Of a stretch of DNA of 64,000 nucleotides, positions 1 through 64,000 are shown one piece after another. Numbering within the stretch: the first letter of the stretch is position 1; each line of letters begins with the position of its first letter. A model generated the notes under the pieces. The model made no database searches. It was not told the origin of the DNA and was given only the letters and a program-made list of their open reading frames with translations. Origin of the DNA: Pseudomonadota bacterium (GTDB taxonomy: Bacteria > Desulfobacterota > Desulfobulbia > Desulfobulbales > JAGXFP01); the NCBI GenBank assembly GCA_018814305.1, contig JAHJAA010000018.1, positions 1 to 64,000 on the forward strand, given 5' to 3'. Both the position numbers and the translations under genes were made by a program.

Positions 1-71
1 TTATCGATCAAGTGACGTTTGAGTATGATTACTTTTTCTTCAGGCGTGTAATTGTGTCTTCTCTTTTTCAT
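1..71 (-). CDS. transposase OrfA-like N-terminus, partial
   Basis: Only the first 23 codons are present; the gene runs off the left edge. The peptide begins MKKRRHNYTPEEKVIIL, a basic start followed by TPEEKV..L.RHL. This pattern is typical of the helix-turn-helix protein (OrfA) of IS3-like transposases, which binds the IS ends. AGGAG sits 7 bases upstream of the ATG at 71, which supports the start. The family assignment rests on this short stretch and could be wrong in detail. Whether the IS is intact cannot be judged. Confidence 0.5.
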   Translation of the reverse strand, partial: MKKRRHNYTPEEKVIILKRHLID

Positions 72-107
72 TGAATTCTCCTTTGGCTGAGTATGTTAAC
101 TCAGACA
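1..107 (-). mobile_element. 5' end of an insertion sequence, cut by the window edge
   Basis: This is the leading end of an IS read on the minus strand: a transposase start with a good ribosome binding site, preceded by a short inverted repeat (CTGAG at 87-91 and CTCAG at 100-104 around a 8-base spacer). An IS3-type terminus beginning TG would fall near position 107. The outer boundary is a guess because the other end and any target duplication lie outside the window. Confidence 0.35.
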
Positions 108-207
108 CCGGAAAATATCGATTCACGTTGAACCAAGACAATCTCTAAATGAATCGTAGAACTTCCAAAACTTATAACTTAAAACTTATCACTTATAACT
201 TTCCCTT

Positions 208-1722
208 ATGCTCTTACTCTTCCCCCCAGTGGCTAAACCATGTGAACCGCCGGCCGGGGTTGCTCGTCTGGCCGGGGTTTTACGGGGGAATGGGCAGCGC
301 TGTACGGTTATTGACTTAAACCTTGCCGGTCTGGACTTTCTGCTGAATCTGCCGGTTGATGCCTCCGATACCTGGAGCCGTCGGGCCGTTAAAAACAGTG
401 CCGACAACCTGGCCTCATTCCGGGGACCGGAACTCTATATCAATCGGGATCGCTACGGCCGGGCGGTGGCGGATCTGAACCGGGTGTTAGCGCTGGTGGG
501 TGATCCGACCCGGGAGATCAGCCTGGCCAATTACACAGATTCTGAACTCTCCCCCCATCAGAGCGTCGATTTGATCCGGGCTTTCAATAATCCTGAAGAG
601 AATATTTTTTTTCCCCTGTTCCGCGATCAACTTACCGGAGAGCTCACCGAAAACAATTATGCTCTGATCGGTATCTCCCTGAATTATCTCAGTCAGGCCC
701 AGGTCGCCTTTGCCCTGGCAGGGTTTATCAAAAAAATCGCCCCGGATCTAAAGATTGTCATGGGCGGTGGTCTGGTCACCTCCTGGCTCAGCCGCCCTGA
801 TTGGTCAAATCCCTTTGGGGAGATTATCGACCAAATGGTGGCGGGTGCCGGAGAGCCCTATCTCTTAAACGAGGCCGGGATCCCAGCGGGATCCTGCAAT
901 CATCCCCCCGATTACACCGATCTTGCCTCACTCCCCTACCTGGCCCCGGGCCTGATCCTGCCCTATGCCGCTTCCACCGGCTGCTATTGGAATCGCTGCC
1001 GTTTCTGCCCCGAACAGGCGGAACAAAACCCCTATCACCCCATCCCGACCTCTCAGGTCTTAGGTGATCTTGACCTTCTCTGCCGCAAACACCGTCCTAT
1101 CTTGATTCATTTTCTGGATAATGCCGTGAGTCCGGCCTTGATGCGGGGGTTGATTGAACATCCACTGGGTGTGGATTGGTATGGCTTTGCCAGGGTGAGC
1201 CGTGAACTGATCGATCCGGCCTTCTGCGCCGACCTGGCCCGCTCCGGCTGCCGGATGTTAAAATTGGGGATTGAGTCAGGGAACCAGCAGGTGCTTGACC
1301 GGATGGATAAGGGTATCGATCTGGCCCAGGTGGCCCAGGCCCTATCTTCACTCCACCAGGCCGGGATCGCCACCTATGTGTACCTGCTGTTCGGTACCCC
1401 CCATGAGACCCTGGTCGAAGCTCGCGAGACCATGGCCTTCACCGTCCGTCATCATCGAACAATAACCTACCTCAACCTGGCCATCTTCAATCTTCCCCTG
1501 GGCAGCCCTGAAGCAGAAGAACTTGAGATCGACGGACTTTTGGCCGGAGATCTTTCCCTCTACGCCAACTTCATCCATCCCAAGGGCTGGAACCGAGCCG
1601 ACGTTCGCCACTTTCTCGATCGAGAATTCAAACGACAACCGGAGATCGCCACCATCCTCCAACGCGACCCGCCTCTCTTCACCTCAAATCACGCCCCCTT
1701 TTTTCTAAAAACACTATCCTGA
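208..1722 (+). CDS. B12-binding-type radical SAM protein
   Basis: Protein of 504 aa with an N-terminal segment resembling the cobalamin-binding-like domain of B12 radical SAM enzymes (LLLFPPVAKPCEPPAGVARL... near residues 2-25, a GGG turn near 193). A radical SAM core follows, with the cluster motif GCYWNRCRFC near residues 260-270. The cysteine spacing is CX4CX2C rather than the canonical CX3CX2C; CYWxxCxFC variants occur in this superfamily. Downstream 'KLGIESGNQQVLDRMDKG' is the usual SAM-barrel glycine/GIES motif. The substrate cannot be told from sequence, and no precursor peptide or biosynthetic partner is adjacent. It stands alone, convergent with the FecR-domain gene. The start is the first ATG in frame; no strong ribosome site is visible. 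Confidence 0.85.
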   Translation: MLLLFPPVAKPCEPPAGVARLAGVLRGNGQRCTVIDLNLAGLDFLLNLPVDASDTWSRRAVKNSADNLASFRGPELYINRDRYGRAVADLNRVLALVGDPTREISLANYTDSELSPHQSVDLIRAFNNPEENIFFPLFRDQLTGELTENNYALIGISLNYLSQAQVAFALAGFIKKIAPDLKIVMGGGLVTSWLSRPDWSNPFGEIIDQMVAGAGEPYLLNEAGIPAGSCNHPPDYTDLASLPYLAPGLILPYAASTGCYWNRCRFCPEQAEQNPYHPIPTSQVLGDLDLLCRKHRPILIHFLDNAVSPALMRGLIEHPLGVDWYGFARVSRELIDPAFCADLARSGCRMLKLGIESGNQQVLDRMDKGIDLAQVAQALSSLHQAGIATYVYLLFGTPHETLVEARETMAFTVRHHRTITYLNLAIFNLPLGSPEAEELEIDGLLAGDLSLYANFIHPKGWNRADVRHFLDREFKRQPEIATILQRDPPLFTSNHAPFFLKTLS

Positions 1723-1795
1723 TGAGGAATAATCGAAACCTCTTGGATCATCACCTTCAATTGAAAGCTCTCTCCATGCTTTATTCTTTAAAAGA

Positions 1796-2527
1796 TCAGA
1801 AGCCATCAAGCAGCTTAAAATCCTCTTCCATCTCCGGTGGGATATCTTGATCCCGGACCTCATTACCGGCAATCATCACCGCCTGACCACCCTCAAGGGT
1901 AAACGATTTGACCAGTTCGTAGTTGCCGCTCTTCATCTCTTTTGTGGTCCGATCATAGTCATCGGCCATCTTCTCGGTTGCGCTCTTGAAATCCTGTCGC
2001 ATCTTCTCCTGCTGTTGCCGGAATTCATCTTCCAGAGATTGATAATGCTTTTTAAATTCTCCCTTCAGGGAACCGATCTCGAGGAAACCTTCCTTGAGAT
2101 AGATGGCCACCTCTTCCTCTTCACTAATCACTCCGAATCGGGTCCCCTTGACCCCCATGGTTACGGTTTTTGAGGTGATCATCAGACCCTTGGCCTCACC
2201 CTGTTTCTTGATTTCAAAAAGTACGGTGCCCTGGTCAACGTTACCGTGCTTGACGGCGATGACCGCGAGACTGCTATCCGGCTTTAAAACCGCCTTGGAA
2301 CCATCCACAAAGCGGCAATAGACCAGGCTGTCCTTTTTGGTTCGAATGGTCTCACCGACCTTAAACCGATCCCCGGCGGAAACTTTACGCCCCCTGACCG
2401 TGCCGGTGACATAGAGGATGGCCGTACCATCCAACCGGACCACCTCACCAGCCTCTTCCGCGGCGGGGCACGAGTGACTGGGGATAAGAAGAACCAACAG
2501 TATAAAGATCAATAGTTGACGTATCAT
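1796..2527 (-). CDS. secreted FecR-domain protein with coiled-coil tail
   Basis: About 243 aa. A signal peptide (MIRQLLIFILLVLLIPSHSCPA) is followed by a FecR domain, roughly residues 25-150 (GEVVRLDG...VGETIRTKKDS...FVDGSKAVLKPDS...TSKTVTMGVKGTRFGV). A charged, probably coiled-coil stretch (about 155-205) rich in E/K/Q follows. FecR domains in this arrangement are periplasmic and thought to bind other envelope components; no FecI-like sigma factor is nearby, so this is not a classical iron-signalling gene. The start at 2527 is preferred over an upstream in-frame start at 2563 because it opens the signal peptide and has AGGA upstream. It is divergent from the CHASE2-cyclase gene; FecR proteins are often found beside such cyclases, suggesting joint function. 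Confidence 0.8.
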   Translation of the reverse strand: MIRQLLIFILLVLLIPSHSCPAAEEAGEVVRLDGTAILYVTGTVRGRKVSAGDRFKVGETIRTKKDSLVYCRFVDGSKAVLKPDSSLAVIAVKHGNVDQGTVLFEIKKQGEAKGLMITSKTVTMGVKGTRFGVISEEEEVAIYLKEGFLEIGSLKGEFKKHYQSLEDEFRQQQEKMRQDFKSATEKMADDYDRTTKEMKSGNYELVKSFTLEGGQAVMIAGNEVRDQDIPPEMEEDFKLLDGF

Positions 2528-2717
2528 AAGCGATATCCTGGGGCAGAGATTAGAGAGGCTCAAATGGTCCGTATACTTTCTAACATATCCATCTTCATCC
2601 TGCCAAGGGCCAGCCGTGGGTATAGCCGATTTCTGCCATAACGAGAAAAGAGTAGCGAGTCGCAGGAGATTCGTTCAAGATGTTACAAACGAAGCGTCCA
2701 ATCAAACCGGTACCTCC

Positions 2718-4799
2718 ATGAAGAAAAAAAACTTTTACATCCGTTGTCTCTGTTTTACCGTGGTTACCCTCCTGACCTTTATTGCTTCCGTAATGAACCT
2801 GGACGCAACCAAAAAAGTCAGCCTGCTTTTTGAAGACACCAAGTACACGATCCGGGCCGAATTCGGCCAGCAACCCAAAATAAACCCCGCCACCGTCATT
2901 ATCGCCATTGACGAACACTCCATCAATGAACTCGGACGCTGGCCCTGGGACCGGCACATCCTGGCGGAACTGCTGACCAAACTCTCGGAAGCCGCAGTTG
3001 TTTGTCTGGATATCGTCTTCAGTGAACCGGCTTCTCCGACCCAAGATGAGGCCCTCACCCAGGTGATCTCTGAAAACGGCAATATAATTGCCGGATTTTT
3101 CCTCCGACCTACAGCCAGTGCCGACGCCCGACCAGATCAAATCGAGGTCCTCCATGATTCAGCATATCAGGATGTTATCATGCGCGACCCGATCAGCGGA
3201 GTTAAGGAATTCCCCTTCGGAGAACTCAACATCCAGCCCATCGGCCAGGCCGCCCTGGCCCAGGCCTTCTTTACCACCGAACCGGACCCGGACGGCCTCT
3301 ATCGCCGTTATCCCGTGGCGTATGCTTACCAGGGCTATTACTACCCTCCCCTGGCCGTTCAGATACTCCGTTATTCCTTAAACCAGGAAGCGAAACTCAT
3401 CCTCGACCGAACCGGGGTCCATGGCTTTTCTTTGAATCGGTCCATGGTCACCGGCAACCATTTTGCACTTAACTTTCCAGATCCCGATAAAACCCCGATG
3501 ATATCTGCTGTTGACGTCATTCGCGGCACAATCCCTCCGGACCATTTTAAGGACAAACTCATTCTGGTGGGAGTCACGGAAACGGGGATCTTCGATCTGC
3601 GACCCACCCCGGTTGACCCCATAATTCCCGGAGTCTGGATCCATTTCACCGCCTTGAACAACCTGCTCAACAACGACATGCTCCAAGAGTCATCCGAGCT
3701 GGATTATCTGATGACCATAATCACCCTGCTGATGATCTTAGCGGCAAGTTTTGTCCGCCGCTTCAGCCTGCGCATCTCTGGTTATTTCGGGGTGATCGGT
3801 CTCATCATCACCGTTGCCAATACGGTACACATCACCAATAATTTTTGGTTCCATGAGTTTTATCCAGTGGCCGGTGGTATTTTACTGGCGGTCTGCCTTG
3901 AAGCCACGGCCTTCCTCTTTACCGAAATCCGGGCCGGAGCATTGAAGAAGGCCTTTGTGTCCTATGTTTCACCGGAGGTGGTGGGAGAGCTCCTGGCCCA
4001 TCCGGAGCAGCTTGAACTGGGCGGTGGCGAGCGGGAAATATCGATCCTGTTTTCCGACATCCGGGGATTCACCACCTTGTCCGAAAAGGTTTCACCTCGT
4101 CAACTGGTTGAGATGCTGACCGCGATTCACAACCCCATGACCGGCATCGTTTTGAATAATAAAGGCATGCTGGACAAGTATATCGGCGATGCCATGATGG
4201 CCCTGTTCAACACCCCGGTGGACCTGCCTGATCATGCCGATGGTGCGGTACGTTCCGCCCTCGACATGGTCGCTAGTCTTGAGGGAATCAATCGAGACTT
4301 TGCCGCCAAGGGTCTCCCTGCCATTGATGTGGGGGTCGGGATCAACACCGGACTATGCATCGTCGGTAATATGGGTTCCACCTTTCGCTTTAACTATACG
4401 GCCATCGGAGATGCCGTTAATCTGGCCTCCCGCCTGGAAGGGCTGACCAAGGCTTACCATAGTCGGGTGATTATCAGCGAATATACCGCCATAAAGCTCT
4501 CCCAGGAATTCATCTGTCGCCCCTTGGACCGCGTAAAGGTCAAAGGGAAGAACGAACCAGTGGCAATCTTCCAGCCCTTGATGAGGAACAAAGAATCCGA
4601 AGTCCTTTGCCAAGTGGCAACCCAAGCCCTTCATCTCTATTTTGCCGGGAAATTCACCGAGGCAGCGGAACTCTTTCAGCAGTTGGCCACGGAATACAGG
4701 GATCCCGTGGCCCCTATTTTTGTCGATCGTTGTCTCCTCTACCGCCAAAATCCGCCTTCGACCGATTGGGATGGAGTCCATGTTCTTGAGAGCAAATAG
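2718..4799 (+). CDS. CHASE2-domain adenylate/guanylate cyclase
   Basis: About 693 aa. One N-terminal membrane helix leads into a periplasmic CHASE2 sensor domain (about residues 30-310, with 'NPATVIIAIDEHSINELGRW' and the late 'LVGVTETGIFDLRPTPV'). Two or three further helices (about 330-410) precede a class III nucleotidyl cyclase domain (about 440-620). Cyclase hallmarks are ILFSDIRGFTTLSE with the first metal Asp, KYIGDAMMALF with the second, and TAIGDAVNLASRLEGL. The protein probably makes cAMP (or cGMP) in response to an extracytoplasmic signal. The start at 2718 gives a normal basic-hydrophobic N-terminus; an in-frame extension to 2616 is less likely. Its 3' end overlaps the next gene, indicating an operon. 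Confidence 0.9.
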   Translation: MKKKNFYIRCLCFTVVTLLTFIASVMNLDATKKVSLLFEDTKYTIRAEFGQQPKINPATVIIAIDEHSINELGRWPWDRHILAELLTKLSEAAVVCLDIVFSEPASPTQDEALTQVISENGNIIAGFFLRPTASADARPDQIEVLHDSAYQDVIMRDPISGVKEFPFGELNIQPIGQAALAQAFFTTEPDPDGLYRRYPVAYAYQGYYYPPLAVQILRYSLNQEAKLILDRTGVHGFSLNRSMVTGNHFALNFPDPDKTPMISAVDVIRGTIPPDHFKDKLILVGVTETGIFDLRPTPVDPIIPGVWIHFTALNNLLNNDMLQESSELDYLMTIITLLMILAASFVRRFSLRISGYFGVIGLIITVANTVHITNNFWFHEFYPVAGGILLAVCLEATAFLFTEIRAGALKKAFVSYVSPEVVGELLAHPEQLELGGGEREISILFSDIRGFTTLSEKVSPRQLVEMLTAIHNPMTGIVLNNKGMLDKYIGDAMMALFNTPVDLPDHADGAVRSALDMVASLEGINRDFAAKGLPAIDVGVGINTGLCIVGNMGSTFRFNYTAIGDAVNLASRLEGLTKAYHSRVIISEYTAIKLSQEFICRPLDRVKVKGKNEPVAIFQPLMRNKESEVLCQVATQALHLYFAGKFTEAAELFQQLATEYRDPVAPIFVDRCLLYRQNPPSTDWDGVHVLESK

Positions 4800-5448
4800 G
4801 AGCTGGCTGGTCCGCAGCCTGATCCTGATTATCCTGGGATTCATGGTATATTCACTGCCGGTATCAGGTGATCCGGCAACCGACAAGCTTGAGGTGGCGG
4901 TTACTGATGAGAATGGGATATTCACCCTCTCCTTCAGCGCTCCGCTGCCCCAACCATTTGAGGCAACAGCTGCCGTTCTTCACAATCTCCCCGAGTACCC
5001 GAAATGGTTTTTCATGGGGATCAATGAACTGAATACCAGCCGCCATTATTGGGCTCGAGAAGAGAATTTCCACTATCTTAAAAAAGACAACCGGGAACTG
5101 CTCCTCTTTGATTATGATGTGGGTTTTTTATTCTTCAGGTTCCGAGACACCCTGAAACTGCAGGTATCAAAGGAAGAATCACCGATAGACAGTTCTGTTG
5201 CCGTTCAAGCTATGACCATGGGTACCTCCGGGCTCCTTCGTCAAGGCTCCGGTCGAATAATGATCACCGAGACTCCCTCCAACCGCCCGGTTTTTTCAGG
5301 GACCATATCCATCCGCCCTCCCTGGTATTTATTTATCCTGATCAGAAAGGATCACGTGGCAAGATTTCTCGCCCCACGAATTGCCCGAATCATCAAAAAT
5401 CTTGAAGAACACGTGGTCCCGGATGAAAACCTAGTCGTTCACATTTAA
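4771..5448 (+). CDS. secreted protein of unknown function, possible SRPBCC fold
   Basis: About 225 aa starting at ATG 4771 (or 4780) inside the end of the cyclase gene, so translation is probably coupled. An N-terminal hydrophobic segment (SWLVRSLILIILGFMVYSLP) is a signal peptide or anchor. The mature part has an early 'LHNLPEYPKWF' stretch and a late 'PPWYLFILIRKDHVARFLAPR' amphipathic segment. That layout resembles START/SRPBCC hydrophobic-ligand domains, but this is a weak impression with no catalytic motif. It may work with the CHASE2 cyclase because of the overlap. Function is otherwise unknown. Confidence 0.65.
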   Translation: MESMFLRANRSWLVRSLILIILGFMVYSLPVSGDPATDKLEVAVTDENGIFTLSFSAPLPQPFEATAAVLHNLPEYPKWFFMGINELNTSRHYWAREENFHYLKKDNRELLLFDYDVGFLFFRFRDTLKLQVSKEESPIDSSVAVQAMTMGTSGLLRQGSGRIMITETPSNRPVFSGTISIRPPWYLFILIRKDHVARFLAPRIARIIKNLEEHVVPDENLVVHI

Positions 5449-5577
5449 TCGGATACCTTCCCTTAATTGAGTCAATCCCCTTTAAAGCTCGATACGGTTG
5501 TGATCGAAGATCAAAAATGACATAATCAACCAGATACCCTGAACAACCTGATTGAACCATTGCCTGGGGAGTATACC

Positions 5578-7050
5578 ATGCGCGCCCTTCTACACTATAT
5601 CGCCAGTATCATCATCGTCGGGTTCTACGGCGCTCAGGTTTGCCCTTTTCTAGAAAGTCTGACCCTGGGCCAATTGCTTCTCCCTCTGGCAACGGCCTTA
5701 GTCGTCGCCTTCCTGGCCCGTAAGTCGCTTCTGGAAAAATTTGTCGCCCGGTCTCCCTATCAGCACCAGACGACCCGGGTCTTCCGGCTCGAATTTTTGC
5801 TCTTCATCTTGATCGGGATCTTTTTGATGCTTTTTAACCGGATGGCGTATGGTTTTCCTGCCGGCAGCGGCCTGAAACTCGTCCTGGTCATGACCACTCT
5901 CGGCTTCTTTCTGGCCATTGACCTGGCCCTGGCCAAGGAACGCGAACTGACCAAACTTTTCCAACAACAGCATATCGATCTTGATCCGGAACGGGATTAT
6001 TTCCCCTTCCCCTCCAAACTGGCGATTTTTGCCGCAGCCTGTTCAGTCTTCGTGGTCGGAGTCGTTTTCCTGCTGATTAACAAGGACCTGGACTGGTTGG
6101 TCTCGGTGGGTGATGAAACCACCATTGGCGAGGCCCAACGAGCCATCCTGGTGGAAGTCAGTTTTGTCTTTGCGGTTATTCTGGGTCATATCCTGAATCT
6201 GATTCATTCATTTACCAGAAATCTCCATGAATTCTTTAACAATGAAAACTCCGTCCTGATCCGGGCGACCAGTGGATATCTGGATGGGGCTGTGCCGGTC
6301 AGTTCCAACGACGAGTTCGGGGTTATGGCCAAACATACCAACCTGATGATTACCGGGCTCAAAGAAAAGACCGAAGAACTGCAACGCACCAGGGACGTGA
6401 CCATCATGAGCCTCGCCTCCCTGGCAGAAACCCGCGACAACGAAACCGGGGCACACATTTTGAGAACCCAACGCTATGTCAAGGTACTGGCTGAAGGGTT
6501 GAAACAACACCCGGATTTTGCCCGGGATCTCTCCGCTGAAACCATCGATCTGCTCTTTAAATCCGCCCCGCTCCATGATATCGGCAAGGTTGGTATCCCC
6601 GATCATATTCTTTTGAAACCAGGAAAACTGACTGAAGATGAATTTACCATCATGAAAACCCATACCACTCAGGGGAAAGATGCCCTGCTGGTGGCGGAAA
6701 AAAGCCTGGGAGGAACCTCCTTTCTCCGGCTGGCCGGAGAAATTATTATTACCCATCATGAAAAATGGGACGGCAGTGGTTATCCCAATGGGTTGCGGGG
6801 TGATGAAATTCCTGCCTCGGGGCGGCTGATGGCCGTGGCAGATGTCTACGATGCCCTGATTTCAAAGCGGGTCTATAAACCGGCCTTCACCCATGATTCC
6901 GCCACAGAGATCATCTGCGCCGGACGGGGAACCCATTTCGACCCCAGAGTGGTAGATGCCTTTACCATAAAGGCCTCCGATTTCAAGAAAATCGCCCAAG
7001 AGTTTGCCGACAACAATACGGATGCGATTTCCGAGTCAACCTCAGACTGA
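5578..7050 (+). CDS. membrane-bound HD-GYP domain phosphodiesterase
   Basis: About 490 aa. There are several N-terminal membrane helices (residues about 5-130 and 150-210). A HAMP-like linker (about 225-275, 'NSVLIRATSGYLDGAVPVSSNDEFGVMAK') and a C-terminal HD-GYP domain (about 285-480) follow. Metal-binding and signature residues are visible: ETGAH, LHDIGKVGIPD, THHEKWDGSGYPNGLRG and DVYDAL. HD-GYP enzymes hydrolyse cyclic di-GMP. Activity is plausible because HD, GYP and the later H/D ligands are all present. GGGGAG lies 8 bases before ATG 5578, which fixes the start. It is followed immediately by a palindromic repeat element. Confidence 0.9.
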   Translation: MRALLHYIASIIIVGFYGAQVCPFLESLTLGQLLLPLATALVVAFLARKSLLEKFVARSPYQHQTTRVFRLEFLLFILIGIFLMLFNRMAYGFPAGSGLKLVLVMTTLGFFLAIDLALAKERELTKLFQQQHIDLDPERDYFPFPSKLAIFAAACSVFVVGVVFLLINKDLDWLVSVGDETTIGEAQRAILVEVSFVFAVILGHILNLIHSFTRNLHEFFNNENSVLIRATSGYLDGAVPVSSNDEFGVMAKHTNLMITGLKEKTEELQRTRDVTIMSLASLAETRDNETGAHILRTQRYVKVLAEGLKQHPDFARDLSAETIDLLFKSAPLHDIGKVGIPDHILLKPGKLTEDEFTIMKTHTTQGKDALLVAEKSLGGTSFLRLAGEIIITHHEKWDGSGYPNGLRGDEIPASGRLMAVADVYDALISKRVYKPAFTHDSATEIICAGRGTHFDPRVVDAFTIKASDFKKIAQEFADNNTDAISESTSD

Positions 7051-7055
7051 TTCGG

Positions 7056-7211
7056 CTAACTAGTTTCCATCCAGAAACGAGGATTTTTGTTCGAGAGCAA
7101 GACGTGAAGGCGACGGAAAAGCGGAGCGTACTTGGGTACGTGAGCATTTTTCGGCAACTGAGCAACGCAGCTATCGGATCAAAAGACCGTTTCTGGACGG
7201 GAACTAACTAC
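7056..7211. repeat. palindromic MITE-like repeat element (type 1)
   Basis: A non-coding 156-base element bounded by inverted repeats of roughly 30-38 bases: left AGTTTCCATCCAGAAACG (7062-7079), matched with a few changes by the reverse complement of the right end (CGTTTCTGGACGGGAACT, about 7188-7205). The middle (about 7114-7155) is itself an imperfect palindrome around GTACTTGGGTAC. It begins 6 bases after the HD-GYP stop codon. This structure is typical of miniature inverted-repeat elements or large REP-type repeats. Whether it is repeated elsewhere in the genome cannot be seen here. Confidence 0.7.
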
Positions 7212-7233
7212 GAAACGATCAACTCCAGACAAA

Positions 7234-7599
7234 ATGCCCGTTCTATTCATTCATCTCCTGCTCACGGCCAGCCTGCTCTTGACAATTTCAATGAATCTGG
7301 CCGGCGGTGTTTTGGTTTTAACCACCGAATATGGCGAAACCTATCTCTTTTCTCCCCTCTGGTTGCTCATCATTCAGATCCCCATGGCCTTTGGCTTTCT
7401 GAGTAAAAGGGGGACCGGAACCTTCATCTCAGTGGGAACCAGCGGCGGTCTCGCCTTCTGTCTGGCCTTGGAACTCTATGTTTATCTTCAGGTGGTGGAG
7501 TCCCCGGTTGATATAACCGTCGGGTTTCACCTTGCCCATATCGTGATATTTATGATCCTCGCGATATCCGCCGTTTTTTCTTTAAAATATGTTAAGTGA
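7234..7599 (+). CDS. small integral membrane protein, unknown function
   Basis: 121 aa, almost entirely hydrophobic, with four predicted membrane helices (about residues 2-28, 38-55, 62-87 and 95-117). I do not recognise the family and see no catalytic or metal-binding motif. It sits just downstream of the type 1 palindromic repeat and upstream of the HEAT-repeat membrane protein, both on the same strand. No strong ribosome site precedes ATG 7234, so the start is tentative. Confidence 0.6.
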   Translation: MPVLFIHLLLTASLLLTISMNLAGGVLVLTTEYGETYLFSPLWLLIIQIPMAFGFLSKRGTGTFISVGTSGGLAFCLALELYVYLQVVESPVDITVGFHLAHIVIFMILAISAVFSLKYVK

Positions 7600-7741
7600 T
7601 GAGTTAGAAACTCAATTCAATACGGTGACCGATCAAACCGCTGGCCTCATCAGGGATATCTGAATCAGCCTGATCGTAATCTGCTGGGATACGCCCTCAC
7701 TTCTCGATGAACAAATTTCACCTGTAAGGACCAATCAAAAC

Positions 7742-8797
7742 ATGCTTGATTTCAACATAAAAACGGAGGTTCGGGGGGGAATCATTGCCTTGGGCATTAG
7801 CCTCGTCGTGATCTCATTACTTATTCTCATGCTTCCCCCGGAAAACACCGCGGCAAATCTTGGGAAGGTGGCGTACTTCATCAGGGGAGTCGCCATTATG
7901 TTCATATTTTTAGGGTGCCTGCTGACTGTTGGACCAGCTCAACGTTTACGAAAGGTCGGTTGGTACGGAATTACCCTGATCTGCCTCTCTCTGGGAGTCA
8001 GTGTTGCTTTACAAAGAGCAACCGGGGCCTCCATGGGCACTACCGGTTGGATAAGCAGCTTTGTCAGCACCTTATTTCTTATTCCCATCGGCATCCTCCT
8101 CTGCGGGATTACCGGGATTGCCTCATTACATTTGATCTTGAAAGAAACCCCAAACTCAAACCGTTTAGTGGGGGGGGCCATCATCATTCCCCTCATTCTT
8201 TTGGCACTATTTTACCTAGCCGCCGGGCGGCAGCCGGATATCAGAACTTCACTGGCCATCTTTGATGATCCAGACAGACAGGATGAATACTTCTCTGCAG
8301 CGTCCCGGTTGGCCGATATCAATGACCCGGAATTGCTAGCCCCGCTTATCACCCTTCTGGACCATCAAAACCCACAACTACGGGCGGCAACCGCCATGGC
8401 CCTTTCCGGTAAATCCCACCATGAACGGGCCATATCCCCCCTGCTGGTTGCCCTGGCCAAGGAATCCGATCCGGAAGCCAAGATCTGGATGATTCGGGCG
8501 CTTGGGGTGGCCTCTCATAACACCGAACCATCACAAATGGCCAACACCATCGAGATGCTCATTGAAAAACTACAAAATGATGACATATTGACCAAACAAG
8601 CCGCTGCAGAGGCCTTGGGATTCATGAAGGCGGAAAAGGCCATCAAACCACTCATCGATTCAATGGCAATTGAGGATGTTCACTTTCTTGCCCACAACGC
8701 CCTCATCATCATCACCGGGCAACGACTTGGCCCGGATCCGGAGCTCTGGAACTCCTGGTGGCAGGAAACCCATCCAGGCCCTGATAACTCCGAATGA
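7742..8797 (+). CDS. membrane protein with C-terminal HEAT repeats
   Basis: 351 aa. The N-terminal half has about five membrane helices (residues about 12-30, 43-62, 74-92, 104-130 and 143-162). The C-terminal half (about 175-335) is a soluble alpha-solenoid of HEAT/PBS-lyase-type repeats, seen as recurring 'LI.LL.....P.LRAATAMAL', 'ISPLLVALAKE...AKIWMIRALG' and 'AAAEALGFMKAEKAIKPLID' units. HEAT repeats mediate protein-protein contacts, so it may be a membrane scaffold. The specific role is unknown. AAGGA lies upstream of ATG 7742. The next gene is an ion antiporter; a functional link is only a guess. Confidence 0.75.
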   Translation: MLDFNIKTEVRGGIIALGISLVVISLLILMLPPENTAANLGKVAYFIRGVAIMFIFLGCLLTVGPAQRLRKVGWYGITLICLSLGVSVALQRATGASMGTTGWISSFVSTLFLIPIGILLCGITGIASLHLILKETPNSNRLVGGAIIIPLILLALFYLAAGRQPDIRTSLAIFDDPDRQDEYFSAASRLADINDPELLAPLITLLDHQNPQLRAATAMALSGKSHHERAISPLLVALAKESDPEAKIWMIRALGVASHNTEPSQMANTIEMLIEKLQNDDILTKQAAAEALGFMKAEKAIKPLIDSMAIEDVHFLAHNALIIITGQRLGPDPELWNSWWQETHPGPDNSE

Positions 8798-8856
8798 TTA
8801 TGGATCACTCCAAGTAAAAATAAGACTTCCTTCTGCCCGGAAATCCTTTTTCAATC

Positions 8857-8891
8857 CAAGGAGACGCCTGACTTTCCATCAAGTCTCCTTG
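8857..8891. promoter_or_regulatory. 9-bp inverted repeat upstream of the antiporter gene
   Basis: CAAGGAGAC (8857-8865) and GTCTCCTTG (8883-8891) form a perfect 9-bp stem with a 17-base loop, 43 bases before the antiporter start codon. There is no T-run after it, so it is not a normal terminator. It may be an mRNA leader hairpin or an operator. Confidence 0.4.
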
Positions 8892-8934
8892 ACAGATATC
8901 AATGAAACATGGAGAATTATCAGAAAGGAGTTTT

Positions 8935-10923
8935 ATGGAAATTCCCCTGCTCACCGACATCGTCATTATTTTCGGCCTCTCCGTGGCCGTTCTCCTGGTA
9001 TTTCATCTGCTCAAGCTTCCTGTTGTGGTCGGTTTTCTGCTCACCGGAATTCTGGCCGGCCCCCATGGCTTCGGATTGATCAAGGCGGTCCATGAGGTCG
9101 AAATCCTCGCGGAAATCGGAGTTATCCTCCTGCTCTTTACCATCGGAATTGAATTCTCCTTCAAACGGCTGATCCAAATCAAGCAACAGGTTATGATCGG
9201 CGGAGCTCTCCAGGTCGGTCTGACTATTATGGTAGTCTTTTTTATTGCCCGACATTTCGGGATGAGCCTCAAAGTGGCCGTTTTTTACGGCTTTCTGATT
9301 TCTCTTTCAAGTACCGCCATCGTTCTCCGATTGCTTCAGGAACGGGCCGAAATCGACGCCCCCCATGGCCGAAGCGCCCTTGGCATCCTGTTGTTCCAAG
9401 ATGTGATTATCGTACCGATGATCCTGATAACGCCCATTCTGGCAGGCGGCAAATCGGGCCAGGTCAACAGCGACATTTTCTTCCTTGCCGCCAAAGGCCT
9501 CGCCATTGTAATCGTTATTCTGGCGGCGGCAAAATGGCTCATGCCCTGGCTCTTGCATCAGGTGGCTCGCACCCGCAGCAAAGAACTTTTTCTGTTGAGC
9601 GTTGTAGGCATCTGTCTTTCCGTCGCCTGGTTGACGGCATCTGCCGGTTTGTCCCTCGCTCTGGGGGCCTTTATCGCCGGCCTGATCATTTCGGAATCTG
9701 AATACAGCCATCAGGCCCTGGGCAATATTTTGCCCTTTCGTAATGTGTTCAACAGTTTTTTCTTCGTCTCCATCGGGATGCTGCTTGATACCGGATTCCT
9801 GGTCAATTCCCCTCTTCTGGTCCTGGCTGTTTCGGGAGGGGTCCTCGCCATCAAGGCCATGATCACCATGGGCATCGCCATGCTCCTGGGTCTTTCACTC
9901 CGTAGCGCCATCCTGGCCGGCCTATCGATCTGCCAGGTCGGTGAATTCTCTTTCGTTCTCTCAAAAACCGGGGTTGATCATGCTCTGTTGAGCACCAATC
10001 AATACCAACTCTTCCTCGCAGTGGCCGTCCTGACCATGGCCGCTTCACCCTTCATTATCACCTATGCCCCTCAAGTTGCCCATCGTATCTTACGATTTCC
10101 ACTTCCCAAAAGACTCAAAACAGGGCTCTGGCCCTTATCTGAAAAGACAGCCGACCCAATCCTCAAACAACATCTGATCATCATCGGGTTTGGCTTAAAC
10201 GGTCGTAACGTTGCCAGGGCCGCCAAGATGACTGGAATTCCCTACATGATCATAGAGATGTCCCCTGATACCGTAAAAAAAGAACGGGCCAAAGGTGAAC
10301 CAATAATATATGGCGACGCGATTCATGACGAGGTCCTGATGCATGCTCATATCGAGGATGCCACCGTGGTGGTGGTCGCAATTAATGATCCAGCCGCCAC
10401 TCGGGAAATCACTGAGCATCTTCGGAGAATGACCAGTAAGGCCCATCTGATTATCCGGACCCGATTCCTGACCGAGATGCAGGCGCTGTATAAACTGGGG
10501 GCTGATGAGGTGATCCCGGAGGAATTTGAGACCTCGGTGGAAATCTTTTCGCGTGTACTGTCCAAATATCTCATTCCCAAAGACGAAATCGACAAAATCG
10601 TGGTCCACCTCCGCGCTGATGGTTATGAGATGTTTCGTCGACTATCCGGGAAATCATCTTTCTTTGCCAACCTCAACCTGCATCTGCCGGACAATGAATT
10701 GACGGCCATGCGGGTTAAAGTTAATGCACCAATAGCAGGGAAATCCTTGTCCGAACTTCAGTTACGTAAAAAATTCGGGGTTACCGCCCTGGCGGTTCGC
10801 CGAAATAATCAGACCTTCTCCAACCCTGATGTTGAAATGCCTTTCATGGTGGAAGACGTGGTATATATCATGGGGCCGCCAAAAAAAATAGCTGAATGCG
10901 CCAGACTGTTTAATCATGATTGA
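8935..10923 (+). CDS. CPA2-family cation:proton antiporter, KefB/KefC-like
   Basis: About 662 aa. Twelve or so membrane helices (residues about 5-385) form the Na+/H+ exchanger domain of monovalent cation:proton antiporter-2 proteins. Then come a TrkA-N/RCK nucleotide-binding domain (about 405-520; HLIIIGFGLNGRNVARAAK) and a TrkA-C domain (about 580-655). It should exchange K+ or Na+ for protons under nucleotide or ligand control. AGGAG at 8 bases before ATG 8935 selects this start over the in-frame ATG at 8902. The zinc-ribbon microprotein follows within 10 bases, so the two are probably cotranscribed. Confidence 0.9.
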   Translation: MEIPLLTDIVIIFGLSVAVLLVFHLLKLPVVVGFLLTGILAGPHGFGLIKAVHEVEILAEIGVILLLFTIGIEFSFKRLIQIKQQVMIGGALQVGLTIMVVFFIARHFGMSLKVAVFYGFLISLSSTAIVLRLLQERAEIDAPHGRSALGILLFQDVIIVPMILITPILAGGKSGQVNSDIFFLAAKGLAIVIVILAAAKWLMPWLLHQVARTRSKELFLLSVVGICLSVAWLTASAGLSLALGAFIAGLIISESEYSHQALGNILPFRNVFNSFFFVSIGMLLDTGFLVNSPLLVLAVSGGVLAIKAMITMGIAMLLGLSLRSAILAGLSICQVGEFSFVLSKTGVDHALLSTNQYQLFLAVAVLTMAASPFIITYAPQVAHRILRFPLPKRLKTGLWPLSEKTADPILKQHLIIIGFGLNGRNVARAAKMTGIPYMIIEMSPDTVKKERAKGEPIIYGDAIHDEVLMHAHIEDATVVVVAINDPAATREITEHLRRMTSKAHLIIRTRFLTEMQALYKLGADEVIPEEFETSVEIFSRVLSKYLIPKDEIDKIVVHLRADGYEMFRRLSGKSSFFANLNLHLPDNELTAMRVKVNAPIAGKSLSELQLRKKFGVTALAVRRNNQTFSNPDVEMPFMVEDVVYIMGPPKKIAECARLFNHD

Positions 10924-10931
10924 GGTGGGCT

Positions 10932-11123
10932 ATGTTCCCTTTTTATGCGGTAATCAAAACCATCATTGGCCTTAAAAGAATATGCCCGGAATGCAACAAA
11001 GCACAAGTGGTCAAACCAAGTCAAAAGAGAGTGTCGGTGCCTTGTAGATTCTGCGAGGCCATGATCCCTGCTTCCGAATCAGAAGGGGACAAGAACCAAG
11101 AATATCCCGATGGAACCGAATAA
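10932..11123 (+). CDS. zinc-ribbon microprotein
   Basis: 63 aa with two CXXC knuckles (CPEC near residues 18-21, CRFC near 39-42) separated by a basic stretch, and an acidic, disordered tail. This is a typical rubredoxin-like/zinc-ribbon fold that would bind one metal ion. GAGGTGGG lies 4-6 bases upstream of ATG 10932, just after the antiporter stop codon, so it is likely translated from the antiporter mRNA. The function is unknown; an accessory or sensory role for the antiporter is only inferred from position. Confidence 0.7.
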   Translation: MFPFYAVIKTIIGLKRICPECNKAQVVKPSQKRVSVPCRFCEAMIPASESEGDKNQEYPDGTE

Positions 11124-11480
11124 ATCACAAATCTTTATCTGAAAGGACAAGGTCTTAATATTTGCCTCACCGGCTCAACGAAACAAGAAGTTTGCGCAAA
11201 TATTTGCATGGCTCCAAAACGCCTGACATGTCAATCGCATTAACAAACTATCTATCTATTATTTCTATACTTTTCCCTTGTCAGCTATCGAAAATATGAT
11301 AGTGTCAAATTTAAAATGTTTAAAATATTTCCTCTAATCGGCAAAATCCAACTCTTTAACCAATAATCAGCTTAAAAGAGGAATAAAAATCGAGGGAAAG
11401 GACTCTTCTTAAGAGTATTTCATATCCTCGGATATTCAGCAGACTATCACGACTAAACGATCATCAAATTAGAAAACAAA
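11124..11480. other. 357-base intergenic region with palindromes
   Basis: No gene is seen. It holds AATATTTGC (11157-11165), matched by the perfect 12-base palindrome GCAAATATTTGC (11196-11207), which may be an operator pair. Further on are ACTCTT-CTT-AAGAGT (11402-11416) and ATATCC-TC-GGATAT (about 11423-11436), small hairpins close to the kinase start. The region is AT-rich and probably carries the promoter of the sensor kinase gene, but I cannot single out a convincing -35/-10 pair. Confidence 0.45.
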
Positions 11481-12647
11481 ATGAAAATACAGTCAAAAAT
11501 TCTTGGCGGATTTATCCTGATCATTCTCATGGTTCTCGCCATCAGCACCGTAGCCATCCGTTCTACAAACGAACTGGATGAGACATTTTCAAAGCTCAGT
11601 ACCATAGCCATCCCCCTGACTTCAACCCTTCAGAATATTCGCTATGCAGCCGTGAGCATGAACAGGGCCGCAAATGAACTTGTCGTTCTTGCCAGTGAAC
11701 TTAGAGAAGAAAGTGATGCGGCCAACCAGGCGATCATTCAGCATGAGGTGGTGGTAGAAGAGAAAGAGTTTGCCGAGACCATACTGATGATCAATAAAAA
11801 TCTGGAGGAATACAAGATTCAGATAGAACGGTTTCTTCCCGAAGAAATCAAATTATATCAAAACTTGCATGAGCTCTCTTCAAAACTGATCGCCGCCTGT
11901 CGCGAATTGATATATGCGGCACAATCAGGGCGGATCGGTGGAAATATTTTTGAACACAAAGAAAAAGTTGAAAACATTGAACAAGAATTTGGCGACCAAA
12001 TCCAACTCATCTTGAACCATGAAATGACAGAAGTCTCCATCCGGGTAAAAGATGTGCACCAACAATCACAATTCACCTCTACACTTATTCTCTCCGTGAG
12101 TATTGTATTGACGCTTCTTGGATTATTCTTCGCCCTAATCATTTCACAACAGATTGCCAAACCGCTCTTGAAATTACAAAACGCAGCCCAAAAAGTCAGT
12201 TCAGGTAATTTTGAAACCAAATTGACCGTAAGCAGTAATGATGAAGTGGGTGCCCTATCCACCATCTTCAATACGATGGTGGCCGATCTAAAGCGTCTCA
12301 ACAACCACATGACTCAGCTGGTTGAAGAAAAGACCATTGCCCTGACCCAGACCAATAAGGCGTTGCATCACGAAATTGAGGAAAAAATAATTGCCGAAGA
12401 GAAAGCCCGGCAAATATCTTCAACCATGAAAACTATATTTAATAATGCGATCCCGCTCAGCATTACCACCATGGACTATGAGATAGTTCAAGCTAATGAC
12501 GCATACCATGCTCTTTTTGGCAAGGTAGAAGCAGATCATGCCCCCGTAAAATGTTATGAATCCCGCCCTGGACCGTACTGCCATACCGATCAATGTCCTC
12601 TTGCCCGTATACTTGACGGTGAAGATGAAATTGTTTTTGAAACTTAA
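11481..12647 (+). CDS. hybrid sensor kinase, N-terminal part cut by an in-frame TAA
   Basis: 388 aa. There is a first membrane helix (residues about 8-28), a periplasmic four-helix-bundle-like sensor (30-195), a second helix (about 200-222), a HAMP domain (about 223-275), a short coiled coil, then the first two-thirds of a PAS domain. The PAS part has a cysteine-rich motif (KCYESRPGPYCHTDQCPL) near its end. Translation stops at TAA 12645-12647 in the middle of the PAS fold. Reading on in the same frame gives the missing end of the PAS domain and then a complete kinase, with no frameshift. This is therefore one ancestral gene broken by a single nonsense codon (or a sequence error). The N-terminal product alone has no kinase domain. 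Confidence 0.8.
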   Translation: MKIQSKILGGFILIILMVLAISTVAIRSTNELDETFSKLSTIAIPLTSTLQNIRYAAVSMNRAANELVVLASELREESDAANQAIIQHEVVVEEKEFAETILMINKNLEEYKIQIERFLPEEIKLYQNLHELSSKLIAACRELIYAAQSGRIGGNIFEHKEKVENIEQEFGDQIQLILNHEMTEVSIRVKDVHQQSQFTSTLILSVSIVLTLLGLFFALIISQQIAKPLLKLQNAAQKVSSGNFETKLTVSSNDEVGALSTIFNTMVADLKRLNNHMTQLVEEKTIALTQTNKALHHEIEEKIIAEEKARQISSTMKTIFNNAIPLSITTMDYEIVQANDAYHALFGKVEADHAPVKCYESRPGPYCHTDQCPLARILDGEDEIVFET

Positions 12648-12830
12648 AAAAACGAGCCCAAACAAACTCTACATTTCATCGTCAACGCTCGCCCTTTCAA
12701 AAATGCCGATGGCGAAGTCACTGGGATCATTGAAAGTTTTCAAGAGATAACCGACCGAAAAATTGCCGAAAGCAATCTAGCCGAAGAAAAAGAGCGCCTC
12801 ACGGTTACCCTGCAAAGCATAGGTGATGGG

Positions 12831-14303
12831 GTGATCACAACCGATACGAACGGGAAAATTCTCTTACTCAACAAAGTTGCCCAGCAGATGACCGGCTGGA
12901 GTCAGAATGAAGCTTTTGGTCAACCACTGGAAGAAATATTTCATATTGTTTCTGAAAAAAATCGAGTCCGTCACGAAAACCCGGTGGAAAAAGTACTCCG
13001 GACCCGTCAGATCATTGCACTGGAAAATCACACTATCCTGATTCGAAAAGACGGGGTGGAACGGTTTATTGCAGACAGCGGTGCGCCAATATTCAATATC
13101 AAAAGTGAAATTATCGGGGTCGTGCTTGTTTTTCGTGATGTGACCGAAAAGCAGAAAATGGAGGAAGAACTTGCCAAGGTAGAGAGGTTGCAGTCAATCG
13201 GTATCTTGGCCGGTGGCATTGCCCACGACTTCAACAATATCCTGACCGCCTTGATCGGCAATATCAGCTTGGCGAAAATGTATTCTCAATCGGACAGCAA
13301 GGTCTATGAAAAACTGACGGTGTCTGAAAATGCCATCATTAAAGCAAAAGATCTGACCCAACAGCTCCTCACTTTCTCCAAGGGAGGCGCCCCTGTACGA
13401 AAAGTCGTATCCCTTGCGGAATTACTTCACGACTCCATATCCTTTACCCTGCGCGGCTCAAAGAGTAAATTCAATCTATTAGTGGCAGAAGATCTACGGA
13501 TGATTGAGGCGGACAGCGGTCAGATCAATCAGGTGATCAGCAACCTGGTGATTAATGCCGACCAGGCCATGTTTACCGGGGGGACCATTACGATCAAGGC
13601 GGAGAACTACGATATTGCTGATAAAGATGTCTTCTTGCCCCTTCCCCCCGGAATATATGTCAAGATCACCATAACTGATGAAGGAGTCGGGATTCCAAGA
13701 GAGATTCTGCCCCAAATTTTCGATCCCTATTTTACCACGAAACATGATGGCAGCGGTTTGGGCTTGGCATCCGTCTACTCCATCATTAACCACCATGATG
13801 GTTTCATCTCAGTGGACTCGAAGGCAGGTACGGGAACAACTTTTACGATCTATCTTCCTGGAACCATTCAGAAACCAACCCAAGCGCAACTCCAGAACAA
13901 TACGCTCCTTAAGGGATCTGGTAAAATCCTGGTCATGGATGATGACCAGGAAATCAGAGCGGTGGTCAATGAGGTCCTCATCACCCTGGGGTACTCGGTT
14001 GTCTTAACGGTTAATGGAAATCAAACCATTGATACCTACCGTGAGGCCATGGATTCCGATCACCCCTTTGATGCTGCCATTCTTGATCTTACCATTCCTG
14101 GAGGAATGGGAGGAAAGGAGACCTTGGGGCATTTGCTGGAAATAGATCCGCAGGCCAAAGTCATTGTCTGCAGCGGATATTCAGGCGATCCGGTTATGGC
14201 CAATTATCAGGATTATGGTTTCGCGGCAGTGGTCACCAAGCCCTATAGATTACATGAGTTGAGCCAGATACTCGATGATATCCTTTCGGAAGAGCAGGCC
14301 TAG
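12831..14303 (+). CDS. hybrid sensor kinase, C-terminal part (PAS-HisKA-HATPase-REC)
   Basis: 490 aa from GTG 12831, the first start codon after the in-frame stop at 12645-12647. All 61 codons between them are open and encode the end of the preceding PAS domain (...NARPFKNADGEVTGIIESFQEITDRK). Domains here are PAS (about residues 1-105), HisKA with the phospho-His in AGGIAHDFNNILT (about 130), HATPase_c with DEGVGIP and GSGLGLA (about 225-345), and a receiver (about 365-485) with phosphoacceptor Asp in AILDLTIPGG and Lys in VTKPY. Alone it could be a soluble kinase without its membrane sensor. AGGTGA lies only a few bases before GTG, so translation efficiency is uncertain. Confidence 0.8.
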   Translation: MITTDTNGKILLLNKVAQQMTGWSQNEAFGQPLEEIFHIVSEKNRVRHENPVEKVLRTRQIIALENHTILIRKDGVERFIADSGAPIFNIKSEIIGVVLVFRDVTEKQKMEEELAKVERLQSIGILAGGIAHDFNNILTALIGNISLAKMYSQSDSKVYEKLTVSENAIIKAKDLTQQLLTFSKGGAPVRKVVSLAELLHDSISFTLRGSKSKFNLLVAEDLRMIEADSGQINQVISNLVINADQAMFTGGTITIKAENYDIADKDVFLPLPPGIYVKITITDEGVGIPREILPQIFDPYFTTKHDGSGLGLASVYSIINHHDGFISVDSKAGTGTTFTIYLPGTIQKPTQAQLQNNTLLKGSGKILVMDDDQEIRAVVNEVLITLGYSVVLTVNGNQTIDTYREAMDSDHPFDAAILDLTIPGGMGGKETLGHLLEIDPQAKVIVCSGYSGDPVMANYQDYGFAAVVTKPYRLHELSQILDDILSEEQA

Positions 14304-14343
14304 TGGATGTTGCTCCAGAATTGCATAATTACCTGAGAAAAAT

Positions 14344-14853
14344 ATGATGCGGCATCTGGTAACCAAAAAGCAACAGAATTCAAAGTCCTGCCTGGTTTGC
14401 GGACTTCAGAATGACTTTGGCCTTCACACCTCTTTTTATGAACTGGACAGTGGCGAACTGATGGCCCTCTTTCGTCCTCGAAAAGAGCACCAGAGTTATC
14501 CGGGCCGTTTACACGGTGGATTATCTTCGACCATCCTTGATGAGACCATCGGCCGGGCGATCATGATCACTCATCCTGATCAGTTTGGGGTAACAGTGGA
14601 AATCACGGTGCGTTTCAAAAAACCGGTTCCCCTGGATATTGATTTGCGGGTCATCGGCAGGATAACCAAGGATTCGAGTCGTTTCTTCGAGGGTACCGGA
14701 GAGATCATCCTGGCCGACGGCACTATCGCGGTTGAGGGCCATGGCAAATACCTGAAGATGCCCCTTGAAAAGATCGCCGAATATGACCAGGGAGATGAAG
14801 AGAATTGGCGGGTCATCGACCTGCCCGATGACCCTGAGTTCTTTGACTTTTGA
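14344..14853 (+). CDS. hotdog-fold acyl-CoA thioesterase, PaaI-like
   Basis: 169 aa (the second ATG at 14347 is an equally possible start). The central part, residues about 55-145, is a PaaI/YiiD-type hotdog domain: LHGGLSSTILDETIGRA contains the HGG oxyanion element and the helix Asp/Glu typical of these thioesterases. A strand-rich segment ...VTVEITVRFKKPVPL follows. The N-terminus has a CLVCG knuckle (about residues 16-20), seen in a subgroup that may bind zinc. It probably hydrolyses an acyl- or aryl-CoA; the substrate is unknown. It lies 40 bases after the kinase gene on the same strand and ends just before a bidirectional terminator hairpin. Confidence 0.8.
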   Translation: MMRHLVTKKQQNSKSCLVCGLQNDFGLHTSFYELDSGELMALFRPRKEHQSYPGRLHGGLSSTILDETIGRAIMITHPDQFGVTVEITVRFKKPVPLDIDLRVIGRITKDSSRFFEGTGEIILADGTIAVEGHGKYLKMPLEKIAEYDQGDEENWRVIDLPDDPEFFDF

Positions 14854-14920
14854 GTGACGGCCAAAATTAATTGGATAACTTCATTCAAGGTCATTTTTAT
14901 TCATTTTCGGGGCCAGAAAC

Positions 14921-15035
14921 AAAAAAAGCAAAACCTTTACGGTTTTGCTTTTTCAAGTGGGATGAGCCTCTTTTTTTAAGATACGTTGCGGTAAGGCCGC
15001 CGTCTTTTTATTTTAATGTTAGACTCTCCCTCGTT
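14921..15035 (-). ncRNA. candidate small RNA, copy A
   Basis: A minus-strand transcription unit of about 115 nt with no ATG-started frame of note. Upstream is TTTACA-N17-TACGAT; the unit ends in a strong terminator (14923-14953). Inside are a GCGG-CCTTA-CCGC hairpin (about 14986-14998) and a conserved single-stranded stretch AGAGGCTCATCCCAC. Copy B keeps the promoter hexamers, spacing, hairpin and this stretch. The terminator arms differ between copies but still pair, which argues for selection on RNA structure. A poly-A length difference shifts any reading frame, which argues against a small protein. It has not been matched to a known RNA family. Confidence 0.5.
14923..14953. terminator. bidirectional Rho-independent terminator
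   Basis: AAAAAGCAAAACC (14923-14935) and GGTTTTGCTTTTT (14941-14953) form a 13-bp stem with a TTTAC loop, with T-runs on both strands. It can end the thioesterase transcript from the left and the candidate sRNA from the right. Confidence 0.85.
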
Positions 15036-15041
15036 AATTAA

Positions 15042-15070
15042 ATCGTATCACTATCATCTACCCATGTAAA
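15042..15070 (-). promoter_or_regulatory. sigma-70-type promoter of candidate sRNA copy A
   Basis: On the minus strand TTTACA (15065-15070) and TACGAT (15042-15047) are separated by exactly 17 bases. The same hexamers and spacing are conserved in copy B at 16970-16998, although the spacer sequence has drifted. Transcription would start near 15035. Confidence 0.55.
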
Positions 15071-15174
15071 GCCATCAAATGAAAAAAATGAAAAAATCCC
15101 CCGGAATATATTTCCTGGGCCTGGTGTAAAATAGCAAAGATTTTCTGTTGTAGAAACTACAACTTAAAAAAGCA

Positions 15175-15240
15175 AAGTGATGAGCTTTCTCAGGCTAATC
15201 GCTTAGTACGTCTGACTGGGCCGACGAAACTCGAACTCGT
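15175..15240 (-). pseudogene. decayed tRNA 3' end and tRNA terminator
   Basis: Read on the minus strand, a T-arm can still be drawn (ACGAG-TTCGAGT-TTCGT, 15224-15240), followed by an acceptor-like CGGCCCAG (15216-15223) and then a worn hairpin GCTAATCGCTT / AAGTGATGAGC (15194-15204 / 15175-15185). The order matches the intact tRNA-Asp and its terminator at 17242-17357. The 5' two-thirds of the tRNA is absent. This is best read as the remnant of a duplicated tRNA module; the original tRNA identity is lost. Confidence 0.45.
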
Positions 15241-15321
15241 GTCAGTCCATACATAATTGAGGCTTTTTGTATAAAGCGGGGCGGGAAAATGCCAAGTACA
15301 ACATTTGATAACTAAAAAAAA

Positions 15322-16038
15322 TCATCCCAATATTTTTTGTCCGATCATTCCAACAAGAAAACCCAAACTTGCACCAAGCGCAGGAAACCAACTTTTCGTC
15401 AACTTGGACATTGGTGCAATATCCTGAAATATCAAATAAAGTATCCCACCACTGGAAAACAGCATCATTGACGCGGTTAGTTTCGGCAGAGTACTCAGCA
15501 AATAATATCCTGATGTGGCAGAAATGACTCCTGAGAAACTCAACAAAAACAAGATAATCAAGCATTTCCTTGATGAATACCCACTGTTTCTCAAATCCAA
15601 ATATGAATTGAATGATTCAGGAAAGTTTTGAAGGCCAATAAAAATTGCCAATAACAATCCCAACTTGTTGTCTGTGGCAAATATTGCTCCTAATGCAATC
15701 GCTTCCGGAACAAAATCCATCAACATTGCTAATAGTTGAGAAATTGTTCCACCTTTTTTCTCTATAAATCTATCCAAATAAAAGAAAAGAATTGCACCTG
15801 TTAAAAATATTACTGCCATTGGAACAAGAGGCAATAAGCGCATCCCTTCTGGTACTAGAACGAATGCAACAGCAGCAACAATTATTCCACCTCCAAATGC
15901 AATTGAGGTATGAAGAATCTCGTCTTTTACAAATCCATCATGGAAATTACTTTCAAAATATTTAGAAAGCAATCCTCCCAAGAAAACAGTAACTCCTGAA
16001 AAAAATGAGTACATTATTATTTTAATTAAATCTTCCAT
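15322..16038 (-). CDS. ZIP-family metal transporter
   Basis: 238 aa, about eight membrane helices, the usual size for bacterial ZIP/GufA proteins, which carry Zn2+, Mn2+ or Fe2+ across the inner membrane. The metal-site helices are MDFVPEAIALGA (about residues 108-119) and GLQNFPESFNS (about 136-146). In typical ZIPs these read H(S/N).PEG.A.G and HN.PEG, so the His positions are Asp and Gln here, which may change metal preference. GGAGT before ATG 16038 supports the start. The gene is visibly AT-richer than its neighbours, suggesting acquisition. It lies downstream of the glyoxalase-fold gene on the same strand. Confidence 0.8.
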   Translation of the reverse strand: MEDLIKIIMYSFFSGVTVFLGGLLSKYFESNFHDGFVKDEILHTSIAFGGGIIVAAVAFVLVPEGMRLLPLVPMAVIFLTGAILFFYLDRFIEKKGGTISQLLAMLMDFVPEAIALGAIFATDNKLGLLLAIFIGLQNFPESFNSYLDLRNSGYSSRKCLIILFLLSFSGVISATSGYYLLSTLPKLTASMMLFSSGGILYLIFQDIAPMSKLTKSWFPALGASLGFLVGMIGQKILG

Positions 16039-16209
16039 GGATACTCCTTTCTTCCGACTTCGATCAAAATCAGGGTTTTTAGTGGCTACGTGGAAAACCT
16101 TCTCTATTCTCTTGTCTGGTCTTTTTTTTGATCGTTGTTTGGTTTGCGTCCCAGTTGATCGCTTATGAGATGATGGTTAAACTCGATGGTATTCCCCGCC
16201 CCCTACAAG

Positions 16210-16587
16210 CTATTTCTTTTGATTAAAAAGCCTTAGAAGGATACCTTCAGGTCCTTTGAAATCTCCTAAAGTAATACCGCCAACTCCCGCAGAAAAGGCA
16301 GTTGATAAAAGCTCCCCACCACGTTTCGAAATATCTCCAAGGTTTTCAGCTATATTATCAGACCAGAATGCAAGGTGGTGAAAACCAAGAGGAGTATCTC
16401 CCATAAACTTTTTTGGCATCAACTCAATAATGATTGTTTCTGATTTCAAGAATACATAACTATCTTCAAGCCGATTACCCTCTGGATAGGTTGCTTCTAC
16501 TTCCAGGTCTAACACCTTCGTATAGAACGCTACCGATGCGATGATGTCTTTTACGACAAAGGCAATTTTAATAGGTTTATTCAACAT
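16210..16587 (-). CDS. glyoxalase/VOC-fold protein
   Basis: About 125 aa starting MLNKPIKIAFVVKDI; AGGGAGA before ATG 16587 selects this start over 16605. It is a single vicinal-oxygen-chelate module: FVVKDIIASVAFYTKVLDL at the start, 'GFHHLAFWSDNIAENL' in the middle with the HH pair, and 'GPEGILLRLFNQKK' at the end with the usual late Glu region. Family members include glyoxalase I, methylmalonyl-CoA epimerase and resistance proteins; which reaction occurs here is not clear. AT-rich like the ZIP gene, and both lie between the two direct repeats. Confidence 0.75.
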   Translation of the reverse strand: MLNKPIKIAFVVKDIIASVAFYTKVLDLEVEATYPEGNRLEDSYVFLKSETIIIELMPKKFMGDTPLGFHHLAFWSDNIAENLGDISKRGGELLSTAFSAGVGGITLGDFKGPEGILLRLFNQKK

Positions 16588-16847
16588 TCCATTCTCCCTG
16601 TACACTTTAGCAATATACTTAAATTTGAAACAATGGATATGGATATCTCGGCTGCGATTCTTATTTTTGGGGAGAGGATTTCGTCTCCAGTTCCCTTCAA
16701 ATTTCGTGACCTCTTATACCTATACCGTTCAACTAACGGTTAACTCCATCAAAAACAGGAGAGGTCTCTCACCTCATGGTCATTGCTTCTCCACAGTAGA
16801 TGCAATAGCGACAGTCTCGATGCTACGCGCCATGCCTGGAGTACAAA
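16588..16847. other. intergenic region upstream of the glyoxalase gene
   Basis: No convincing gene. The stretch contains several short inverted motifs (AGAGGTCTCT near 16763-16772) and stop codons in all frames. It probably includes the promoter of the glyoxalase-ZIP pair, but no clear hexamers could be picked out. Confidence 0.35.
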
Positions 16848-16963
16848 CAAAAAAAAGCAGAACCATGATGGTTCCGCTTTTTCCAGTGGGATGAGCCTCT
16901 TTTTTTAAGATATGTTGCGGTAAGGCCGCCGTCTTTTATTTTAATGTTAGACTCTCCCTAGTT
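16848..16963 (-). ncRNA. candidate small RNA, copy B
   Basis: Minus-strand unit of about 115 nt, paralogous to the candidate at 14921-15035. It has the same promoter hexamers and spacing, the same GCGG-CCTTA-CCGC hairpin and AGAGGCTCATCCCAC stretch, and its own terminator. It lies upstream of the glyoxalase gene and downstream of the tRNA terminator. The terminator arms carry paired changes relative to copy A. No known RNA family was recognised. Confidence 0.5.
16852..16882 (-). terminator. Rho-independent terminator of candidate sRNA copy B
   Basis: GCAGAACC (16857-16864) pairs with GGTTCCGC (16870-16877) including one G-U pair, with a 5-base loop, extended by A5/T5 flanks. On the minus strand it is followed by a run of eight T residues. 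Confidence 0.8.
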
Positions 16964-16969
16964 AGTTAA

Positions 16970-16998
16970 ATCGTATCACCATCACCCACCCATGTAAA
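16970..16998 (-). promoter_or_regulatory. sigma-70-type promoter of candidate sRNA copy B
   Basis: Minus-strand TTTACA (16993-16998), 17-base spacer, TACGAT (16970-16975), identical in layout to the copy A promoter. Predicted start near 16963. Confidence 0.55.
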
Positions 16999-17143
16999 GC
17001 CTTCAATTGAAAAAAAATTCACTCTGGATATATCTCCAGGAGACTGGTCTCTGGAATGACAAGTAGGCAACAATCCTGTGATATTATGGCCGTCGCGATA
17101 ATTGCCAATGTTTTAATCTAATTGGAGCTTAAAGAACCTAAAT

Positions 17144-17183
17144 GCGGTTTCAAACCGCGCGTCATTTGGTGGCAAACCGCGCG
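17144..17183. repeat. palindrome plus direct repeat CAAACCGCGCG
   Basis: GCGGTTT-C-AAACCGC (17144-17158) is a perfect palindrome with a 1-base centre. CAAACCGCGCG occurs at 17151-17161 and again at 17173-17183, 22 bases apart (about two helical turns). It lies between the tRNA terminator and the promoter of sRNA copy B and looks like a possible protein-binding site. Confidence 0.5.
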
Positions 17184-17241
17184 ACGGGCTACAACAAGAA
17201 ATCTGAGATAAAATAGACGAAGGCGATACACGAAGAATAAA

Positions 17242-17273
17242 AAAGGGATTAACCTTTTCAGGTTAATCCCTTT
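17242..17273 (-). terminator. terminator of the tRNA-Val/tRNA-Asp transcript
   Basis: A 13-bp perfect stem, AAAGGGATTAACC (17242-17254) and GGTTAATCCCTTT (17261-17273), begins 8 bases after the tRNA-Asp 3' end and is followed on the minus strand by a T-rich run. Confidence 0.9.
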
Positions 17274-17280
17274 AAACTAC

Positions 17281-17357
17281 TGGCGGGGCCGACCGGGCTC
17301 GAACCGGCGACCTCCGGCGTGACAGGCCGGCATTCTAACCAACTGAACTACGACCCC
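17281..17357 (-). tRNA. tRNA-Asp (GTC)
   Basis: Full cloverleaf on the minus strand: acceptor GGGGTCG / CGGCCCC, D-arm GTTC, anticodon stem CCGGC/GCCGG with loop CTGTCAC giving anticodon GTC, T-arm GCCGG-TTCGAGC-CCGGT, discriminator G and encoded CCA. Confidence 0.97.
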
Positions 17358-17379
17358 GCAAAGAATCTTTAATTTTTTC

Positions 17380-17455
17380 TGGTGGGCGGAACAGGGCTCG
17401 AACCTGTGACCCTCGGCTTGTAAGGCCGATGCTCTCCCAGCTGAGCTACCCGCCC
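17380..17455 (-). tRNA. tRNA-Val (TAC)
   Basis: Minus-strand cloverleaf: acceptor GGGCGGG / TCCGCCC, D-arm GCTC/GAGC, anticodon stem TCGGC/GCCGA with loop CTTACAA giving anticodon TAC, T-arm ACAGG-TTCGAGC-CCTGT, encoded CCA. It lies 22 bases upstream of tRNA-Asp and 77 bases downstream of lon, so the tRNAs may share the lon transcript or have their own promoter. Confidence 0.97.
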
Positions 17456-17532
17456 GTGTCCAGAGTGGCCTTATTTAACAAGATAGGGGGGGATAGTCAA
17501 GCAAAAATAACTCCCTCCAATAACCTTTATTT

Positions 17533-19941
17533 TTAATGGCTCACATTTGTCTGATCAATGGCCATTTCCGCACAAAAAGTACCGGCTATGGGCAGGTTTT
17601 TAAATAACGACTCCCCTAATGGCAGGATCAAAGCCTTATCAAAAACCTCATCAACATTCTCGACCAGTTCGATTTCAAGAGTCTTGAGAATCTTCTGTGA
17701 AATCTCACTGAGATCACGTTCGTTTTCCTTCGGGATCAAAACCTTGCGGATATTTCCCCGTCGGGCGGCGAGCAATTTCTCAGCGAGACCGCCAATGGGC
17801 AGAACCCGGCCACGGAGAGTAATCTCACCGGTCATGGCAATATCCTTACGGACTGGAAGCTGCAACAGGGCCGAAATCATTGAGGTAGCCATGGTAATCC
17901 CTGCCGAAGGTCCGTCCTTGGGGATTGCCCCTTCCGGGACATGGATATGAATATCCAGCTTCTGATAAAAATCATCACTAAAACCGAGGCAAAGCGAACG
18001 GGAACGAATATAACTCAAGGCGGCCTGGGCGGATTCCTGCATAACCTCTCCCAATTTCCCGGTGATGGTCAGTTTGCCCTTGCCCGGCATTAACACGGTT
18101 TCGATCTGGAGCATCTCACCACCAACCTCGGTCCAGGCAAGCCCAGTAGCCATTCCAATTTCGTCGGCCTTCTCAGCCAGACCAAATCGATGTTTGGCCA
18201 CACCAAGATAGCGTCCGACAGATTTGGCCGATACTCGATATTTCCCAGTCGGATTCTTTTTTATTCGGTCCCGGGCAATCTTTCGGCAGATGGATGCAAC
18301 GCTCCGCTCCAAGCTTCGGACCCCGGCCTCGCGGGTATAGCGGCGGATCATCTCCATCACTGCCCCTTCGTTAAAGATAATGTCATCACTGCCGAAACCA
18401 TTAGCCTCGAGTTGCTTGGGAACCAGAAATCCCAGGGCAATCTGGAGTTTGTCCTCTTCGGTATAACCGGATAGTTTGATGATCTCCATTCGGTCTTGCA
18501 AGGGCGGCGGGATAGCCGGGAGATTGTTAGCGGTGGTGATGAAAAAAACATCGGAAAGATCATAATCCAAGTCAAGATAATGATCATTAAATGCATTGTT
18601 CTGTTCCGGATCAAGAACCTCCAGAAGTGCGGCAGCTGGATCTCCACGAAAATCCGTGGACATCTTATCCACTTCATCAAGGCAAAACACCGGGTTGTTG
18701 ACTTTGACCTTCTGCAAAGACTGGATGATCTTACCAGGCATGGCACCGATATAAGTCCGCCGATGCCCCCGGATTTCAGCCTCATCCCTAACGCCGCCAA
18801 GTGAAAGTCGAACAAATTCACGCCCCATGGCCCGGGCCACCGACTTGCATAAGGAGGTCTTACCAACCCCCGGAGGACCAACCAGACAAAGGATTGGTCC
18901 CTTGATTTTTTCAACCTGAGTCTGGACCGCCAGATACTCGAGGATCCGCTCTTTCGGTTTTAACAGACCGAAATGATCGGCATCCAGGATCTCCTCCGCC
19001 TTGATAATATCAATCTTGCCATCGCTCTTGTCGAGCCAAGGCAGACTGATGATGTAATCGATGTAGTTCCTGACCACCGTAGCCTCGGCAGACATGGGTT
19101 GCATCATCTTGAGTTTTTTGAATTCCTTATCAACCTTCGCCCGAGCCTCTTCAGGAAGATTTTTCTCTTTGATTGCCTTTTCAAGATCGGCAAGTTCAGA
19201 GGCAGGGTCATCGCTTTGCCCCATTTCCTGTTGAATCGAACGGATTTGCTCAGCCAGATAGTAATCTTTCTGGGTTTTATCCATCTTCTTTTTCACCCGC
19301 GAACGGATGCGACTTTCGATGGATGCGACCTCGACCTCCTTGTACATCAAGGTGAGCAGAGTCTCAAACCTCTCGACCAAGGGCACTGTTTCCAGGAGAG
19401 ACTGCTTCTCATCGGTCTTCAAAGGAAGGTGCGAGGCCAGAACATCGGCATATTTGGAGGGCGACTCAATTTTGGCAACCGAGGTCATAACCTCGGGAGG
19501 AATCTTTTTCCTAACTTTAGCGTACTCTTGGAACAGACTGCTTACTTTACGCATATAGGCGACAACTTCAACCTTATCAAGTTCTTCCTCAACCACCTCG
19601 GCAATGCCGACTTCGAAGAACTCTGGGTTGTCCAGAAACTGCTCAATCCGTCCCCGCCGTTTCCCCTCAACCAAGGCCTTGATGGTCCCGTCCGGGAGTT
19701 TCAGCAACTGGAGGATACGGGCAATGGTTCCAACTTGATAGATGCCACTCCGATCAGGATCATCAAGAGCCGGATCCTTCTGGGTTGCCAGAAAGATCTC
19801 GCTGCGATCAGCCATGGCTTTTTCCAGGGCCTTGACGGACTTCTCCCTACCGACCACCAAAGGGGCAACCATATGGGGAAACAGGACGATATCCCGAAGG
19901 GACATCATGGGGAATATTTTCACTTCAGACGCTTGCGACAT
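17533..19941 (-). CDS. lon: ATP-dependent protease Lon
   Basis: 802 aa, normal for LonA. An N-terminal LAN substrate-binding domain (about residues 8-200, [23 protein letters not shown]) precedes the AAA+ module with Walker A GPPGVGKT (about 358-365), Walker [11 protein letters not shown] and a sensor region (about 330-585). The C-terminal peptidase domain carries the catalytic Ser in [13 protein letters not shown] and Lys in [12 protein letters not shown] (about 680-730). Lon degrades misfolded and regulatory proteins in the cytoplasm. It is the last protein gene of the tig-clpP-clpX-lon cluster, 47 bases after clpX. Confidence 0.98.
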
Positions 19942-19988
19942 GTGATTACCGTTTTCCGATGAGTGCCCGGCCGGTAATACCGGCGACG

Positions 19989-21248
19989 TCAGGCAGTCTT
20001 TTTCTTTTCACTTTCATACAGCACAACAGGATAATCACCATTGAGAATCACCTGCTCGCTGATTACACACTCTTTAACCCCAACCTCTGACGGTAGCTCA
20101 TACATAGCATCCAGCATGGCTTCTTCCATAACCGAACGAAGGCCTCGGGCCCCTGATTTACGCTTCATAGCTTCGCTGGCGATGGCAGTCATGGCCCCCT
20201 CGGTGAAACGAAGACGGATATTATCGTAGGCAAATAGCCGCTCATACTGTTTCACTAAAGAGTTCTTCGGTTCACGAAGAATCCTGACTAGATCATTCTC
20301 ATCAAGTTCTTCCATGGATGCTATAACCGGCAACCGACCGACCAGCTCTGGTATCAAGCCGAAGCGGAGGAGATCCTCAGGACGAACCAGTGCCAGGATC
20401 TCACCGATTTTCTTTTTACTCTTACTGACAACCTTGGCGCCAAATCCCATGGACTTGGTGCCGGTTCTCTTCTTAATAACCTCATCGAGTCCGACAAAGG
20501 CGCCCCCGCAGATAAAGAGAATATTGGTGGTGTCAATCTTGATATATTCCTGTTGGGGATGTTTACGACCCCCCTTGGGAGGAATACTTGCAATGGTCCC
20601 TTCAATTATTTTAAGCAGGGCCTGTTGAACCCCTTCTCCAGATACATCGCGGGTAATGGAGGCACTATCGGACTTTCGGGCGATTTTATCGATCTCATCG
20701 ATATAAACGATTCCCCGACTAGCTTTCTGAATATCATGATCGGCAGCTTGGAGCAAATTGACCAATATATTTTCCACATCTTCGCCAACATACCCTGCTT
20801 CCGTCAGGGTAGTGGCATCGGCCATGGCAAAGGGAACATTCAAGATCTTGGCAAGGGTCTGGGCCATCAAGGTCTTGCCGCTGCCAGTGGGACCGATCAT
20901 TACAATATTACTTTTCTGCAACTCGACGTCATCGCCTTCGGCGGCGTTCCGAACAGTAATCCGTTTGTAATGATTATGAACGGCCACAGACAACACTTTT
21001 TTGGCCTGCTCCTGCCCGATAATGTACTGATCGAGATGGGCCTTAATTTCCACCGGTTTTAAGGAACCGGATCCGGTTTCGGCCTCGGCATCTTTCTGCC
21101 GGTCTTCCCTGACGATATCATTACAGAGTTCAATGCACTCATCGCAGATATATACAGTCGGTCCGGCAATAAGCTTTCTGACCTCATCCTGACTTTTACC
21201 GCAGAATGAGCACAGAACACCCATCTCGCCGCTTTGATCTTTGGCCAT
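19989..21248 (-). CDS. clpX: ATP-dependent Clp protease ATP-binding subunit ClpX
   Basis: 419 aa, normal size. The N-terminal zinc-binding domain has CSFCGK and CDECIELC (about residues 13-43). The AAA+ domain has Walker A GPTGSGKT (about 118-125), Walker [10 protein letters not shown] and sensor regions, and the ClpP-docking IGF-type loop lies near 'KSMGFGAKV'. ClpX unfolds substrates and feeds them to ClpP. It begins 5 bases after the clpP stop codon, so the two are co-translated. Confidence 0.98.
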
Positions 21249-21253
21249 GGTGT

Positions 21254-21853
21254 CTACTCCTCTTTATGAATCTCTCTCTTGGTGAGAACCTTATCGATTA
21301 TACCATACTTCTTCGCCTCATCCGCACTCATAAAATAATCCCGCTCGGTATCACTCTGGATTTTTTTCATCTTCTGACCAGAGTGCTTGGCAAGGATCTT
21401 ATTAAGATCCTCCCGCATTCTCAGAATCTCTCGGGCATGGATATCAATATCCGTGGCCTGCCCTTGGAATCCGCCCATGGGTTGATGGATCAAGATCCGC
21501 GAGTTGGGCAGGGCATAACGCTTACCAGGGGCTCCAGCAGCAAGGAGCACCGCACCCATGCTTGCCGCCTGGCCAAGACATAAGGTGGCAATATCACATT
21601 TAACATACTGCATTGTGTCATAGATGGCCAATCCGGCGGTAACCACCCCACCGGGGGAATTGACATAAAAAGTGATATCCTTATCGGGATCATCCGCTTC
21701 CAAGAACAACAACTGGGCAATGACCACGTTGGCCACATCATCATTCACGGCGCCGCACAGAAACACAATGCGCTCCTTGAGCAGTCGCGAATAGATGTCA
21801 TAGGCCCGCTCTCCGCGAGGACTCTGTTCGACAACCATGGGGATAAGATTCAT
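21254..21853 (-). CDS. clpP: ATP-dependent Clp protease proteolytic subunit ClpP
   Basis: 199 aa. Catalytic Ser lies in [11 protein letters not shown] (about residue 98), His in ILIHQPMGG (about 123), and Asp about 50 residues later. The N-terminal [25 protein letters not shown] is canonical for the mature-type start. It forms the 14-mer chamber that works with ClpX. The gap to tig is 2 bases. Confidence 0.98.
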
Positions 21854-21855
21854 AT

Positions 21856-23196
21856 TTATTCTCCAGAAGCTTCAGCTTCGACCTTGGTTTCGGTAGTGTC
21901 GGTCTGTCCGGCCGGCACTTTGGTAATGACTGCATTATCACGGAGGAAATGAATAATTTTTTCACTCAACAGCTCATTCATGAAAGGCAGCAGATCGTCA
22001 CGGTTGGAAAAATATTTTTTTACTTCGGTTATCGGCATCTGATAATGACGAGAAATTCTGGCAAAACCTTTTTCCACGTCTTCATCGATCAGCTTGATCT
22101 CTTCTTCTTCGGCAATCCTTTTCAAGATAAAATCGCCCTTGACCCTCCTTGCCGCCATTTCTTTGTGCTGCTCAATCAAATCATCACGATTGAGTCCCGC
22201 TGTCTCCAAAGTCAGTCCCTGATTGGTCAGACGATCTTCCATCTCTTTAATCAAGGCGTTGATCTCAAAGGCCACCAATCTGTCCGGGACTTCAAAATCG
22301 TGTTGGGCCAACAGTTTCAACATCAATTTGTCGGCCATATCACCGGCCCGGGCCTCTTCTTTTTCATCCAGGAGTTTTTTCCGAAGCCCTTCTTTCAAAT
22401 CGTTTAACGAAGAGTAATCATTCCCGGCATCCTTGGCAAACTCGTCATCCAGTTCAGGTAAAACCCGTTCCTTGATGTCCTTAACTTTGATTTTGAACAA
22501 GATCTTTTTGTCGGCCAAAACCGGGTTGGCAAAATTTTCGGGGAAATCGATCTCCCGCTCGGTTTCTTCATCCTTATTCAAACCGATAATGGTATTTTCG
22601 AACTCTTCGCCAAACCGTCCGGTCCCGATATCGACGGAATAATTTTCAGCCTTGACCTGGGGCATTGGCTTACCATCATGAAAACCCTGGAAGTCAATGA
22701 CCACCAGATCCTCTTTTTGGACAGTGCGATCTTCGATACTTCGAAGGGGGGCCATGGCCCGACGCATATTTCCAAGGACGGAATCAAGCTCTTCATCAGA
22801 TACAGCCAATTCATCCAACTCAATTTCAAGGCCTTTATATGTACCCAATTCAAATTCTGGACGAACCGCAATCTCGGCCACATATTTAAAAGAACCATCG
22901 TCTTCATAGGAATGGGTAACAATTTCCGGGTGGGCAACCGCATCCAGTTTGCTTTCCGATAAGGCATCGAAATAGGTCTCCTGGACCAACTTGTCGCCAA
23001 CTTCCCGATGGACCTGCTCCCCGTAACTTTTCTCAAGAACCTTACGGGGAACCTTGCCCTTGCGAAATCCCTTGATGGACACATCCGAGGCCAACTTGTT
23101 AAAGGCCTTGTCCAGTTGTTTACGAACCCCCTGCTCCGGAACGATGATATTTAGACGTTTGGTTAACGCACTGACATCTTCAACAGTAACCTGCAT
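21856..23196 (-). CDS. tig: trigger factor, ribosome-associated chaperone and peptidyl-prolyl isomerase
   Basis: 446 aa. The N-terminal ribosome-binding domain carries a [17 protein letters not shown] signature (about residues 40-56). An FKBP-type PPIase domain follows (about 160-245, '[14 protein letters not shown]...') and then a long helical C-terminal substrate cradle (about 260-430). It binds at the ribosome exit tunnel and holds nascent chains. AAGGAAGGG lies upstream of ATG 23196, and a TATAAT box sits about 25 bases farther up, between tig and tRNA-Leu, though no good -35 is evident. First gene of the tig-clpP-clpX-lon cluster. Confidence 0.97.
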
Positions 23197-23258
23197 AGTG
23201 ACCCTTCCTTTATAGTGTAATTATAATCTGAGATATCCAGAATCCATATTGACATGAT

Positions 23259-23345
23259 TGGTGCGAGAGGGGGGAGTTGAACCCCCATCCACTCACGTGG
23301 GCTGGATCCTAAGTCCAGTGCGTCTACCAATTCCGCCACTCTCGC
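23259..23345 (-). tRNA. tRNA-Leu (TAG)
   Basis: Class II tRNA of 87 nt: acceptor GCGAGAG / CTCTCGC, anticodon stem CTGGA/TCCAG with loop CTTAGGA giving anticodon TAG, a long variable arm around CCCACGTGAGTGG, T-arm GGGGG-TTCAACT-CCCCC, discriminator A and encoded CCA. It lies immediately upstream of tig on the same strand. Confidence 0.97.
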
Positions 23346-23874
23346 GTGAACATTGGAAGTTAAACAAAAATTCGCTTTCAGTCAAGCATGTGACCCATAA
23401 ATTATCCCGACTTTATTTCCTGATTTAAGCGTTCCCTCTCAAAATTATCGGGGCGCTTTCAAATACGATGAATAGCCAATTCCCGACGAATTAAGAGGCC
23501 GCAATGCGAAACTTCCGCTAGAACCCCCTTTACAGAAGAGCCAAACAGCCGTATATTTAAACGTTTTATAAATGGCATTGACTTCGTCCTGCGGGAAACG
23601 CCGAGGAACAGGATAAGTGCCTTTACAGTAGTCTGCAACTATTGAGAATCAAAAATCATTTTTTGTTCTTGAGTTTTTGTGAAATAAATCAAATTGTAAG
23701 GCCATAGAGTCATGGGCAAAGGCAAGGGATAGACCATCTTAGGATCGCCCGAAGGATTGAATAGACTCCCGTACTCCTTGGAATCATCACTTCATTCCTT
23801 ACCCTCTTTTCACCACGAAGCCTCTATCCCAAAGCCATCACAGTAAGGGAATTGCGTTACGTAAGGACCAAACC
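23346..23874. other. 529-base intergenic region, no gene recognised
   Basis: Every frame is interrupted. I looked for a cobalamin or SAM riboswitch because the next gene is a MetE-type enzyme, and saw neither a B12 box nor a SAM-type core. GGGATAGA (about 23727-23734) and TCTATCCC (about 23823-23830) could pair over 90 bases, and an imperfect AT-rich hairpin lies near 23640-23680. The region must hold promoters for tRNA-Leu (leftward) and the MetE-like gene (rightward), not individually identifiable. Confidence 0.4.
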
Positions 23875-24972
23875 ATGACCGACAATACACAACATATTCA
23901 GCAGGGTAACTCTTTCCGTCCCCAGGGACTGGCCACACTCATTGGCAGTCTCCCCGTGGCCAGCCATCAGGAGGGTCTCGACCTGATCAGGCGGTTTACC
24001 CCGGAGATTCCTCTCTGGCCACAACTCCCCAGTAATCTCCGGGAAGGTATGCTGGTTCAGTTTATGGAGGGTATGGTCGGATTTCAAGAGGGCGATCGAA
24101 CCTTTTTCAATACGGAAGGTGATTTTGACTCCCTACTGCTGCCTTTTTTTGAGGAATTTCTTGCGGTCAGCGAAGCGCCGGAAACCCTCCACGGTTCACG
24201 ATTTTCCGTTAGCCGGGAACGGGCCGGTGGCCTTTACCTACTCAAAGAACAGATCAAAGAATCGCCGGGAGCCGTGGCGATAAAAGGTCAGATCACCGGC
24301 CCCTTCACCACCCTTACCGGTCTCCAGGATCAGGACCAGCGTCTGGCCTATTACAATCCGTCACTTCGAGAGATGATCGTCCAGGGCTTAGCTTTGAAAG
24401 GACGCTGGCAGGTGGAGTTTCTGCGAGACACAGGACTGCCGGTGATTATTTTCATCGACGAACCGGCTTTGGCCGGGATGGGGTCCTCAGCCTTTATCAG
24501 CATCAGCCGTGAAGATATCGCCCAGGATCTTGAGCAGGTGGCAAGCGGGATCCGCGAGGCCGGCGGGCTCGCGGGAGTTCATGTCTGTGCCAATACCGAG
24601 TGGGATCTTCTGTTGGAGAGTTCCCTTGATGTGATCAGTTTCGATGCCCATGGTTTTTTTAACCGATTCATCACCTGTCGTGATCGGATCATCACCTTCT
24701 TAGACCGGGGCGGCATTATCGCCTGGGGAATCATCCCCACCGCCAACGCCGAAAAAATCGACCAGGAATCCACCGGCTCCTTGATCTCCCTATGGGAAAG
24801 CCAGGCAGCGCAACTGGTTTCCGACCACTGGACCCTGACCGATTTACTAAAACAGACCCTGATCACTCCAAGTTGCGGCACCGGTTCGCTACCCCTGGCC
24901 CTGGCCGAAAAAGTCCTGACCATGACCAGCGAGGTCTCCTCAGGATTACGACAAAAATACGGCCTTGAATAA
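23875..24972 (+). CDS. core MetE-type zinc methyltransferase (cobalamin-independent methionine synthase family)
   Basis: 365 aa, equivalent to only the C-terminal catalytic barrel of MetE, whose full form is about 750 aa. Zinc ligands can be picked out: His and Cys in GVHVCANTEW (about residues 236-242), an acidic ligand in ISFDAHG (Asp where E. coli MetE has Glu) and Cys in TPSCGTGSL (about 330). Stand-alone 'core MetE' proteins of anaerobes are thought to take a methyl group from a corrinoid protein rather than from methyl-folate, making methionine. The alternative is a uroporphyrinogen-decarboxylase-like methyltransferase of other specificity. ATG 23875 is preceded by TAAGGA. It is followed by lysS on the same strand. 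Confidence 0.8.
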   Translation: MTDNTQHIQQGNSFRPQGLATLIGSLPVASHQEGLDLIRRFTPEIPLWPQLPSNLREGMLVQFMEGMVGFQEGDRTFFNTEGDFDSLLLPFFEEFLAVSEAPETLHGSRFSVSRERAGGLYLLKEQIKESPGAVAIKGQITGPFTTLTGLQDQDQRLAYYNPSLREMIVQGLALKGRWQVEFLRDTGLPVIIFIDEPALAGMGSSAFISISREDIAQDLEQVASGIREAGGLAGVHVCANTEWDLLLESSLDVISFDAHGFFNRFITCRDRIITFLDRGGIIAWGIIPTANAEKIDQESTGSLISLWESQAAQLVSDHWTLTDLLKQTLITPSCGTGSLPLALAEKVLTMTSEVSSGLRQKYGLE

Positions 24973-25076
24973 AAGACAGACAGGACCCAACTGACCGGTG
25001 CACTTCCTTTCCATATGTCCCTTCCATTAACTTTAGCCATTTTAAGCATTTTTAATTCACCAAGGCACCTTTAACT

Positions 25077-26561
25077 ATGAACAATGAACTGAATCAAGTC
25101 CTGCAACAACGACGACAAAAAGCGGCTGAACTTGCCGAGCAGGGAGTCCCCCTCTACGCCAACGATTTCGCCCCAAGCCATCCGGTCAAAGAACTTCTTG
25201 AATGCTCTGTGAAAATCACTGAAGATACGAGTCCCGACCAAGGGCAGATTTTCACGGTGGCGGGCCGGATCATGGCCATGCGGAAATTCGGCAAGGCCTC
25301 CTTTGTCCAGATCCAGGATGAAACCGGCAATATCCAGGTTTATGTCAAAAAGGACGTGGTAGGTGAAGAGCCTTATGGCATCTTCAAAAAAATGGATCTG
25401 GGCGACATCGCTGGCTTTTCCGGAAGATTGTTCCGCACCAAGACCGGAGAATTGACCCTACAGACCACCCTGGTCAAAGTCATCACCAAATCGCTCAGGC
25501 CCTTACCGGAAAAATTTCACGGCCTGACCGACGTGGAGACCCGATATCGCCAGCGCTATGTCGATCTGATCGTCAATCCCGAAGTGCGAGATACCTTTCG
25601 CAAACGGGTCGAAATCATTCGCATGGTCCGTGACTTTCTGACCAATCGCGGCTTCCTTGAAGTGGAAACCCCAATGATGCAACCCATTGCCGGCGGCGCC
25701 ACCGCCAAGCCATTCAAGACCCATCATAACGCCCTTGGTATGGACCTCTATCTCCGGATTGCCCCTGAACTCTATCTCAAACGGCTTCTGGTGGGCGGCT
25801 TTGAGCGAGTCTTCGAGATCAACCGTAATTTCCGCAACGAGGGCCTGTCAACCCGTCATAATCCGGAATTTACCATGCTGGAATTCTACCAGGCCTATGC
25901 CACCTATTCCGACCTGATGGATCTCACCGAGGAAATGGTCTCCTGGATTGCCGATCAGGTCTGCGGCGCCATGGTCATAACTTACCAGGAAGCTGAAGTT
26001 GATCTTTCCCCCCCCTGGCAGCGCTACACCATGGATGAGGCCCTGGAAAAGGTGGCCGGAATCAGCCGCGAACTCCTCAGTGACCCCGCTGCCGTCATGC
26101 TATTGGCCAAGGACAAAGGAATCAAACTGGAGGCCAAGGCAGGTCCCGGTAAGGCCAAAACCGAATTATTTGAACTCCTGGTGGAAGAAAAACTGATCAA
26201 CCCAACCTTCATCACCTCCTACCCCACCGAGGTCTCACCGCTGGCCCGTCGTAACGAACAGAACCCTGAAGTAACAGACCGATTTGAATTGTTTATCACC
26301 GGTCGGGAAATTGCCAATGCGTTCAGCGAACTGAACGATCCTATTGATCAGAAGGATCGCCTGGCCCGGCAAATTGCCGAGCGTGGTGATGATGATGAGG
26401 TATTTCCAGTACTGGACGAGGATTATGTTCGAGCCCTGGAGTATGGGATGCCTCCTGCGGCTGGCGAAGGCATAGGAATCGACCGTTTGGTCATGCTGCT
26501 CACCGATTCCCCGTCGATCCGGGACGTGATTCTCTTTCCCCATCTGCGACCGGAGAAATAG
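25077..26561 (+). CDS. lysS: lysyl-tRNA synthetase, class II
   Basis: 494 aa, normal for LysS. An OB-fold anticodon-binding domain (about residues 55-150, VAGRIMAMRKFGKASFVQIQD) precedes the class II catalytic domain: motif 1 around FLEVETPMMQPIAGGA, motif 2 FRNEGLSTRHNPEFTMLEFY, and motif 3 GIGIDRLVMLLTDS near the end. It charges tRNA-Lys in the cytoplasm. It is followed after 4 bases by lolC, an arrangement typical of this lineage. Confidence 0.98.
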   Translation: MNNELNQVLQQRRQKAAELAEQGVPLYANDFAPSHPVKELLECSVKITEDTSPDQGQIFTVAGRIMAMRKFGKASFVQIQDETGNIQVYVKKDVVGEEPYGIFKKMDLGDIAGFSGRLFRTKTGELTLQTTLVKVITKSLRPLPEKFHGLTDVETRYRQRYVDLIVNPEVRDTFRKRVEIIRMVRDFLTNRGFLEVETPMMQPIAGGATAKPFKTHHNALGMDLYLRIAPELYLKRLLVGGFERVFEINRNFRNEGLSTRHNPEFTMLEFYQAYATYSDLMDLTEEMVSWIADQVCGAMVITYQEAEVDLSPPWQRYTMDEALEKVAGISRELLSDPAAVMLLAKDKGIKLEAKAGPGKAKTELFELLVEEKLINPTFITSYPTEVSPLARRNEQNPEVTDRFELFITGREIANAFSELNDPIDQKDRLARQIAERGDDDEVFPVLDEDYVRALEYGMPPAAGEGIGIDRLVMLLTDSPSIRDVILFPHLRPEK

Positions 26562-26565
26562 ACCC

Positions 26566-27804
26566 TTGAGATTTGAATGGTACATCTGCCTGCGTTACCT
26601 GAAGGCCAAACGGCGACAGGGATTTATCTCACTGATCACCCTTATCTCCATCGTTGGCGTTGCGGTTGGAGTCATGGCGCTCATCGTAGTTTTAGCGGTA
26701 ATGACCGGCTTTACCGACGGTTTTCGGGCCAAAATTCTGGGGATAAATTCCCATATTGTGGTCCAGAAATACGGTTCACCCATTGAAGATTATTCTGCCT
26801 TACGAGATCGAATGCTGGCGATACCCGAGGTGATCGGGGCAACCCCCTATCTCTATAGCCAGACCATGATCTCCTCTCCAGCCGGTGGGGGCACCGGTGC
26901 CATTCTCCGCGGCATCGATCCGGCAACCGCTGGAACCGTGGTCAGTATTGGCGAACATCTGACGGTCGGAACCCTGGATGATCTAAACGATACTGACCCC
27001 ACAGATCCCAATTATTTACCATCCATCCTCATCGGCAAAGAAATGGCCGATCAGTTACGGGTCGGACTGGGCGACCGGATCCGGTTGATATCTCCATCCG
27101 GCCCTTTAACTCCGATGGGGGTCATCCCTAAATTGAAGGCCTGTGAAGTTCGGGGAATCTTTGATACCGGGATGTATGAATATGACTCATCATTAGTCTA
27201 TGTCTCCATGGACACGGCCCGTGATTTTCTCGATCTTGAGTCCGGAGTTCACGGTCTCGAACTCAAGGTAAAGGATATTTACCAGGCCGATCGGATTGCC
27301 CGTAGAATCGAAGCCGATCTTGGTATGGCCTATGTGGCCCGAGACTGGATCAAGATGAACAAAAATCTCTTTTCCGCTCTCAAGCTGGAAAAGGTGGCCA
27401 TCTCCATTACCGTGGCGTTGATTGTTCTGGTTGCTGCCTTTAATATCGTTAGCACCCTGATCATGGTCGTCATGGAAAAGGGTCGAGATATCGCTATTTT
27501 AAAGTCAATGGGCGCCACATCCCGCAGCATCATGCGAATATTTATCTACGAGGGATTGATCATCGGACTGACTGGTACTGTCCTCGGGATTCTCGGCGGA
27601 CTCGGCTTATGCGAGTTATTGAGTCGTTATCAATTCATCAAACTGCCCGAAGTCTATCCCATGTCGACCCTGCCCATCAAGGTCCTGACCGGTGACGTCG
27701 TCACCATCGGGACCGCAGCTGTCCTGATCACCTTCATTGCCACTCTTTACCCCTCCTGGCAGGCTGCTCGAATCGATCCGGCCGTGGCCCTGCGCTATGA
27801 ATAA
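26566..27804 (+). CDS. lolC: lipoprotein-releasing ABC transporter permease LolC/LolE
   Basis: 412 aa. The N-terminal membrane helix (residues about 20-45) is followed by a large periplasmic MacB-like domain (about 50-270). Three further helices come at the end (about 280-305, 325-355 and 375-400) with the FtsX-type fold. Together with LolD it extracts outer-membrane lipoproteins from the inner membrane. The start is TTG 26566, with GGAG 9 bases upstream; no ATG in frame gives the full first helix. Only one permease gene is present, so it probably forms a homodimer (LolF-like). It overlaps lolD. Confidence 0.93.
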   Translation: MRFEWYICLRYLKAKRRQGFISLITLISIVGVAVGVMALIVVLAVMTGFTDGFRAKILGINSHIVVQKYGSPIEDYSALRDRMLAIPEVIGATPYLYSQTMISSPAGGGTGAILRGIDPATAGTVVSIGEHLTVGTLDDLNDTDPTDPNYLPSILIGKEMADQLRVGLGDRIRLISPSGPLTPMGVIPKLKACEVRGIFDTGMYEYDSSLVYVSMDTARDFLDLESGVHGLELKVKDIYQADRIARRIEADLGMAYVARDWIKMNKNLFSALKLEKVAISITVALIVLVAAFNIVSTLIMVVMEKGRDIAILKSMGATSRSIMRIFIYEGLIIGLTGTVLGILGGLGLCELLSRYQFIKLPEVYPMSTLPIKVLTGDVVTIGTAAVLITFIATLYPSWQAARIDPAVALRYE

Positions 27805-28561
27805 TCCTTCGCCGTCGGACCAAAACATGCAGACTCATCCAAACCATTCCGGCCATTTTCTCTGCCAGGCCCAGGGGATCACCAAGATCTTCAAACAGGG
27901 GCAGAAAACCCTGAATGTCCTCTCCGGTATCGACTTTGAACTCAGCCGTGGCGAGATGGTGGCCATCGTAGGAAAATCGGGCACCGGCAAAACGACCCTG
28001 TTGCAGATTCTCGGTGGTCTTGATCGTCCTACCGGCGGTTCCCTGATCTATAATGACGAAGAGATCATCCATAAATCCGATGTGGAATTATCCGCCTTCC
28101 GTAATAAAACCATCGGTTTTGTATTCCAGTTTCACCACTTACTGCCCGAATTCACTGCCCTTGAAAACACCATGCTGCCGGGAATGATCGGCGGCCGCCC
28201 CAGGATAACCGTTCGGCAGGAAGCCATGGACATCCTGGCCCAGGTCGGCCTGGCCGATCGAACCGATCATAAAATGGGCGAACTCTCCGGTGGTGAGCAA
28301 CAGCGAGTCGCCCTCGCCCGAGCGCTTATCATGAAACCGGCAGTACTGCTGGCCGATGAACCCACCGGCAATCTGGATCCAGTCACCGGCAACACGGTCT
28401 TCAATCTCATCAAAGAGATGAACCGGGCCCTGGGCCTGGCAACGGTCATGGTCACCCACAACATGGAATTGGCCGACCAGATGGACCGCTGCCTGAATCT
28501 GGCCGATGGCCGTCTCCAAGATTACAACTGCAAAGCCAGCCAAGACCAAATTCATCAGTAA
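27797..28561 (+). CDS. lolD: lipoprotein-releasing ABC transporter ATPase LolD
   Basis: About 254 aa from ATG 27797, which overlaps the lolC stop; ATG 27827 is also possible. Walker A is GKSGTGKTTLLQ, the Q-loop lies in VFQFHHLLPEFTALEN, the ABC signature is LSGGEQQRVALARAL, and Walker B is VLLADEPTGNLD with the switch His in VTHNMELA. The sequence is that of the LolD/MacB-type ATPase group, which powers the LolC permease encoded directly upstream. Confidence 0.95.
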   Translation: MNNPSPSDQNMQTHPNHSGHFLCQAQGITKIFKQGQKTLNVLSGIDFELSRGEMVAIVGKSGTGKTTLLQILGGLDRPTGGSLIYNDEEIIHKSDVELSAFRNKTIGFVFQFHHLLPEFTALENTMLPGMIGGRPRITVRQEAMDILAQVGLADRTDHKMGELSGGEQQRVALARALIMKPAVLLADEPTGNLDPVTGNTVFNLIKEMNRALGLATVMVTHNMELADQMDRCLNLADGRLQDYNCKASQDQIHQ

Positions 28562-28590
28562 CCAGAACCCGCATCAATCCGGAGAATACC

Positions 28591-31281
28591 TTGCGAAAGA
28601 TGATCCATCCATATCCTGCCGGATTCGGCAAAGCGACCGCGTTCAGCCTTGTTCTCCTCCTTGCCGTGGTTCTGCTCTCTTTTCCGGCCCAGAGCTTTGC
28701 CCAGGGAATAACCACCTTTTTCCCGCTCAAGATCAATTCCCCTCAGGATTCCACCGAACGATTAACCAGGCAAATCGATGAGGCCCTTGGTGAAGCGGTG
28801 AGTGCCTTGGGCATGAACCTGCTATTGCGGGATGAACTGGATACCAGGATCAACCCCTCGGAACCCTGGCCACCGCAACTTTCAAAAGCCCGAGCCCTGC
28901 TTGCTGATTCCACCTCCGGCTTTCTGGTGATAGGATCATTTACCAGTCTTGGCCAAGGATTAAGTATTGACCTGGTGGTTCATGACCTGACCCCATCAGG
29001 CCCCAGCAAAACTTTCTTCCGCGAGCTTGACAGCCAAGATCAACTTGGCGAAACTATCAACGCTCTGACCAAAGAAATAAAGTCCTACACCGACCGGGAT
29101 CTATCCATTGCTGAGATCAACGTCTCAGGCAACATTCATATTGATTCTGGTGCGATCCGCCAACGAATCAAAACCCTTCCGGGAGCTCCATTTTCCATGG
29201 ATGCGCTCCGCGATGATCTGAAGTCGATTTTCCGGATGGGCCATTTCTACGATGTCAAGATCATCTCCGAAGATACCGACCTAGGAAAAAAGATCACCTT
29301 TGCCGTCAAGGAAAAAGAAATCATCGGCAAGGTGCTCATAGCCGGCAATTCAGAGGTTAAAGAAGAAGACATCCGCCCGGTAATCAAGGTTCGAACCAAC
29401 TCGATCTATAACGATACCGACGTCCGGGAATCCATCGAGAATATCCGGCAACTCTACCATGCCAAAGGGTATCGAAACTGTGAAATCACCACCGGGACGG
29501 TTGCCGGGCGCTCCAACCGACTGGACATCACCTTCACCATGAACGAAGGAGAAAAGGTTTTTATCAAAAGAATCCGCATGACCGGAAATGTTACCTTTTC
29601 CGATGATGAGCTTCGTGATGAACTGACCACTAAGGAAAAGGGGTTTTTCTCGTTTCTGACCGACTCGGGTCTATTGAAAATGGAAGAACTGAACCACGAC
29701 GGGATCCGGATCACCGCCTTTTATCATAATAACGGATTTGTCGAGGCCAAGGTGGATCAACCGGAAGTCGTCAACAAAGGAGACTGGTTTGAGGTCACCT
29801 ACAATATCAGTGAAGGTGACCGTTTCACGTGCGGCACGATTGATTTTTCCGGGGATCTCATCGAAGACCGGGATCACCTCATGAAATTCATCAAAGTAAC
29901 TGATGAACCGTATTTCAGTCGGAAGGTTTTACGGGAGGACATCCTTCGAATCAGCGATTATTATGCCGAAAAGGGCTATGCCTTTGCAGAAATAGTACCG
30001 AAAACCTTCAAAGACCAAGAGCGAAATGCCATCAATCTAGCCTTTTCTATCAACAAAGGAGATCAGGTCTCGGTCAACCGGATCATTATCCGGGGAAACA
30101 CCTCCACCCGCGACAAAGTCATTCGACGGGAATTACTGGTGAAGGAAGGGGGAATCTTCAGCGCCGGCAGCATCAAACGAACCAACCAGGCCCTTCAACG
30201 CCTCGATTACTTTGAAACGGTCAATATTACCCCTGAAGAGACTGCGGAAAAGGACCAACTCGATCTGATCGTTGAGATCACGGAAAAACCCACCGGCAAG
30301 TTCAGTATCGGGGCGGGATATTCCAATGTGGAAAGATTCTCGGTGATGGGCGAAGTCAGTGAAGGCAACCTCTTCGGGCGTGGCCAGAGGTTATCGGCCC
30401 AGGCCAATCTCAGTAGCATTTCAACCAGGTTTAATATCGACTTCACCGAACCCCGTTTTCTGGACACCCATCTTTTGACCGGCATTAATGTCTACAACTG
30501 GAATCGGGAATATGACGACTATGACAAAGACTCACAGGGAGGAGCCTTCCGCCTGGGATATCCCATCAAATGGGGCTGGCACTTTACCGGAAGTTACGGT
30601 TATGACAACACCAACCTGGACAACGTGAACCTGGATCTCGCCTCCCAGCAGATCATCGACTCCATGAACTACCACGTAACCAGTTCAGTTAAATCCGGTT
30701 TTGTCCGTGACACCCGGAACCGTAACTACGGAGCGACCTCCGGATCCCGTCATAGTCTGACCGTTGAATATGCCGGAGGATTCCTGGGCGGCGATAACAG
30801 TTTTACCAAAAGCGAGGCCTCAACCGGTTGGTACTTTCCCATCACTGAACAAACCAGCCTCTACTCAAAATTCTCCGTTGGTCGGATTGACAGTAATTCC
30901 CAAGGCCATCTCCCCATTTACGAAAAATTCTATCTGGGTGGATTGAATTCGATCCGCTCCTTTAAAAACGGGGAAATCAGCCCCATTGATTACGTAACCG
31001 GTGACCGAATCGGCGGTGACAAGATGTGGTATGCCAATATCGAGTATCAGTTCCCCTTGATTCAAGGCCAAGGCCTGCAAGGAGTAATTTTCTACGATAT
31101 CGGCAATGTATACGCCATTGAGCAGGGTTGGGATTTCGCCGCGTTCAAAAACAGCGCCGGGATTGGATTCCGTTGGCTTTCACCAATTGGCCCCCTCCGC
31201 CTCGAATGGGGATATAATTTAAAACGTAAACCCGATGAACGGCAGAGTGATTGGGAGTTCAGTATCGGGAGCATGTTTTGA
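28591..31281 (+). CDS. bamA: outer membrane protein assembly factor BamA
   Basis: 896 aa, longer than the 810 aa of E. coli. A signal peptide ends near SFAQG (residue about 35). About 140 residues not belonging to a POTRA domain follow (about 36-175, 'ITTFFPLKINSPQD...SGFLVIGSFTSLGQGLSIDL'). Five POTRA repeats come next (about 176-560, first one starting SIAEINVSGNIHIDSG), then the beta-barrel (about 590-896) ending in ...WEFSIGSMF with a terminal aromatic residue. The barrel includes the conserved loop-6 VRGF-type region, here IRSF. BamA folds and inserts outer-membrane proteins. TTG 28591 with GGAG 7 bases upstream is the likely start. Confidence 0.95.
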   Translation: MRKMIHPYPAGFGKATAFSLVLLLAVVLLSFPAQSFAQGITTFFPLKINSPQDSTERLTRQIDEALGEAVSALGMNLLLRDELDTRINPSEPWPPQLSKARALLADSTSGFLVIGSFTSLGQGLSIDLVVHDLTPSGPSKTFFRELDSQDQLGETINALTKEIKSYTDRDLSIAEINVSGNIHIDSGAIRQRIKTLPGAPFSMDALRDDLKSIFRMGHFYDVKIISEDTDLGKKITFAVKEKEIIGKVLIAGNSEVKEEDIRPVIKVRTNSIYNDTDVRESIENIRQLYHAKGYRNCEITTGTVAGRSNRLDITFTMNEGEKVFIKRIRMTGNVTFSDDELRDELTTKEKGFFSFLTDSGLLKMEELNHDGIRITAFYHNNGFVEAKVDQPEVVNKGDWFEVTYNISEGDRFTCGTIDFSGDLIEDRDHLMKFIKVTDEPYFSRKVLREDILRISDYYAEKGYAFAEIVPKTFKDQERNAINLAFSINKGDQVSVNRIIIRGNTSTRDKVIRRELLVKEGGIFSAGSIKRTNQALQRLDYFETVNITPEETAEKDQLDLIVEITEKPTGKFSIGAGYSNVERFSVMGEVSEGNLFGRGQRLSAQANLSSISTRFNIDFTEPRFLDTHLLTGINVYNWNREYDDYDKDSQGGAFRLGYPIKWGWHFTGSYGYDNTNLDNVNLDLASQQIIDSMNYHVTSSVKSGFVRDTRNRNYGATSGSRHSLTVEYAGGFLGGDNSFTKSEASTGWYFPITEQTSLYSKFSVGRIDSNSQGHLPIYEKFYLGGLNSIRSFKNGEISPIDYVTGDRIGGDKMWYANIEYQFPLIQGQGLQGVIFYDIGNVYAIEQGWDFAAFKNSAGIGFRWLSPIGPLRLEWGYNLKRKPDERQSDWEFSIGSMF

Positions 31282-31374
31282 TGGGACAACAACACTACCA
31301 GGTCTTTCTTCAAGCTCATTATATAAGAACGAATAAACCAATTCGAACGGCTTCCCCCGTCTTCTCCTGACCCC

Positions 31375-34300
31375 ATGAAAGAGTTGTTCAACACTATTGC
31401 TAACGATCCCGCTTTCCTGGGTACCGTCTCGGGTCTTCGAGGGAGCGGTCCCTCATACCTGGCAGCACGCCTAGCTGATGCATGCCGGCGCTCTCTGGCA
31501 CTGATCGTCCCAAACGAAGAACAGGCAGCCATCCTTGAACAGGATCTGGCGCTGTTTTCCCCGTTTCCGGTGTATCTTTATCCGGGCTACGATATCCCAC
31601 CATATACCCCACTATCACCAGACCCAGCAACGGTGGCGCGGCGCCTGGCCACTCTGTACCAAGTTTTCACCACGACTTCACCTTCGATTGTGGTCATTCC
31701 GGCTGAGGCCTTGCTCCGCAGGGTGATCCCCAAAGATAAACTCAGTCGTCTCGCCGAGCTGGTTATAGCCGGTGAGGAAACTGATCAGGCCGAACTTATT
31801 TTCCGACTGACCCAGGCCGGCTATGAACATGTGTCTCTGGTCCAAAATGCCGGCGAGTTCAGTCACCGGGGCGGAATTCTCGATATCTTCCCCCCCTATG
31901 TCAATACATCTTCCGCTCCTGGAGCGGATCCATCTTGGGAACAGGGCCCGGTTCGACTCGATTTTTTCGGCGATACAGTGGAGTCGATCAGAATGTTCGA
32001 TCCCATCAGTCAACGATCCCTGGCTACGATTGAAGAACTGACTATCCTACCGGTTTCAGACATCCTTTATACCGAAGTTTCCGGGAATGAAAAAAATTCC
32101 CCAGTGAGTCGTTCGAGACAGTATGCCGAGAATCTGCAATGGAACAGATATGCCGCGAAAGAACTCAACGAACGCCTGGTTACCGGGCAACGCTTTCCAG
32201 GTATTGAGTTTTTTCTCCCCCTCTTCCATGAGCAAACCTCGACTCCGCTCGACTTCCTGTCGCCAGATACCATCCTGGTCCTGTTGAATCCACCAGAAAT
32301 TACCGAAAGCCTTGACCTGGCCTGGGAACGGATCCGGGTCAACTATGAGGAATCCCTTAAATCAAAAACGGTGGCCCTACCGCCCGATGAACTCTTTCTA
32401 AATGGGAGCAGTCTACTCCTGGAGATCAATAAGCACCCCCGACTGTTGATCCATGATTTCCCTGAGACCGGCACGGCTGACCCTGAGGAACCGCTTTCGG
32501 ATTCCTTTTGCCTGACCATACCAACCTCGGCAGACCATCTCTTCCATCTTCCCTTTGGCACCCACACCCTGCTCCGTCAAGAACTTGAACTGGAACGCCG
32601 CAGTCGAGGATTGCTTGCGCCACTGGCTGGGAAAATTGCCAATTGGCTCGATCACGGTGAGCAGGTCCTCATGACCTGCCGATCAAAACGTCACTCCGCT
32701 CAGATCATCGAATTTCTAGAACAACACCAACTGACCTGTACCCGAGTTTCTTGTCCCATTACGACCAAGACCTTTGAACAGTCAGCCGGATCCCTACTGA
32801 TCAGCGATGATCCCATCACCAGGGGGTTCGATTTTCCGGAAGAGGGTTTGCACGTACTCTCTGAGGCGGAACTGTTCGGAGAAAAAAAACTTACCAAGCG
32901 TCGGTCTGGAAACTTGCCGACCACCGAATCAATCACCTTTGCCGAATTGACCTCAGGTGATGTCGTAGTCCATCAGACCCACGGTCTGGGGACATATGAA
33001 GGACTGGTAACCATGACCATCAATGACGTGGTCGGTGACTATCTCCAACTTACCTATTTAAATGGCGACAAACTCTATGTTCCCATTGACCGGCTCAACA
33101 TCGTCCATAAATACCAAGGCCTTTCGGATCAGCAACCGCGTCTGGACAAACTTGGCGGCACCTCCTGGGCCAGTGCCAAGGAAAAAGTCAAGGAAGCTGT
33201 CTGGAAAGTCGCCCAAGAACTGCTCGATCTCTATGCCCGACGTCAACTGATCACCGGCCATTGTTTTTCCGGCCCCGATCAGATGTATCATGAACTTGAG
33301 GAATCGTTCCCCTACGATGAAACTCCGGGGCAACTTAAGGCGATCAATGAGGTCATCGATGATCTAACCTCGGAAAAGGTCATGGATCGACTGGTCTGTG
33401 GCGACGTCGGTTACGGTAAGACCGAAGTGGCGATCCGGGCCGCCTTCAAGGTCCTGACCGACAGCCGTCAAGTTGTGATTTTAGTCCCCACCACTGTCCT
33501 TGCCGAACAACATGCCGCAACCTTTCGGGAACGTCTTGAAGGATTTCCGGTTCGGGTTGAAAGCCTGAATCGTTTCAAAAGCAGGGCCGAACAAAAAGCT
33601 ACATTAAAGGGCCTGGCAGATGGCTCAGTTGATCTGGTCATCGGAACCCATCGGCTGCTCTCCAAAGATATCATCCTCAAAAATCTCGGGCTCCTGATCA
33701 TTGACGAGGAACATCGGTTCGGGGTCAAAGACAAGGAAAAAATCAAAAGGATGCGAACCGGGGTCGATGTCCTTACCCTTACTGCCACTCCCATTCCCCG
33801 AACCCTGCAGATGTCGCTGTTGGGGATTCGCGATCTTTCAGTAATCAGCTCCCCTCCCCGACACCGGCGTTCAGTCAAAACCTTTGTGGCCAAGCTTGAT
33901 GATCTGGTAATCAAGGAGGCCATCATCCGGGAGTTGCAGAGAAACGGCCAGGTTTTCGTGGTCCACAACCGGGTCAACTCCATCCATGAAATGGCCCATC
34001 GGATTCAAAAACTCAGGCCCGAAGCCAGGGTGGCTGTGGCCCATGGTCAGATGCCCGGCAGCGTTCTCGAAGAGATCATGGTTAATTTCGTCAACCACCA
34101 GATCGATGTCCTGGTCTGCACCACCATCATTGAGAGCGGCCTTGATATTCCCAATGCCAACACCATTATCATCACCAGGGCTGATCGCCTGGGACTTGCT
34201 GAAATTTACCAGCTTCGGGGGCGGGTCGGCCGAAGTACCGAACAGGCCTATGCCTATCTCCTGGTCCCTTCGCTGGAAGGACTCTCCCGTGATGCCCAGC

Positions 34301-34968
34301 GCAGGCTCCGCGCCCTGATGGATTACAATGAACTGGGTGGAGGATTCAAACTGGCCATGAGCGACCTTCAGATCCGAGGGGGCGGCAATATCCTCGGTGA
34401 ATCCCAGAGCGGCAATATCGCAGCCGTGGGTTATGATCTCTATCTTGAACTTTTGCAGAAGACCGTGGACGACTTGAAACAACGGGCCGGGGATGGAGAA
34501 GCCCTGACTCGGGCTGATGATGTCGAACCAGAGATCAATTTTAAAATCTCCGCGATGATTCCGGCTGGATACATTCGAGACACCGATCAACGGTATATCG
34601 CCTATCGCCGGATTACTTCCTGCCGGACCGAAGATGAGCTCGACGATATAAAGGAAGAACTTCGCGATCGTTACGGCCCCTTACCGGAAGAAACGGCACA
34701 CCTTCTTGTCATCATCTCATTGAAGACCGAGCTCAAACATCTGGCCATATCCAAATTGGACCAAGGAGACAATATAATTGTGCTCTCTTTTGCAGAAAAA
34801 ACACCATTACAACCGGAAAAACTCCTGGAACTCATTAAGACTTCGCCAAGGGTCTTACGACTGACTCCTGACAGCCGTCTGGTCGTTACCACCAAATCAA
34901 AAGATCCGCTCAGCCTGCTGCAGGAGACCAAAAAAACATTGCAGGCCCTGATCCGGAATGCTACTTAA
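31375..34968 (+). CDS. mfd: transcription-repair coupling factor Mfd
   Basis: 1197 aa. It has a UvrB-like N-terminal module (about residues 10-380), an RNA-polymerase interaction domain (about 510-590, GDVVVHQTHGLGTYEGL...YVPIDRLNIVHKY) and the RecG-like translocase (about 640-1000). The translocase shows Walker A GDVGYGKTEVAIRAAF, DEEH in LLIIDEEHRFGVKDKEK, TATPIPRTLQMSL and QLRGRVGRS; a C-terminal TRCF domain follows. Mfd removes stalled RNA polymerase from damaged template and recruits UvrA. It stands between bamA and the PpiC gene, on the same strand. Confidence 0.97.
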   Translation: MKELFNTIANDPAFLGTVSGLRGSGPSYLAARLADACRRSLALIVPNEEQAAILEQDLALFSPFPVYLYPGYDIPPYTPLSPDPATVARRLATLYQVFTTTSPSIVVIPAEALLRRVIPKDKLSRLAELVIAGEETDQAELIFRLTQAGYEHVSLVQNAGEFSHRGGILDIFPPYVNTSSAPGADPSWEQGPVRLDFFGDTVESIRMFDPISQRSLATIEELTILPVSDILYTEVSGNEKNSPVSRSRQYAENLQWNRYAAKELNERLVTGQRFPGIEFFLPLFHEQTSTPLDFLSPDTILVLLNPPEITESLDLAWERIRVNYEESLKSKTVALPPDELFLNGSSLLLEINKHPRLLIHDFPETGTADPEEPLSDSFCLTIPTSADHLFHLPFGTHTLLRQELELERRSRGLLAPLAGKIANWLDHGEQVLMTCRSKRHSAQIIEFLEQHQLTCTRVSCPITTKTFEQSAGSLLISDDPITRGFDFPEEGLHVLSEAELFGEKKLTKRRSGNLPTTESITFAELTSGDVVVHQTHGLGTYEGLVTMTINDVVGDYLQLTYLNGDKLYVPIDRLNIVHKYQGLSDQQPRLDKLGGTSWASAKEKVKEAVWKVAQELLDLYARRQLITGHCFSGPDQMYHELEESFPYDETPGQLKAINEVIDDLTSEKVMDRLVCGDVGYGKTEVAIRAAFKVLTDSRQVVILVPTTVLAEQHAATFRERLEGFPVRVESLNRFKSRAEQKATLKGLADGSVDLVIGTHRLLSKDIILKNLGLLIIDEEHRFGVKDKEKIKRMRTGVDVLTLTATPIPRTLQMSLLGIRDLSVISSPPRHRRSVKTFVAKLDDLVIKEAIIRELQRNGQVFVVHNRVNSIHEMAHRIQKLRPEARVAVAHGQMPGSVLEEIMVNFVNHQIDVLVCTTIIESGLDIPNANTIIITRADRLGLAEIYQLRGRVGRSTEQAYAYLLVPSLEGLSRDAQRRLRALMDYNELGGGFKLAMSDLQIRGGGNILGESQSGNIAAVGYDLYLELLQKTVDDLKQRAGDGEALTRADDVEPEINFKISAMIPAGYIRDTDQRYIAYRRITSCRTEDELDDIKEELRDRYGPLPEETAHLLVIISLKTELKHLAISKLDQGDNIIVLSFAEKTPLQPEKLLELIKTSPRVLRLTPDSRLVVTTKSKDPLSLLQETKKTLQALIRNAT

Positions 34969-35137
34969 CTATATTGGTGATGGTGCTAACAATATGGTTC
35001 TCCGGGGAAGATCATGATAAAACCTTATCAGCATCCACCACCCCAAGTGGTTATCAAAAAATTAAGCAGCGGGGTACTCCTTATTTCAGGTGTCAGCTAT
35101 TTTCCTTCTCTTTATTCACTTTTCTCAGGCGACATCA

Positions 35138-36175
35138 ATGAGACCATCATTACAGAAACCGACTCGTCACATACCCATTCTAATTCTTTTCTTTTTAATT
35201 CTTCCCCTACATCTTTCGGGAGCCGCCCAGACTACTGTGCTGGATCGGGTTGTGGCAGTGGTTAATGACGAAGTCATTACCCTGACCGAGCTTCTGCTTC
35301 AGGAAAAAGAGATACTCCCTCCAACTGGTGAAAATCTTGAAGGGCAATTAAAGCCGGGAGGGATTTCACCGGAGGTTCGACGCAAGATACTGACAGATCT
35401 TATCGACCGGATTCTGATTCGCCAACAGGCAAGGAAATTCAATCTTGCCGTTTCCACTCAGGATATTGATGAAGCAATTGACCGAATCAGCCGCGAAAAT
35501 GGTAAATCCGTACCTGAACTCATGACCGCCTTAGGCCAGGCTGGAATTTCGGAGGCCATGTATCGCAACCAGTTGAGTGATCAGATTTTAAAATCAAAAA
35601 TCATCAGCTATGAGATATCCTCCAAAATAGTGATCAGCGAGGAGAAGGCCCTTCAATACTATACCGACACCTACACCATCAATCAAACCGCTGAAGGATA
35701 TCACATTCTTCAGATGGGTTTTACCTGGAACGGGCCTTTAGCCCTGTCGGGAGGCAAAGCGGAGGCCCAAATAAGGGCGGAAAGGGTTCACGGGATGGCC
35801 CTTGAAGGGCAAAATTTCAGCCAACTAGCCTTGGCCTTCTCCGAGTTACCCTCGGCCAAGGATGGTGGCAACCTTGGTATTATCACCACCGATGAAATGT
35901 CTGAATCCATGCAGAATCTGCTCAAAGACATGGAGCCTGGCCGCATCAGTCAGATAATTGAGGTCCAGGACTCCTTGCAGTTCTTTATGGTGGTCTCGAT
36001 AAACACCGGAGGAACCACCCGCTACGCTCCCTTTGAAGCGGTCCAAGATGAGATCAATTCCATTCTCTATAAAGCGGAAGTAGAAAAACGATACAACGAT
36101 TGGCTCGATGCCATAAGGGATACCGCGGTGATCAGAGAATCCCTGGATGAGCCCGAAGAAAAAAAATCTTTATGA
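35138..36175 (+). CDS. periplasmic parvulin-type peptidyl-prolyl isomerase, SurA-like
   Basis: About 345 aa from ATG 35138, giving a clean signal peptide (RHIPILILFFLILPLHLSGA); an upstream GTG at 35090 is possible. The N-terminal SurA chaperone segment begins VLDRVVAVVNDEVITLTELLLQEKEIL. A single PpiC/parvulin domain follows (about residues 180-300; YHILQMGF...FSQLALAFSELPSAKDGGNLG). Proteins of this kind hold unfolded outer-membrane proteins in the periplasm, consistent with bamA two genes upstream. E. coli SurA has two parvulin domains; here one is recognisable. Confidence 0.88.
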   Translation: MRPSLQKPTRHIPILILFFLILPLHLSGAAQTTVLDRVVAVVNDEVITLTELLLQEKEILPPTGENLEGQLKPGGISPEVRRKILTDLIDRILIRQQARKFNLAVSTQDIDEAIDRISRENGKSVPELMTALGQAGISEAMYRNQLSDQILKSKIISYEISSKIVISEEKALQYYTDTYTINQTAEGYHILQMGFTWNGPLALSGGKAEAQIRAERVHGMALEGQNFSQLALAFSELPSAKDGGNLGIITTDEMSESMQNLLKDMEPGRISQIIEVQDSLQFFMVVSINTGGTTRYAPFEAVQDEINSILYKAEVEKRYNDWLDAIRDTAVIRESLDEPEEKKSL

Positions 36176-36200
36176 CGCACAGGGAAGTAGTGACGCAAAA

Positions 36201-36240
36201 TCAACGGAGTTGCTGCACTCCATCCGTTGAATCCATTCGG
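36201..36240 (+). promoter_or_regulatory. hairpin just upstream of the rodZ-like ribosome site
   Basis: TCAACGGA (36201-36208) and TCCGTTGA (36233-36240) form a perfect 8-bp stem with internal GGAGT/ACTCC complementarity, ending about 6 bases before the AGGAGG of the next gene. It has no T-run and could modulate translation or mRNA stability between the ppiC and rodZ genes. Confidence 0.4.
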
Positions 36241-36259
36241 CACTTGCAGGAGGCTTGTC

Positions 36260-37498
36260 GTGAATACTGAAAGACAGCAGGAAACCCTGGGGCATATCTT
36301 CAAATCCGAGCGTACAAATCAGGGGAAGACCCTGGAAGAGGCTGCCGAAACAACCCGCATACACATCAAACAGCTACAGGCTTTGGAAAAAGACGACTTT
36401 GATTCGCTTCCCGCCGAAGTATTCGTTCGGGGGTTCATTCGGCTCTACGCCAAATTCCTCGGGATGGATCAGGACAAGGCTATACGACACTATTTCACCC
36501 AACTGAATCGGAGCCCTAACGACACCCTTCAAAAACCGTATCACCAACAAATACTAACCGGCGAACCACTCAGCCGCAAACCCGGCAATTTTATGGTTGG
36601 ACGAACAGCCGCCATCATGGGAATCTTTATCCTGTTGATCTTGCTTTTTTATTTTCTGGGTTCTTTTTTTATGCGGGAAAACATCCAAGGAACCAGCCCC
36701 AACACCATCCAGGATACGTTATCATCAAACACCATTGAACACCCTCCCGTTGAAAACCTCTCGATGGATACATTGACGAATCAGGCTGAAGTAAAGCCTA
36801 CCGAGTCTCGCCTGGATCAGGAGGCTGTCATCACCACCACAACAGTTCTTCACCTGAATTCAAAGACAAACCTCGACGAAACCACTGCCCAACAGCTCCC
36901 AGACAAACATTTTCAAGCCACCAGCACACCATCCTCCCTCATTCCCACAAAACTGGCACCAATCCCATCTGCTCCGCGGGAGGAAATATCCCAATCATCA
37001 AAGATCCCGGGACCAGAGACAATACCCACACCTGGGCCAGCACAGACTCCCTCTGTGGAACCGGACACCTCCAACAACGCCATCAGAACTGAACCACCAG
37101 TAGAGATATCCAACCTCAGTTCTCAACCAGCTGCCCCATCGGCCCCCACCACCCCCAACTCCCCACAAAGCGAAGCTCAGTCAGTTTCCCCGATTGTCGA
37201 ACAACAATACCCTCGGTCCGTGGTTGTTCGTAACGCCCCGTCTACCCAGACCGGGACAGTGGCTCCTCCATATACTCTAACGCTGACTTTTACAGGTCCC
37301 TGTTGGATCAGGATCAAACTTGATGATGGCGACCCGCAACAGACCAACTTTACGACCGGTGACACAATCACCTGGAAAACTGATCAAAGCATTGCTCTGG
37401 GGATCGATCATCCCGACCGCGCCCGTTTCACCTTGAATGGCAATCCTTTTCCCGTCTCCAAGTCCTCCTCTTCCATCACCGAAATAAACATCCCGTAA
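36260..37498 (+). CDS. RodZ-like helix-turn-helix membrane protein
   Basis: About 412 aa from GTG 36260, with CAGGAGG 6 bases upstream, which clearly selects this start. The cytoplasmic HTH_25/RodZ domain (about residues 8-80, LGHIFKSERTNQGKTLEEAAETTRIHIKQL...FVRGFIRLYAKFLGMD) is followed by one membrane helix (about 115-138). A long Pro/Thr/Ser-rich periplasmic linker (about 140-325) leads to a C-terminal DUF4115-type beta domain (about 330-410). RodZ ties MreB to the cell-wall elongation machinery. The Pro-rich linker is unusually long but typical in kind. Confidence 0.88.
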   Translation: MNTERQQETLGHIFKSERTNQGKTLEEAAETTRIHIKQLQALEKDDFDSLPAEVFVRGFIRLYAKFLGMDQDKAIRHYFTQLNRSPNDTLQKPYHQQILTGEPLSRKPGNFMVGRTAAIMGIFILLILLFYFLGSFFMRENIQGTSPNTIQDTLSSNTIEHPPVENLSMDTLTNQAEVKPTESRLDQEAVITTTTVLHLNSKTNLDETTAQQLPDKHFQATSTPSSLIPTKLAPIPSAPREEISQSSKIPGPETIPTPGPAQTPSVEPDTSNNAIRTEPPVEISNLSSQPAAPSAPTTPNSPQSEAQSVSPIVEQQYPRSVVVRNAPSTQTGTVAPPYTLTLTFTGPCWIRIKLDDGDPQQTNFTTGDTITWKTDQSIALGIDHPDRARFTLNGNPFPVSKSSSSITEINIP

Positions 37499-37506
37499 GT
37501 ACATCT

Positions 37507-38292
37507 ATGGAATCCTGCAGTACCTTAGCCATCGTCCTTGAAGTAAAAGAATTTGGCGAATCCGACAAAATCATCACCTTTTACAGTGAAGACCGGGGCA
37601 AACTCTGCGGAATCGCCAAGGGGGCCCGACGAAGTCTCAAACGGTTCGTCAACAAACTTGAACTCTTTTCCGTTCTAGAGTTGTTGTATACCAATAGCCG
37701 CAGCTCTTCGTTGGTGATGATCGATCAGGCCGAACTCATCTCATCTCTTCCGCTTTTACGACAAAATTACAACAGGTATGTTGCTGCTGCCCTGATCGCC
37801 GAATCAACCCTGCACTGGACCAGAGAACACGATGCAGAGCCAGCCCTTTACGAGCTCCTGGCATGGTCTCTGAACTATCTCACCGACCCCCGTCACCCCC
37901 CGTCATGGGGGGTGATTCTCTTTCTAACCCGTTTGTATACCCTGGTCGGTTACGACCTCCAGTTGGACGGATGTGTTCAATGTGGGACCCTCTTGCCCAC
38001 TCTCAGCCCTTATCACTTTTATAATAGTCGACAAGGGTTCGTCTGCAGCGCCTGCAGGAGGCGCCTTCAAAGCTCAGTTCAAGATCCTGCCATGCCGCTG
38101 GCTACCGGCACAGTAAAGATTCTACAGAAGGCAAAAATTCTCCCTCTGGTCAAACTTAACCGATTAAAGTTTACCCAAAACGCCGAAAGCGAGGCCCTGA
38201 TTTTGCTTCATGGGTATGGTAAAAATCTGCTGCAACGTGATAGCCACTCTTGGGCCTTTTTGGCTGGCTACAGTAAAGATCATAAAGGATGA
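37507..38292 (+). CDS. recO: DNA repair protein RecO
   Basis: 261 aa. The N-terminal OB fold (LAIVLEVKEFGESDKIITFYSEDRGKLCGIAKGARRS, residues about 6-45) is followed by a helical domain with a zinc-finger-like pair, CVQCG (about 157-161) and CSACRRR (about 180-186). RecO loads RecA on SSB-coated DNA with RecR in the RecF pathway. It starts 8 bases after the rodZ-like stop and ends the envelope/repair gene block. Confidence 0.95.
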   Translation: MESCSTLAIVLEVKEFGESDKIITFYSEDRGKLCGIAKGARRSLKRFVNKLELFSVLELLYTNSRSSSLVMIDQAELISSLPLLRQNYNRYVAAALIAESTLHWTREHDAEPALYELLAWSLNYLTDPRHPPSWGVILFLTRLYTLVGYDLQLDGCVQCGTLLPTLSPYHFYNSRQGFVCSACRRRLQSSVQDPAMPLATGTVKILQKAKILPLVKLNRLKFTQNAESEALILLHGYGKNLLQRDSHSWAFLAGYSKDHKG

Positions 38293-38427
38293 GTCATTCT
38301 CCATCCGGTCTCCCCCCATCATCGATAATAACGAAAGCGCTTTCCTTTGAATTAGGGGTGACCACTAAACGACCAAGGCACCCTGTTTTTCTATTGCCAA
38401 TTACCTGGTCCGAGGTATCCTGCTCCG

Positions 38428-39396
38428 ATGTCAAATCATTCCAAAAAAAATACGCCATCGGCAGGCATATCTTTCCTCGGTATTCATGGCCTGATGTTGC
38501 TCGCTGCGATCATTGTATCGAGTTCCTTTACCGTTGGGGAAGCAATCACCCGAGGACTTGATCCAGCCGTTTTGCTGCTGCTCCGTTATCTTCTGGCAAC
38601 CGCCTGCCTGGCTCCCTTCTTGATTAATCGTCAGGGTATAACCAGACCACATCTTGGGCAACTGGTCGGCTATGCTACGATCAGCGCGAGTACGGTTGGA
38701 TTCTTCTGGTGCATGTTTGAATCACTTCGTTACACCACTGCCTTAAATACCAGCATCATCTTCACCCTGGTTCCGGGAATTTCAGGGATATATAGTGCCA
38801 TATTTCTTAAAGAGAGACTTGGCCGCAATCGCCTACTGGCTTTGACTTTCGGGATGTTTGGAGCCCTTTGGGTAATCTTCCGTGGCAGCCCGGAACGGCT
38901 TCTAGCCCTGGAAGTCAACCATGGAGATCTCCTCTTCCTGGCAGGGTGCTTTATGATGGCTGCCTATACCCCCCTGGTCAAAAAAGTTCACCGTAATGAG
39001 TCAATGATAGTCATGACTTTCTGGGTTCTGGCTACCGGTAGCGGTTGGTTGCTGCTTCTTTCACTCACCCGACTTTCAGAGGTCAACTGGGCCGGAGTCT
39101 CCGACCAGGTCTGGGCTGGAATTATTTACCTGGCAATCTTTTCCACCGTGGTGACCTTCTACCTTACCCATCTGGCAACCCTCTACCTCGGACCGACCAG
39201 GGTCATGGCATACAGCTACTTCTATCCTGTCTTTGTCCTCATGATTAACTGGCTGTTGGGCAAAGGACTTCCGCCAGCCATCATCCTGCCCGGAGTTGTC
39301 GTGGTTACCCTCTCCGCTTTGGTCCTCCAGGGAGGGGTCGTTCGTACGCCTTTTACCCTTCCTGGGCGCCGAATCAACAGTGCAAACGACACCTAG
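38428..39396 (+). CDS. DMT-superfamily (EamA) permease
   Basis: 322 aa with about ten membrane helices arranged as two EamA repeats (about residues 12-140 and 160-300). The second repeat ends in the usual 'TRVMAYSYFYPVFVLMINWLLGKGLPPAIILPGVVVV'. Members export or import amino acids, nucleotides or other small metabolites; the substrate is not evident. ATG 38428 has no strong ribosome site. It begins 135 bases after recO, so it may have its own promoter. Confidence 0.9.
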   Translation: MSNHSKKNTPSAGISFLGIHGLMLLAAIIVSSSFTVGEAITRGLDPAVLLLLRYLLATACLAPFLINRQGITRPHLGQLVGYATISASTVGFFWCMFESLRYTTALNTSIIFTLVPGISGIYSAIFLKERLGRNRLLALTFGMFGALWVIFRGSPERLLALEVNHGDLLFLAGCFMMAAYTPLVKKVHRNESMIVMTFWVLATGSGWLLLLSLTRLSEVNWAGVSDQVWAGIIYLAIFSTVVTFYLTHLATLYLGPTRVMAYSYFYPVFVLMINWLLGKGLPPAIILPGVVVVTLSALVLQGGVVRTPFTLPGRRINSANDT

Positions 39397-39434
39397 GTCA
39401 TCTCGGATAGGTAGGACACAAGGTAATTTCCAAT

Positions 39435-39462
39435 TTGACTTACCTGACGGGATACGTAAAAA
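39435..39462 (+). promoter_or_regulatory. possible sigma-70 promoter before the MgtC-like gene
   Basis: TTGACT (39435-39440) and TAAAAA (39457-39462) are separated by 16 bases, 38 bases before ATG 39500. The -35 box is good and the -10 box weak. Confidence 0.35.
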
Positions 39463-39499
39463 TAACCTGACTGTCGAAAAAAAATATAACGAGACAAAA

Positions 39500-40000
39500 A
39501 TGATATCTATAATCGATCCATTCATAGTTGAATTCTGGAAAAACATTCTGCTGACCCTCTTCTGTGGCGGTATGGTCGGGCTTGAACGGCAACTCCGGGG
39601 AAAACCGGCTGGAATCAGAACCAGTATCCTGATTTGCCTTGGCACCCAGACCTTTGTCCTTTTGTCGGTTAATATGGCTGGGAATATTGATCCTACGAGG
39701 GTCCTGGGACAAGTGGTTACAGGCATTGGTTTTATCGGGGCCGGGGTGATCATGTCCAAGGAAGGCTTAGTCAAAGGGGTCACCTCGGCAGCCATCATCT
39801 GGGTACTGGCCGGCATCGGCGCCGCAATCGGTTTGGGCCAGTCCGCCATTGCCCTCTCCCTGACCCTGGTAACAGTCAGTGTACTGGTCGGTGTTGAACT
39901 GCTCGAAAACACCTTCCGTAAGCTCCGGCAAGGGGTTCATTCCGGCTATCATCACCGGGATGGCTATAATCAGAGACAAACAGAAAGCCAGGATGATTGA
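39500..40000 (+). CDS. MgtC/SapB-family membrane protein
   Basis: About 166 aa with four to five helices. The MgtC hallmark is intact: 'GGMVGLERQLRGKPAGIRTSILICLG' (residues about 19-44), then 'VVTGIGFIGAGVIM' and 'GVTSAAIIWVLAGIGAAIG'. MgtC proteins act in adaptation to low Mg2+ and regulate the F-type ATPase in pathogens; the role in environmental bacteria is less clear. It lacks the C-terminal ACT-like soluble domain of Salmonella MgtC. It overlaps the next small gene by one base (TGATG junction). Confidence 0.88.
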   Translation: MISIIDPFIVEFWKNILLTLFCGGMVGLERQLRGKPAGIRTSILICLGTQTFVLLSVNMAGNIDPTRVLGQVVTGIGFIGAGVIMSKEGLVKGVTSAAIIWVLAGIGAAIGLGQSAIALSLTLVTVSVLVGVELLENTFRKLRQGVHSGYHHRDGYNQRQTESQDD

Positions 40001-40221
40001 TGATGGTGAAATTGGCAGAAGGCATAAAAGACCCTATGGACTCATGGGCGGAATTGGGGGAACTCTCTGAAGAAAATCTCCTGAATGTACTCACCAGATT
40101 ATATACTCACTACGAGAAACTACAGAAACAAAACCCCGCCAGTGAAGCTGCGCTAGATTTTTTTCGCAACCTCGGTTCTGCCATTGACCAGACCAATCAA
40201 TGTAACAGTAACCGTCGTTGA
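40000..40221 (+). CDS. small protein of unknown function
   Basis: About 73 aa starting at ATG 40000 (or 40003), overlapping the MgtC-like stop, with AGGA 6 bases upstream. It is mostly helical with no Cys motif (KDPMDSWAELGELSEENLLNVL...). I do not recognise it. Its position, between the MgtC-like and BFD-like genes with a 3-base gap downstream, argues that it is a real member of this operon. Confidence 0.55.
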   Translation: MMVKLAEGIKDPMDSWAELGELSEENLLNVLTRLYTHYEKLQKQNPASEAALDFFRNLGSAIDQTNQCNSNRR

Positions 40222-40224
40222 ACC

Positions 40225-40428
40225 ATGGATCAGACAGATATTATCGATGGTCTCAAGGTCATTTGTATCTGTAAAGCAATCAGAAAGAAGACTGTCCTGG
40301 ACCTGATCAAAGATGGCTGTCGAACGGTCGAGGAATTCCAGGAAGCAACAGGAGCGGGATCGGGCCCCTGCCAAGGCCAACGGTGTACCCCCAAAATTAT
40401 CGAAATCTTTGAAAATCAAAGGGGATAA
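40225..40428 (+). CDS. BFD-like [2Fe-2S]-binding protein
   Basis: 67 aa. Cysteines CIC near residues 14-16 and GPCQGQRC near 47-54 match the BFD-like [2Fe-2S] fold. The second pair has CX4C spacing, as seen in the BFD domains of FAD-linked oxidoreductases, rather than CX2C as in bacterioferritin-associated ferredoxin. It probably binds one iron-sulfur cluster and passes electrons or acts as an iron-linked adaptor. The partner is unknown; no bacterioferritin gene is nearby. The start at ATG 40225 follows the previous stop by 3 bases. Confidence 0.8.
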   Translation: MDQTDIIDGLKVICICKAIRKKTVLDLIKDGCRTVEEFQEATGAGSGPCQGQRCTPKIIEIFENQRG

Positions 40429-40541
40429 GACGTTTCAAAAAAGCTGGGCGGCCTAAGACTTTGCCTACTGTTCGGGGCCCCCAACAAAGGTTTCAACCCA
40501 TACCGGATAAAGCAGGCCTTTCTGCTCGGGAGGACTTTGCC

Positions 40542-42230
40542 ATGTTCTCCGCCGTTCTCAAATCAATTTTCCCCAAATACTCCCAACCCTTCATGAAGAT
40601 ACGCAAAAAGCAACAAAACAACCAACGTTCGCATAGCAAAAAGCAGCCATCCCCAGCTTCAGAACTTTTTGCCATAGCGCTTGAATCATGGCGGACGGGT
40701 CGCTTCGCCCCGGCAGAATCAGGCCTCAAGAGACTCCTCAAACAATTTCCTAACCATCTTGACTCACACCACCTGCTTGCCGTCATTCTGGAGCGGAAAG
40801 GCGATCGAGTTGGAGCCATCCAACATCTTAAAACAGCAATTACCATTAACCCGAAAGCATCCCAATGCCATGATGAATTAGCCAATATTTATTTCTCTAT
40901 CGGTGAATTTAATAACGCTTTAACCCACTTTGAAATAACGAGGTCACTCGGGTACAATCAATCGAACACCAGCACCATGATCGGCCGGTGCCTCAGGGAA
41001 CTGAATGACTACCAGGGGGCCCTGGAAGCACTCTCAGAGGCCATCTCACTTGATCCCAACAACCAATTTTCCCATCTCTATCTCGGTACATGCTACCGTG
41101 AAACGGGACAACTCAATCTTGCCGAGAATGCCTACGAACAGGCGATCCGGATTGATCCTGAATTTGCCTTGGCGTACTACCTTCTCGCAACAACCGGCAC
41201 GGCAGAAAATCCTGAGATATTGCTTCGAAAGATGGAAAACCTGATCAACGGAGAATCCCAAACTGTTCAAGGGAAAATCTTTCTTGGGTTCGGTCTGGGC
41301 AAGTTATACGAGGATGCGAGGAATCCTCAGGAGTCATTTCGTTATTATCACTTGGCCAACCAGTTGAAGCGCCAACTGATTTCCCCAGACCTGGTCTCAG
41401 TTAAATACTACTTCGATACGTTGAAACAAGTCTTTAGTGATCTTGCCCCAGGGGTAATCTGTGGACCAGACACCTCGGGCTGCACACCGATCCTGATCTT
41501 GGGCATGCCCCGATCCGGGAGTAGTCTGCTCGAACAAATCATAGCCGCCCATCCAGATGTTCATGGGGCTGGAGAATTACCGCTGCTCGAGCAGTCCTTG
41601 AATACCGCATCGTCCGACGGTCTTTATCTAAAGTTTCCCGACGACTTTCGTTCTCTCACCTCTCAACATGGGGAAAGAATTGCCCAAAAATATCTTCTGG
41701 GCCTCCAAAAGCTGCGCCCTGGGGCGGAAAAATTTGTCATCGACAAACTCCCCCAAAACTTCTACTTCATCGGTGCCATCCGGCGACTTCTTCCGTCTGC
41801 CAAGATCATTCATATCATAAGAAATCCGGTTGCAACCTGCTTTTCCTGTTACAAAAATTATTTTGGCCCAGGCATGCTTGAATTTACTTATGACCTTGGG
41901 GAGCTTGGGGAATATTATTTGCTGTATCGTTCACTCATGGATTTTTGGCACCTTGAAGCGGAGGAGGATATTCTTGAAGTACATTATGAGAACATCATCG
42001 CCAACCAAGCCAATGAAACCGAAAAAATCCTCAACTTTTGCGGGCTCAATTGGGATGACAGGTGCTTTGAGTTTCATCAATCCCAAAAAACCGTCCGGAC
42101 CGCGAGCTTTGCCCAAGTCAGAAAACCAGTTTATGATTCTTCTCTTAACTCCTGGAATACACTCAGGAGTAAACTTGAACCATTAATTTCTGTGCTCCAC
42201 AAAGGCGGAATAGATCCTGAGCTCAAGTAA
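40542..42230 (+). CDS. TPR-repeat sulfotransferase
   Basis: About 562 aa from ATG 40542, with GGGAGGAC 6 bases upstream. The N-terminal third (about residues 40-235) holds five or six TPR repeats, e.g. 'ALEALSEAISLDPNNQFSHL'. The C-terminal half is a P-loop sulfotransferase fold: 5'-PSB loop ILGMPRSGSSLLEQII (about 323-338) and 3'-PB motif IIRNPVATCFSCYKNY (about 430-445). Such proteins transfer sulfate from PAPS to proteins, peptides or small molecules; the TPRs could select a protein acceptor. No sulfation substrate or PAPS synthesis gene is adjacent. A bidirectional terminator follows. Confidence 0.85.
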   Translation: MFSAVLKSIFPKYSQPFMKIRKKQQNNQRSHSKKQPSPASELFAIALESWRTGRFAPAESGLKRLLKQFPNHLDSHHLLAVILERKGDRVGAIQHLKTAITINPKASQCHDELANIYFSIGEFNNALTHFEITRSLGYNQSNTSTMIGRCLRELNDYQGALEALSEAISLDPNNQFSHLYLGTCYRETGQLNLAENAYEQAIRIDPEFALAYYLLATTGTAENPEILLRKMENLINGESQTVQGKIFLGFGLGKLYEDARNPQESFRYYHLANQLKRQLISPDLVSVKYYFDTLKQVFSDLAPGVICGPDTSGCTPILILGMPRSGSSLLEQIIAAHPDVHGAGELPLLEQSLNTASSDGLYLKFPDDFRSLTSQHGERIAQKYLLGLQKLRPGAEKFVIDKLPQNFYFIGAIRRLLPSAKIIHIIRNPVATCFSCYKNYFGPGMLEFTYDLGELGEYYLLYRSLMDFWHLEAEEDILEVHYENIIANQANETEKILNFCGLNWDDRCFEFHQSQKTVRTASFAQVRKPVYDSSLNSWNTLRSKLEPLISVLHKGGIDPELK

Positions 42231-42310
42231 AGGCAGCCTATGAAAAAACCGTCTTTTGATGAACCATGCGTTAAGGCAACTGCTTCTTGGAGGAAATATT
42301 GATCACAAAA

Positions 42311-42345
42311 AAGAAGGAACAGGAGGGAGTCTCCGGTTCCTTCTT
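42311..42345. terminator. terminator between the sulfotransferase and flgE operons
   Basis: AAGAAGGAAC (42311-42320) pairs with GTTCCTTCTT (42336-42345), with a GGAG/CTCC inner pairing. On the minus strand the stem is followed by CTTCTTTTTT, a good T-run, so it mainly ends the leftward flagellar transcript and perhaps also the rightward one. Confidence 0.75.
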
Positions 42346-42354
42346 ACATTTCAA

Positions 42355-42532
42355 TGAGCCTTTTGCAAAATGAACGTCGTAGCGAGATCGAGAGAAAAAC
42401 ATCCTATGCAAGGATGAATTATGAAATCGCCTGAAGGCGTAGCAGAGCTACGGCGAGGACGATTTCATAGTGAAGACGCCGCAGAGGGTATTTTTAGCCG
42501 ATCGGAGCAGATGTTCATTTCACAAAAGGCTC
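42355..42532. repeat. palindromic MITE-like repeat element (type 2)
   Basis: A 178-base non-coding element. Its ends, TGAGCCTTTTGCAAAATGAAC (first 20 at 42355-42374) and the complementary right end (42509-42532), are inverted repeats with 2-3 mismatches. A second nested palindrome lies inside: ATGAAATCG (42421-42429) with CGATTTCAT (42460-42468), around GTAGC-AGA-GCTAC (42439-42451). The terminal sequence differs from the type 1 element at 7056-7211, so they are two families. Confidence 0.7.
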
Positions 42533-42550
42533 AAAGGAGTGCTCCTAAAT

Positions 42551-44914
42551 TTACCGCTTAATATTAATCAAATCTGCCAGCATTTCGTCGGTGGTTGAAA
42601 TGATCTTGGAGTTGGCCTGGAAACCACGCTGGGTGGTGATCAGTTTTACGAACTCCGTACCGATATCCACATTGGATTGCTCAAGTGAGTTCGGCGCAAT
42701 GGATCCAAGACCGTTGGTTCCCGGGGCACCGGTAACCGGAGCACCGGATTCGGTGGTTTCGGTGTATACATTGCCACCCTCCTTGAACAACCCGGCCAGG
42801 TTGTTAAAGGTGGCCAATGCGACCTGGGCCTGTTTCAGGACCTGGCCGTTTGAGTAATGACCGGTGATTACCCCTCCTGTATCCACGGAGACCGACTGGA
42901 GAAAACCTGAGGCATAGCCGTTTTGATCCTGGAAAATAGTGGTTGAAGCGTTGGCATATTGGGACGAAGAAAGGGCCTCGTTATCAAAATTGGTACTGAC
43001 CACATCACCCTGCCGACTGCCGTCCTCATACCCCTGATCGGCCAGAATGGTATCAAATGCCGTAGCCGCAGCGCCGAAGATACTCGGCATACCGGCATAT
43101 GAGTCGATCTGCATGGACAGGGCACTGGTATAGGTGGAAGAGTCGCTCACCCGATCAGTCAAGACCAACCGACCAGCCTCATCGATGGAGGCCTCGGCAT
43201 CGAAGGTGTTTTCTAGAAAATCGAGTAAATCCTGCACAGTACTGGGGCTCGCCGGAACATTATAGACCGAAGCAGCAACGGTGGTTCCGTCGCCTTTGAC
43301 CCCGCTGAACGTGATGGCATCAACCGTTGGGGCCACCGGACCAAGTCCGCCATCGTCATAAACATTGGTCCAGTCAGATGCGGCGGCAATCGGCGGGGCC
43401 CCGCCTGCTGCAGTTGAAGAGGCTCGGCCGGTGGAAAGAACCTGCTGTTTTGAAGAGACCACATTCACCTCAGCACCCCAAGGGTTCAGCATGCCACCAG
43501 CACTGGCGTCGGTAAAATCAAAGCGGGTAATGGACAGTGCACTCGATCCGCCTTGGGCATCGGTCAACTTCAACCGGCCAGAGGGATCAATGGAAGCATT
43601 GATGCCAAAGGTTGGGATGGCATTATTCAACTGGGTCAGGAAATCCTGGACCTTGGTCGTGGTCACCGAGGCCGGCACCGTATAGGTGAAAGTCGTGACA
43701 AAATTACCATCATGATCATAGCCTTCGATGTTGAAGATATCACCGGTTTCCACCTTATTTCCGTTGGCGTCAAAGACATTATCCCAAACGGTTTCCGCCG
43801 TAATGTAATTGGTAGCTGATGCGCTGTTATAAGCACTGTTGTCACTGATGATCACCTGGGTCAGATTTGTACTCTGTCCTGAATAACGAGCGCCAAGATT
43901 GAGTTCAACCTGTTGATTGGTGTTGGCACCGGTGAAGTTGGTTTCAAAGGAAAAATAGGCATCAGTCGGATTCAACACAATACGATTGGTAGCCTGGGTT
44001 GCGTCAACCGCGCCGTCGGGCGGGACGTTAAACGCGTCTATATTCAAGATATCGCCTGAAGTACTGAAATCAACCGTCCCATACATCAAGGCCCCTGACC
44101 CTTTATGACTCTGGAAATTGTAAGTGGTGTCCGGCACATAAATGGGTAATTCATTACTGTTTAAGCTTCTGAGATCCTCAGCCGGATCACAGGTGACCAG
44201 AAACTCCCATTGGTTATCCTTGGTGGTCCGGTCGAAGTAGACCGTGATATCATGACTGGCCCCGATGGAGTCATAGATCTTGACCGAGGTGGTGTATTCG
44301 TAATTGGTTGAATCAATGGGATCGGAAGGATTGACCGCCGCCATGTTTCTACCGTCCCAGGCATCATAGAGTCTCAGTTCGGTGGGCTCGGTATTCTCTC
44401 TGGAGTCGACATTGATAATCACTGAGAGCTGATTCGTGGCAACAGGAGGGGTGCTCTTGCCGAGATTGATATCACCGATGGTGCCGATCCGCTCCCCCGA
44501 AGACTTATCTAGGGCCCAGCCCTGGACAAAATAACCAGCCGGATTCACCAGATTACCCTCTTGATCGAAACGAAATTCACCGGCCCTGGAATAGTTATCA
44601 GCTTCCGCATTATCGGGTTCCCGGAGCATGAAAAAACCCTGGCCACCGATGGCAAGATCAGTGGGAGTAGATGAGCTTTCAAATGATCCCTGGGCGAAGA
44701 GACCGTCCACTGCGCTCAAGGTAACTCCGCGCCCGACCTGGGCTGCTCCTGAGGCTGTGGAAACCGATTGGGAAAGAACATCCTGAAAGGTTGCCCGACT
44801 CGATTTAAAGGCGATGGTGTTAACGTTGGCCACGTTATCGCCGATAACCGACATTGAATTCCCCATGGTATTCAACCCGCTGATGCTTGAATATAACGAA
44901 CTTGAAATACCCAT
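42551..44914 (-). CDS. flgE: flagellar hook protein FlgE
   Basis: 787 aa. The N-terminus MGISSSLYSSISGLNTMGNSMSVIGDNVANVNTIAFK is the classic flagellar rod/hook signature. The C-terminus (SNVDIGTEFVKLITTQRGFQANSKIISTTDEML) closes the coiled-coil core. In between are several beta-rich inserts (residues about 150-690), making it nearly twice the length of E. coli FlgE (about 400 aa). It polymerises into the extracellular hook. GGAGG precedes ATG 44914. Last gene of the fliK-flgD-flgE operon. Confidence 0.95.
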   Translation of the reverse strand: MGISSSLYSSISGLNTMGNSMSVIGDNVANVNTIAFKSSRATFQDVLSQSVSTASGAAQVGRGVTLSAVDGLFAQGSFESSSTPTDLAIGGQGFFMLREPDNAEADNYSRAGEFRFDQEGNLVNPAGYFVQGWALDKSSGERIGTIGDINLGKSTPPVATNQLSVIINVDSRENTEPTELRLYDAWDGRNMAAVNPSDPIDSTNYEYTTSVKIYDSIGASHDITVYFDRTTKDNQWEFLVTCDPAEDLRSLNSNELPIYVPDTTYNFQSHKGSGALMYGTVDFSTSGDILNIDAFNVPPDGAVDATQATNRIVLNPTDAYFSFETNFTGANTNQQVELNLGARYSGQSTNLTQVIISDNSAYNSASATNYITAETVWDNVFDANGNKVETGDIFNIEGYDHDGNFVTTFTYTVPASVTTTKVQDFLTQLNNAIPTFGINASIDPSGRLKLTDAQGGSSALSITRFDFTDASAGGMLNPWGAEVNVVSSKQQVLSTGRASSTAAGGAPPIAAASDWTNVYDDGGLGPVAPTVDAITFSGVKGDGTTVAASVYNVPASPSTVQDLLDFLENTFDAEASIDEAGRLVLTDRVSDSSTYTSALSMQIDSYAGMPSIFGAAATAFDTILADQGYEDGSRQGDVVSTNFDNEALSSSQYANASTTIFQDQNGYASGFLQSVSVDTGGVITGHYSNGQVLKQAQVALATFNNLAGLFKEGGNVYTETTESGAPVTGAPGTNGLGSIAPNSLEQSNVDIGTEFVKLITTQRGFQANSKIISTTDEMLADLINIKR

Positions 44915-44987
44915 ACTTACCTCCTTGAAACTGAAATTTTAACGGTGACTACCACTGTCGTCACCAATGCGATACCAATATGCCGTC

Positions 44988-45653
44988 TCACATAACCTGC
45001 AAAACATCTCCCACCGAAATGGTGAGATATTTATCCAAAGTCAAAAGGGCCTGACCGGTATCGAAACTTAAACCAGTAACTTTTCCGGTGGTCCGATAAT
45101 TAATCCCGATGGCATTTCCTTCAAGATTTAATGCCTTCACTTGATAGATATATGGCCCATCTACCACAGCCTTCCCAGCGTTATCGTTCCCATCCCAACT
45201 CAACTCATAAGTCCCGACCGTAACCGCTCCAAGGTCAATGGTTCGAACCAGACTCCCGCTCTGATTGTATATTTCGATCCGACAGCTATCCGTCCCCTCT
45301 TCCAGGTCGAATTCAGTTGCGGTGGAAGCACCCTCATTTAACGCAACCAGATTCCCAGAAGCTTGAACGGTGTTATCCAGTAGAGAGATCAACTGAAGAT
45401 TATTCTGGGAGGTTTGATATTCGAGCAATGAATCCATTGAGTCGCTCATCCTCAGAGTTGCCTCCATGCTGGAAAACTGAGCGAGCTGAGAGGACATCTC
45501 GTAGGTGTCCATTGGTTTCATGGGGTCCTGATACTGCAACTGGGTCACAAACAGTTTCAGGAAATCCTGCCGATCCAATTCTTTTTTACCCACCGGTTCA
45601 AACTGGTTCACTGCCTCCAGCATGGGTAGATTTCCGATTCCAGATACACTCAT
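44988..45653 (-). CDS. flgD: flagellar hook capping/assembly protein FlgD
   Basis: 221 aa. The N-terminal hallmark is LDRQDFLKLFVTQLQYQDPMKPMD...SSQLAQFSSMEA (residues about 24-65). The FlgD Ig-like/Tudor region follows at 85-215, with a FLIK-type segment 'GTYELSWDGNDNAGKAVVDGPYIYQV'. FlgD caps the growing hook and is needed for FlgE polymerisation. It starts 14 bases after fliK. Confidence 0.95.
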   Translation of the reverse strand: MSVSGIGNLPMLEAVNQFEPVGKKELDRQDFLKLFVTQLQYQDPMKPMDTYEMSSQLAQFSSMEATLRMSDSMDSLLEYQTSQNNLQLISLLDNTVQASGNLVALNEGASTATEFDLEEGTDSCRIEIYNQSGSLVRTIDLGAVTVGTYELSWDGNDNAGKAVVDGPYIYQVKALNLEGNAIGINYRTTGKVTGLSFDTGQALLTLDKYLTISVGDVLQVM

Positions 45654-45666
45654 TGCTTTACCCTCA

Positions 45667-47469
45667 TCATACGATCAGATTAACCCCGTCGTTTCGGTTC
45701 ATTACGGCGATGTTTTTTTGATAGATTCCTTCACCATCAAATGAAGCCATTAATTCCGGGCTACCTTCATGAATCCGTTGTTGCCATGCCGATTCGAAAC
45801 GACGCCAGGATTCTCCCTGCTGGTCATGATTCCCAAACGAAACCATGCATTCTCCGAGACTGAAACCTTTCTGGGCAAGATTCTCACGAAACTGCCCCAT
45901 CCCTGCTTCAAGTGCCTCTTTAACCCGATGATTTTCCATGGAGAAAGATACGGCCACATGGTCATCCTTGACCAGCAAATCGATTTTCACCTCACCCAAT
46001 TCAGGTGGATTGAGTCTGATAACCAGGTGATGATCTTTTCGCTCAAGGGCATGAATAACTCCCCGGCCAACCTGATTAATCGCCTGCTGTTGTAGATCGG
46101 TCAATGTTCGTGGCAATTCGGCGTTTTTGACAGTTTCTGTAACAACAGTCACTGCCTGATCAACCTGGGGTAGAACAAATTGCAGAGTCTGTTCCTTTGG
46201 AGCTGATTCGGTTAAAACCGATCGGGCATTTTTTTTAATGGCGGAAGAGACGATCCCATCAATTTTTTCACGAACCGTTTCTCCGAAGACTGGAGTAACC
46301 TCGCTGGAATCAAGAGCCGAAATGACGGGCTCTATAGTTTCATCCAGGTCCATTTTTTCTCCATGGAGATCCATCAGCTTCTGCGGGACTTTAGGCTTCA
46401 GAAACAGTGGCAGTCCATCACCTTTTTCAATAGTAACCTTACGAAAATCCGGCCCAACCGTATCGACAAGTTCCTTGAAGATCCGCTCGATACTTTCTTG
46501 GACAACTGGTGACCAGCCCAGATCTTTTTCCACAAATCCTGCCTGGCTGAGCAACTCTTTAAGTCCACTAAAAAAACTTGGTAGATCAACGCGAACAAGC
46601 GTATCTTCAGCTTTAACGACAGCATTGGACAAAATACGACTCAACTGCTCAAAATGGAATTGAGGCTGCTCACCGAGCAAATCTTCAAAAAGAAGCGGCA
46701 TTGATTCTTCTGGGACACCAGCCCTGCCTAACATGGCTTGAAATTGTTCAATATCCCATGCTGAAACGGAAATTTCAGGATTGGTGATTTCAGTGACTTC
46801 AATATTTCCCAGAGCCTTGGCATAAATCTGCAGATTGATCTCAAAATCACCATTGACTGCCTGGTCGGCCAATTCCTGAATCTGCCCGGGAGGCATTCCC
46901 ATCTTTGCCAGAAAACTCTCCAGCAAAGGGAGTTCCGTTTCAGGAATCATGATCTTATTCGTTTGAGACAACCCTTCGAGATGAAAAATCAGTGTATTCA
47001 ACAGGGAAGTGAGTTCCAGTTGACCGTCCGCCTCAACCACCCGATGGATTTCCTGTCGAGCCACATCAGAGAATCCGGCGGCATCCAATAACTGCTTAAG
47101 TGAAGATTCATCGACAACGGGAATTTGCCATTCCCCGGCAGCACTCCCTGTTTCAGCAGCTGTATCCTTTATCGTGTTCAAAAAATGCACCAGGAGTGAC
47201 ACCAGGGACTGTCGTTCGGCAACCGATTGATCTGAGACAAAAATACTTGGCGAAATCGTTGGTTTATCGGCCTGCAAACCTGGGGAGGTTAATGAACCTT
47301 GACCAGAGGGGACTCCAAATAAATTCCTGGCTTGATCCTTAGCCAGTTGCGCTTCAAAATGGCCCAGGAAAGAAGAATCACTTTTATTACCAGCCATCGT
47401 TCCACCCAACTCAAGGGTAGCCTGGGTTGGCCCGAAACTGGCGACAATCGGAGTCATCATGATCCCCAC
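45667..47469 (-). CDS. fliK: flagellar hook-length control protein FliK
   Basis: About 600 aa from GTG 47469, chosen because GGAGGT sits 6 bases upstream; a longer frame to 47556 lacks a ribosome site. The body is low in conservation, as usual. The C-terminal Flg_hook domain (about residues 475-560) shows HHLVIRLNPPELGEVKIDLLV followed by VAVSFSMENHRVKEAL. FliK is exported and measures hook length, switching export from hook to filament subunits. A sigma-54 promoter lies about 110 bases upstream. First gene of fliK-flgD-flgE. Confidence 0.92.
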   Translation of the reverse strand: MGIMMTPIVASFGPTQATLELGGTMAGNKSDSSFLGHFEAQLAKDQARNLFGVPSGQGSLTSPGLQADKPTISPSIFVSDQSVAERQSLVSLLVHFLNTIKDTAAETGSAAGEWQIPVVDESSLKQLLDAAGFSDVARQEIHRVVEADGQLELTSLLNTLIFHLEGLSQTNKIMIPETELPLLESFLAKMGMPPGQIQELADQAVNGDFEINLQIYAKALGNIEVTEITNPEISVSAWDIEQFQAMLGRAGVPEESMPLLFEDLLGEQPQFHFEQLSRILSNAVVKAEDTLVRVDLPSFFSGLKELLSQAGFVEKDLGWSPVVQESIERIFKELVDTVGPDFRKVTIEKGDGLPLFLKPKVPQKLMDLHGEKMDLDETIEPVISALDSSEVTPVFGETVREKIDGIVSSAIKKNARSVLTESAPKEQTLQFVLPQVDQAVTVVTETVKNAELPRTLTDLQQQAINQVGRGVIHALERKDHHLVIRLNPPELGEVKIDLLVKDDHVAVSFSMENHRVKEALEAGMGQFRENLAQKGFSLGECMVSFGNHDQQGESWRRFESAWQQRIHEGSPELMASFDGEGIYQKNIAVMNRNDGVNLIV

Positions 47470-47836
47470 AGAAGCACCTCCTAAAGACCTCATTTCATTG
47501 ATCAGGTGGGGAAGCATGCTGGTTATCGGGTTTCGGGCAACCACCCGCATCACCACCTGGGTCTGCCTGTCTTTAGAGCAAAAGCCATGCCATGATCAAT
47601 TTTGGGTTGGGAGGATTACGAAATGAATCCCACCGATATCCATACCCATCCGAACAAAACAAGAGATGAAAATTTTCGTCGGAGATCGCGATTGAGGAAT
47701 AACAGGGAATTCTGAAGGGAGTTTGACTCAAGGAAAACGAATCTGCTGGGCAAGAAATTCCGTCTATATCTCAGCAAAAAATAAAAGCAGGGAAAAATCG
47801 GTCACAATCGGAAGATTCAACCGCTGGAATGGATAG
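47470..47836. other. 367-base intergenic region upstream of fliK
   Basis: Contains the fliK ribosome site (GGAGGT near 47476-47481) and the sigma-54 promoter at 47577-47592. The rest (47593-47836), up to the motE-like stop codon, shows no gene and no clear terminator. Confidence 0.6.
47577..47592 (-). promoter_or_regulatory. sigma-54 (-24/-12) promoter of fliK-flgD-flgE
   Basis: On the minus strand TGGCATGGCTTTTGCT: GG and GC elements 10 bases apart, matching the TGGCAC-N5-TTGC consensus well. Transcription would start near 47566, about 97 bases before the fliK GTG. Confidence 0.75.
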
Positions 47837-48364
47837 TCACTGACTGGCCTGACTCTTGAGATCAAGCATCCCCATGACCCGGCTGACTGAAACAGCCTGT
47901 TGCGAATCAAGTTTAGGCAATATCTTGGCAACTTCATCCGGTTTCATGGCCCCAAGAATTTCTGCGACCGTGGCGTCATCCATCTGTCCTAGAAGAGGCG
48001 CCAGTTTTGAGGGGCTCATGGTGCTGTACGTTTTAATCAAATTTTTAAAACGTTTATCCTTTGCAGCCTGAATCAGGTCAAGACTGAGTTGGACCCTCTG
48101 TTGCAAAGCCAACAGACGAGCCAATTTTTCTTCGACTTCACTATCCAGCGTGGCAAGTTCAGCCTCTTTTGCAGTAACCGATTTTTCCCGGGCATCAAGA
48201 CTTTTTCCCCACTCACCGAGTCGAGATACGGTCTCCATCTCTCCAGGTGCTACCTTGACCGGTCGATATACCATCTCACCGGCATAGAGAGAGGTATTCG
48301 TGGTACAGATCAAGCAAACGATTCCACCAATTAAAAAACCTTTCCGGCTCAACTGAAACTTCAT
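47837..48364 (-). CDS. MotE-like flagellar protein with MgtE-N-type domain
   Basis: About 175 aa (ATG 48364; GTG 48373 is possible). A signal/anchor segment (residues about 8-28) is followed by a coiled coil (about 50-100, 'LDAREKSVTAKEAELATLDSEVEEKLARL'). A C-terminal MgtE_N-like helical domain (about 110-170) reads MSPSKLAPLLGQMDDATVAEILGAMKPDEVAKILPKL. This architecture matches MotE, a periplasmic chaperone for the stator protein MotC in rhizobia, and related flagellar-operon proteins. It follows fliJ, the usual position. Confidence 0.8.
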   Translation of the reverse strand: MKFQLSRKGFLIGGIVCLICTTNTSLYAGEMVYRPVKVAPGEMETVSRLGEWGKSLDAREKSVTAKEAELATLDSEVEEKLARLLALQQRVQLSLDLIQAAKDKRFKNLIKTYSTMSPSKLAPLLGQMDDATVAEILGAMKPDEVAKILPKLDSQQAVSVSRVMGMLDLKSQASQ

Positions 48365-48387
48365 CACGTCCACCCGTTACTCAAATT

Positions 48388-48846
48388 TCATCTCGAATTA
48401 TGCAACCCGCCACCATGCTTATTACGGAGCACGGCAATTTCATCGATCTCCTTATACTCCAAACGGATCATCTCTTTGAGATACTTCCGGTGATCCTGCT
48501 CCCTGAACTTTTCAATAACCTTTCGATCTTTGACCTTTGTTACCAATTCAGAGCGTGCTGCTTCCACCATTTTTTCCTGGGATTGGACTCTGGTCTGCTG
48601 AATTTGAATCTGCAAATCCAATCCCTTAATTGCATCAATGAACAGGCCAAAAATCGGCCCGCTAATCGATCCTTGCTTCCGGGAATCAAATTCCTGTGCA
48701 GTAAGCCGACGGTTGTCCTCATAATCGGCCATGAGATCTCGATGCCCTTGCAGAATCCGCTCTTCAGCGGCAAGTTTCTGCTGCGCAAGATCCTCGAGAT
48801 TTCTGCGATAGGTAAGAATGGTTTCCAACTTAAATTGATAGACCAC
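48388..48846 (-). CDS. fliJ: flagellar export chaperone FliJ
   Basis: About 152 aa, all helical and coiled-coil, with the family start (M)VYQFKLETILTYRRNLEDLAQQKLA. GTG 48846 is proposed as the start because the family begins at this point; GTG 48867 would add seven residues. FliJ interacts with FliI and FlhA in the export ATPase complex. It lies between fliI and the motE-like gene. Confidence 0.85.
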   Translation of the reverse strand: MVYQFKLETILTYRRNLEDLAQQKLAAEERILQGHRDLMADYEDNRRLTAQEFDSRKQGSISGPIFGLFIDAIKGLDLQIQIQQTRVQSQEKMVEAARSELVTKVKDRKVIEKFREQDHRKYLKEMIRLEYKEIDEIAVLRNKHGGGLHNSR

Positions 48847-48886
48847 AACCTCACCCTCAATACTCACCTTACTGATGACTTAAATA

Positions 48887-50203
48887 CTACGAATGAAACA
48901 TCTGCGCCAACGGAGTGGAACTCTCCGCCAAAGATACCTTCTCATCAACCGGTTGACGAAGATATCCCTGGAGTCGATCGACCATCTTAATGGAAAAATC
49001 GATTTTAGGATTGCTGCCGGCGGCATAGGCCCCAATGTTGATCAAATCCTCGGAACGACGGTACGTGGCCAGGGTATCAAGGAAACGATGGGCGTTGTTA
49101 ACCTGTTCCCGTGGAACCACATCACCCATGCACCTACTGACACTGCCGAGGACATCGATTGCCGGATATTGCCCATGACTGGCCAAATCACGGCTAAGGA
49201 TTATATGACCATCCACAATAGAACGAACGGCATCAGCAATGGGCTCATTCATATCGTCACCCTCGACCAGAACCGTATAGACCCCTGTGATACTCCCCTT
49301 ACCTTCACAGGCACCGGAACGTTCCAGCAGTTTCGGTAACTGGGCAAAGACAGAGGGGGTGTAGCCCCTGGAAGTTGGCGGTTCACCAATGGCAAGGCCC
49401 ACCTCACGACTGGACATGGCAAATCTGGTTACTGAGTCCATCATCATGATGACATCACGATTTCGGTCCCGAAAAAATTCGGCAATGGCCATGGCCATAT
49501 ACGCTCCGCGCATTCGGACCAGGGGGGGTTGATCAGAGGTTGCCACCACGACCACTGAACGGGCCAACCCTTCTTTACCCAGGTCTTTTTCAATAAAATC
49601 CTTAAGCTCACGACCACGTTCACCAATCAGGGCAACCACACTGACATCCGCAGCGGTATGACGGGCAATCATGCCCAGAAGGGTACTCTTACCAACCCCG
49701 GAACCAGCAAGGATACCAATCCTCTGCCCCTTGCCCAGAGTGAGCAACCCATTGATCGCACGAACCCCCACATCTACTGGTTCCTTAATCCGCTTGCGAC
49801 TCATGGGATTCAGAGGTTCAGCATACAGTGGATAAAATTGGTCCGTCTGCAACGGTCCCTTTCCATCCATTGGATTCCCAAGACCATCAATTACTCGTCC
49901 CAGTAGCGCTTCAGAGACCGGGACCTGTGATCGTCCACCTACCAGACTGATCAATCCCCCAGGCTCAACGCCTCGCATTTCACCAAGGGGCATCAATAAA
50001 ATCCGGCCCTCTCTAAAACCTACAACCTCAGCAAGAACCCGATCCCGGCCCCGGAAGACCTCCACTTCACACATGCTGCCCACTGGTATACCGGGACCTT
50101 GACTCTCAATGACCATCCCGATAACCTGACTGACTCTTCCCCTTACATCGATCAAAGGAACCTGGCCAGCTTCTTGGATGCATTGAGTCAGTTTGACTAC
50201 CAT
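48887..50203 (-). CDS. fliI: flagellum-specific ATP synthase FliI
   Basis: About 438 aa, usual length. Walker A is GILAGSGVGKSTLLGMIA (about residues 163-180), Walker B is VIMMMDSVTRFA (about 250-261), and the ATPase-type signature ATSDQPPLVRMRGAY lies in between. It energises export of flagellar proteins with FliH and FliJ. ATG 50203 was chosen over TTG 50209; no strong ribosome site is visible for either. Confidence 0.96.
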   Translation of the reverse strand: MVVKLTQCIQEAGQVPLIDVRGRVSQVIGMVIESQGPGIPVGSMCEVEVFRGRDRVLAEVVGFREGRILLMPLGEMRGVEPGGLISLVGGRSQVPVSEALLGRVIDGLGNPMDGKGPLQTDQFYPLYAEPLNPMSRKRIKEPVDVGVRAINGLLTLGKGQRIGILAGSGVGKSTLLGMIARHTAADVSVVALIGERGRELKDFIEKDLGKEGLARSVVVVATSDQPPLVRMRGAYMAMAIAEFFRDRNRDVIMMMDSVTRFAMSSREVGLAIGEPPTSRGYTPSVFAQLPKLLERSGACEGKGSITGVYTVLVEGDDMNEPIADAVRSIVDGHIILSRDLASHGQYPAIDVLGSVSRCMGDVVPREQVNNAHRFLDTLATYRRSEDLINIGAYAAGSNPKIDFSIKMVDRLQGYLRQPVDEKVSLAESSTPLAQMFHS

Positions 50204-50236
50204 TGCCAAACCATGGTTGAAATTTTCAAGGGAAGG

Positions 50237-50953
50237 TCAGGAGATATCATTTAATCCTGCAGCATTATTTTTTTCGACCTCGACAAAGGCCCGCTCAACG
50301 ACAGCAACCAGGCGTGATCGCCGATTTTCAAGAGTGGCATCGATTTCACCAAAATCAGTGGTTAGCAAACACCCTCCCCGACTAATTTCAGGATCTTCAA
50401 CCAATTGAATCCTGGTAAGACCGGCCAGAAATTCAGGATTATCAAGACTCGATTCTCTGAGGAAATTAAAATCGTCTGGATTGAGATTCACCCGGACATT
50501 GGTATTTTCCACGACGAAGTCCATGGCCTGTTGCAATACGACTTCGATGATTCGTTCATTTTGGAGTATCGCTTTATTCACCAATCGGTCAACCATGACC
50601 AGAATAAGTCCCATGATCTCATCCCGGGCCACGAGATGATCGATTTGAGCAAATTTGTTCTGAATTTCTCGAAAAAGGTGTTGGAGAATTTCAATCTGCG
50701 CCTGATTTGACCTGTTAAATTCATTCAGGCCTTCCTTAAGGCCCAAAGACCTCCCTTCTTCACGAGCTTTGGCAGTGACCGCTTCAGCTTCAGCCCGGGC
50801 CTTAAGAATAATCTTTTCAGCCTCGGTTTGCGCCCGGGCAATCGCTTCCTCTTTTAATTTTAAGGGATCGTAAGAAGAATAGACTTCCGGCCCATCATGG
50901 GTCCGCAAAAAACTGGTAAATGGGGTAAAGCCTGATTGCTTGTCACGACTCAT
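50237..50953 (-). CDS. fliH: flagellar export ATPase regulator FliH
   Basis: About 238 aa. A variable N-terminus, a helical 'EEAIARAQTEAEKIILKARAEAEAVTAKAREEGRSLG' region (about 33-70) and a conserved C-terminal HrpE/YscL-type domain (about 90-235, ending in QLVEDPEISRGGCLLTTDFGEIDATLENR) are present. FliH is the stator-like partner of FliI. AAGGT lies upstream of ATG 50953. Confidence 0.92.
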   Translation of the reverse strand: MSRDKQSGFTPFTSFLRTHDGPEVYSSYDPLKLKEEAIARAQTEAEKIILKARAEAEAVTAKAREEGRSLGLKEGLNEFNRSNQAQIEILQHLFREIQNKFAQIDHLVARDEIMGLILVMVDRLVNKAILQNERIIEVVLQQAMDFVVENTNVRVNLNPDDFNFLRESSLDNPEFLAGLTRIQLVEDPEISRGGCLLTTDFGEIDATLENRRSRLVAVVERAFVEVEKNNAAGLNDIS

Positions 50954-51040
50954 CAAATTACCTTAGATCTCATGGTCTTGGAGTGGGATTGGCTGTGCGA
51001 AATCGGCTCCAGAAGCTTATCAGAAGAAGTGTCCTTGTGG

Positions 51041-52066
51041 TCACACAAATTCGTCTTCACCCCCACCACCCTGCATCAACTGGACCTTACCTTCCTGCTC
51101 CAAACGTTTGGCAACTTTCAAGACGGACTGCTGGGCAGCCTCCACATCCTTGACCCGGACCGGACCCATAATCTCCATATCTTCTTTCAACATTTCCACA
51201 GCCCGTGAGGACATATTCTTGAAAATCTTTTCCTGGACCTCTTCGGAAGAGGTCCGCAGGGCCAGTTTCAGATCATCGGTACTGACTTCTTTCAAGATGG
51301 CCATGATGCCGCGATCGTCTACGTTATAGAGATCCTCGAAGACAAACATCAATTTTCGGATTTCATCGGCCAGGCTTTCTCTTTGTTCCTCAATTCCTTC
51401 CAGGATGGCAGCTTCCAATGAGCGATCAGCATTGTTTAAAATCTCAGCCACCGTTTCAACACCCCCGAGACGTTGCCCTTCGATTCCCTCAACCGATAAA
51501 AGCTCTTCCTGCAGAACGCGATCCACTTCCACCAGGATATCAGGACTCACCTTATCCAGTTCCGCCATCCGCATCATCACTTCGACCTGGGTCTCTTCCT
51601 TCAACTCCGAAAGGATCTCAGCTGATTGAGCATGATCCAGGACCGATAACAGCAAAGCGATGGTCTGGGGATGTTCATTGGTCAGGAAATTGACCAGCAC
51701 TTTCGGTTCCAGTTTCCGGGCCTTTTGAAAGAGAGTCAATTTCCAATCCGAACGAATTTCTTCGAGAATGGATTGGGCCCGTTCCGGGAGAGCTCGGCGC
51801 AATGCCTTTTCAAGCATATCGTCACCGGAAAGGAAGATATCATGATCTCCAGAATCACTCTTGAACTCTCCGAGAAGAGAGGAGATATCATCCTTGTCGA
51901 CCTTATCAACCTTGGCCATGTACCGACCAACGGTTCTAATCTCGTCAGGATCAAGTCGTTTAAAGACCTCAGAAGAAAAATCCGCTCCAAGGGTCAACAG
52001 AAAAACCGCCGCCTTTTCCGGTCCGGATAAGTTTCCGGGGAGCCCCTCTTTTTTCGCTCTGGCCAT
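51041..52066 (-). CDS. fliG: flagellar motor switch protein FliG
   Basis: 341 aa. FliG_N (LSGPEKAAVFLLTLGADFSSEVFKRL, residues about 13-40), the middle domain with the EHPQTIALLLSVLDH motif (about 128-142) and the C-terminal torque-generating domain with the charged helix (LMFVFEDLYNVDDRGIMAIL, about 250-270) are all present. It links the MS ring to the C ring and the stators. It begins 6 bases after fliF. Confidence 0.97.
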   Translation of the reverse strand: MARAKKEGLPGNLSGPEKAAVFLLTLGADFSSEVFKRLDPDEIRTVGRYMAKVDKVDKDDISSLLGEFKSDSGDHDIFLSGDDMLEKALRRALPERAQSILEEIRSDWKLTLFQKARKLEPKVLVNFLTNEHPQTIALLLSVLDHAQSAEILSELKEETQVEVMMRMAELDKVSPDILVEVDRVLQEELLSVEGIEGQRLGGVETVAEILNNADRSLEAAILEGIEEQRESLADEIRKLMFVFEDLYNVDDRGIMAILKEVSTDDLKLALRTSSEEVQEKIFKNMSSRAVEMLKEDMEIMGPVRVKDVEAAQQSVLKVAKRLEQEGKVQLMQGGGGEDEFV

Positions 52067-52072
52067 TGGTTC

Positions 52073-53698
52073 TTATTCCTCTTCCCGTAACCAGCGTCTT
52101 ACTAGATCAGCCGCACGGTCCGGGTCAGTCTGGGCCAGACGATACATTCGTTCCTTATCGGTGAGCCCTCTGGGGGTCAAGGACATCTCCTCTTCGGTTT
52201 CTCTGCCGGGGGGGCCTTCGGACTCACCACCGACAACGGCATGAAGCCCTCTGCCACCGCCGGCAACCGTTACCGGCACCATTCTCATAGGTGAGGTCAG
52301 AATTTTCATCAACGGTTTAATAACCAAAAAGATAATCCCAAAACCGAGGAACAGATAAACCAGGGGCCCGATAAACTGCCGGAGGGGGCCTTCAATTTTC
52401 TCCATGGTGGTTAATTCTGGTTCAACCACGGAGGAAAGGGCAAAGGCCATACTGATTACCTCAACCTGGTCCGCCCGTTCTTCATTATATCCTATGGCGT
52501 TTTTGACCAGTTTATCAAAAAAAGCCAGTTCTTCTGACGTCCGAGGCTTATAACTCATGCTCGTTCCACCTTTGTCATCGGTGGATTGTTCGTACGCCCC
52601 ATCAATCATAACCGCCACGGACAAACGCTGCACCGCGCCGCTGGCCTCTTCCCGATGGCGGGTGGTCCGACTGATCTCGTAGTTCCTGGTAATGTTATTC
52701 CGATTATAACCACCCACGGTTTCACCCGAAGTCCCGCTGTCACTATAGGTAGCCAGTTCACCTTTTACCCCAGGAATCCCTTGATCGCTGAGCCCTTTGG
52801 TGCCATCCCCTTCAACAAGCTTTTGTTCGCTGCGAACCACCTGTCCGTCTGGATCGAAAAGCTCTTCAGTTACATTGACCTTACTAAAATCAAGATCGGC
52901 GGTCACCCTGGCCTTGACCTTATTAACTCCGACCACTTCCTCCAGCATACTTTCCACCTTGTGGCGCAGACTCTCTTCAAGGTGTTGTTGATATTCCAAC
53001 TGGGACGCAGTCATAATAGCCGCACTGTCATCATTTTGACGAAACAAAAGCCGACCGGAGGTGTCAACCAGAGTAATGCTATCACTCCTTAATCCCGGCA
53101 CGGCACTGGCCACAAGATTGACAATGCTCTGGACTTGAAGACTGGTTAAGGTTGAGCCGTTGCGAAGCTTAACACTGATCGAAGCAGTGACTGGTTTCTC
53201 GTCTTCAACAAAGACCGATTCCTTGGGAGTGGCAATATGGACTCGGGCCTCGAGGACCTGTTGAAACTGGCGAATGGTCCGGGCCAATTCTCCCTGCAAC
53301 GCCCGCTGGTAGTTCAACCTCTGAACGAAATCAGTGGTGCCAAAGCTGGATTTATCAAAAACTTCAAACCCGACACCTCCGCCACGGGGCAATCCTTCAC
53401 CGGCCAACGTAAGGCGAACTTCATAGACTTGAGTTGCCGGCACCAGGATGGAATGACCACCGTCATCAAGTTTGTACTGTGTTCGATTCTCCTTCAGACG
53501 GGTGACGACCTCAGCAGCATCTTCCTGGGTCAGTCCGGAGTAGAGGACCCGATAATCAAGGTTGCCGCCTTTCGATATCAACACCGCTAGCCCTCCGCCG
53601 ATCACCGCAATGATCAACAAACCTGCTATCCTTTGACCGGAGGTCATACTTTTAAAATTGGCAACCAGTTGGCTCCACATCTCACCCATCGAGGCCAT
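52073..53698 (-). CDS. fliF: flagellar MS-ring protein FliF
   Basis: 541 aa. There is a first membrane helix (about residues 22-43). The YscJ/FliF ring-building domains follow (about 45-310), starting with NLDYRVLYSGLTQEDAAEVVTRL, then a periplasmic disordered loop. A second membrane helix (about 445-465) and the short cytoplasmic tail that binds FliG (ending in DPDRAADLVRRWLREEE) complete it. ATG 53698 with AAGGA upstream. Confidence 0.97.
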   Translation of the reverse strand: MASMGEMWSQLVANFKSMTSGQRIAGLLIIAVIGGGLAVLISKGGNLDYRVLYSGLTQEDAAEVVTRLKENRTQYKLDDGGHSILVPATQVYEVRLTLAGEGLPRGGGVGFEVFDKSSFGTTDFVQRLNYQRALQGELARTIRQFQQVLEARVHIATPKESVFVEDEKPVTASISVKLRNGSTLTSLQVQSIVNLVASAVPGLRSDSITLVDTSGRLLFRQNDDSAAIMTASQLEYQQHLEESLRHKVESMLEEVVGVNKVKARVTADLDFSKVNVTEELFDPDGQVVRSEQKLVEGDGTKGLSDQGIPGVKGELATYSDSGTSGETVGGYNRNNITRNYEISRTTRHREEASGAVQRLSVAVMIDGAYEQSTDDKGGTSMSYKPRTSEELAFFDKLVKNAIGYNEERADQVEVISMAFALSSVVEPELTTMEKIEGPLRQFIGPLVYLFLGFGIIFLVIKPLMKILTSPMRMVPVTVAGGGRGLHAVVGGESEGPPGRETEEEMSLTPRGLTDKERMYRLAQTDPDRAADLVRRWLREEE

Positions 53699-53785
53699 GT
53701 GTGATCCTTGCTTTTATGCTGATTGATTTATCGATCATGAACCGAAACCCTAATTTCATTTCAGCGTTGACCGAACACTGAAGGA

Positions 53786-54082
53786 TTAAAGTTGCATCCT
53801 CATAATCTCCTGATAGGCGCTGACGACCTTACTCTGAACTTTGGTCATTAAACGGAGTGAAATATTGGCTTTTTCAAGCGCGATCATGGTCTCATGAATC
53901 TTGGCGTGCTCGCCATCGACCAAACCCGTTGCCAGTTGGTCAGCCTCCTTGATCTGCTGATTGACGCCTGAAACCGCTTGATCAAGAATCTCACCAAAAC
54001 CGGATGCCCCTCCTCCATCGTTTTTAACCGATGGAACTCCACTATTGCCATTAATCTTGCCAACACCATCGATCATGTTCAT
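53786..54082 (-). CDS. fliE: flagellar hook-basal body complex protein FliE
   Basis: 98 aa, usual size. AAGGAG before ATG 54082 selects the start MNMIDGVGKINGNSG; the family C-terminus ALEKANISLRLMTKVQSKVVSAYQEIMRMQL is intact. FliE joins the MS ring to the rod. It follows flgC by about 96 bases. Confidence 0.95.
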   Translation of the reverse strand: MNMIDGVGKINGNSGVPSVKNDGGGASGFGEILDQAVSGVNQQIKEADQLATGLVDGEHAKIHETMIALEKANISLRLMTKVQSKVVSAYQEIMRMQL

Positions 54083-54178
54083 TCTTACGCTCCTTCTATA
54101 AACCGTCAAAATTCCGACGATCATCACACCGTGTTAATTGTCGCGATATTAATTCACGATATCAACAAGAATTCCACC

Positions 54179-54613
54179 TTATCGACTGATATCAAGAGCC
54201 TTCAAGGCCATACTCTTGACGGCATCCAGCGCGGTGACATTTGCCTCATAGGCCCGCCTGGCGCTCATAATATCTACCATCTGCTCGGTCACATTCACAT
54301 TGGGCAAGCGCACTATACCTTTCTCATCTGCATCCGGATGAGAAAGGTCATATATTTCCTTAAACGGAGCTTTATCCTCAACCACGGCAACGACCTCAAC
54401 CTTCCGAAGCCGCGTATCAGCTCTTTCCAGTTGGCCTCGAAAATCATGTTCAAGGGGTTTGGCTTCAAATACCACGGATTTTGCTCGATACGGGCCACCT
54501 TCGATGGTCCTGGTCGTGTTGGCATTGGCAAGATTCATGGCGCCAATGTTCAATCGGGTCCGCTCAGCCTTTAAGGCAGAACCGCTGATCTCCATGGCAG
54601 TCAGGATATCCAT
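54179..54613 (-). CDS. flgC: flagellar basal-body rod protein FlgC
   Basis: 144 aa with the rod signature SGSALKAERTRLNIGAMNLANANTT near the start, the FlgC-type 'YDLSHPDADEKGIVRLPNVNV' and the C-terminal 'EQMVDIMSARRAYEANVTALDAVKSMALKALDI'. Proximal rod subunit. GAGGT lies upstream of ATG 54613, and it starts 2 bases after the flgB stop. Confidence 0.97.
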   Translation of the reverse strand: MDILTAMEISGSALKAERTRLNIGAMNLANANTTRTIEGGPYRAKSVVFEAKPLEHDFRGQLERADTRLRKVEVVAVVEDKAPFKEIYDLSHPDADEKGIVRLPNVNVTEQMVDIMSARRAYEANVTALDAVKSMALKALDISR

Positions 54614-54615
54614 TA

Positions 54616-54996
54616 TTATCTACCTCCCTCATCGATGATGTACTTCATGGTCTCAAATTTCTTGCCCGTTAATCGGCTGGCAATCTCATACATCAACTGA
54701 TTTTCAGTGAGTTTCACCATCTCCTCTTCAAGATCAACCGGGCGAGCCTCACCGGAATTTTGCAGATTTGAACCGGACAGAGCAGACGGAGCAATATGTC
54801 CGGGATGAGTCAGGACCATTTCTCCCTGCCTGGTCATGGCAGTCTCCATGACTTTACGGAACGGCAGATCCTGAACCGTATACCCTGGTGTTTCGATATT
54901 GGCGATATTGGATTGAATCAACCCCTGTCGGGTCGAACGGATATCGAGGGCCTTAGACGAAACATCGAGAAAACCGCTGAATAATAATTGCTCCAT
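54616..54996 (-). CDS. flgB: flagellar basal-body rod protein FlgB
   Basis: 126 aa from ATG 54996, with GGGAGGA upstream. The signature RSTRQGLIQSNIANIETPGYTVQDLPF lies near the N-terminus, and 'EEEMVKLTENQLMYEIASRLTGKKFETMKYII' closes the protein. A longer frame to 55086 would run through the sigma-54 promoter and is rejected. First gene of the flgB-flgC-fliE-fliF-fliG-fliH-fliI-fliJ-motE operon. Confidence 0.95.
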   Translation of the reverse strand: MEQLLFSGFLDVSSKALDIRSTRQGLIQSNIANIETPGYTVQDLPFRKVMETAMTRQGEMVLTHPGHIAPSALSGSNLQNSGEARPVDLEEEMVKLTENQLMYEIASRLTGKKFETMKYIIDEGGR

Positions 54997-55041
54997 GGAA
55001 TCCTCCCAGCAAGTAAAAAAAATGAATCCAAGGTTTATCAA

Positions 55042-55057
55042 AGCAAAATCAATGCCA
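55042..55057 (-). promoter_or_regulatory. sigma-54 (-24/-12) promoter of the flgB operon
   Basis: On the minus strand TGGCATTGATTTTGCT: the invariant GG and GC are 10 bases apart, with TTTTGC matching the -12 element. The start of transcription would be near 55031, about 35 bases before flgB. Confidence 0.8.
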
Positions 55058-55184
55058 TGAAAACCAATCAATTCGGATATTTTCAATTTTCAATGGAGAA
55101 AACAATTTGAACATGACAAACAGGTATGAGGGAAAAGCAGTAAATGATGGAAAGAACCAGTGGCACAGCGAGGTATTGAGCGAA

Positions 55185-56591
55185 TCAATCAATACTTCCC
55201 AGGGTTCGGTATTCATGTAATTTATTCCGCAGGGTTCTCACGCTGACCCCGAGAAGCCTTGCGGCATGTGTCCGATTATTGTCGGTTTTCATCAAGGCCT
55301 GCATAATCATTTGACGCTCAACCTCTTTCAGGGTCAAAATTTCTCCCGGAGGACCTCCCATCGGCTGATCAATAAGATAATCTTCATGGGATCCGCTCTC
55401 CTGAAACTCATCAGGCAACTCCTCATTATCCCAAAAATCCCATGGTTCAAGACACGGCCCTTTGGCAAGGAGAACAGCTCTTTCCATCAGATTTTCCATC
55501 TCCCTGACATTTCCCGGCCATTCATATTCCTTAAATCTCATCCGCGAGGCATCAGAGAGTTGCTTGATATCTTTACTGTACTGAATGGAATATTTCTCAA
55601 TGAAATGATCAGCCAAAGAGATGAGATCCCCAGGCCTTTCACGTAAAGGAGGGAGTCTGAGGGGGATCACATTCAGTCGATAATAGAGATCCTGTCGGAA
55701 TGTCCCCTCCTGAACGGCGGATTCCAGGGAACGATTCGTGGTAGCAACCACATGGACATCAAGCTTCACCGGGGCTCTGCCGCCCAGACGGTCGACCTCT
55801 TCTTCCTGAAGGACCCGGAGGAGTTTCGACTGAAGATGAATGGGCACCTCGCCGATTTCATCAAGTAACAGTGTGCCTTTATGGGCCAGTTCAAATTTCC
55901 CTTTCTTGGTGGTCACAGCCCCGGTAAAAGCACCCTTTTCGTGACCGAACAACTCACTTTCCAGCAGAGTTTCCGGTAGAGCCGCACAATTTAATGCCAC
56001 AAAAGGACCATCGGCACGATCACTGGCCCGGTGGATAAGGCGAGCAAAAACCTCCTTGCCGGTCCCTGATTCACCCATTAACAACACGGTTGCCTTGCTG
56101 GAAGCCACACTCTTGGCCCGCTCAATCAACATCTGTAACTTCCCGTCACAACCAATAATCGGTTTGTCAGCACTATCTGATTTCCGGGGCCGGGTCCCTT
56201 CATCAAAAATATCATGATCTGAAAGGCTTTCCACCACACGTTCAACCGAGGCCTCAACAAGATCAACCGGAAACGGTTTAATCAGGTAATCGAAAACCGA
56301 ACACTTCATGGCCTCAACTGCCGTATCGATGCTGGGGGTAGCAGTAATCAGAATAACCGGCAAATCCGATGAAATCTTACGCAATTTATGAAGCAGAGCA
56401 AGGCCATCGATTTTAGGCAACTTAATTTCAGAAATAAGAACATCGGGTAAATGGCGTCTGGCCATGTCATAGGCCATCTGCCCGTCTTCCGCTACCGCCA
56501 CTTCATACCCCTTGCGGCTCAACGCCTCAAATAAGGTAATCCGAGTTTGCTGATCATGATCCACAATCAGAATTTTGCGGGCGCGATCCAT
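55185..56591 (-). CDS. sigma-54-dependent response regulator, FlrC-like
   Basis: 468 aa: receiver (about residues 5-120), AAA+ sigma-54 interaction domain (about 145-380) and Fis-type HTH (about 425-465). The AAA+ domain has Walker A GESGTGKE, the sigma-54 contact loop GAFTGA, and [10 protein letters not shown]. In the receiver the expected phosphoacceptor Asp is Glu ([14 protein letters not shown]), while the early acidic residues (IVDHDQQ), ITAT and the Lys of IKPF are kept. It lies directly upstream of the flgB operon and is the likely activator of the sigma-54 promoters here. ATG 56591 with AAGGA upstream. Confidence 0.92.
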
Positions 56592-56788
56592 AGGTTTCCT
56601 TGGAGATTAAGGTCTCGCAGATAGCGAGGGAGACAACATCTGAAAATCAAGAGCTCCGAACAAGGTCATTCCTTGCCTTTACTAAAAATGAATTGCCACA
56701 ATGGATCAAACTCCTCTCCAGAAGAGGTCCCCAATTACAAACGGAGGACTTCTTCACTTCGCCGGGCGAGAGAGCCAAACAAATATCA

Positions 56789-58849
56789 TCACTTAGGTTC
56801 TAATATTCCAGATACATTTACCAGTGATTTTTCAATACCAGCCTGCATTATTCTTTCCCTGGCGAGGGTGCTCAGCCGTGAATCATCTCCATTTCGGGCC
56901 ATTTCATACTGCTTTAAACCAAGTTCAACCAAGCCCAACTTCACATATACATCTCCAAGCAAAAGATGAATCTCCTGGATTTGTTCTCCTGAATCACCTC
57001 CCTCGGACAAGGCCGACTCCATGGCCCACCTAGCCATTTCATTATTTTCTAGGCGAATAGCGACTTTACCGAGATGGGCATAAATCTCTTGAAAAGATTC
57101 CGGTAAAAGCCACTGCTTCTCGTCAGCTTGGGTCAACAGGTCAACACTCTCATCAAGACGATCCTGGGCCAGCAGGAGACGGATCCGATTGACCAGGGCA
57201 TCGGCCAGGCTGGCAGGAGGACCTCCCTTTTCGATGGCGAATTTATAAAAAAGCAAGGCGTCATCCATGCGATTCTGTCGTTCACGCAAACGTCCGCTTA
57301 AAGCGTAAATCTCGCCACTCCGGGGATGATCGGCATAAAGACGTCTCATGAATTTCAACAACCTTTCCGATGCAACAAGGTCACCGGTGGCGAGATAGAT
57401 GCCTGCCCTTCGAAAATAAAGCTCGGATTTTTCTTCATCGGTCAAAGACAGGGCCAAAGCCCGATAATAGACTAATGCGGCCTGTTTCAGCAAACCCAGG
57501 CCCTCGAGGGCGCGACCGGTCAACAACAGGGGCCGCCCCTTACCAGCCTGCCGGATAACAGGGTACTCTCTCTTGTAAAGGTCATACAGATCACTATACG
57601 ATTGTGAATCCAACAGAGACTGCATCTTTCTAGCCAGAATTCCTTCCATCACAACCAGGATTTGAGCCTCGAACAATCCACCACCCTGTTGCAGATACCT
57701 TTGACCAAGATCATAAGCCTGTTCCGAATCACCTCGAGCCTCAAACCTTTTCAGAAGACCATACCTGGCGTCCTGGGCCGCTCTGTCCGTATAAAATCCC
57801 TCAAGAAAATTTTGGTATACGGTGTCCTCGGCAGAAGGAGCAGTCGTTAAATAGGTCGACCACTGTTCATCAGGAATTGAACGATCAACCAGCCAAACCA
57901 GCCTGAAACGGCTCAAAATTTTCGGATACTCATCAGTGGAAACTGACTCAACAATTTTTTTATAGAGTAAACGTGCGGCCGTTTCTTCTCCATCGCGCAG
58001 ATAATTTTCAGCGATTTTTGCCATAATCTCAAAGGTATCCCCGCTACTCCCTGAAACATTAACAAAATAGAAGAGGAGTGATCTTCCTTCAGCTCTTGCC
58101 TTAGAGTCAGCTCCATCGAGCAAGGCCAAACCTTTAATCCTGATGGCATCAAGACGCTCTTGAGATATATCCGGGAAGTAGCCCATGAGACGATCAGCTG
58201 TTTGGATAGTGAGCTCCAGTTGACCTTCCTCAAGGTAGATCTCCGCCATAACCCATTCCAGTTCCCGGAAGGTTATCTCATCTTTTTTAAGATAGGCCAG
58301 ACAGAGTTCTCGAGCCTCAGAGATCTTCCCAATTTTCATGAGAACCCGGGCCTTCTCCTTTATACCGTTGGGAAATTCGGCGGATTGAGGATATTTCTCA
58401 AGAAAAATATTGAGATATCCCAAAGCCTCACGATAGAGATGCATTTTCAGGTGGGCGGCAATTACTTCAAGATAGGCAGCTGGTGCCTGGGGGGCGTCTG
58501 GATAGGTAATGGCGAGATCACGAAAAAAATCCCGAACTGACTCCCAGTTAGGACTCTGCTCAACAGAAGCTATCTCTTTATTAAGCAGAGCAGCAAGCCA
58601 GAGGGCCTCTGAAGCCCGGGGATCGTCGGGGTACGTCGATTGAAAGGCCAGGAATGCCTTAATCGCCTCAAGGCCCTCTTTAGCTTCACGCAATGCAAGG
58701 GCGCTTTCCCACGATTTTTCAGCACTGCTTCGAACATCTGATTGAACGCGAGTGGTATTTTCCGCTCCTCCATCAGATTCTGCATGTCCCGTTCCTTCAC
58801 ACGGAATCGCAACTATAAGAAAAAACAACAAGCTGGCAATCAGTCTCAT
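56789..58849 (-). CDS. secreted TPR-repeat protein
   Basis: 686 aa. Signal peptide (MRLIASLLFFLIVAIPCEG), then at least ten TPR-like helical repeats from residue about 40 to 670, e.g. 'ALGYLNIFLEKYPQSAEFPN', 'LKFMRRLYADHPRSGEIYAL' and 'LGDVYVKLGLVELGLKQYEMA'. It is probably periplasmic and a protein-binding scaffold. It lies between two sigma-54 activator genes on the same strand, so a flagellar or envelope-assembly role is suggested by context only. Confidence 0.75.
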   Translation of the reverse strand: MRLIASLLFFLIVAIPCEGTGHAESDGGAENTTRVQSDVRSSAEKSWESALALREAKEGLEAIKAFLAFQSTYPDDPRASEALWLAALLNKEIASVEQSPNWESVRDFFRDLAITYPDAPQAPAAYLEVIAAHLKMHLYREALGYLNIFLEKYPQSAEFPNGIKEKARVLMKIGKISEARELCLAYLKKDEITFRELEWVMAEIYLEEGQLELTIQTADRLMGYFPDISQERLDAIRIKGLALLDGADSKARAEGRSLLFYFVNVSGSSGDTFEIMAKIAENYLRDGEETAARLLYKKIVESVSTDEYPKILSRFRLVWLVDRSIPDEQWSTYLTTAPSAEDTVYQNFLEGFYTDRAAQDARYGLLKRFEARGDSEQAYDLGQRYLQQGGGLFEAQILVVMEGILARKMQSLLDSQSYSDLYDLYKREYPVIRQAGKGRPLLLTGRALEGLGLLKQAALVYYRALALSLTDEEKSELYFRRAGIYLATGDLVASERLLKFMRRLYADHPRSGEIYALSGRLRERQNRMDDALLFYKFAIEKGGPPASLADALVNRIRLLLAQDRLDESVDLLTQADEKQWLLPESFQEIYAHLGKVAIRLENNEMARWAMESALSEGGDSGEQIQEIHLLLGDVYVKLGLVELGLKQYEMARNGDDSRLSTLARERIMQAGIEKSLVNVSGILEPK

Positions 58850-58903
58850 ATTTTTTTGCTCAATTCTTCTGCCTACATCCAGGTTTATTCTTCCGGAAAG
58901 TGA

Positions 58904-60283
58904 TCACGCTGCATCCGACTTTTTCTCCATTCCGTGACGCTTCATCTTCTCAATCAAGGTAGTCCGATTGACATGCAGTAATTTGGCTGCTCTATTTTTC
59001 ACCCAACCTGTCCGCTGTAACGCCTGGGATATCATCTCTTTTTCCAGGCGGGAAATTTCATCATTGAGATAAATGCCGCCATCGGGAAAGAAAAATTCTG
59101 CTGATTCATGACTCCCTCCCCCGGTCTTATCACCAAGCAATTTATTGGGCAAATCGACAAGCACAAGTTCCTGATATTCGGTCAAAATCACCATTCTCTC
59201 GACAACATTTTCAAGTTCTCTGACGTTCCCCGGCCACTGATAATGCATTAAAACCCGAAGTACCTCGGGCGAAACCCCCCTTATTTGCTTACATTTAGAC
59301 CGATTAAATTTACGAATAAAAAAATCGACCAGCAGAGGAATATCGATAGTACGTTGTCTGAGTGGCGGGGCCTCGATGGGAATGACGTTCAACCGGTAAT
59401 AAAGGTCCTGGCGAAAACGCCCGTTATCAACCTCTTCCTCAAGATTTCGATTGGTTGCTGCAATCACCCTAAAGTCCGAATGAATGGTTTTAATTCCGCC
59501 GACTCGCTCAAACTGTCGCTCTTGAAGGACCCGAAGCAACTTTACCTGGAGCATGGGACTCATCTCTGAGATCTCGTCAAGAAAGACAGTACCGCCATCA
59601 GCCAATTCAAAACGCCCCATCCGTGACCGAATGGCATGGGTAAAGGCCCCCTTTTCATGACCAAACAATTCACTTTCAAGGAGCTCTCCAGGGATCGCCC
59701 CGCAATTGACCGGGACAAAAGGTTTCCCGGCTCGGCTGCTTTCATAATGGAGGGCCTGGGCAATCAACTCTTTGCCGGTTCCGGATTCACCGTGAACCAA
59801 GACAGTGGTATCGGTATCGCATACCTTGCGAATCAGGGAAAAAACCTCTTTGATCCCGGCACTTTCACCGATCATGGAGGTCAAACCACGCCCGTTATCA
59901 TGATGAGCCGTTTCTGTAGTTTTATTGAGCTGTTTAATGCGTTTAAGGGCTGAATCGACCATTGCGGCATCAACAGGAGGTGGCAGATAATCAGCAAATC
60001 CAGCTTTGATAAAAAGCACGGCCTCCTCTACCTGTGCCTCACGGGCACAGTAGATGACGGAACTTTTACCCAGAATTTCCTTAAGCAGAGCATAAAATGG
60101 CTGCAAGGCCTCAAGGCTCGCCAGAGAGACAAAAGCACCAACTGGAGGGGGTGTGGAGGTCAGGTATTCTTGAAGCTCATCAGGGGTATTTATTCTTCTG
60201 GCAACATATCCTCCAGTGCAGATCAAGGTATGGATTTCATCTGCAGTACCAGAGGTATCACCAAGAAAGAGCAGTTCAGTCAT
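58904..60283 (-). CDS. sigma-54-dependent activator with atypical receiver, FleQ/FlrA-like
   Basis: 459 aa. The N-terminal 120 residues have the receiver fold pattern but no phosphoacceptor Asp (VGAFVSLASLEAL at that place), as in FleQ/FlrA. The AAA+ domain (about 135-365) has Walker A GESGTGKE. The sigma-54 contact loop reads GAFTHA rather than GAFTGA. Later motifs GGTVFLDEISEM and the arginine finger regions are normal. A Fis-type HTH ends the protein (about 415-455). Position and architecture suggest the flagellar master activator, possibly controlled by a small ligand or partner rather than phosphorylation. Confidence 0.9.
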   Translation of the reverse strand: MTELLFLGDTSGTADEIHTLICTGGYVARRINTPDELQEYLTSTPPPVGAFVSLASLEALQPFYALLKEILGKSSVIYCAREAQVEEAVLFIKAGFADYLPPPVDAAMVDSALKRIKQLNKTTETAHHDNGRGLTSMIGESAGIKEVFSLIRKVCDTDTTVLVHGESGTGKELIAQALHYESSRAGKPFVPVNCGAIPGELLESELFGHEKGAFTHAIRSRMGRFELADGGTVFLDEISEMSPMLQVKLLRVLQERQFERVGGIKTIHSDFRVIAATNRNLEEEVDNGRFRQDLYYRLNVIPIEAPPLRQRTIDIPLLVDFFIRKFNRSKCKQIRGVSPEVLRVLMHYQWPGNVRELENVVERMVILTEYQELVLVDLPNKLLGDKTGGGSHESAEFFFPDGGIYLNDEISRLEKEMISQALQRTGWVKNRAAKLLHVNRTTLIEKMKRHGMEKKSDAA

Positions 60284-60469
60284 GAAATTCCATCCCTGTC
60301 AATTCAAGCAACGGTATTAGCGAAGACACCATTCGAAACACATTTCGGGAAGTCCGGCAAACGCTGAGTTCCAAATGAATCCATAATAAATGTGAAATTA
60401 AAGTACAATCTACGTAACTATCCATCATAATCGCACCGAGGGGCCAGGAACCACCAAGCCGTAATTGTT

Positions 60470-60563
60470 CAGCTGTGCCCCAGATTAGCTCCAGCTAAAC
60501 GCTCTGTCTGTTCTTCCCCGTGAGCAGAGCGGGCAGATAGTGCGGAGATGGTGGGGGCAGCTG
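60470..60563. ncRNA. structured intergenic element, possible RNA
   Basis: Three nested helices: CAGCTG (60470-60475) with CAGCTG (60558-60563), extended by CCCC/GGGG; CTCC (60489-60492) with GGAG (60544-60547); and CGCTCTG (60500-60506) with CAGAGCG (60525-60531). Together they make one long imperfect hairpin of 94 bases. It is GC-rich in an AT-rich gap. No known family was recognised and neither strand is favoured. It could also be a palindromic repeat. Confidence 0.4.
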
Positions 60564-60718
60564 GACAGCTACCAATCTACCATACAAGAACAGCAGGTAA
60601 CAACCGGCTTTCCTTTATATTATCAATAGTTCCATCAACCTAAAGATGAATTTGCCCTCTTCCACAGATAAGGGAAGCCCACGGAACCAACAACATATGC
60701 TCGAATCAGCGAAAACAA

Positions 60719-60748
60719 TTGTTTTTAGGTGTGATTTTTTTCTATATT
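60719..60748 (+). promoter_or_regulatory. possible sigma-70 promoter for ftsE-ftsX-envC
   Basis: TTGTTT (60719-60724), an 18-base spacer and TATATT (60743-60748), about 100 bases before the ftsE start. The boxes are moderate matches in an AT-rich background. Confidence 0.3.
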
Positions 60749-60847
60749 GATATATTTAAGGGCTTAACATCATTAATATTATACAATTATCAGCCGTCAC
60801 CGGGGTTCCCTCCCCCTGCCGGTACAATTCAGACACGGACTGTGCAG

Positions 60848-61573
60848 ATGCTGAAATCGTTTTCCGAGGACCGTCCCTTTATTGATATCACCAAGGTGAC
60901 AAAGGTCTACCCTCCGGACATCATTGCCCTGCAAAACGTCTCTCTATCCGTCGACCTCGGGGAAATCCTCTTCCTTACCGGGATGAGCGGCGCAGGTAAA
61001 ACCACTCTCTTGAAACTTATCTGCTGCATGGAAACACCGAACAAAGGACTCATTGATGTCGGCGGATATGACTTAAGCAAAATCTCGGCTTCTCAAATCC
61101 AGAGCCTCCGCCAACAGATCGGGGTCGTTTATCAGGATTTTAAGATCCTGCCCCGCCAGACCGTCTTTCAGAATATTGCCATGCCCATGGAGGTTTGTTT
61201 CACCAATGTAAAAGATATCCGCAAACGGGTTGATCAACTTCTGGAGTCGATCAAGTTAACCCATAAACGAGATACCGTTGCCGGAAAACTTTCCCGGGGT
61301 GAACAACAGCGAGTTGCCATTGCCCGGGCTGCCTCCAATTCACCGGCCCTGATCCTGGCAGATGAGCCCACAGGGAACCTTGACGCGGAAATCTCCGAAG
61401 AGATCATGAAACTTTTTACGGAACTCAATGCCGCAGGTAGCACGGTTATCATCGCCACCCATGATGAATCCATCTACCGCAATACCGAACACCGCCGGAT
61501 CGAACTTGAGCACGGTTTATTCAGCCGACAAACCCAAAAGAAACAACTTTCACTCACTGGACTGATGTCGTAA
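60848..61573 (+). CDS. ftsE: cell division ABC transporter ATPase FtsE
   Basis: About 241 aa from ATG 60848; the upstream open frame has no domain sequence. Walker A is GMSGAGKTTLLK, the Q-loop lies in GVVYQDFKILPRQTV, Walker B is LILADEPTGNLD, and the switch His is in IATHDESIY. The ABC signature is LSRGEQQRVAIARA: the first Gly of LSGGQ-type motifs is Arg. FtsE acts with FtsX at the septum, relaying to the EnvC-type amidase activator encoded downstream. Confidence 0.93.
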   Translation: MLKSFSEDRPFIDITKVTKVYPPDIIALQNVSLSVDLGEILFLTGMSGAGKTTLLKLICCMETPNKGLIDVGGYDLSKISASQIQSLRQQIGVVYQDFKILPRQTVFQNIAMPMEVCFTNVKDIRKRVDQLLESIKLTHKRDTVAGKLSRGEQQRVAIARAASNSPALILADEPTGNLDAEISEEIMKLFTELNAAGSTVIIATHDESIYRNTEHRRIELEHGLFSRQTQKKQLSLTGLMS

Positions 61574-61601
61574 AGCTTTTAACTGGAGTAGATATTCATA
61601 A

Positions 61602-62492
61602 ATGAGTCGACAAACCTATTTTTTTCTTAAACAAACCGCTCGCAATCTTAAGCAAAGCTGGGGAACCCAGTTACTGACCTTGATGACGGTCAGTCTGTCG
61701 GTGCTCATCTTCTCTTTCTTCCTGCTGGTCTACATCAACATGATAAATGCCAGCGAACGCCTTGGCGATGAACTCCGCTTGATCATCTACCTCGATCATG
61801 AAGTCATCCCGGAGATGCAGCCCCGGATTAGAAAAAAAATCTCCGATTTTGCCGAAGTAGAAAAAATTGTATTTATCTCAAAATCAGAGGCCTTTCATCG
61901 ACTCAAGGAACAGTTGGGTGGGGAACAAGACGTCCTCGACGACCTGGGGGCCGACTTTCTCCCCCCCTCCATCGAAATCTACCCGAGACGCAACCTCCAC
62001 AACCTGACCCAGATCAAGGAATTTTCAGATTATCTTGCCACCCTGCCCGGAGCCCAAAAAGTCCAGTTCGGCCAAAGCTGGGTTGAACGTTTCGGGTATT
62101 TCACCGAACTGATGCGGGTTATTGTGATGCTCTCCGGTATTCTGTTAATTCTAGCCACGGTATTCATGGTCTCTGCGTCAATCCGCCTGACCGTGGTAGC
62201 CAAGGAGGCGGAACTTGAGATATTGCGTCTGGTTGGTGCAACCAACACCTATATTCAGACTCCACTCCTTATTGAAGGTCTGCTCCAGGGCATATTCGGT
62301 TCCAGTCTCGGGCTTGTCCTGCTGTATAGTATTTTTCTCTGGACGAAGATGCATCTGCACGGACCCGGACTCTTCAGTGTTCTCACACTACAATTTTTTC
62401 CAGTCTCCACAACCGTCATGATTATCGCCACCGCGATTCTACTCTGTACCGGTGGAAGTTTCGCTTCCATCAGAAAATATATGCGCATCTGA
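61602..62492 (+). CDS. ftsX: cell division protein FtsX
   Basis: 296 aa. An N-terminal helix (about residues 22-45), a periplasmic domain (about 50-165) and three C-terminal helices (about 172-198, 222-245 and 265-287) give the standard FtsX topology. CTGGAG lies upstream of ATG 61602. The stop codon overlaps the start of the next gene (TGATG), so translation is coupled. FtsX transmits ATP-driven changes from FtsE across the membrane. Confidence 0.95.
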   Translation: MSRQTYFFLKQTARNLKQSWGTQLLTLMTVSLSVLIFSFFLLVYINMINASERLGDELRLIIYLDHEVIPEMQPRIRKKISDFAEVEKIVFISKSEAFHRLKEQLGGEQDVLDDLGADFLPPSIEIYPRRNLHNLTQIKEFSDYLATLPGAQKVQFGQSWVERFGYFTELMRVIVMLSGILLILATVFMVSASIRLTVVAKEAELEILRLVGATNTYIQTPLLIEGLLQGIFGSSLGLVLLYSIFLWTKMHLHGPGLFSVLTLQFFPVSTTVMIIATAILLCTGGSFASIRKYMRI

Positions 62493-63784
62493 TGACCGCG
62501 CCCGGGACAATCATGTTTTTTCGCATCGCTTACCACTGCATATTTCTAGCATTTCTCTTGGCTGGTTCTTTGCCCTTTTCGATTCACGCCGAAGAACAGA
62601 GCCTTCAATCTCTTAAACAAGAAGTTGGTTCCCAGGAAAACAAGGTCAAGCGTATCCAGGAGCATATTCTGGAGCACCGAGAAATGATCCAGGAAACGCG
62701 AACCAAGGAGGTAACGCTTCTCTCCCAACTGGAAAATATCGATCGGGATCTTGAAGACGGCCGCGCCCGACTGGCCCAATTAAAAGGAGACCTTGACCTC
62801 CAGGAAGAGCTTATAAATAAAAAGCAGGCAGAACTTTTACTCGTCGAAGAAGAGAAAAATAAGGCCAAATCCCATGTCGAGAAAAGGCTTGCCGCTTTTT
62901 ATCGTCTCGGCGACATCGGCTTCATGAACGTAACCTTTTCCACCTCGACCCTGCCGGAACTCTTAAACCTCAAGGAATATTTCAGTGCCCTCATTGCCTA
63001 TGACCAACAACTCATCCAGCAATATCGCGAGAAAATCCAACAATTGATCCTAACCAATGATGAACTTAAGGCAGAAAAGGAATCCTTGGTCCAGTTTATT
63101 GTAGAGGTCAAGAACCAGGAAAAGGAATTAGCCGATTTCCGAATAGAAAGGTACCAGCTTCTTACTCGAATCAATACTGAGAAAAAACTCTACCAACGAG
63201 CGCTGGAAGAGATGCGCGAGGCCTCGGATAACCTCACCCAAAAGCTGGGGATTCTCCGGGATGAATTGGCGGAAACCCAAGCCCGCATCAACAAGAAAAA
63301 TGTATCATCAAAAAAACGCCGGCCAAGAGACACAAGTGGCTTTATCGCCATGAAAGGACGATTAAACCCGCCGGTGCAAGGCGCGGTTACAAGCACCTTC
63401 GGCGAAGACAACAAAAACAAATTCGGGATTGACTCCTTCGCCAACGGCATTGTGATAAAAACCTTGGCAGGATCAGAAATTTCTGCGATATATAACGGTA
63501 AGGTCGTTTATGCTGGCCAGCTCAGGGGATATGGTAATCTGATCATCATCGACCATGGTTCTCAATATTACAGTCTCATTTCCCAGGCGGCAAAACTGTA
63601 CAAAAAGGAAGGCGAGCAAGTCGTGACCGGTGAGGTCATCGGAATCATGAGCGACCAGGGCGGCCTGCTAGGAGAAGGCCTCCACTTTGAGATCAGGAAT
63701 GGCACCAAACCTGAAGACCCGATACAATGGATTAATATGAACTTACTGAGCATCCGGGTTACAGAAACCGACCAGCCTGAATGA
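62492..63784 (+). CDS. envC: EnvC-like murein hydrolase activator with LytM (M23) domain
   Basis: 430 aa. Signal peptide (ends near IHAEE), then a long coiled coil (about residues 35-265) and a C-terminal LytM domain (about 300-420, GAVTSTFGEDNKNKFGIDSF...GYGNLIIIDHGSQYYSLISQ...GLHFEIRNGTKP). Zinc ligands of active M23 enzymes are missing: the HxxxD His is absent (KFGID), and HxH has become GLH. This degenerate site is characteristic of EnvC, which activates AmiA/AmiB-type amidases instead of cutting murein itself. The start overlaps the ftsX stop. Confidence 0.9.
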   Translation: MTAPGTIMFFRIAYHCIFLAFLLAGSLPFSIHAEEQSLQSLKQEVGSQENKVKRIQEHILEHREMIQETRTKEVTLLSQLENIDRDLEDGRARLAQLKGDLDLQEELINKKQAELLLVEEEKNKAKSHVEKRLAAFYRLGDIGFMNVTFSTSTLPELLNLKEYFSALIAYDQQLIQQYREKIQQLILTNDELKAEKESLVQFIVEVKNQEKELADFRIERYQLLTRINTEKKLYQRALEEMREASDNLTQKLGILRDELAETQARINKKNVSSKKRRPRDTSGFIAMKGRLNPPVQGAVTSTFGEDNKNKFGIDSFANGIVIKTLAGSEISAIYNGKVVYAGQLRGYGNLIIIDHGSQYYSLISQAAKLYKKEGEQVVTGEVIGIMSDQGGLLGEGLHFEIRNGTKPEDPIQWINMNLLSIRVTETDQPE

Positions 63785-64000
63785 AAGCAGAGTGAATGGC
63801 CTCCCTTCAACAAACCGATTGAATCAAACTGGTGCTTTATAATACTCCAATCGCCAGGAGCCGATGATCAACTCAAATTCTAATCATGGCATGATACACT
63901 AACCATGAAAGCTTCAGTTTTGGGAATATTTGATTGTCCCAGTCAGCGTAACATGCTAGTATGTTTTTCTCTGACTTTCCTTCAGACATCCTACCAGGAT

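Follow-up and report, generated by a model that had tools for sequence, protein, structure and literature searches.

Small regulatory RNAs that occur as several paralogous intergenic genes are well known from Vibrio, where the Qrr RNAs depend on sigma-54, end in an intrinsic terminator and need Hfq. Desulfotalea is a genus of Desulfobulbales, an order of sulfate reducers, sulfur disproportionaters and cable bacteria whose small RNA biology appears little explored; one full-text literature search that combined Desulfobulbaceae with terms for small RNAs found no paper. Pxr of myxobacteria is an example of a paralogous small RNA, apparently driven by sigma-54, in a lineage without Hfq (PMC5568312, PMC5684412). 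The Desulfotalea-1 motif, a candidate structured RNA listed under Proteobacteria, was judged not to be cis-regulatory and to be ambiguous as an RNA, and it is given no Rfam accession there (Weinberg et al. 2010, PMC2864571).

Our analysis of the window, by which we mean the whole 64,000-nucleotide stretch of DNA, suggests that two units within it (Table 1) are recent paralogues and that they belong to a so far undescribed family of small RNAs (~95-115 nt) that are structured, transcribed independently and present as paralogues, and that are predicted to act in trans without Hfq; taken jointly, we consider this explanation probable. The covariance models of Rfam 15, applied to the window at their gathering scores, find three tRNAs only and no family for the units, in keeping with the initial annotation, which had recognised no described family. 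The best sub-threshold match, to ctRNA_pT181 (RF00242) in copy a, reaches 31.7 bits (E 0.56) where the gathering score is 56; being far below gathering and not seen in four other members searched, it was treated as chance. We have filed the RNA as a new family, absent from Rfam 15, with the Desulfotalea-1 motif entering the comparison by description only.

Table 1. Positions of the predicted RNAs, their promoters and structural elements, and of the family copies with sigma-54-type promoters
Feature	Position	Strand	Basis or remark
Copy a, predicted RNA, ~115 nt	14921..15035	-	start inferred from -10 box, end from terminator; BLAST, folding, model R1 123.9 bits
Copy a -35 box TTTACA	15065..15070	-	position shared across most of the family (TTTAC[AT])
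Copy a extended -10 box (TGA)TACGAT, spacer 17	15042..15047	-	promoter scoring
Copy a P1 5' strand GGGAGAGUCU	15021..15030	-	folding, covarying helix
Copy a unpaired A-rich segment AACAUUAAAAUAAAAAG	15004..15020	-	alignment; kept in P2-less copies
Copy a P2 element ACGGCGGCCUUACCGCAACGU; ACG/CGU and GC/GC pairs, 3' bulge	14983..15003	-	nearly invariant sequence, little covariation
Copy a P1 3' strand AGGCUCAUCCC, one bulged A; 'exposed' segment of the initial annotation	14959..14969	-	folding, covariation
Copy a intrinsic terminator	14921..14953	-	folding, covariation helix 3
Copy b, predicted RNA, ~114 nt	16850..16963	-	BLAST, folding, model R1 121.7 bits
Copy b -35 box TTTACA	16993..16998	-	BLAST alignment, promoter scoring
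Copy b extended -10 box (TGA)TACGAT	16970..16975	-	promoter scoring
Copy b P1 5' strand GGGAGAGUCU	16949..16958	-	folding, covarying helix
Copy b P2 element ACGGCGGCCUUACCGCAACAU, one ACG/CGU stem pair broken	16912..16932	-	folding, alignment
Copy b P1 3' strand AGGCUCAUCCC	16888..16898	-	folding, covariation
Copy b intrinsic terminator	16850..16882	-	sequence, folding
Copies with sigma-54-type promoters	L067 (G057) 5982-6083; L069 (G009) 6007-6105; L070 (G009) 472-593; L062 (G037) 5754-5869; L134 (G037) 235-378		4 of 5 without P2

The pair of paralogous minus-strand units that had been proposed is indeed present, with 91% identity between 15070-14921 and 16998-16850 (minus strand) from promoter through terminator. 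Used as a BLAST query against the genome that carries it, the 150-nt copy a unit (14921-15070) finds copy b at 16850-16998 (91%, E 1e-53) and, on another contig, a third copy (G000:C50:22280-22428; 90%, E 4e-52), making three in this genome; other genomes hold 2-3. The stretch said to be conserved between the units, AGAGGCTCATCCCAC, is identical in all three. Since the identity begins ~25 nt before the -35 box, extends as far as the terminator's T-run and is lost abruptly beyond it, the whole transcription unit was duplicated. Elsewhere, copies can stand in tandem in the same direction (L071 5818-6160, ~240 nt from start to start; L062 5345-5869, ~410 nt), resembling other sister small RNAs.

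Could the units encode a peptide? The difference in poly-A length between the copies is real (5 versus 4 A), the longest frames opening with ATG, GTG or TTG inside the window copies have 12 and 5 codons, and a peptide product was rejected because no ORF is common to the family. The lack of a shared ORF, together with compensatory changes, bears out the earlier view that selection acts on RNA rather than on a peptide.

Some of these compensatory changes lie in a helix that the initial annotation did not describe. In the structure that we propose, a helix P1 encloses an A-rich loop, and in most copies a second element, P2, is nested in that loop. P1 (~10 bp) is present in all members, with a bulge of 1-2 bases on the 3' side in most; in the window GGGAGAGUCU pairs with AGGCUC(A)UCCC. 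Six pairs of P1 alone have changed on both sides (for example U-A/C-G/U-G at the third pair from the loop), and one copy in genome G037 (C14:235-378) carries GGGUUU/AAACC where others carry GGUCU/AGACC, a C-G to U-A exchange in an otherwise almost invariant pair. The 3' strand varies in sequence by family (CUCAUCCC, CUCCUCCC, CUACUCCC, CUUCACCCC, CUCUUUUCC), yet the helix persists. Taking all helices together, 91.4% of cells are paired, versus 42-51% when the partner is slid, and members fold with z of -3.5 to -6.9. Pairs changed on both sides number 17 versus 7.6 in shuffles, and such cells 63 versus 13.7; these shuffle counts are not probabilities, because the tool's control (a) ignores the relatedness of the sequences.

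Seen against this structure, CTCATCCC, which had been put forward as an exposed and natural site for pairing with mRNA, is the 3' strand of P1: it pairs with GGGAGAGTC in the best-supported helix, one with compensatory changes, and we rejected it as an exposed seed. The GCGG-CCTTA-CCGC hairpin occurs in the two window copies only; in the third copy the sequence is GCGGCATTAACGC, and in 15 of 26 members the fourth pair does not form. Of the two helices, this one is less certain. P2 follows the pattern ACGGC-RGCNNNAAC-GC-bulge-CGU; it is constrained in sequence, its pairs seldom vary and show little covariation, and base pairing there is plausible. The A-rich loop starts with UCUAACA and is retained even in copies that have lost P2, which makes it the strongest candidate for the main interaction surface of the RNA. 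Of the terminator arms, said to have changed together (GCAAAACC/GGTTTTGC versus GCGGAACC/GGTTCTGC, RNA strand), one change is a true compensation, A-U to G-C, while the other is only half a change, A-U to G-U.

Terminators require some care in this order. A terminator hairpin of almost constant sequence (GGCAGRGYCATTNANTTGRYYCTGCC, at most 2 mismatches) is found 34 times across 15 of 58 genomes from the order, with as many as 9 in a single genome (reversed control, 0), and terminators of this type (in G042, G053, G009, G033 and others) follow unrelated genes, some of them PEP-CTERM-like gene ends. Likeness of terminators alone is therefore weak evidence of family membership, and this is why P1 and a pattern scan that ignores the terminator matter.

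BLAST already matched relatives in other families of the order (58 relatives). The covariance-model search in relatives that had been suggested at the outset succeeded: model R1, whose seed was 8 sequences (alignment A2) from families f1, f9 and f15, finds strong loci in families not represented there, at 1e-18 in f5, 2e-14 in f3 and 6e-8 in f4, with compensatory changes. Model R2, built from 29 sequences (alignment A4) and applied with strict filters at E <= 1e-4, is positive in 21 of the order's 258 searched genomes (about one in twelve), belonging to seven families (f1, f3, f4, f5, f6, f9, f15); under the same strict-filter search the two large families f12 and f13 yield no convincing member, and the distribution is patchy. 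The P2-less model R3 adds one further convincing copy, in G037:C14. Weak R1 matches (L039-L047) and R3 matches in f13 (G042, G139) were discarded because they are terminators that follow other genes, in some cases PEP-CTERM-like gene ends. Judging by record titles, the order of the 258 searched genomes is Desulfobulbales, and most family sequences come from metagenome-assembled genomes.

Beyond the order, a phylum-wide model search (395 genomes, ~375 of them outside it) gives convincing matches in two genomes only, both of the same order; matches in five genomes outside it (L104-L108) were by eye terminator-like or otherwise unrelated. The pattern scan, which used only the P1 5' strand and P2 and covered ~85,000 species, yields 18 stretches, of which 12 are confirmed by the model, under the titles Desulfobulbaceae, Desulfurivibrionaceae, Desulfurivibrio, Ca. 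Desulfobia or just Delta-/Proteobacteria. Pattern matches in Clostridia, Bifidobacterium, Actibacterium, Faecousia, Oscillospiraceae and Planctomycetota were terminator-like or unsupported by the model. The searches thus describe a family apparently confined to Desulfobulbales.

The promoter reported for the window units, TTTACA-N17-TACGAT, occurs in all three copies of the genome as an extended -10 type (TGA TACGAT; 0.000-0.007 against shuffles). Most family copies have a sigma-70-type promoter, TTTAC[AT]-N16-18-[TGN]TA...T, in one fixed place, with the -10 box ending ~8-12 nt before GAGGG, although some of them, taken singly, score weakly (p as high as 0.37). A putative Fur box in GATGATAGTGATACGAT overlaps the -10 region and, judged by eye, is not kept in other families; it was dropped. 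Four copies (G057, G009a, G009b and G037b) instead carry near-consensus sigma-54 elements (TTGGCTCGTTTTTTGC, TTGGCATCTGTATTGC, TTGGCATATTGATTGC and ATGGCACAACGGTTGC, respectively), which score at least 14.2 of 15.4 and are matched by 0-1 of 1000 shuffles; in the background a score of at least 14 occurs in 2 of 3260 windows, one of which may itself be a family promoter. A fifth copy, G037c, has a weaker sigma-54-type promoter (12.7). All four P2-less copies (G057, G009a, G037b, G037c) have a sigma-54-type promoter, as does 1 of 26 other copies (Fisher p = 2e-4, for copies that are related and a grouping noticed before testing). We take the link between loss of P2 and sigma-54 promoters as a lead; it would be an apparent case of a single RNA scaffold under two sigma-factor classes.

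The units thus have what is expected of independent small RNAs, namely their own promoter, an intrinsic terminator, no ORF and a conserved RNA structure, and the original proposal, a pair of paralogous genes for small RNAs whose promoter and terminator are conserved, is supported, the promoter being held at a fixed place across families. As far as comparison of sequences can demonstrate it, start signal, helix and terminator are under selection at the RNA level across families. We infer further that the RNA would be made, be stable and act in trans, the last because there is no conserved downstream gene and orientation varies. Independence of Hfq is predicted because Hfq is found in 0 of 258 genomes of the order, by a search whose control was positive in 5 of 14 named genomes, and an Hfq-dependent base-pairing small RNA was rejected on the same ground.

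How might such an RNA work? P1 would close the 5' end and present two surfaces, the A-rich loop and the segment P2/AUACUU, for contact with mRNAs or with a protein; additional copies could raise dosage, or switching between sigma-70 and sigma-54 promoters could tie the same RNA to different signals. Pairing with mRNAs through unpaired segments of the loop is quite possible, binding of a protein we suggest more tentatively, and another trans function, or none, takes up what is left. It is a speculative and rather improbable extension that the RNA brings its own recognition elements (the A-rich loop on P1, and P2) for an RNA-binding protein that substitutes for Hfq, with sigma-70/sigma-54 rewiring and gain or loss of P2 giving two functional classes of paralogues. 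In an order in which Hfq is not detected, a conserved RNA gene with a defined start, helix and terminator gives a way into the question of which protein, if any, assists small RNAs there.

A special case of trans action, and one that overlaps with our preferred explanation, is that the loop and P2 bind CsrA or an RNA chaperone and sequester it, so that the RNA titrates or guides a protein. P2 is constrained in sequence and not just in pairing, as expected of a recognition element, the multiple copies fit, and GGA is found in nearly all members. However, P2 is missing from four copies, the GGA lies paired within P1 rather than in hairpin loops, and CsrA, present in 16 of 21 carriers, is missing from 5, including all three of genus g2 (some exceptions being incomplete genomes). 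A sponge of the CsrB/RsmZ type, which would have several GGA motifs in hairpin loops and CsrA in the genome, was rejected on the last two grounds, and titration in general we hold to be on the unlikely side.

If instead the units were cis-acting leaders, riboswitches or attenuators, P1 and P2 would form an aptamer and the terminator would control a downstream gene, which is very unlikely. A structured domain does lie directly 5' of an intrinsic terminator, and in G002, G012 and window copy b a same-strand gene follows 120-300 nt downstream. But downstream genes differ by lineage, the next gene is convergent at many loci (at copy a it is a thioesterase gene), and inspection showed no conserved alternative antiterminator; likeness between terminator and P1 arms, seen by eye in some members, is not seen in the window copies and was discounted. 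Among the ORFs around the loci no neighbour is general to the family and orientation varies, which argues against a riboswitch. Downstream of copy b come a gene of the glyoxalase fold and one for a ZIP transporter, both situated between the copies. A common target gene was also sought among neighbours and given up: a DsrE-like gene lies by the f15 and G006 copies, a PFK2-like gene near those of G001, G006 and G251, and an IscA-like gene upstream in f5, none being general. At L048 and L052 (f15) and L065 (f3) the RNA is divergent from a short gene, which is DsrE by Pfam in L065 and DsrE-like in appearance, without a Pfam match, in L048; a 6PF2K/histidine-phosphatase gene lies within 1 kb at L056, L057 and L065 (by Pfam in L057 and L065).

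The segment 15050-16850 of the window, bounded by the two RNA copies, is AT-rich, with a GC content of 0.35-0.39 versus 0.47-0.50 on both sides, and this stretch was possibly acquired, or moved by recombination between the copies. Alternatively, the units could be a non-coding repeat scattered through genomes, or a mobile element, with no function as RNA and alike only because of recent duplication; copies do lie in different contexts, the two in the window bound such a segment, and a recurrent terminator sequence exists in the order. Compensatory changes across seven families and a promoter at a fixed distance make this reading highly improbable, the family matches no plasmid, phage or viral contig, and neither terminal repeats nor a transposase gene were seen at the copies. 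Scarcely credible is a 6S-type promoter mimic that binds RNA polymerase, for although a closing helix, a wide open region and a hairpin at the apex give it a loose resemblance to the layout of 6S, this RNA is shorter, multi-copy, terminator-ended and sometimes without P2, the 6S model (RF00013) does not match the units, and a separate 6S RNA scores above gathering in 12 of 21 carriers, including the units' own genome, where it lies elsewhere (G000:C52:18520-18703).

How, then, does our family of predicted Hfq-independent trans regulators compare with the described systems? Desulfotalea-1, named for a genus of the same order, is compared with our RNA by its description. With Qrr our RNA shares paralogous intergenic genes, an intrinsic terminator and, in the copies with sigma-54-type promoters, probably transcription by sigma-54; Qrr is Hfq-dependent, whereas Hfq is absent from this order, and there is no Rfam family match here. 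Pxr as described differs in several respects: it folds into three successive stem-loops, whereas here P1 is nested around a loop with P2, followed by a terminator; it adjoins the response-regulator gene nla19, whereas here neighbours vary and none is conserved in the surrounding ORFs; and it is found in myxobacteria only, whereas our RNA belongs to another order and has sigma-70-type promoters in most copies, the window copies included, near-consensus sigma-54 promoters occurring in 4 of 29 copies and a weaker one in a fifth. We regard Pxr as an analogue rather than a demonstrated relative of the Desulfobulbales RNA, the likeness by description being that of a former deltaproteobacterial lineage without Hfq, an RNA of several stem-loops, and, in some genomes, paralogues of which certain ones lack a stem-loop, with sigma-54 promoters in Pxr and sigma-54-type promoters in our P2-less copies (PMC5568312, PMC5684412).
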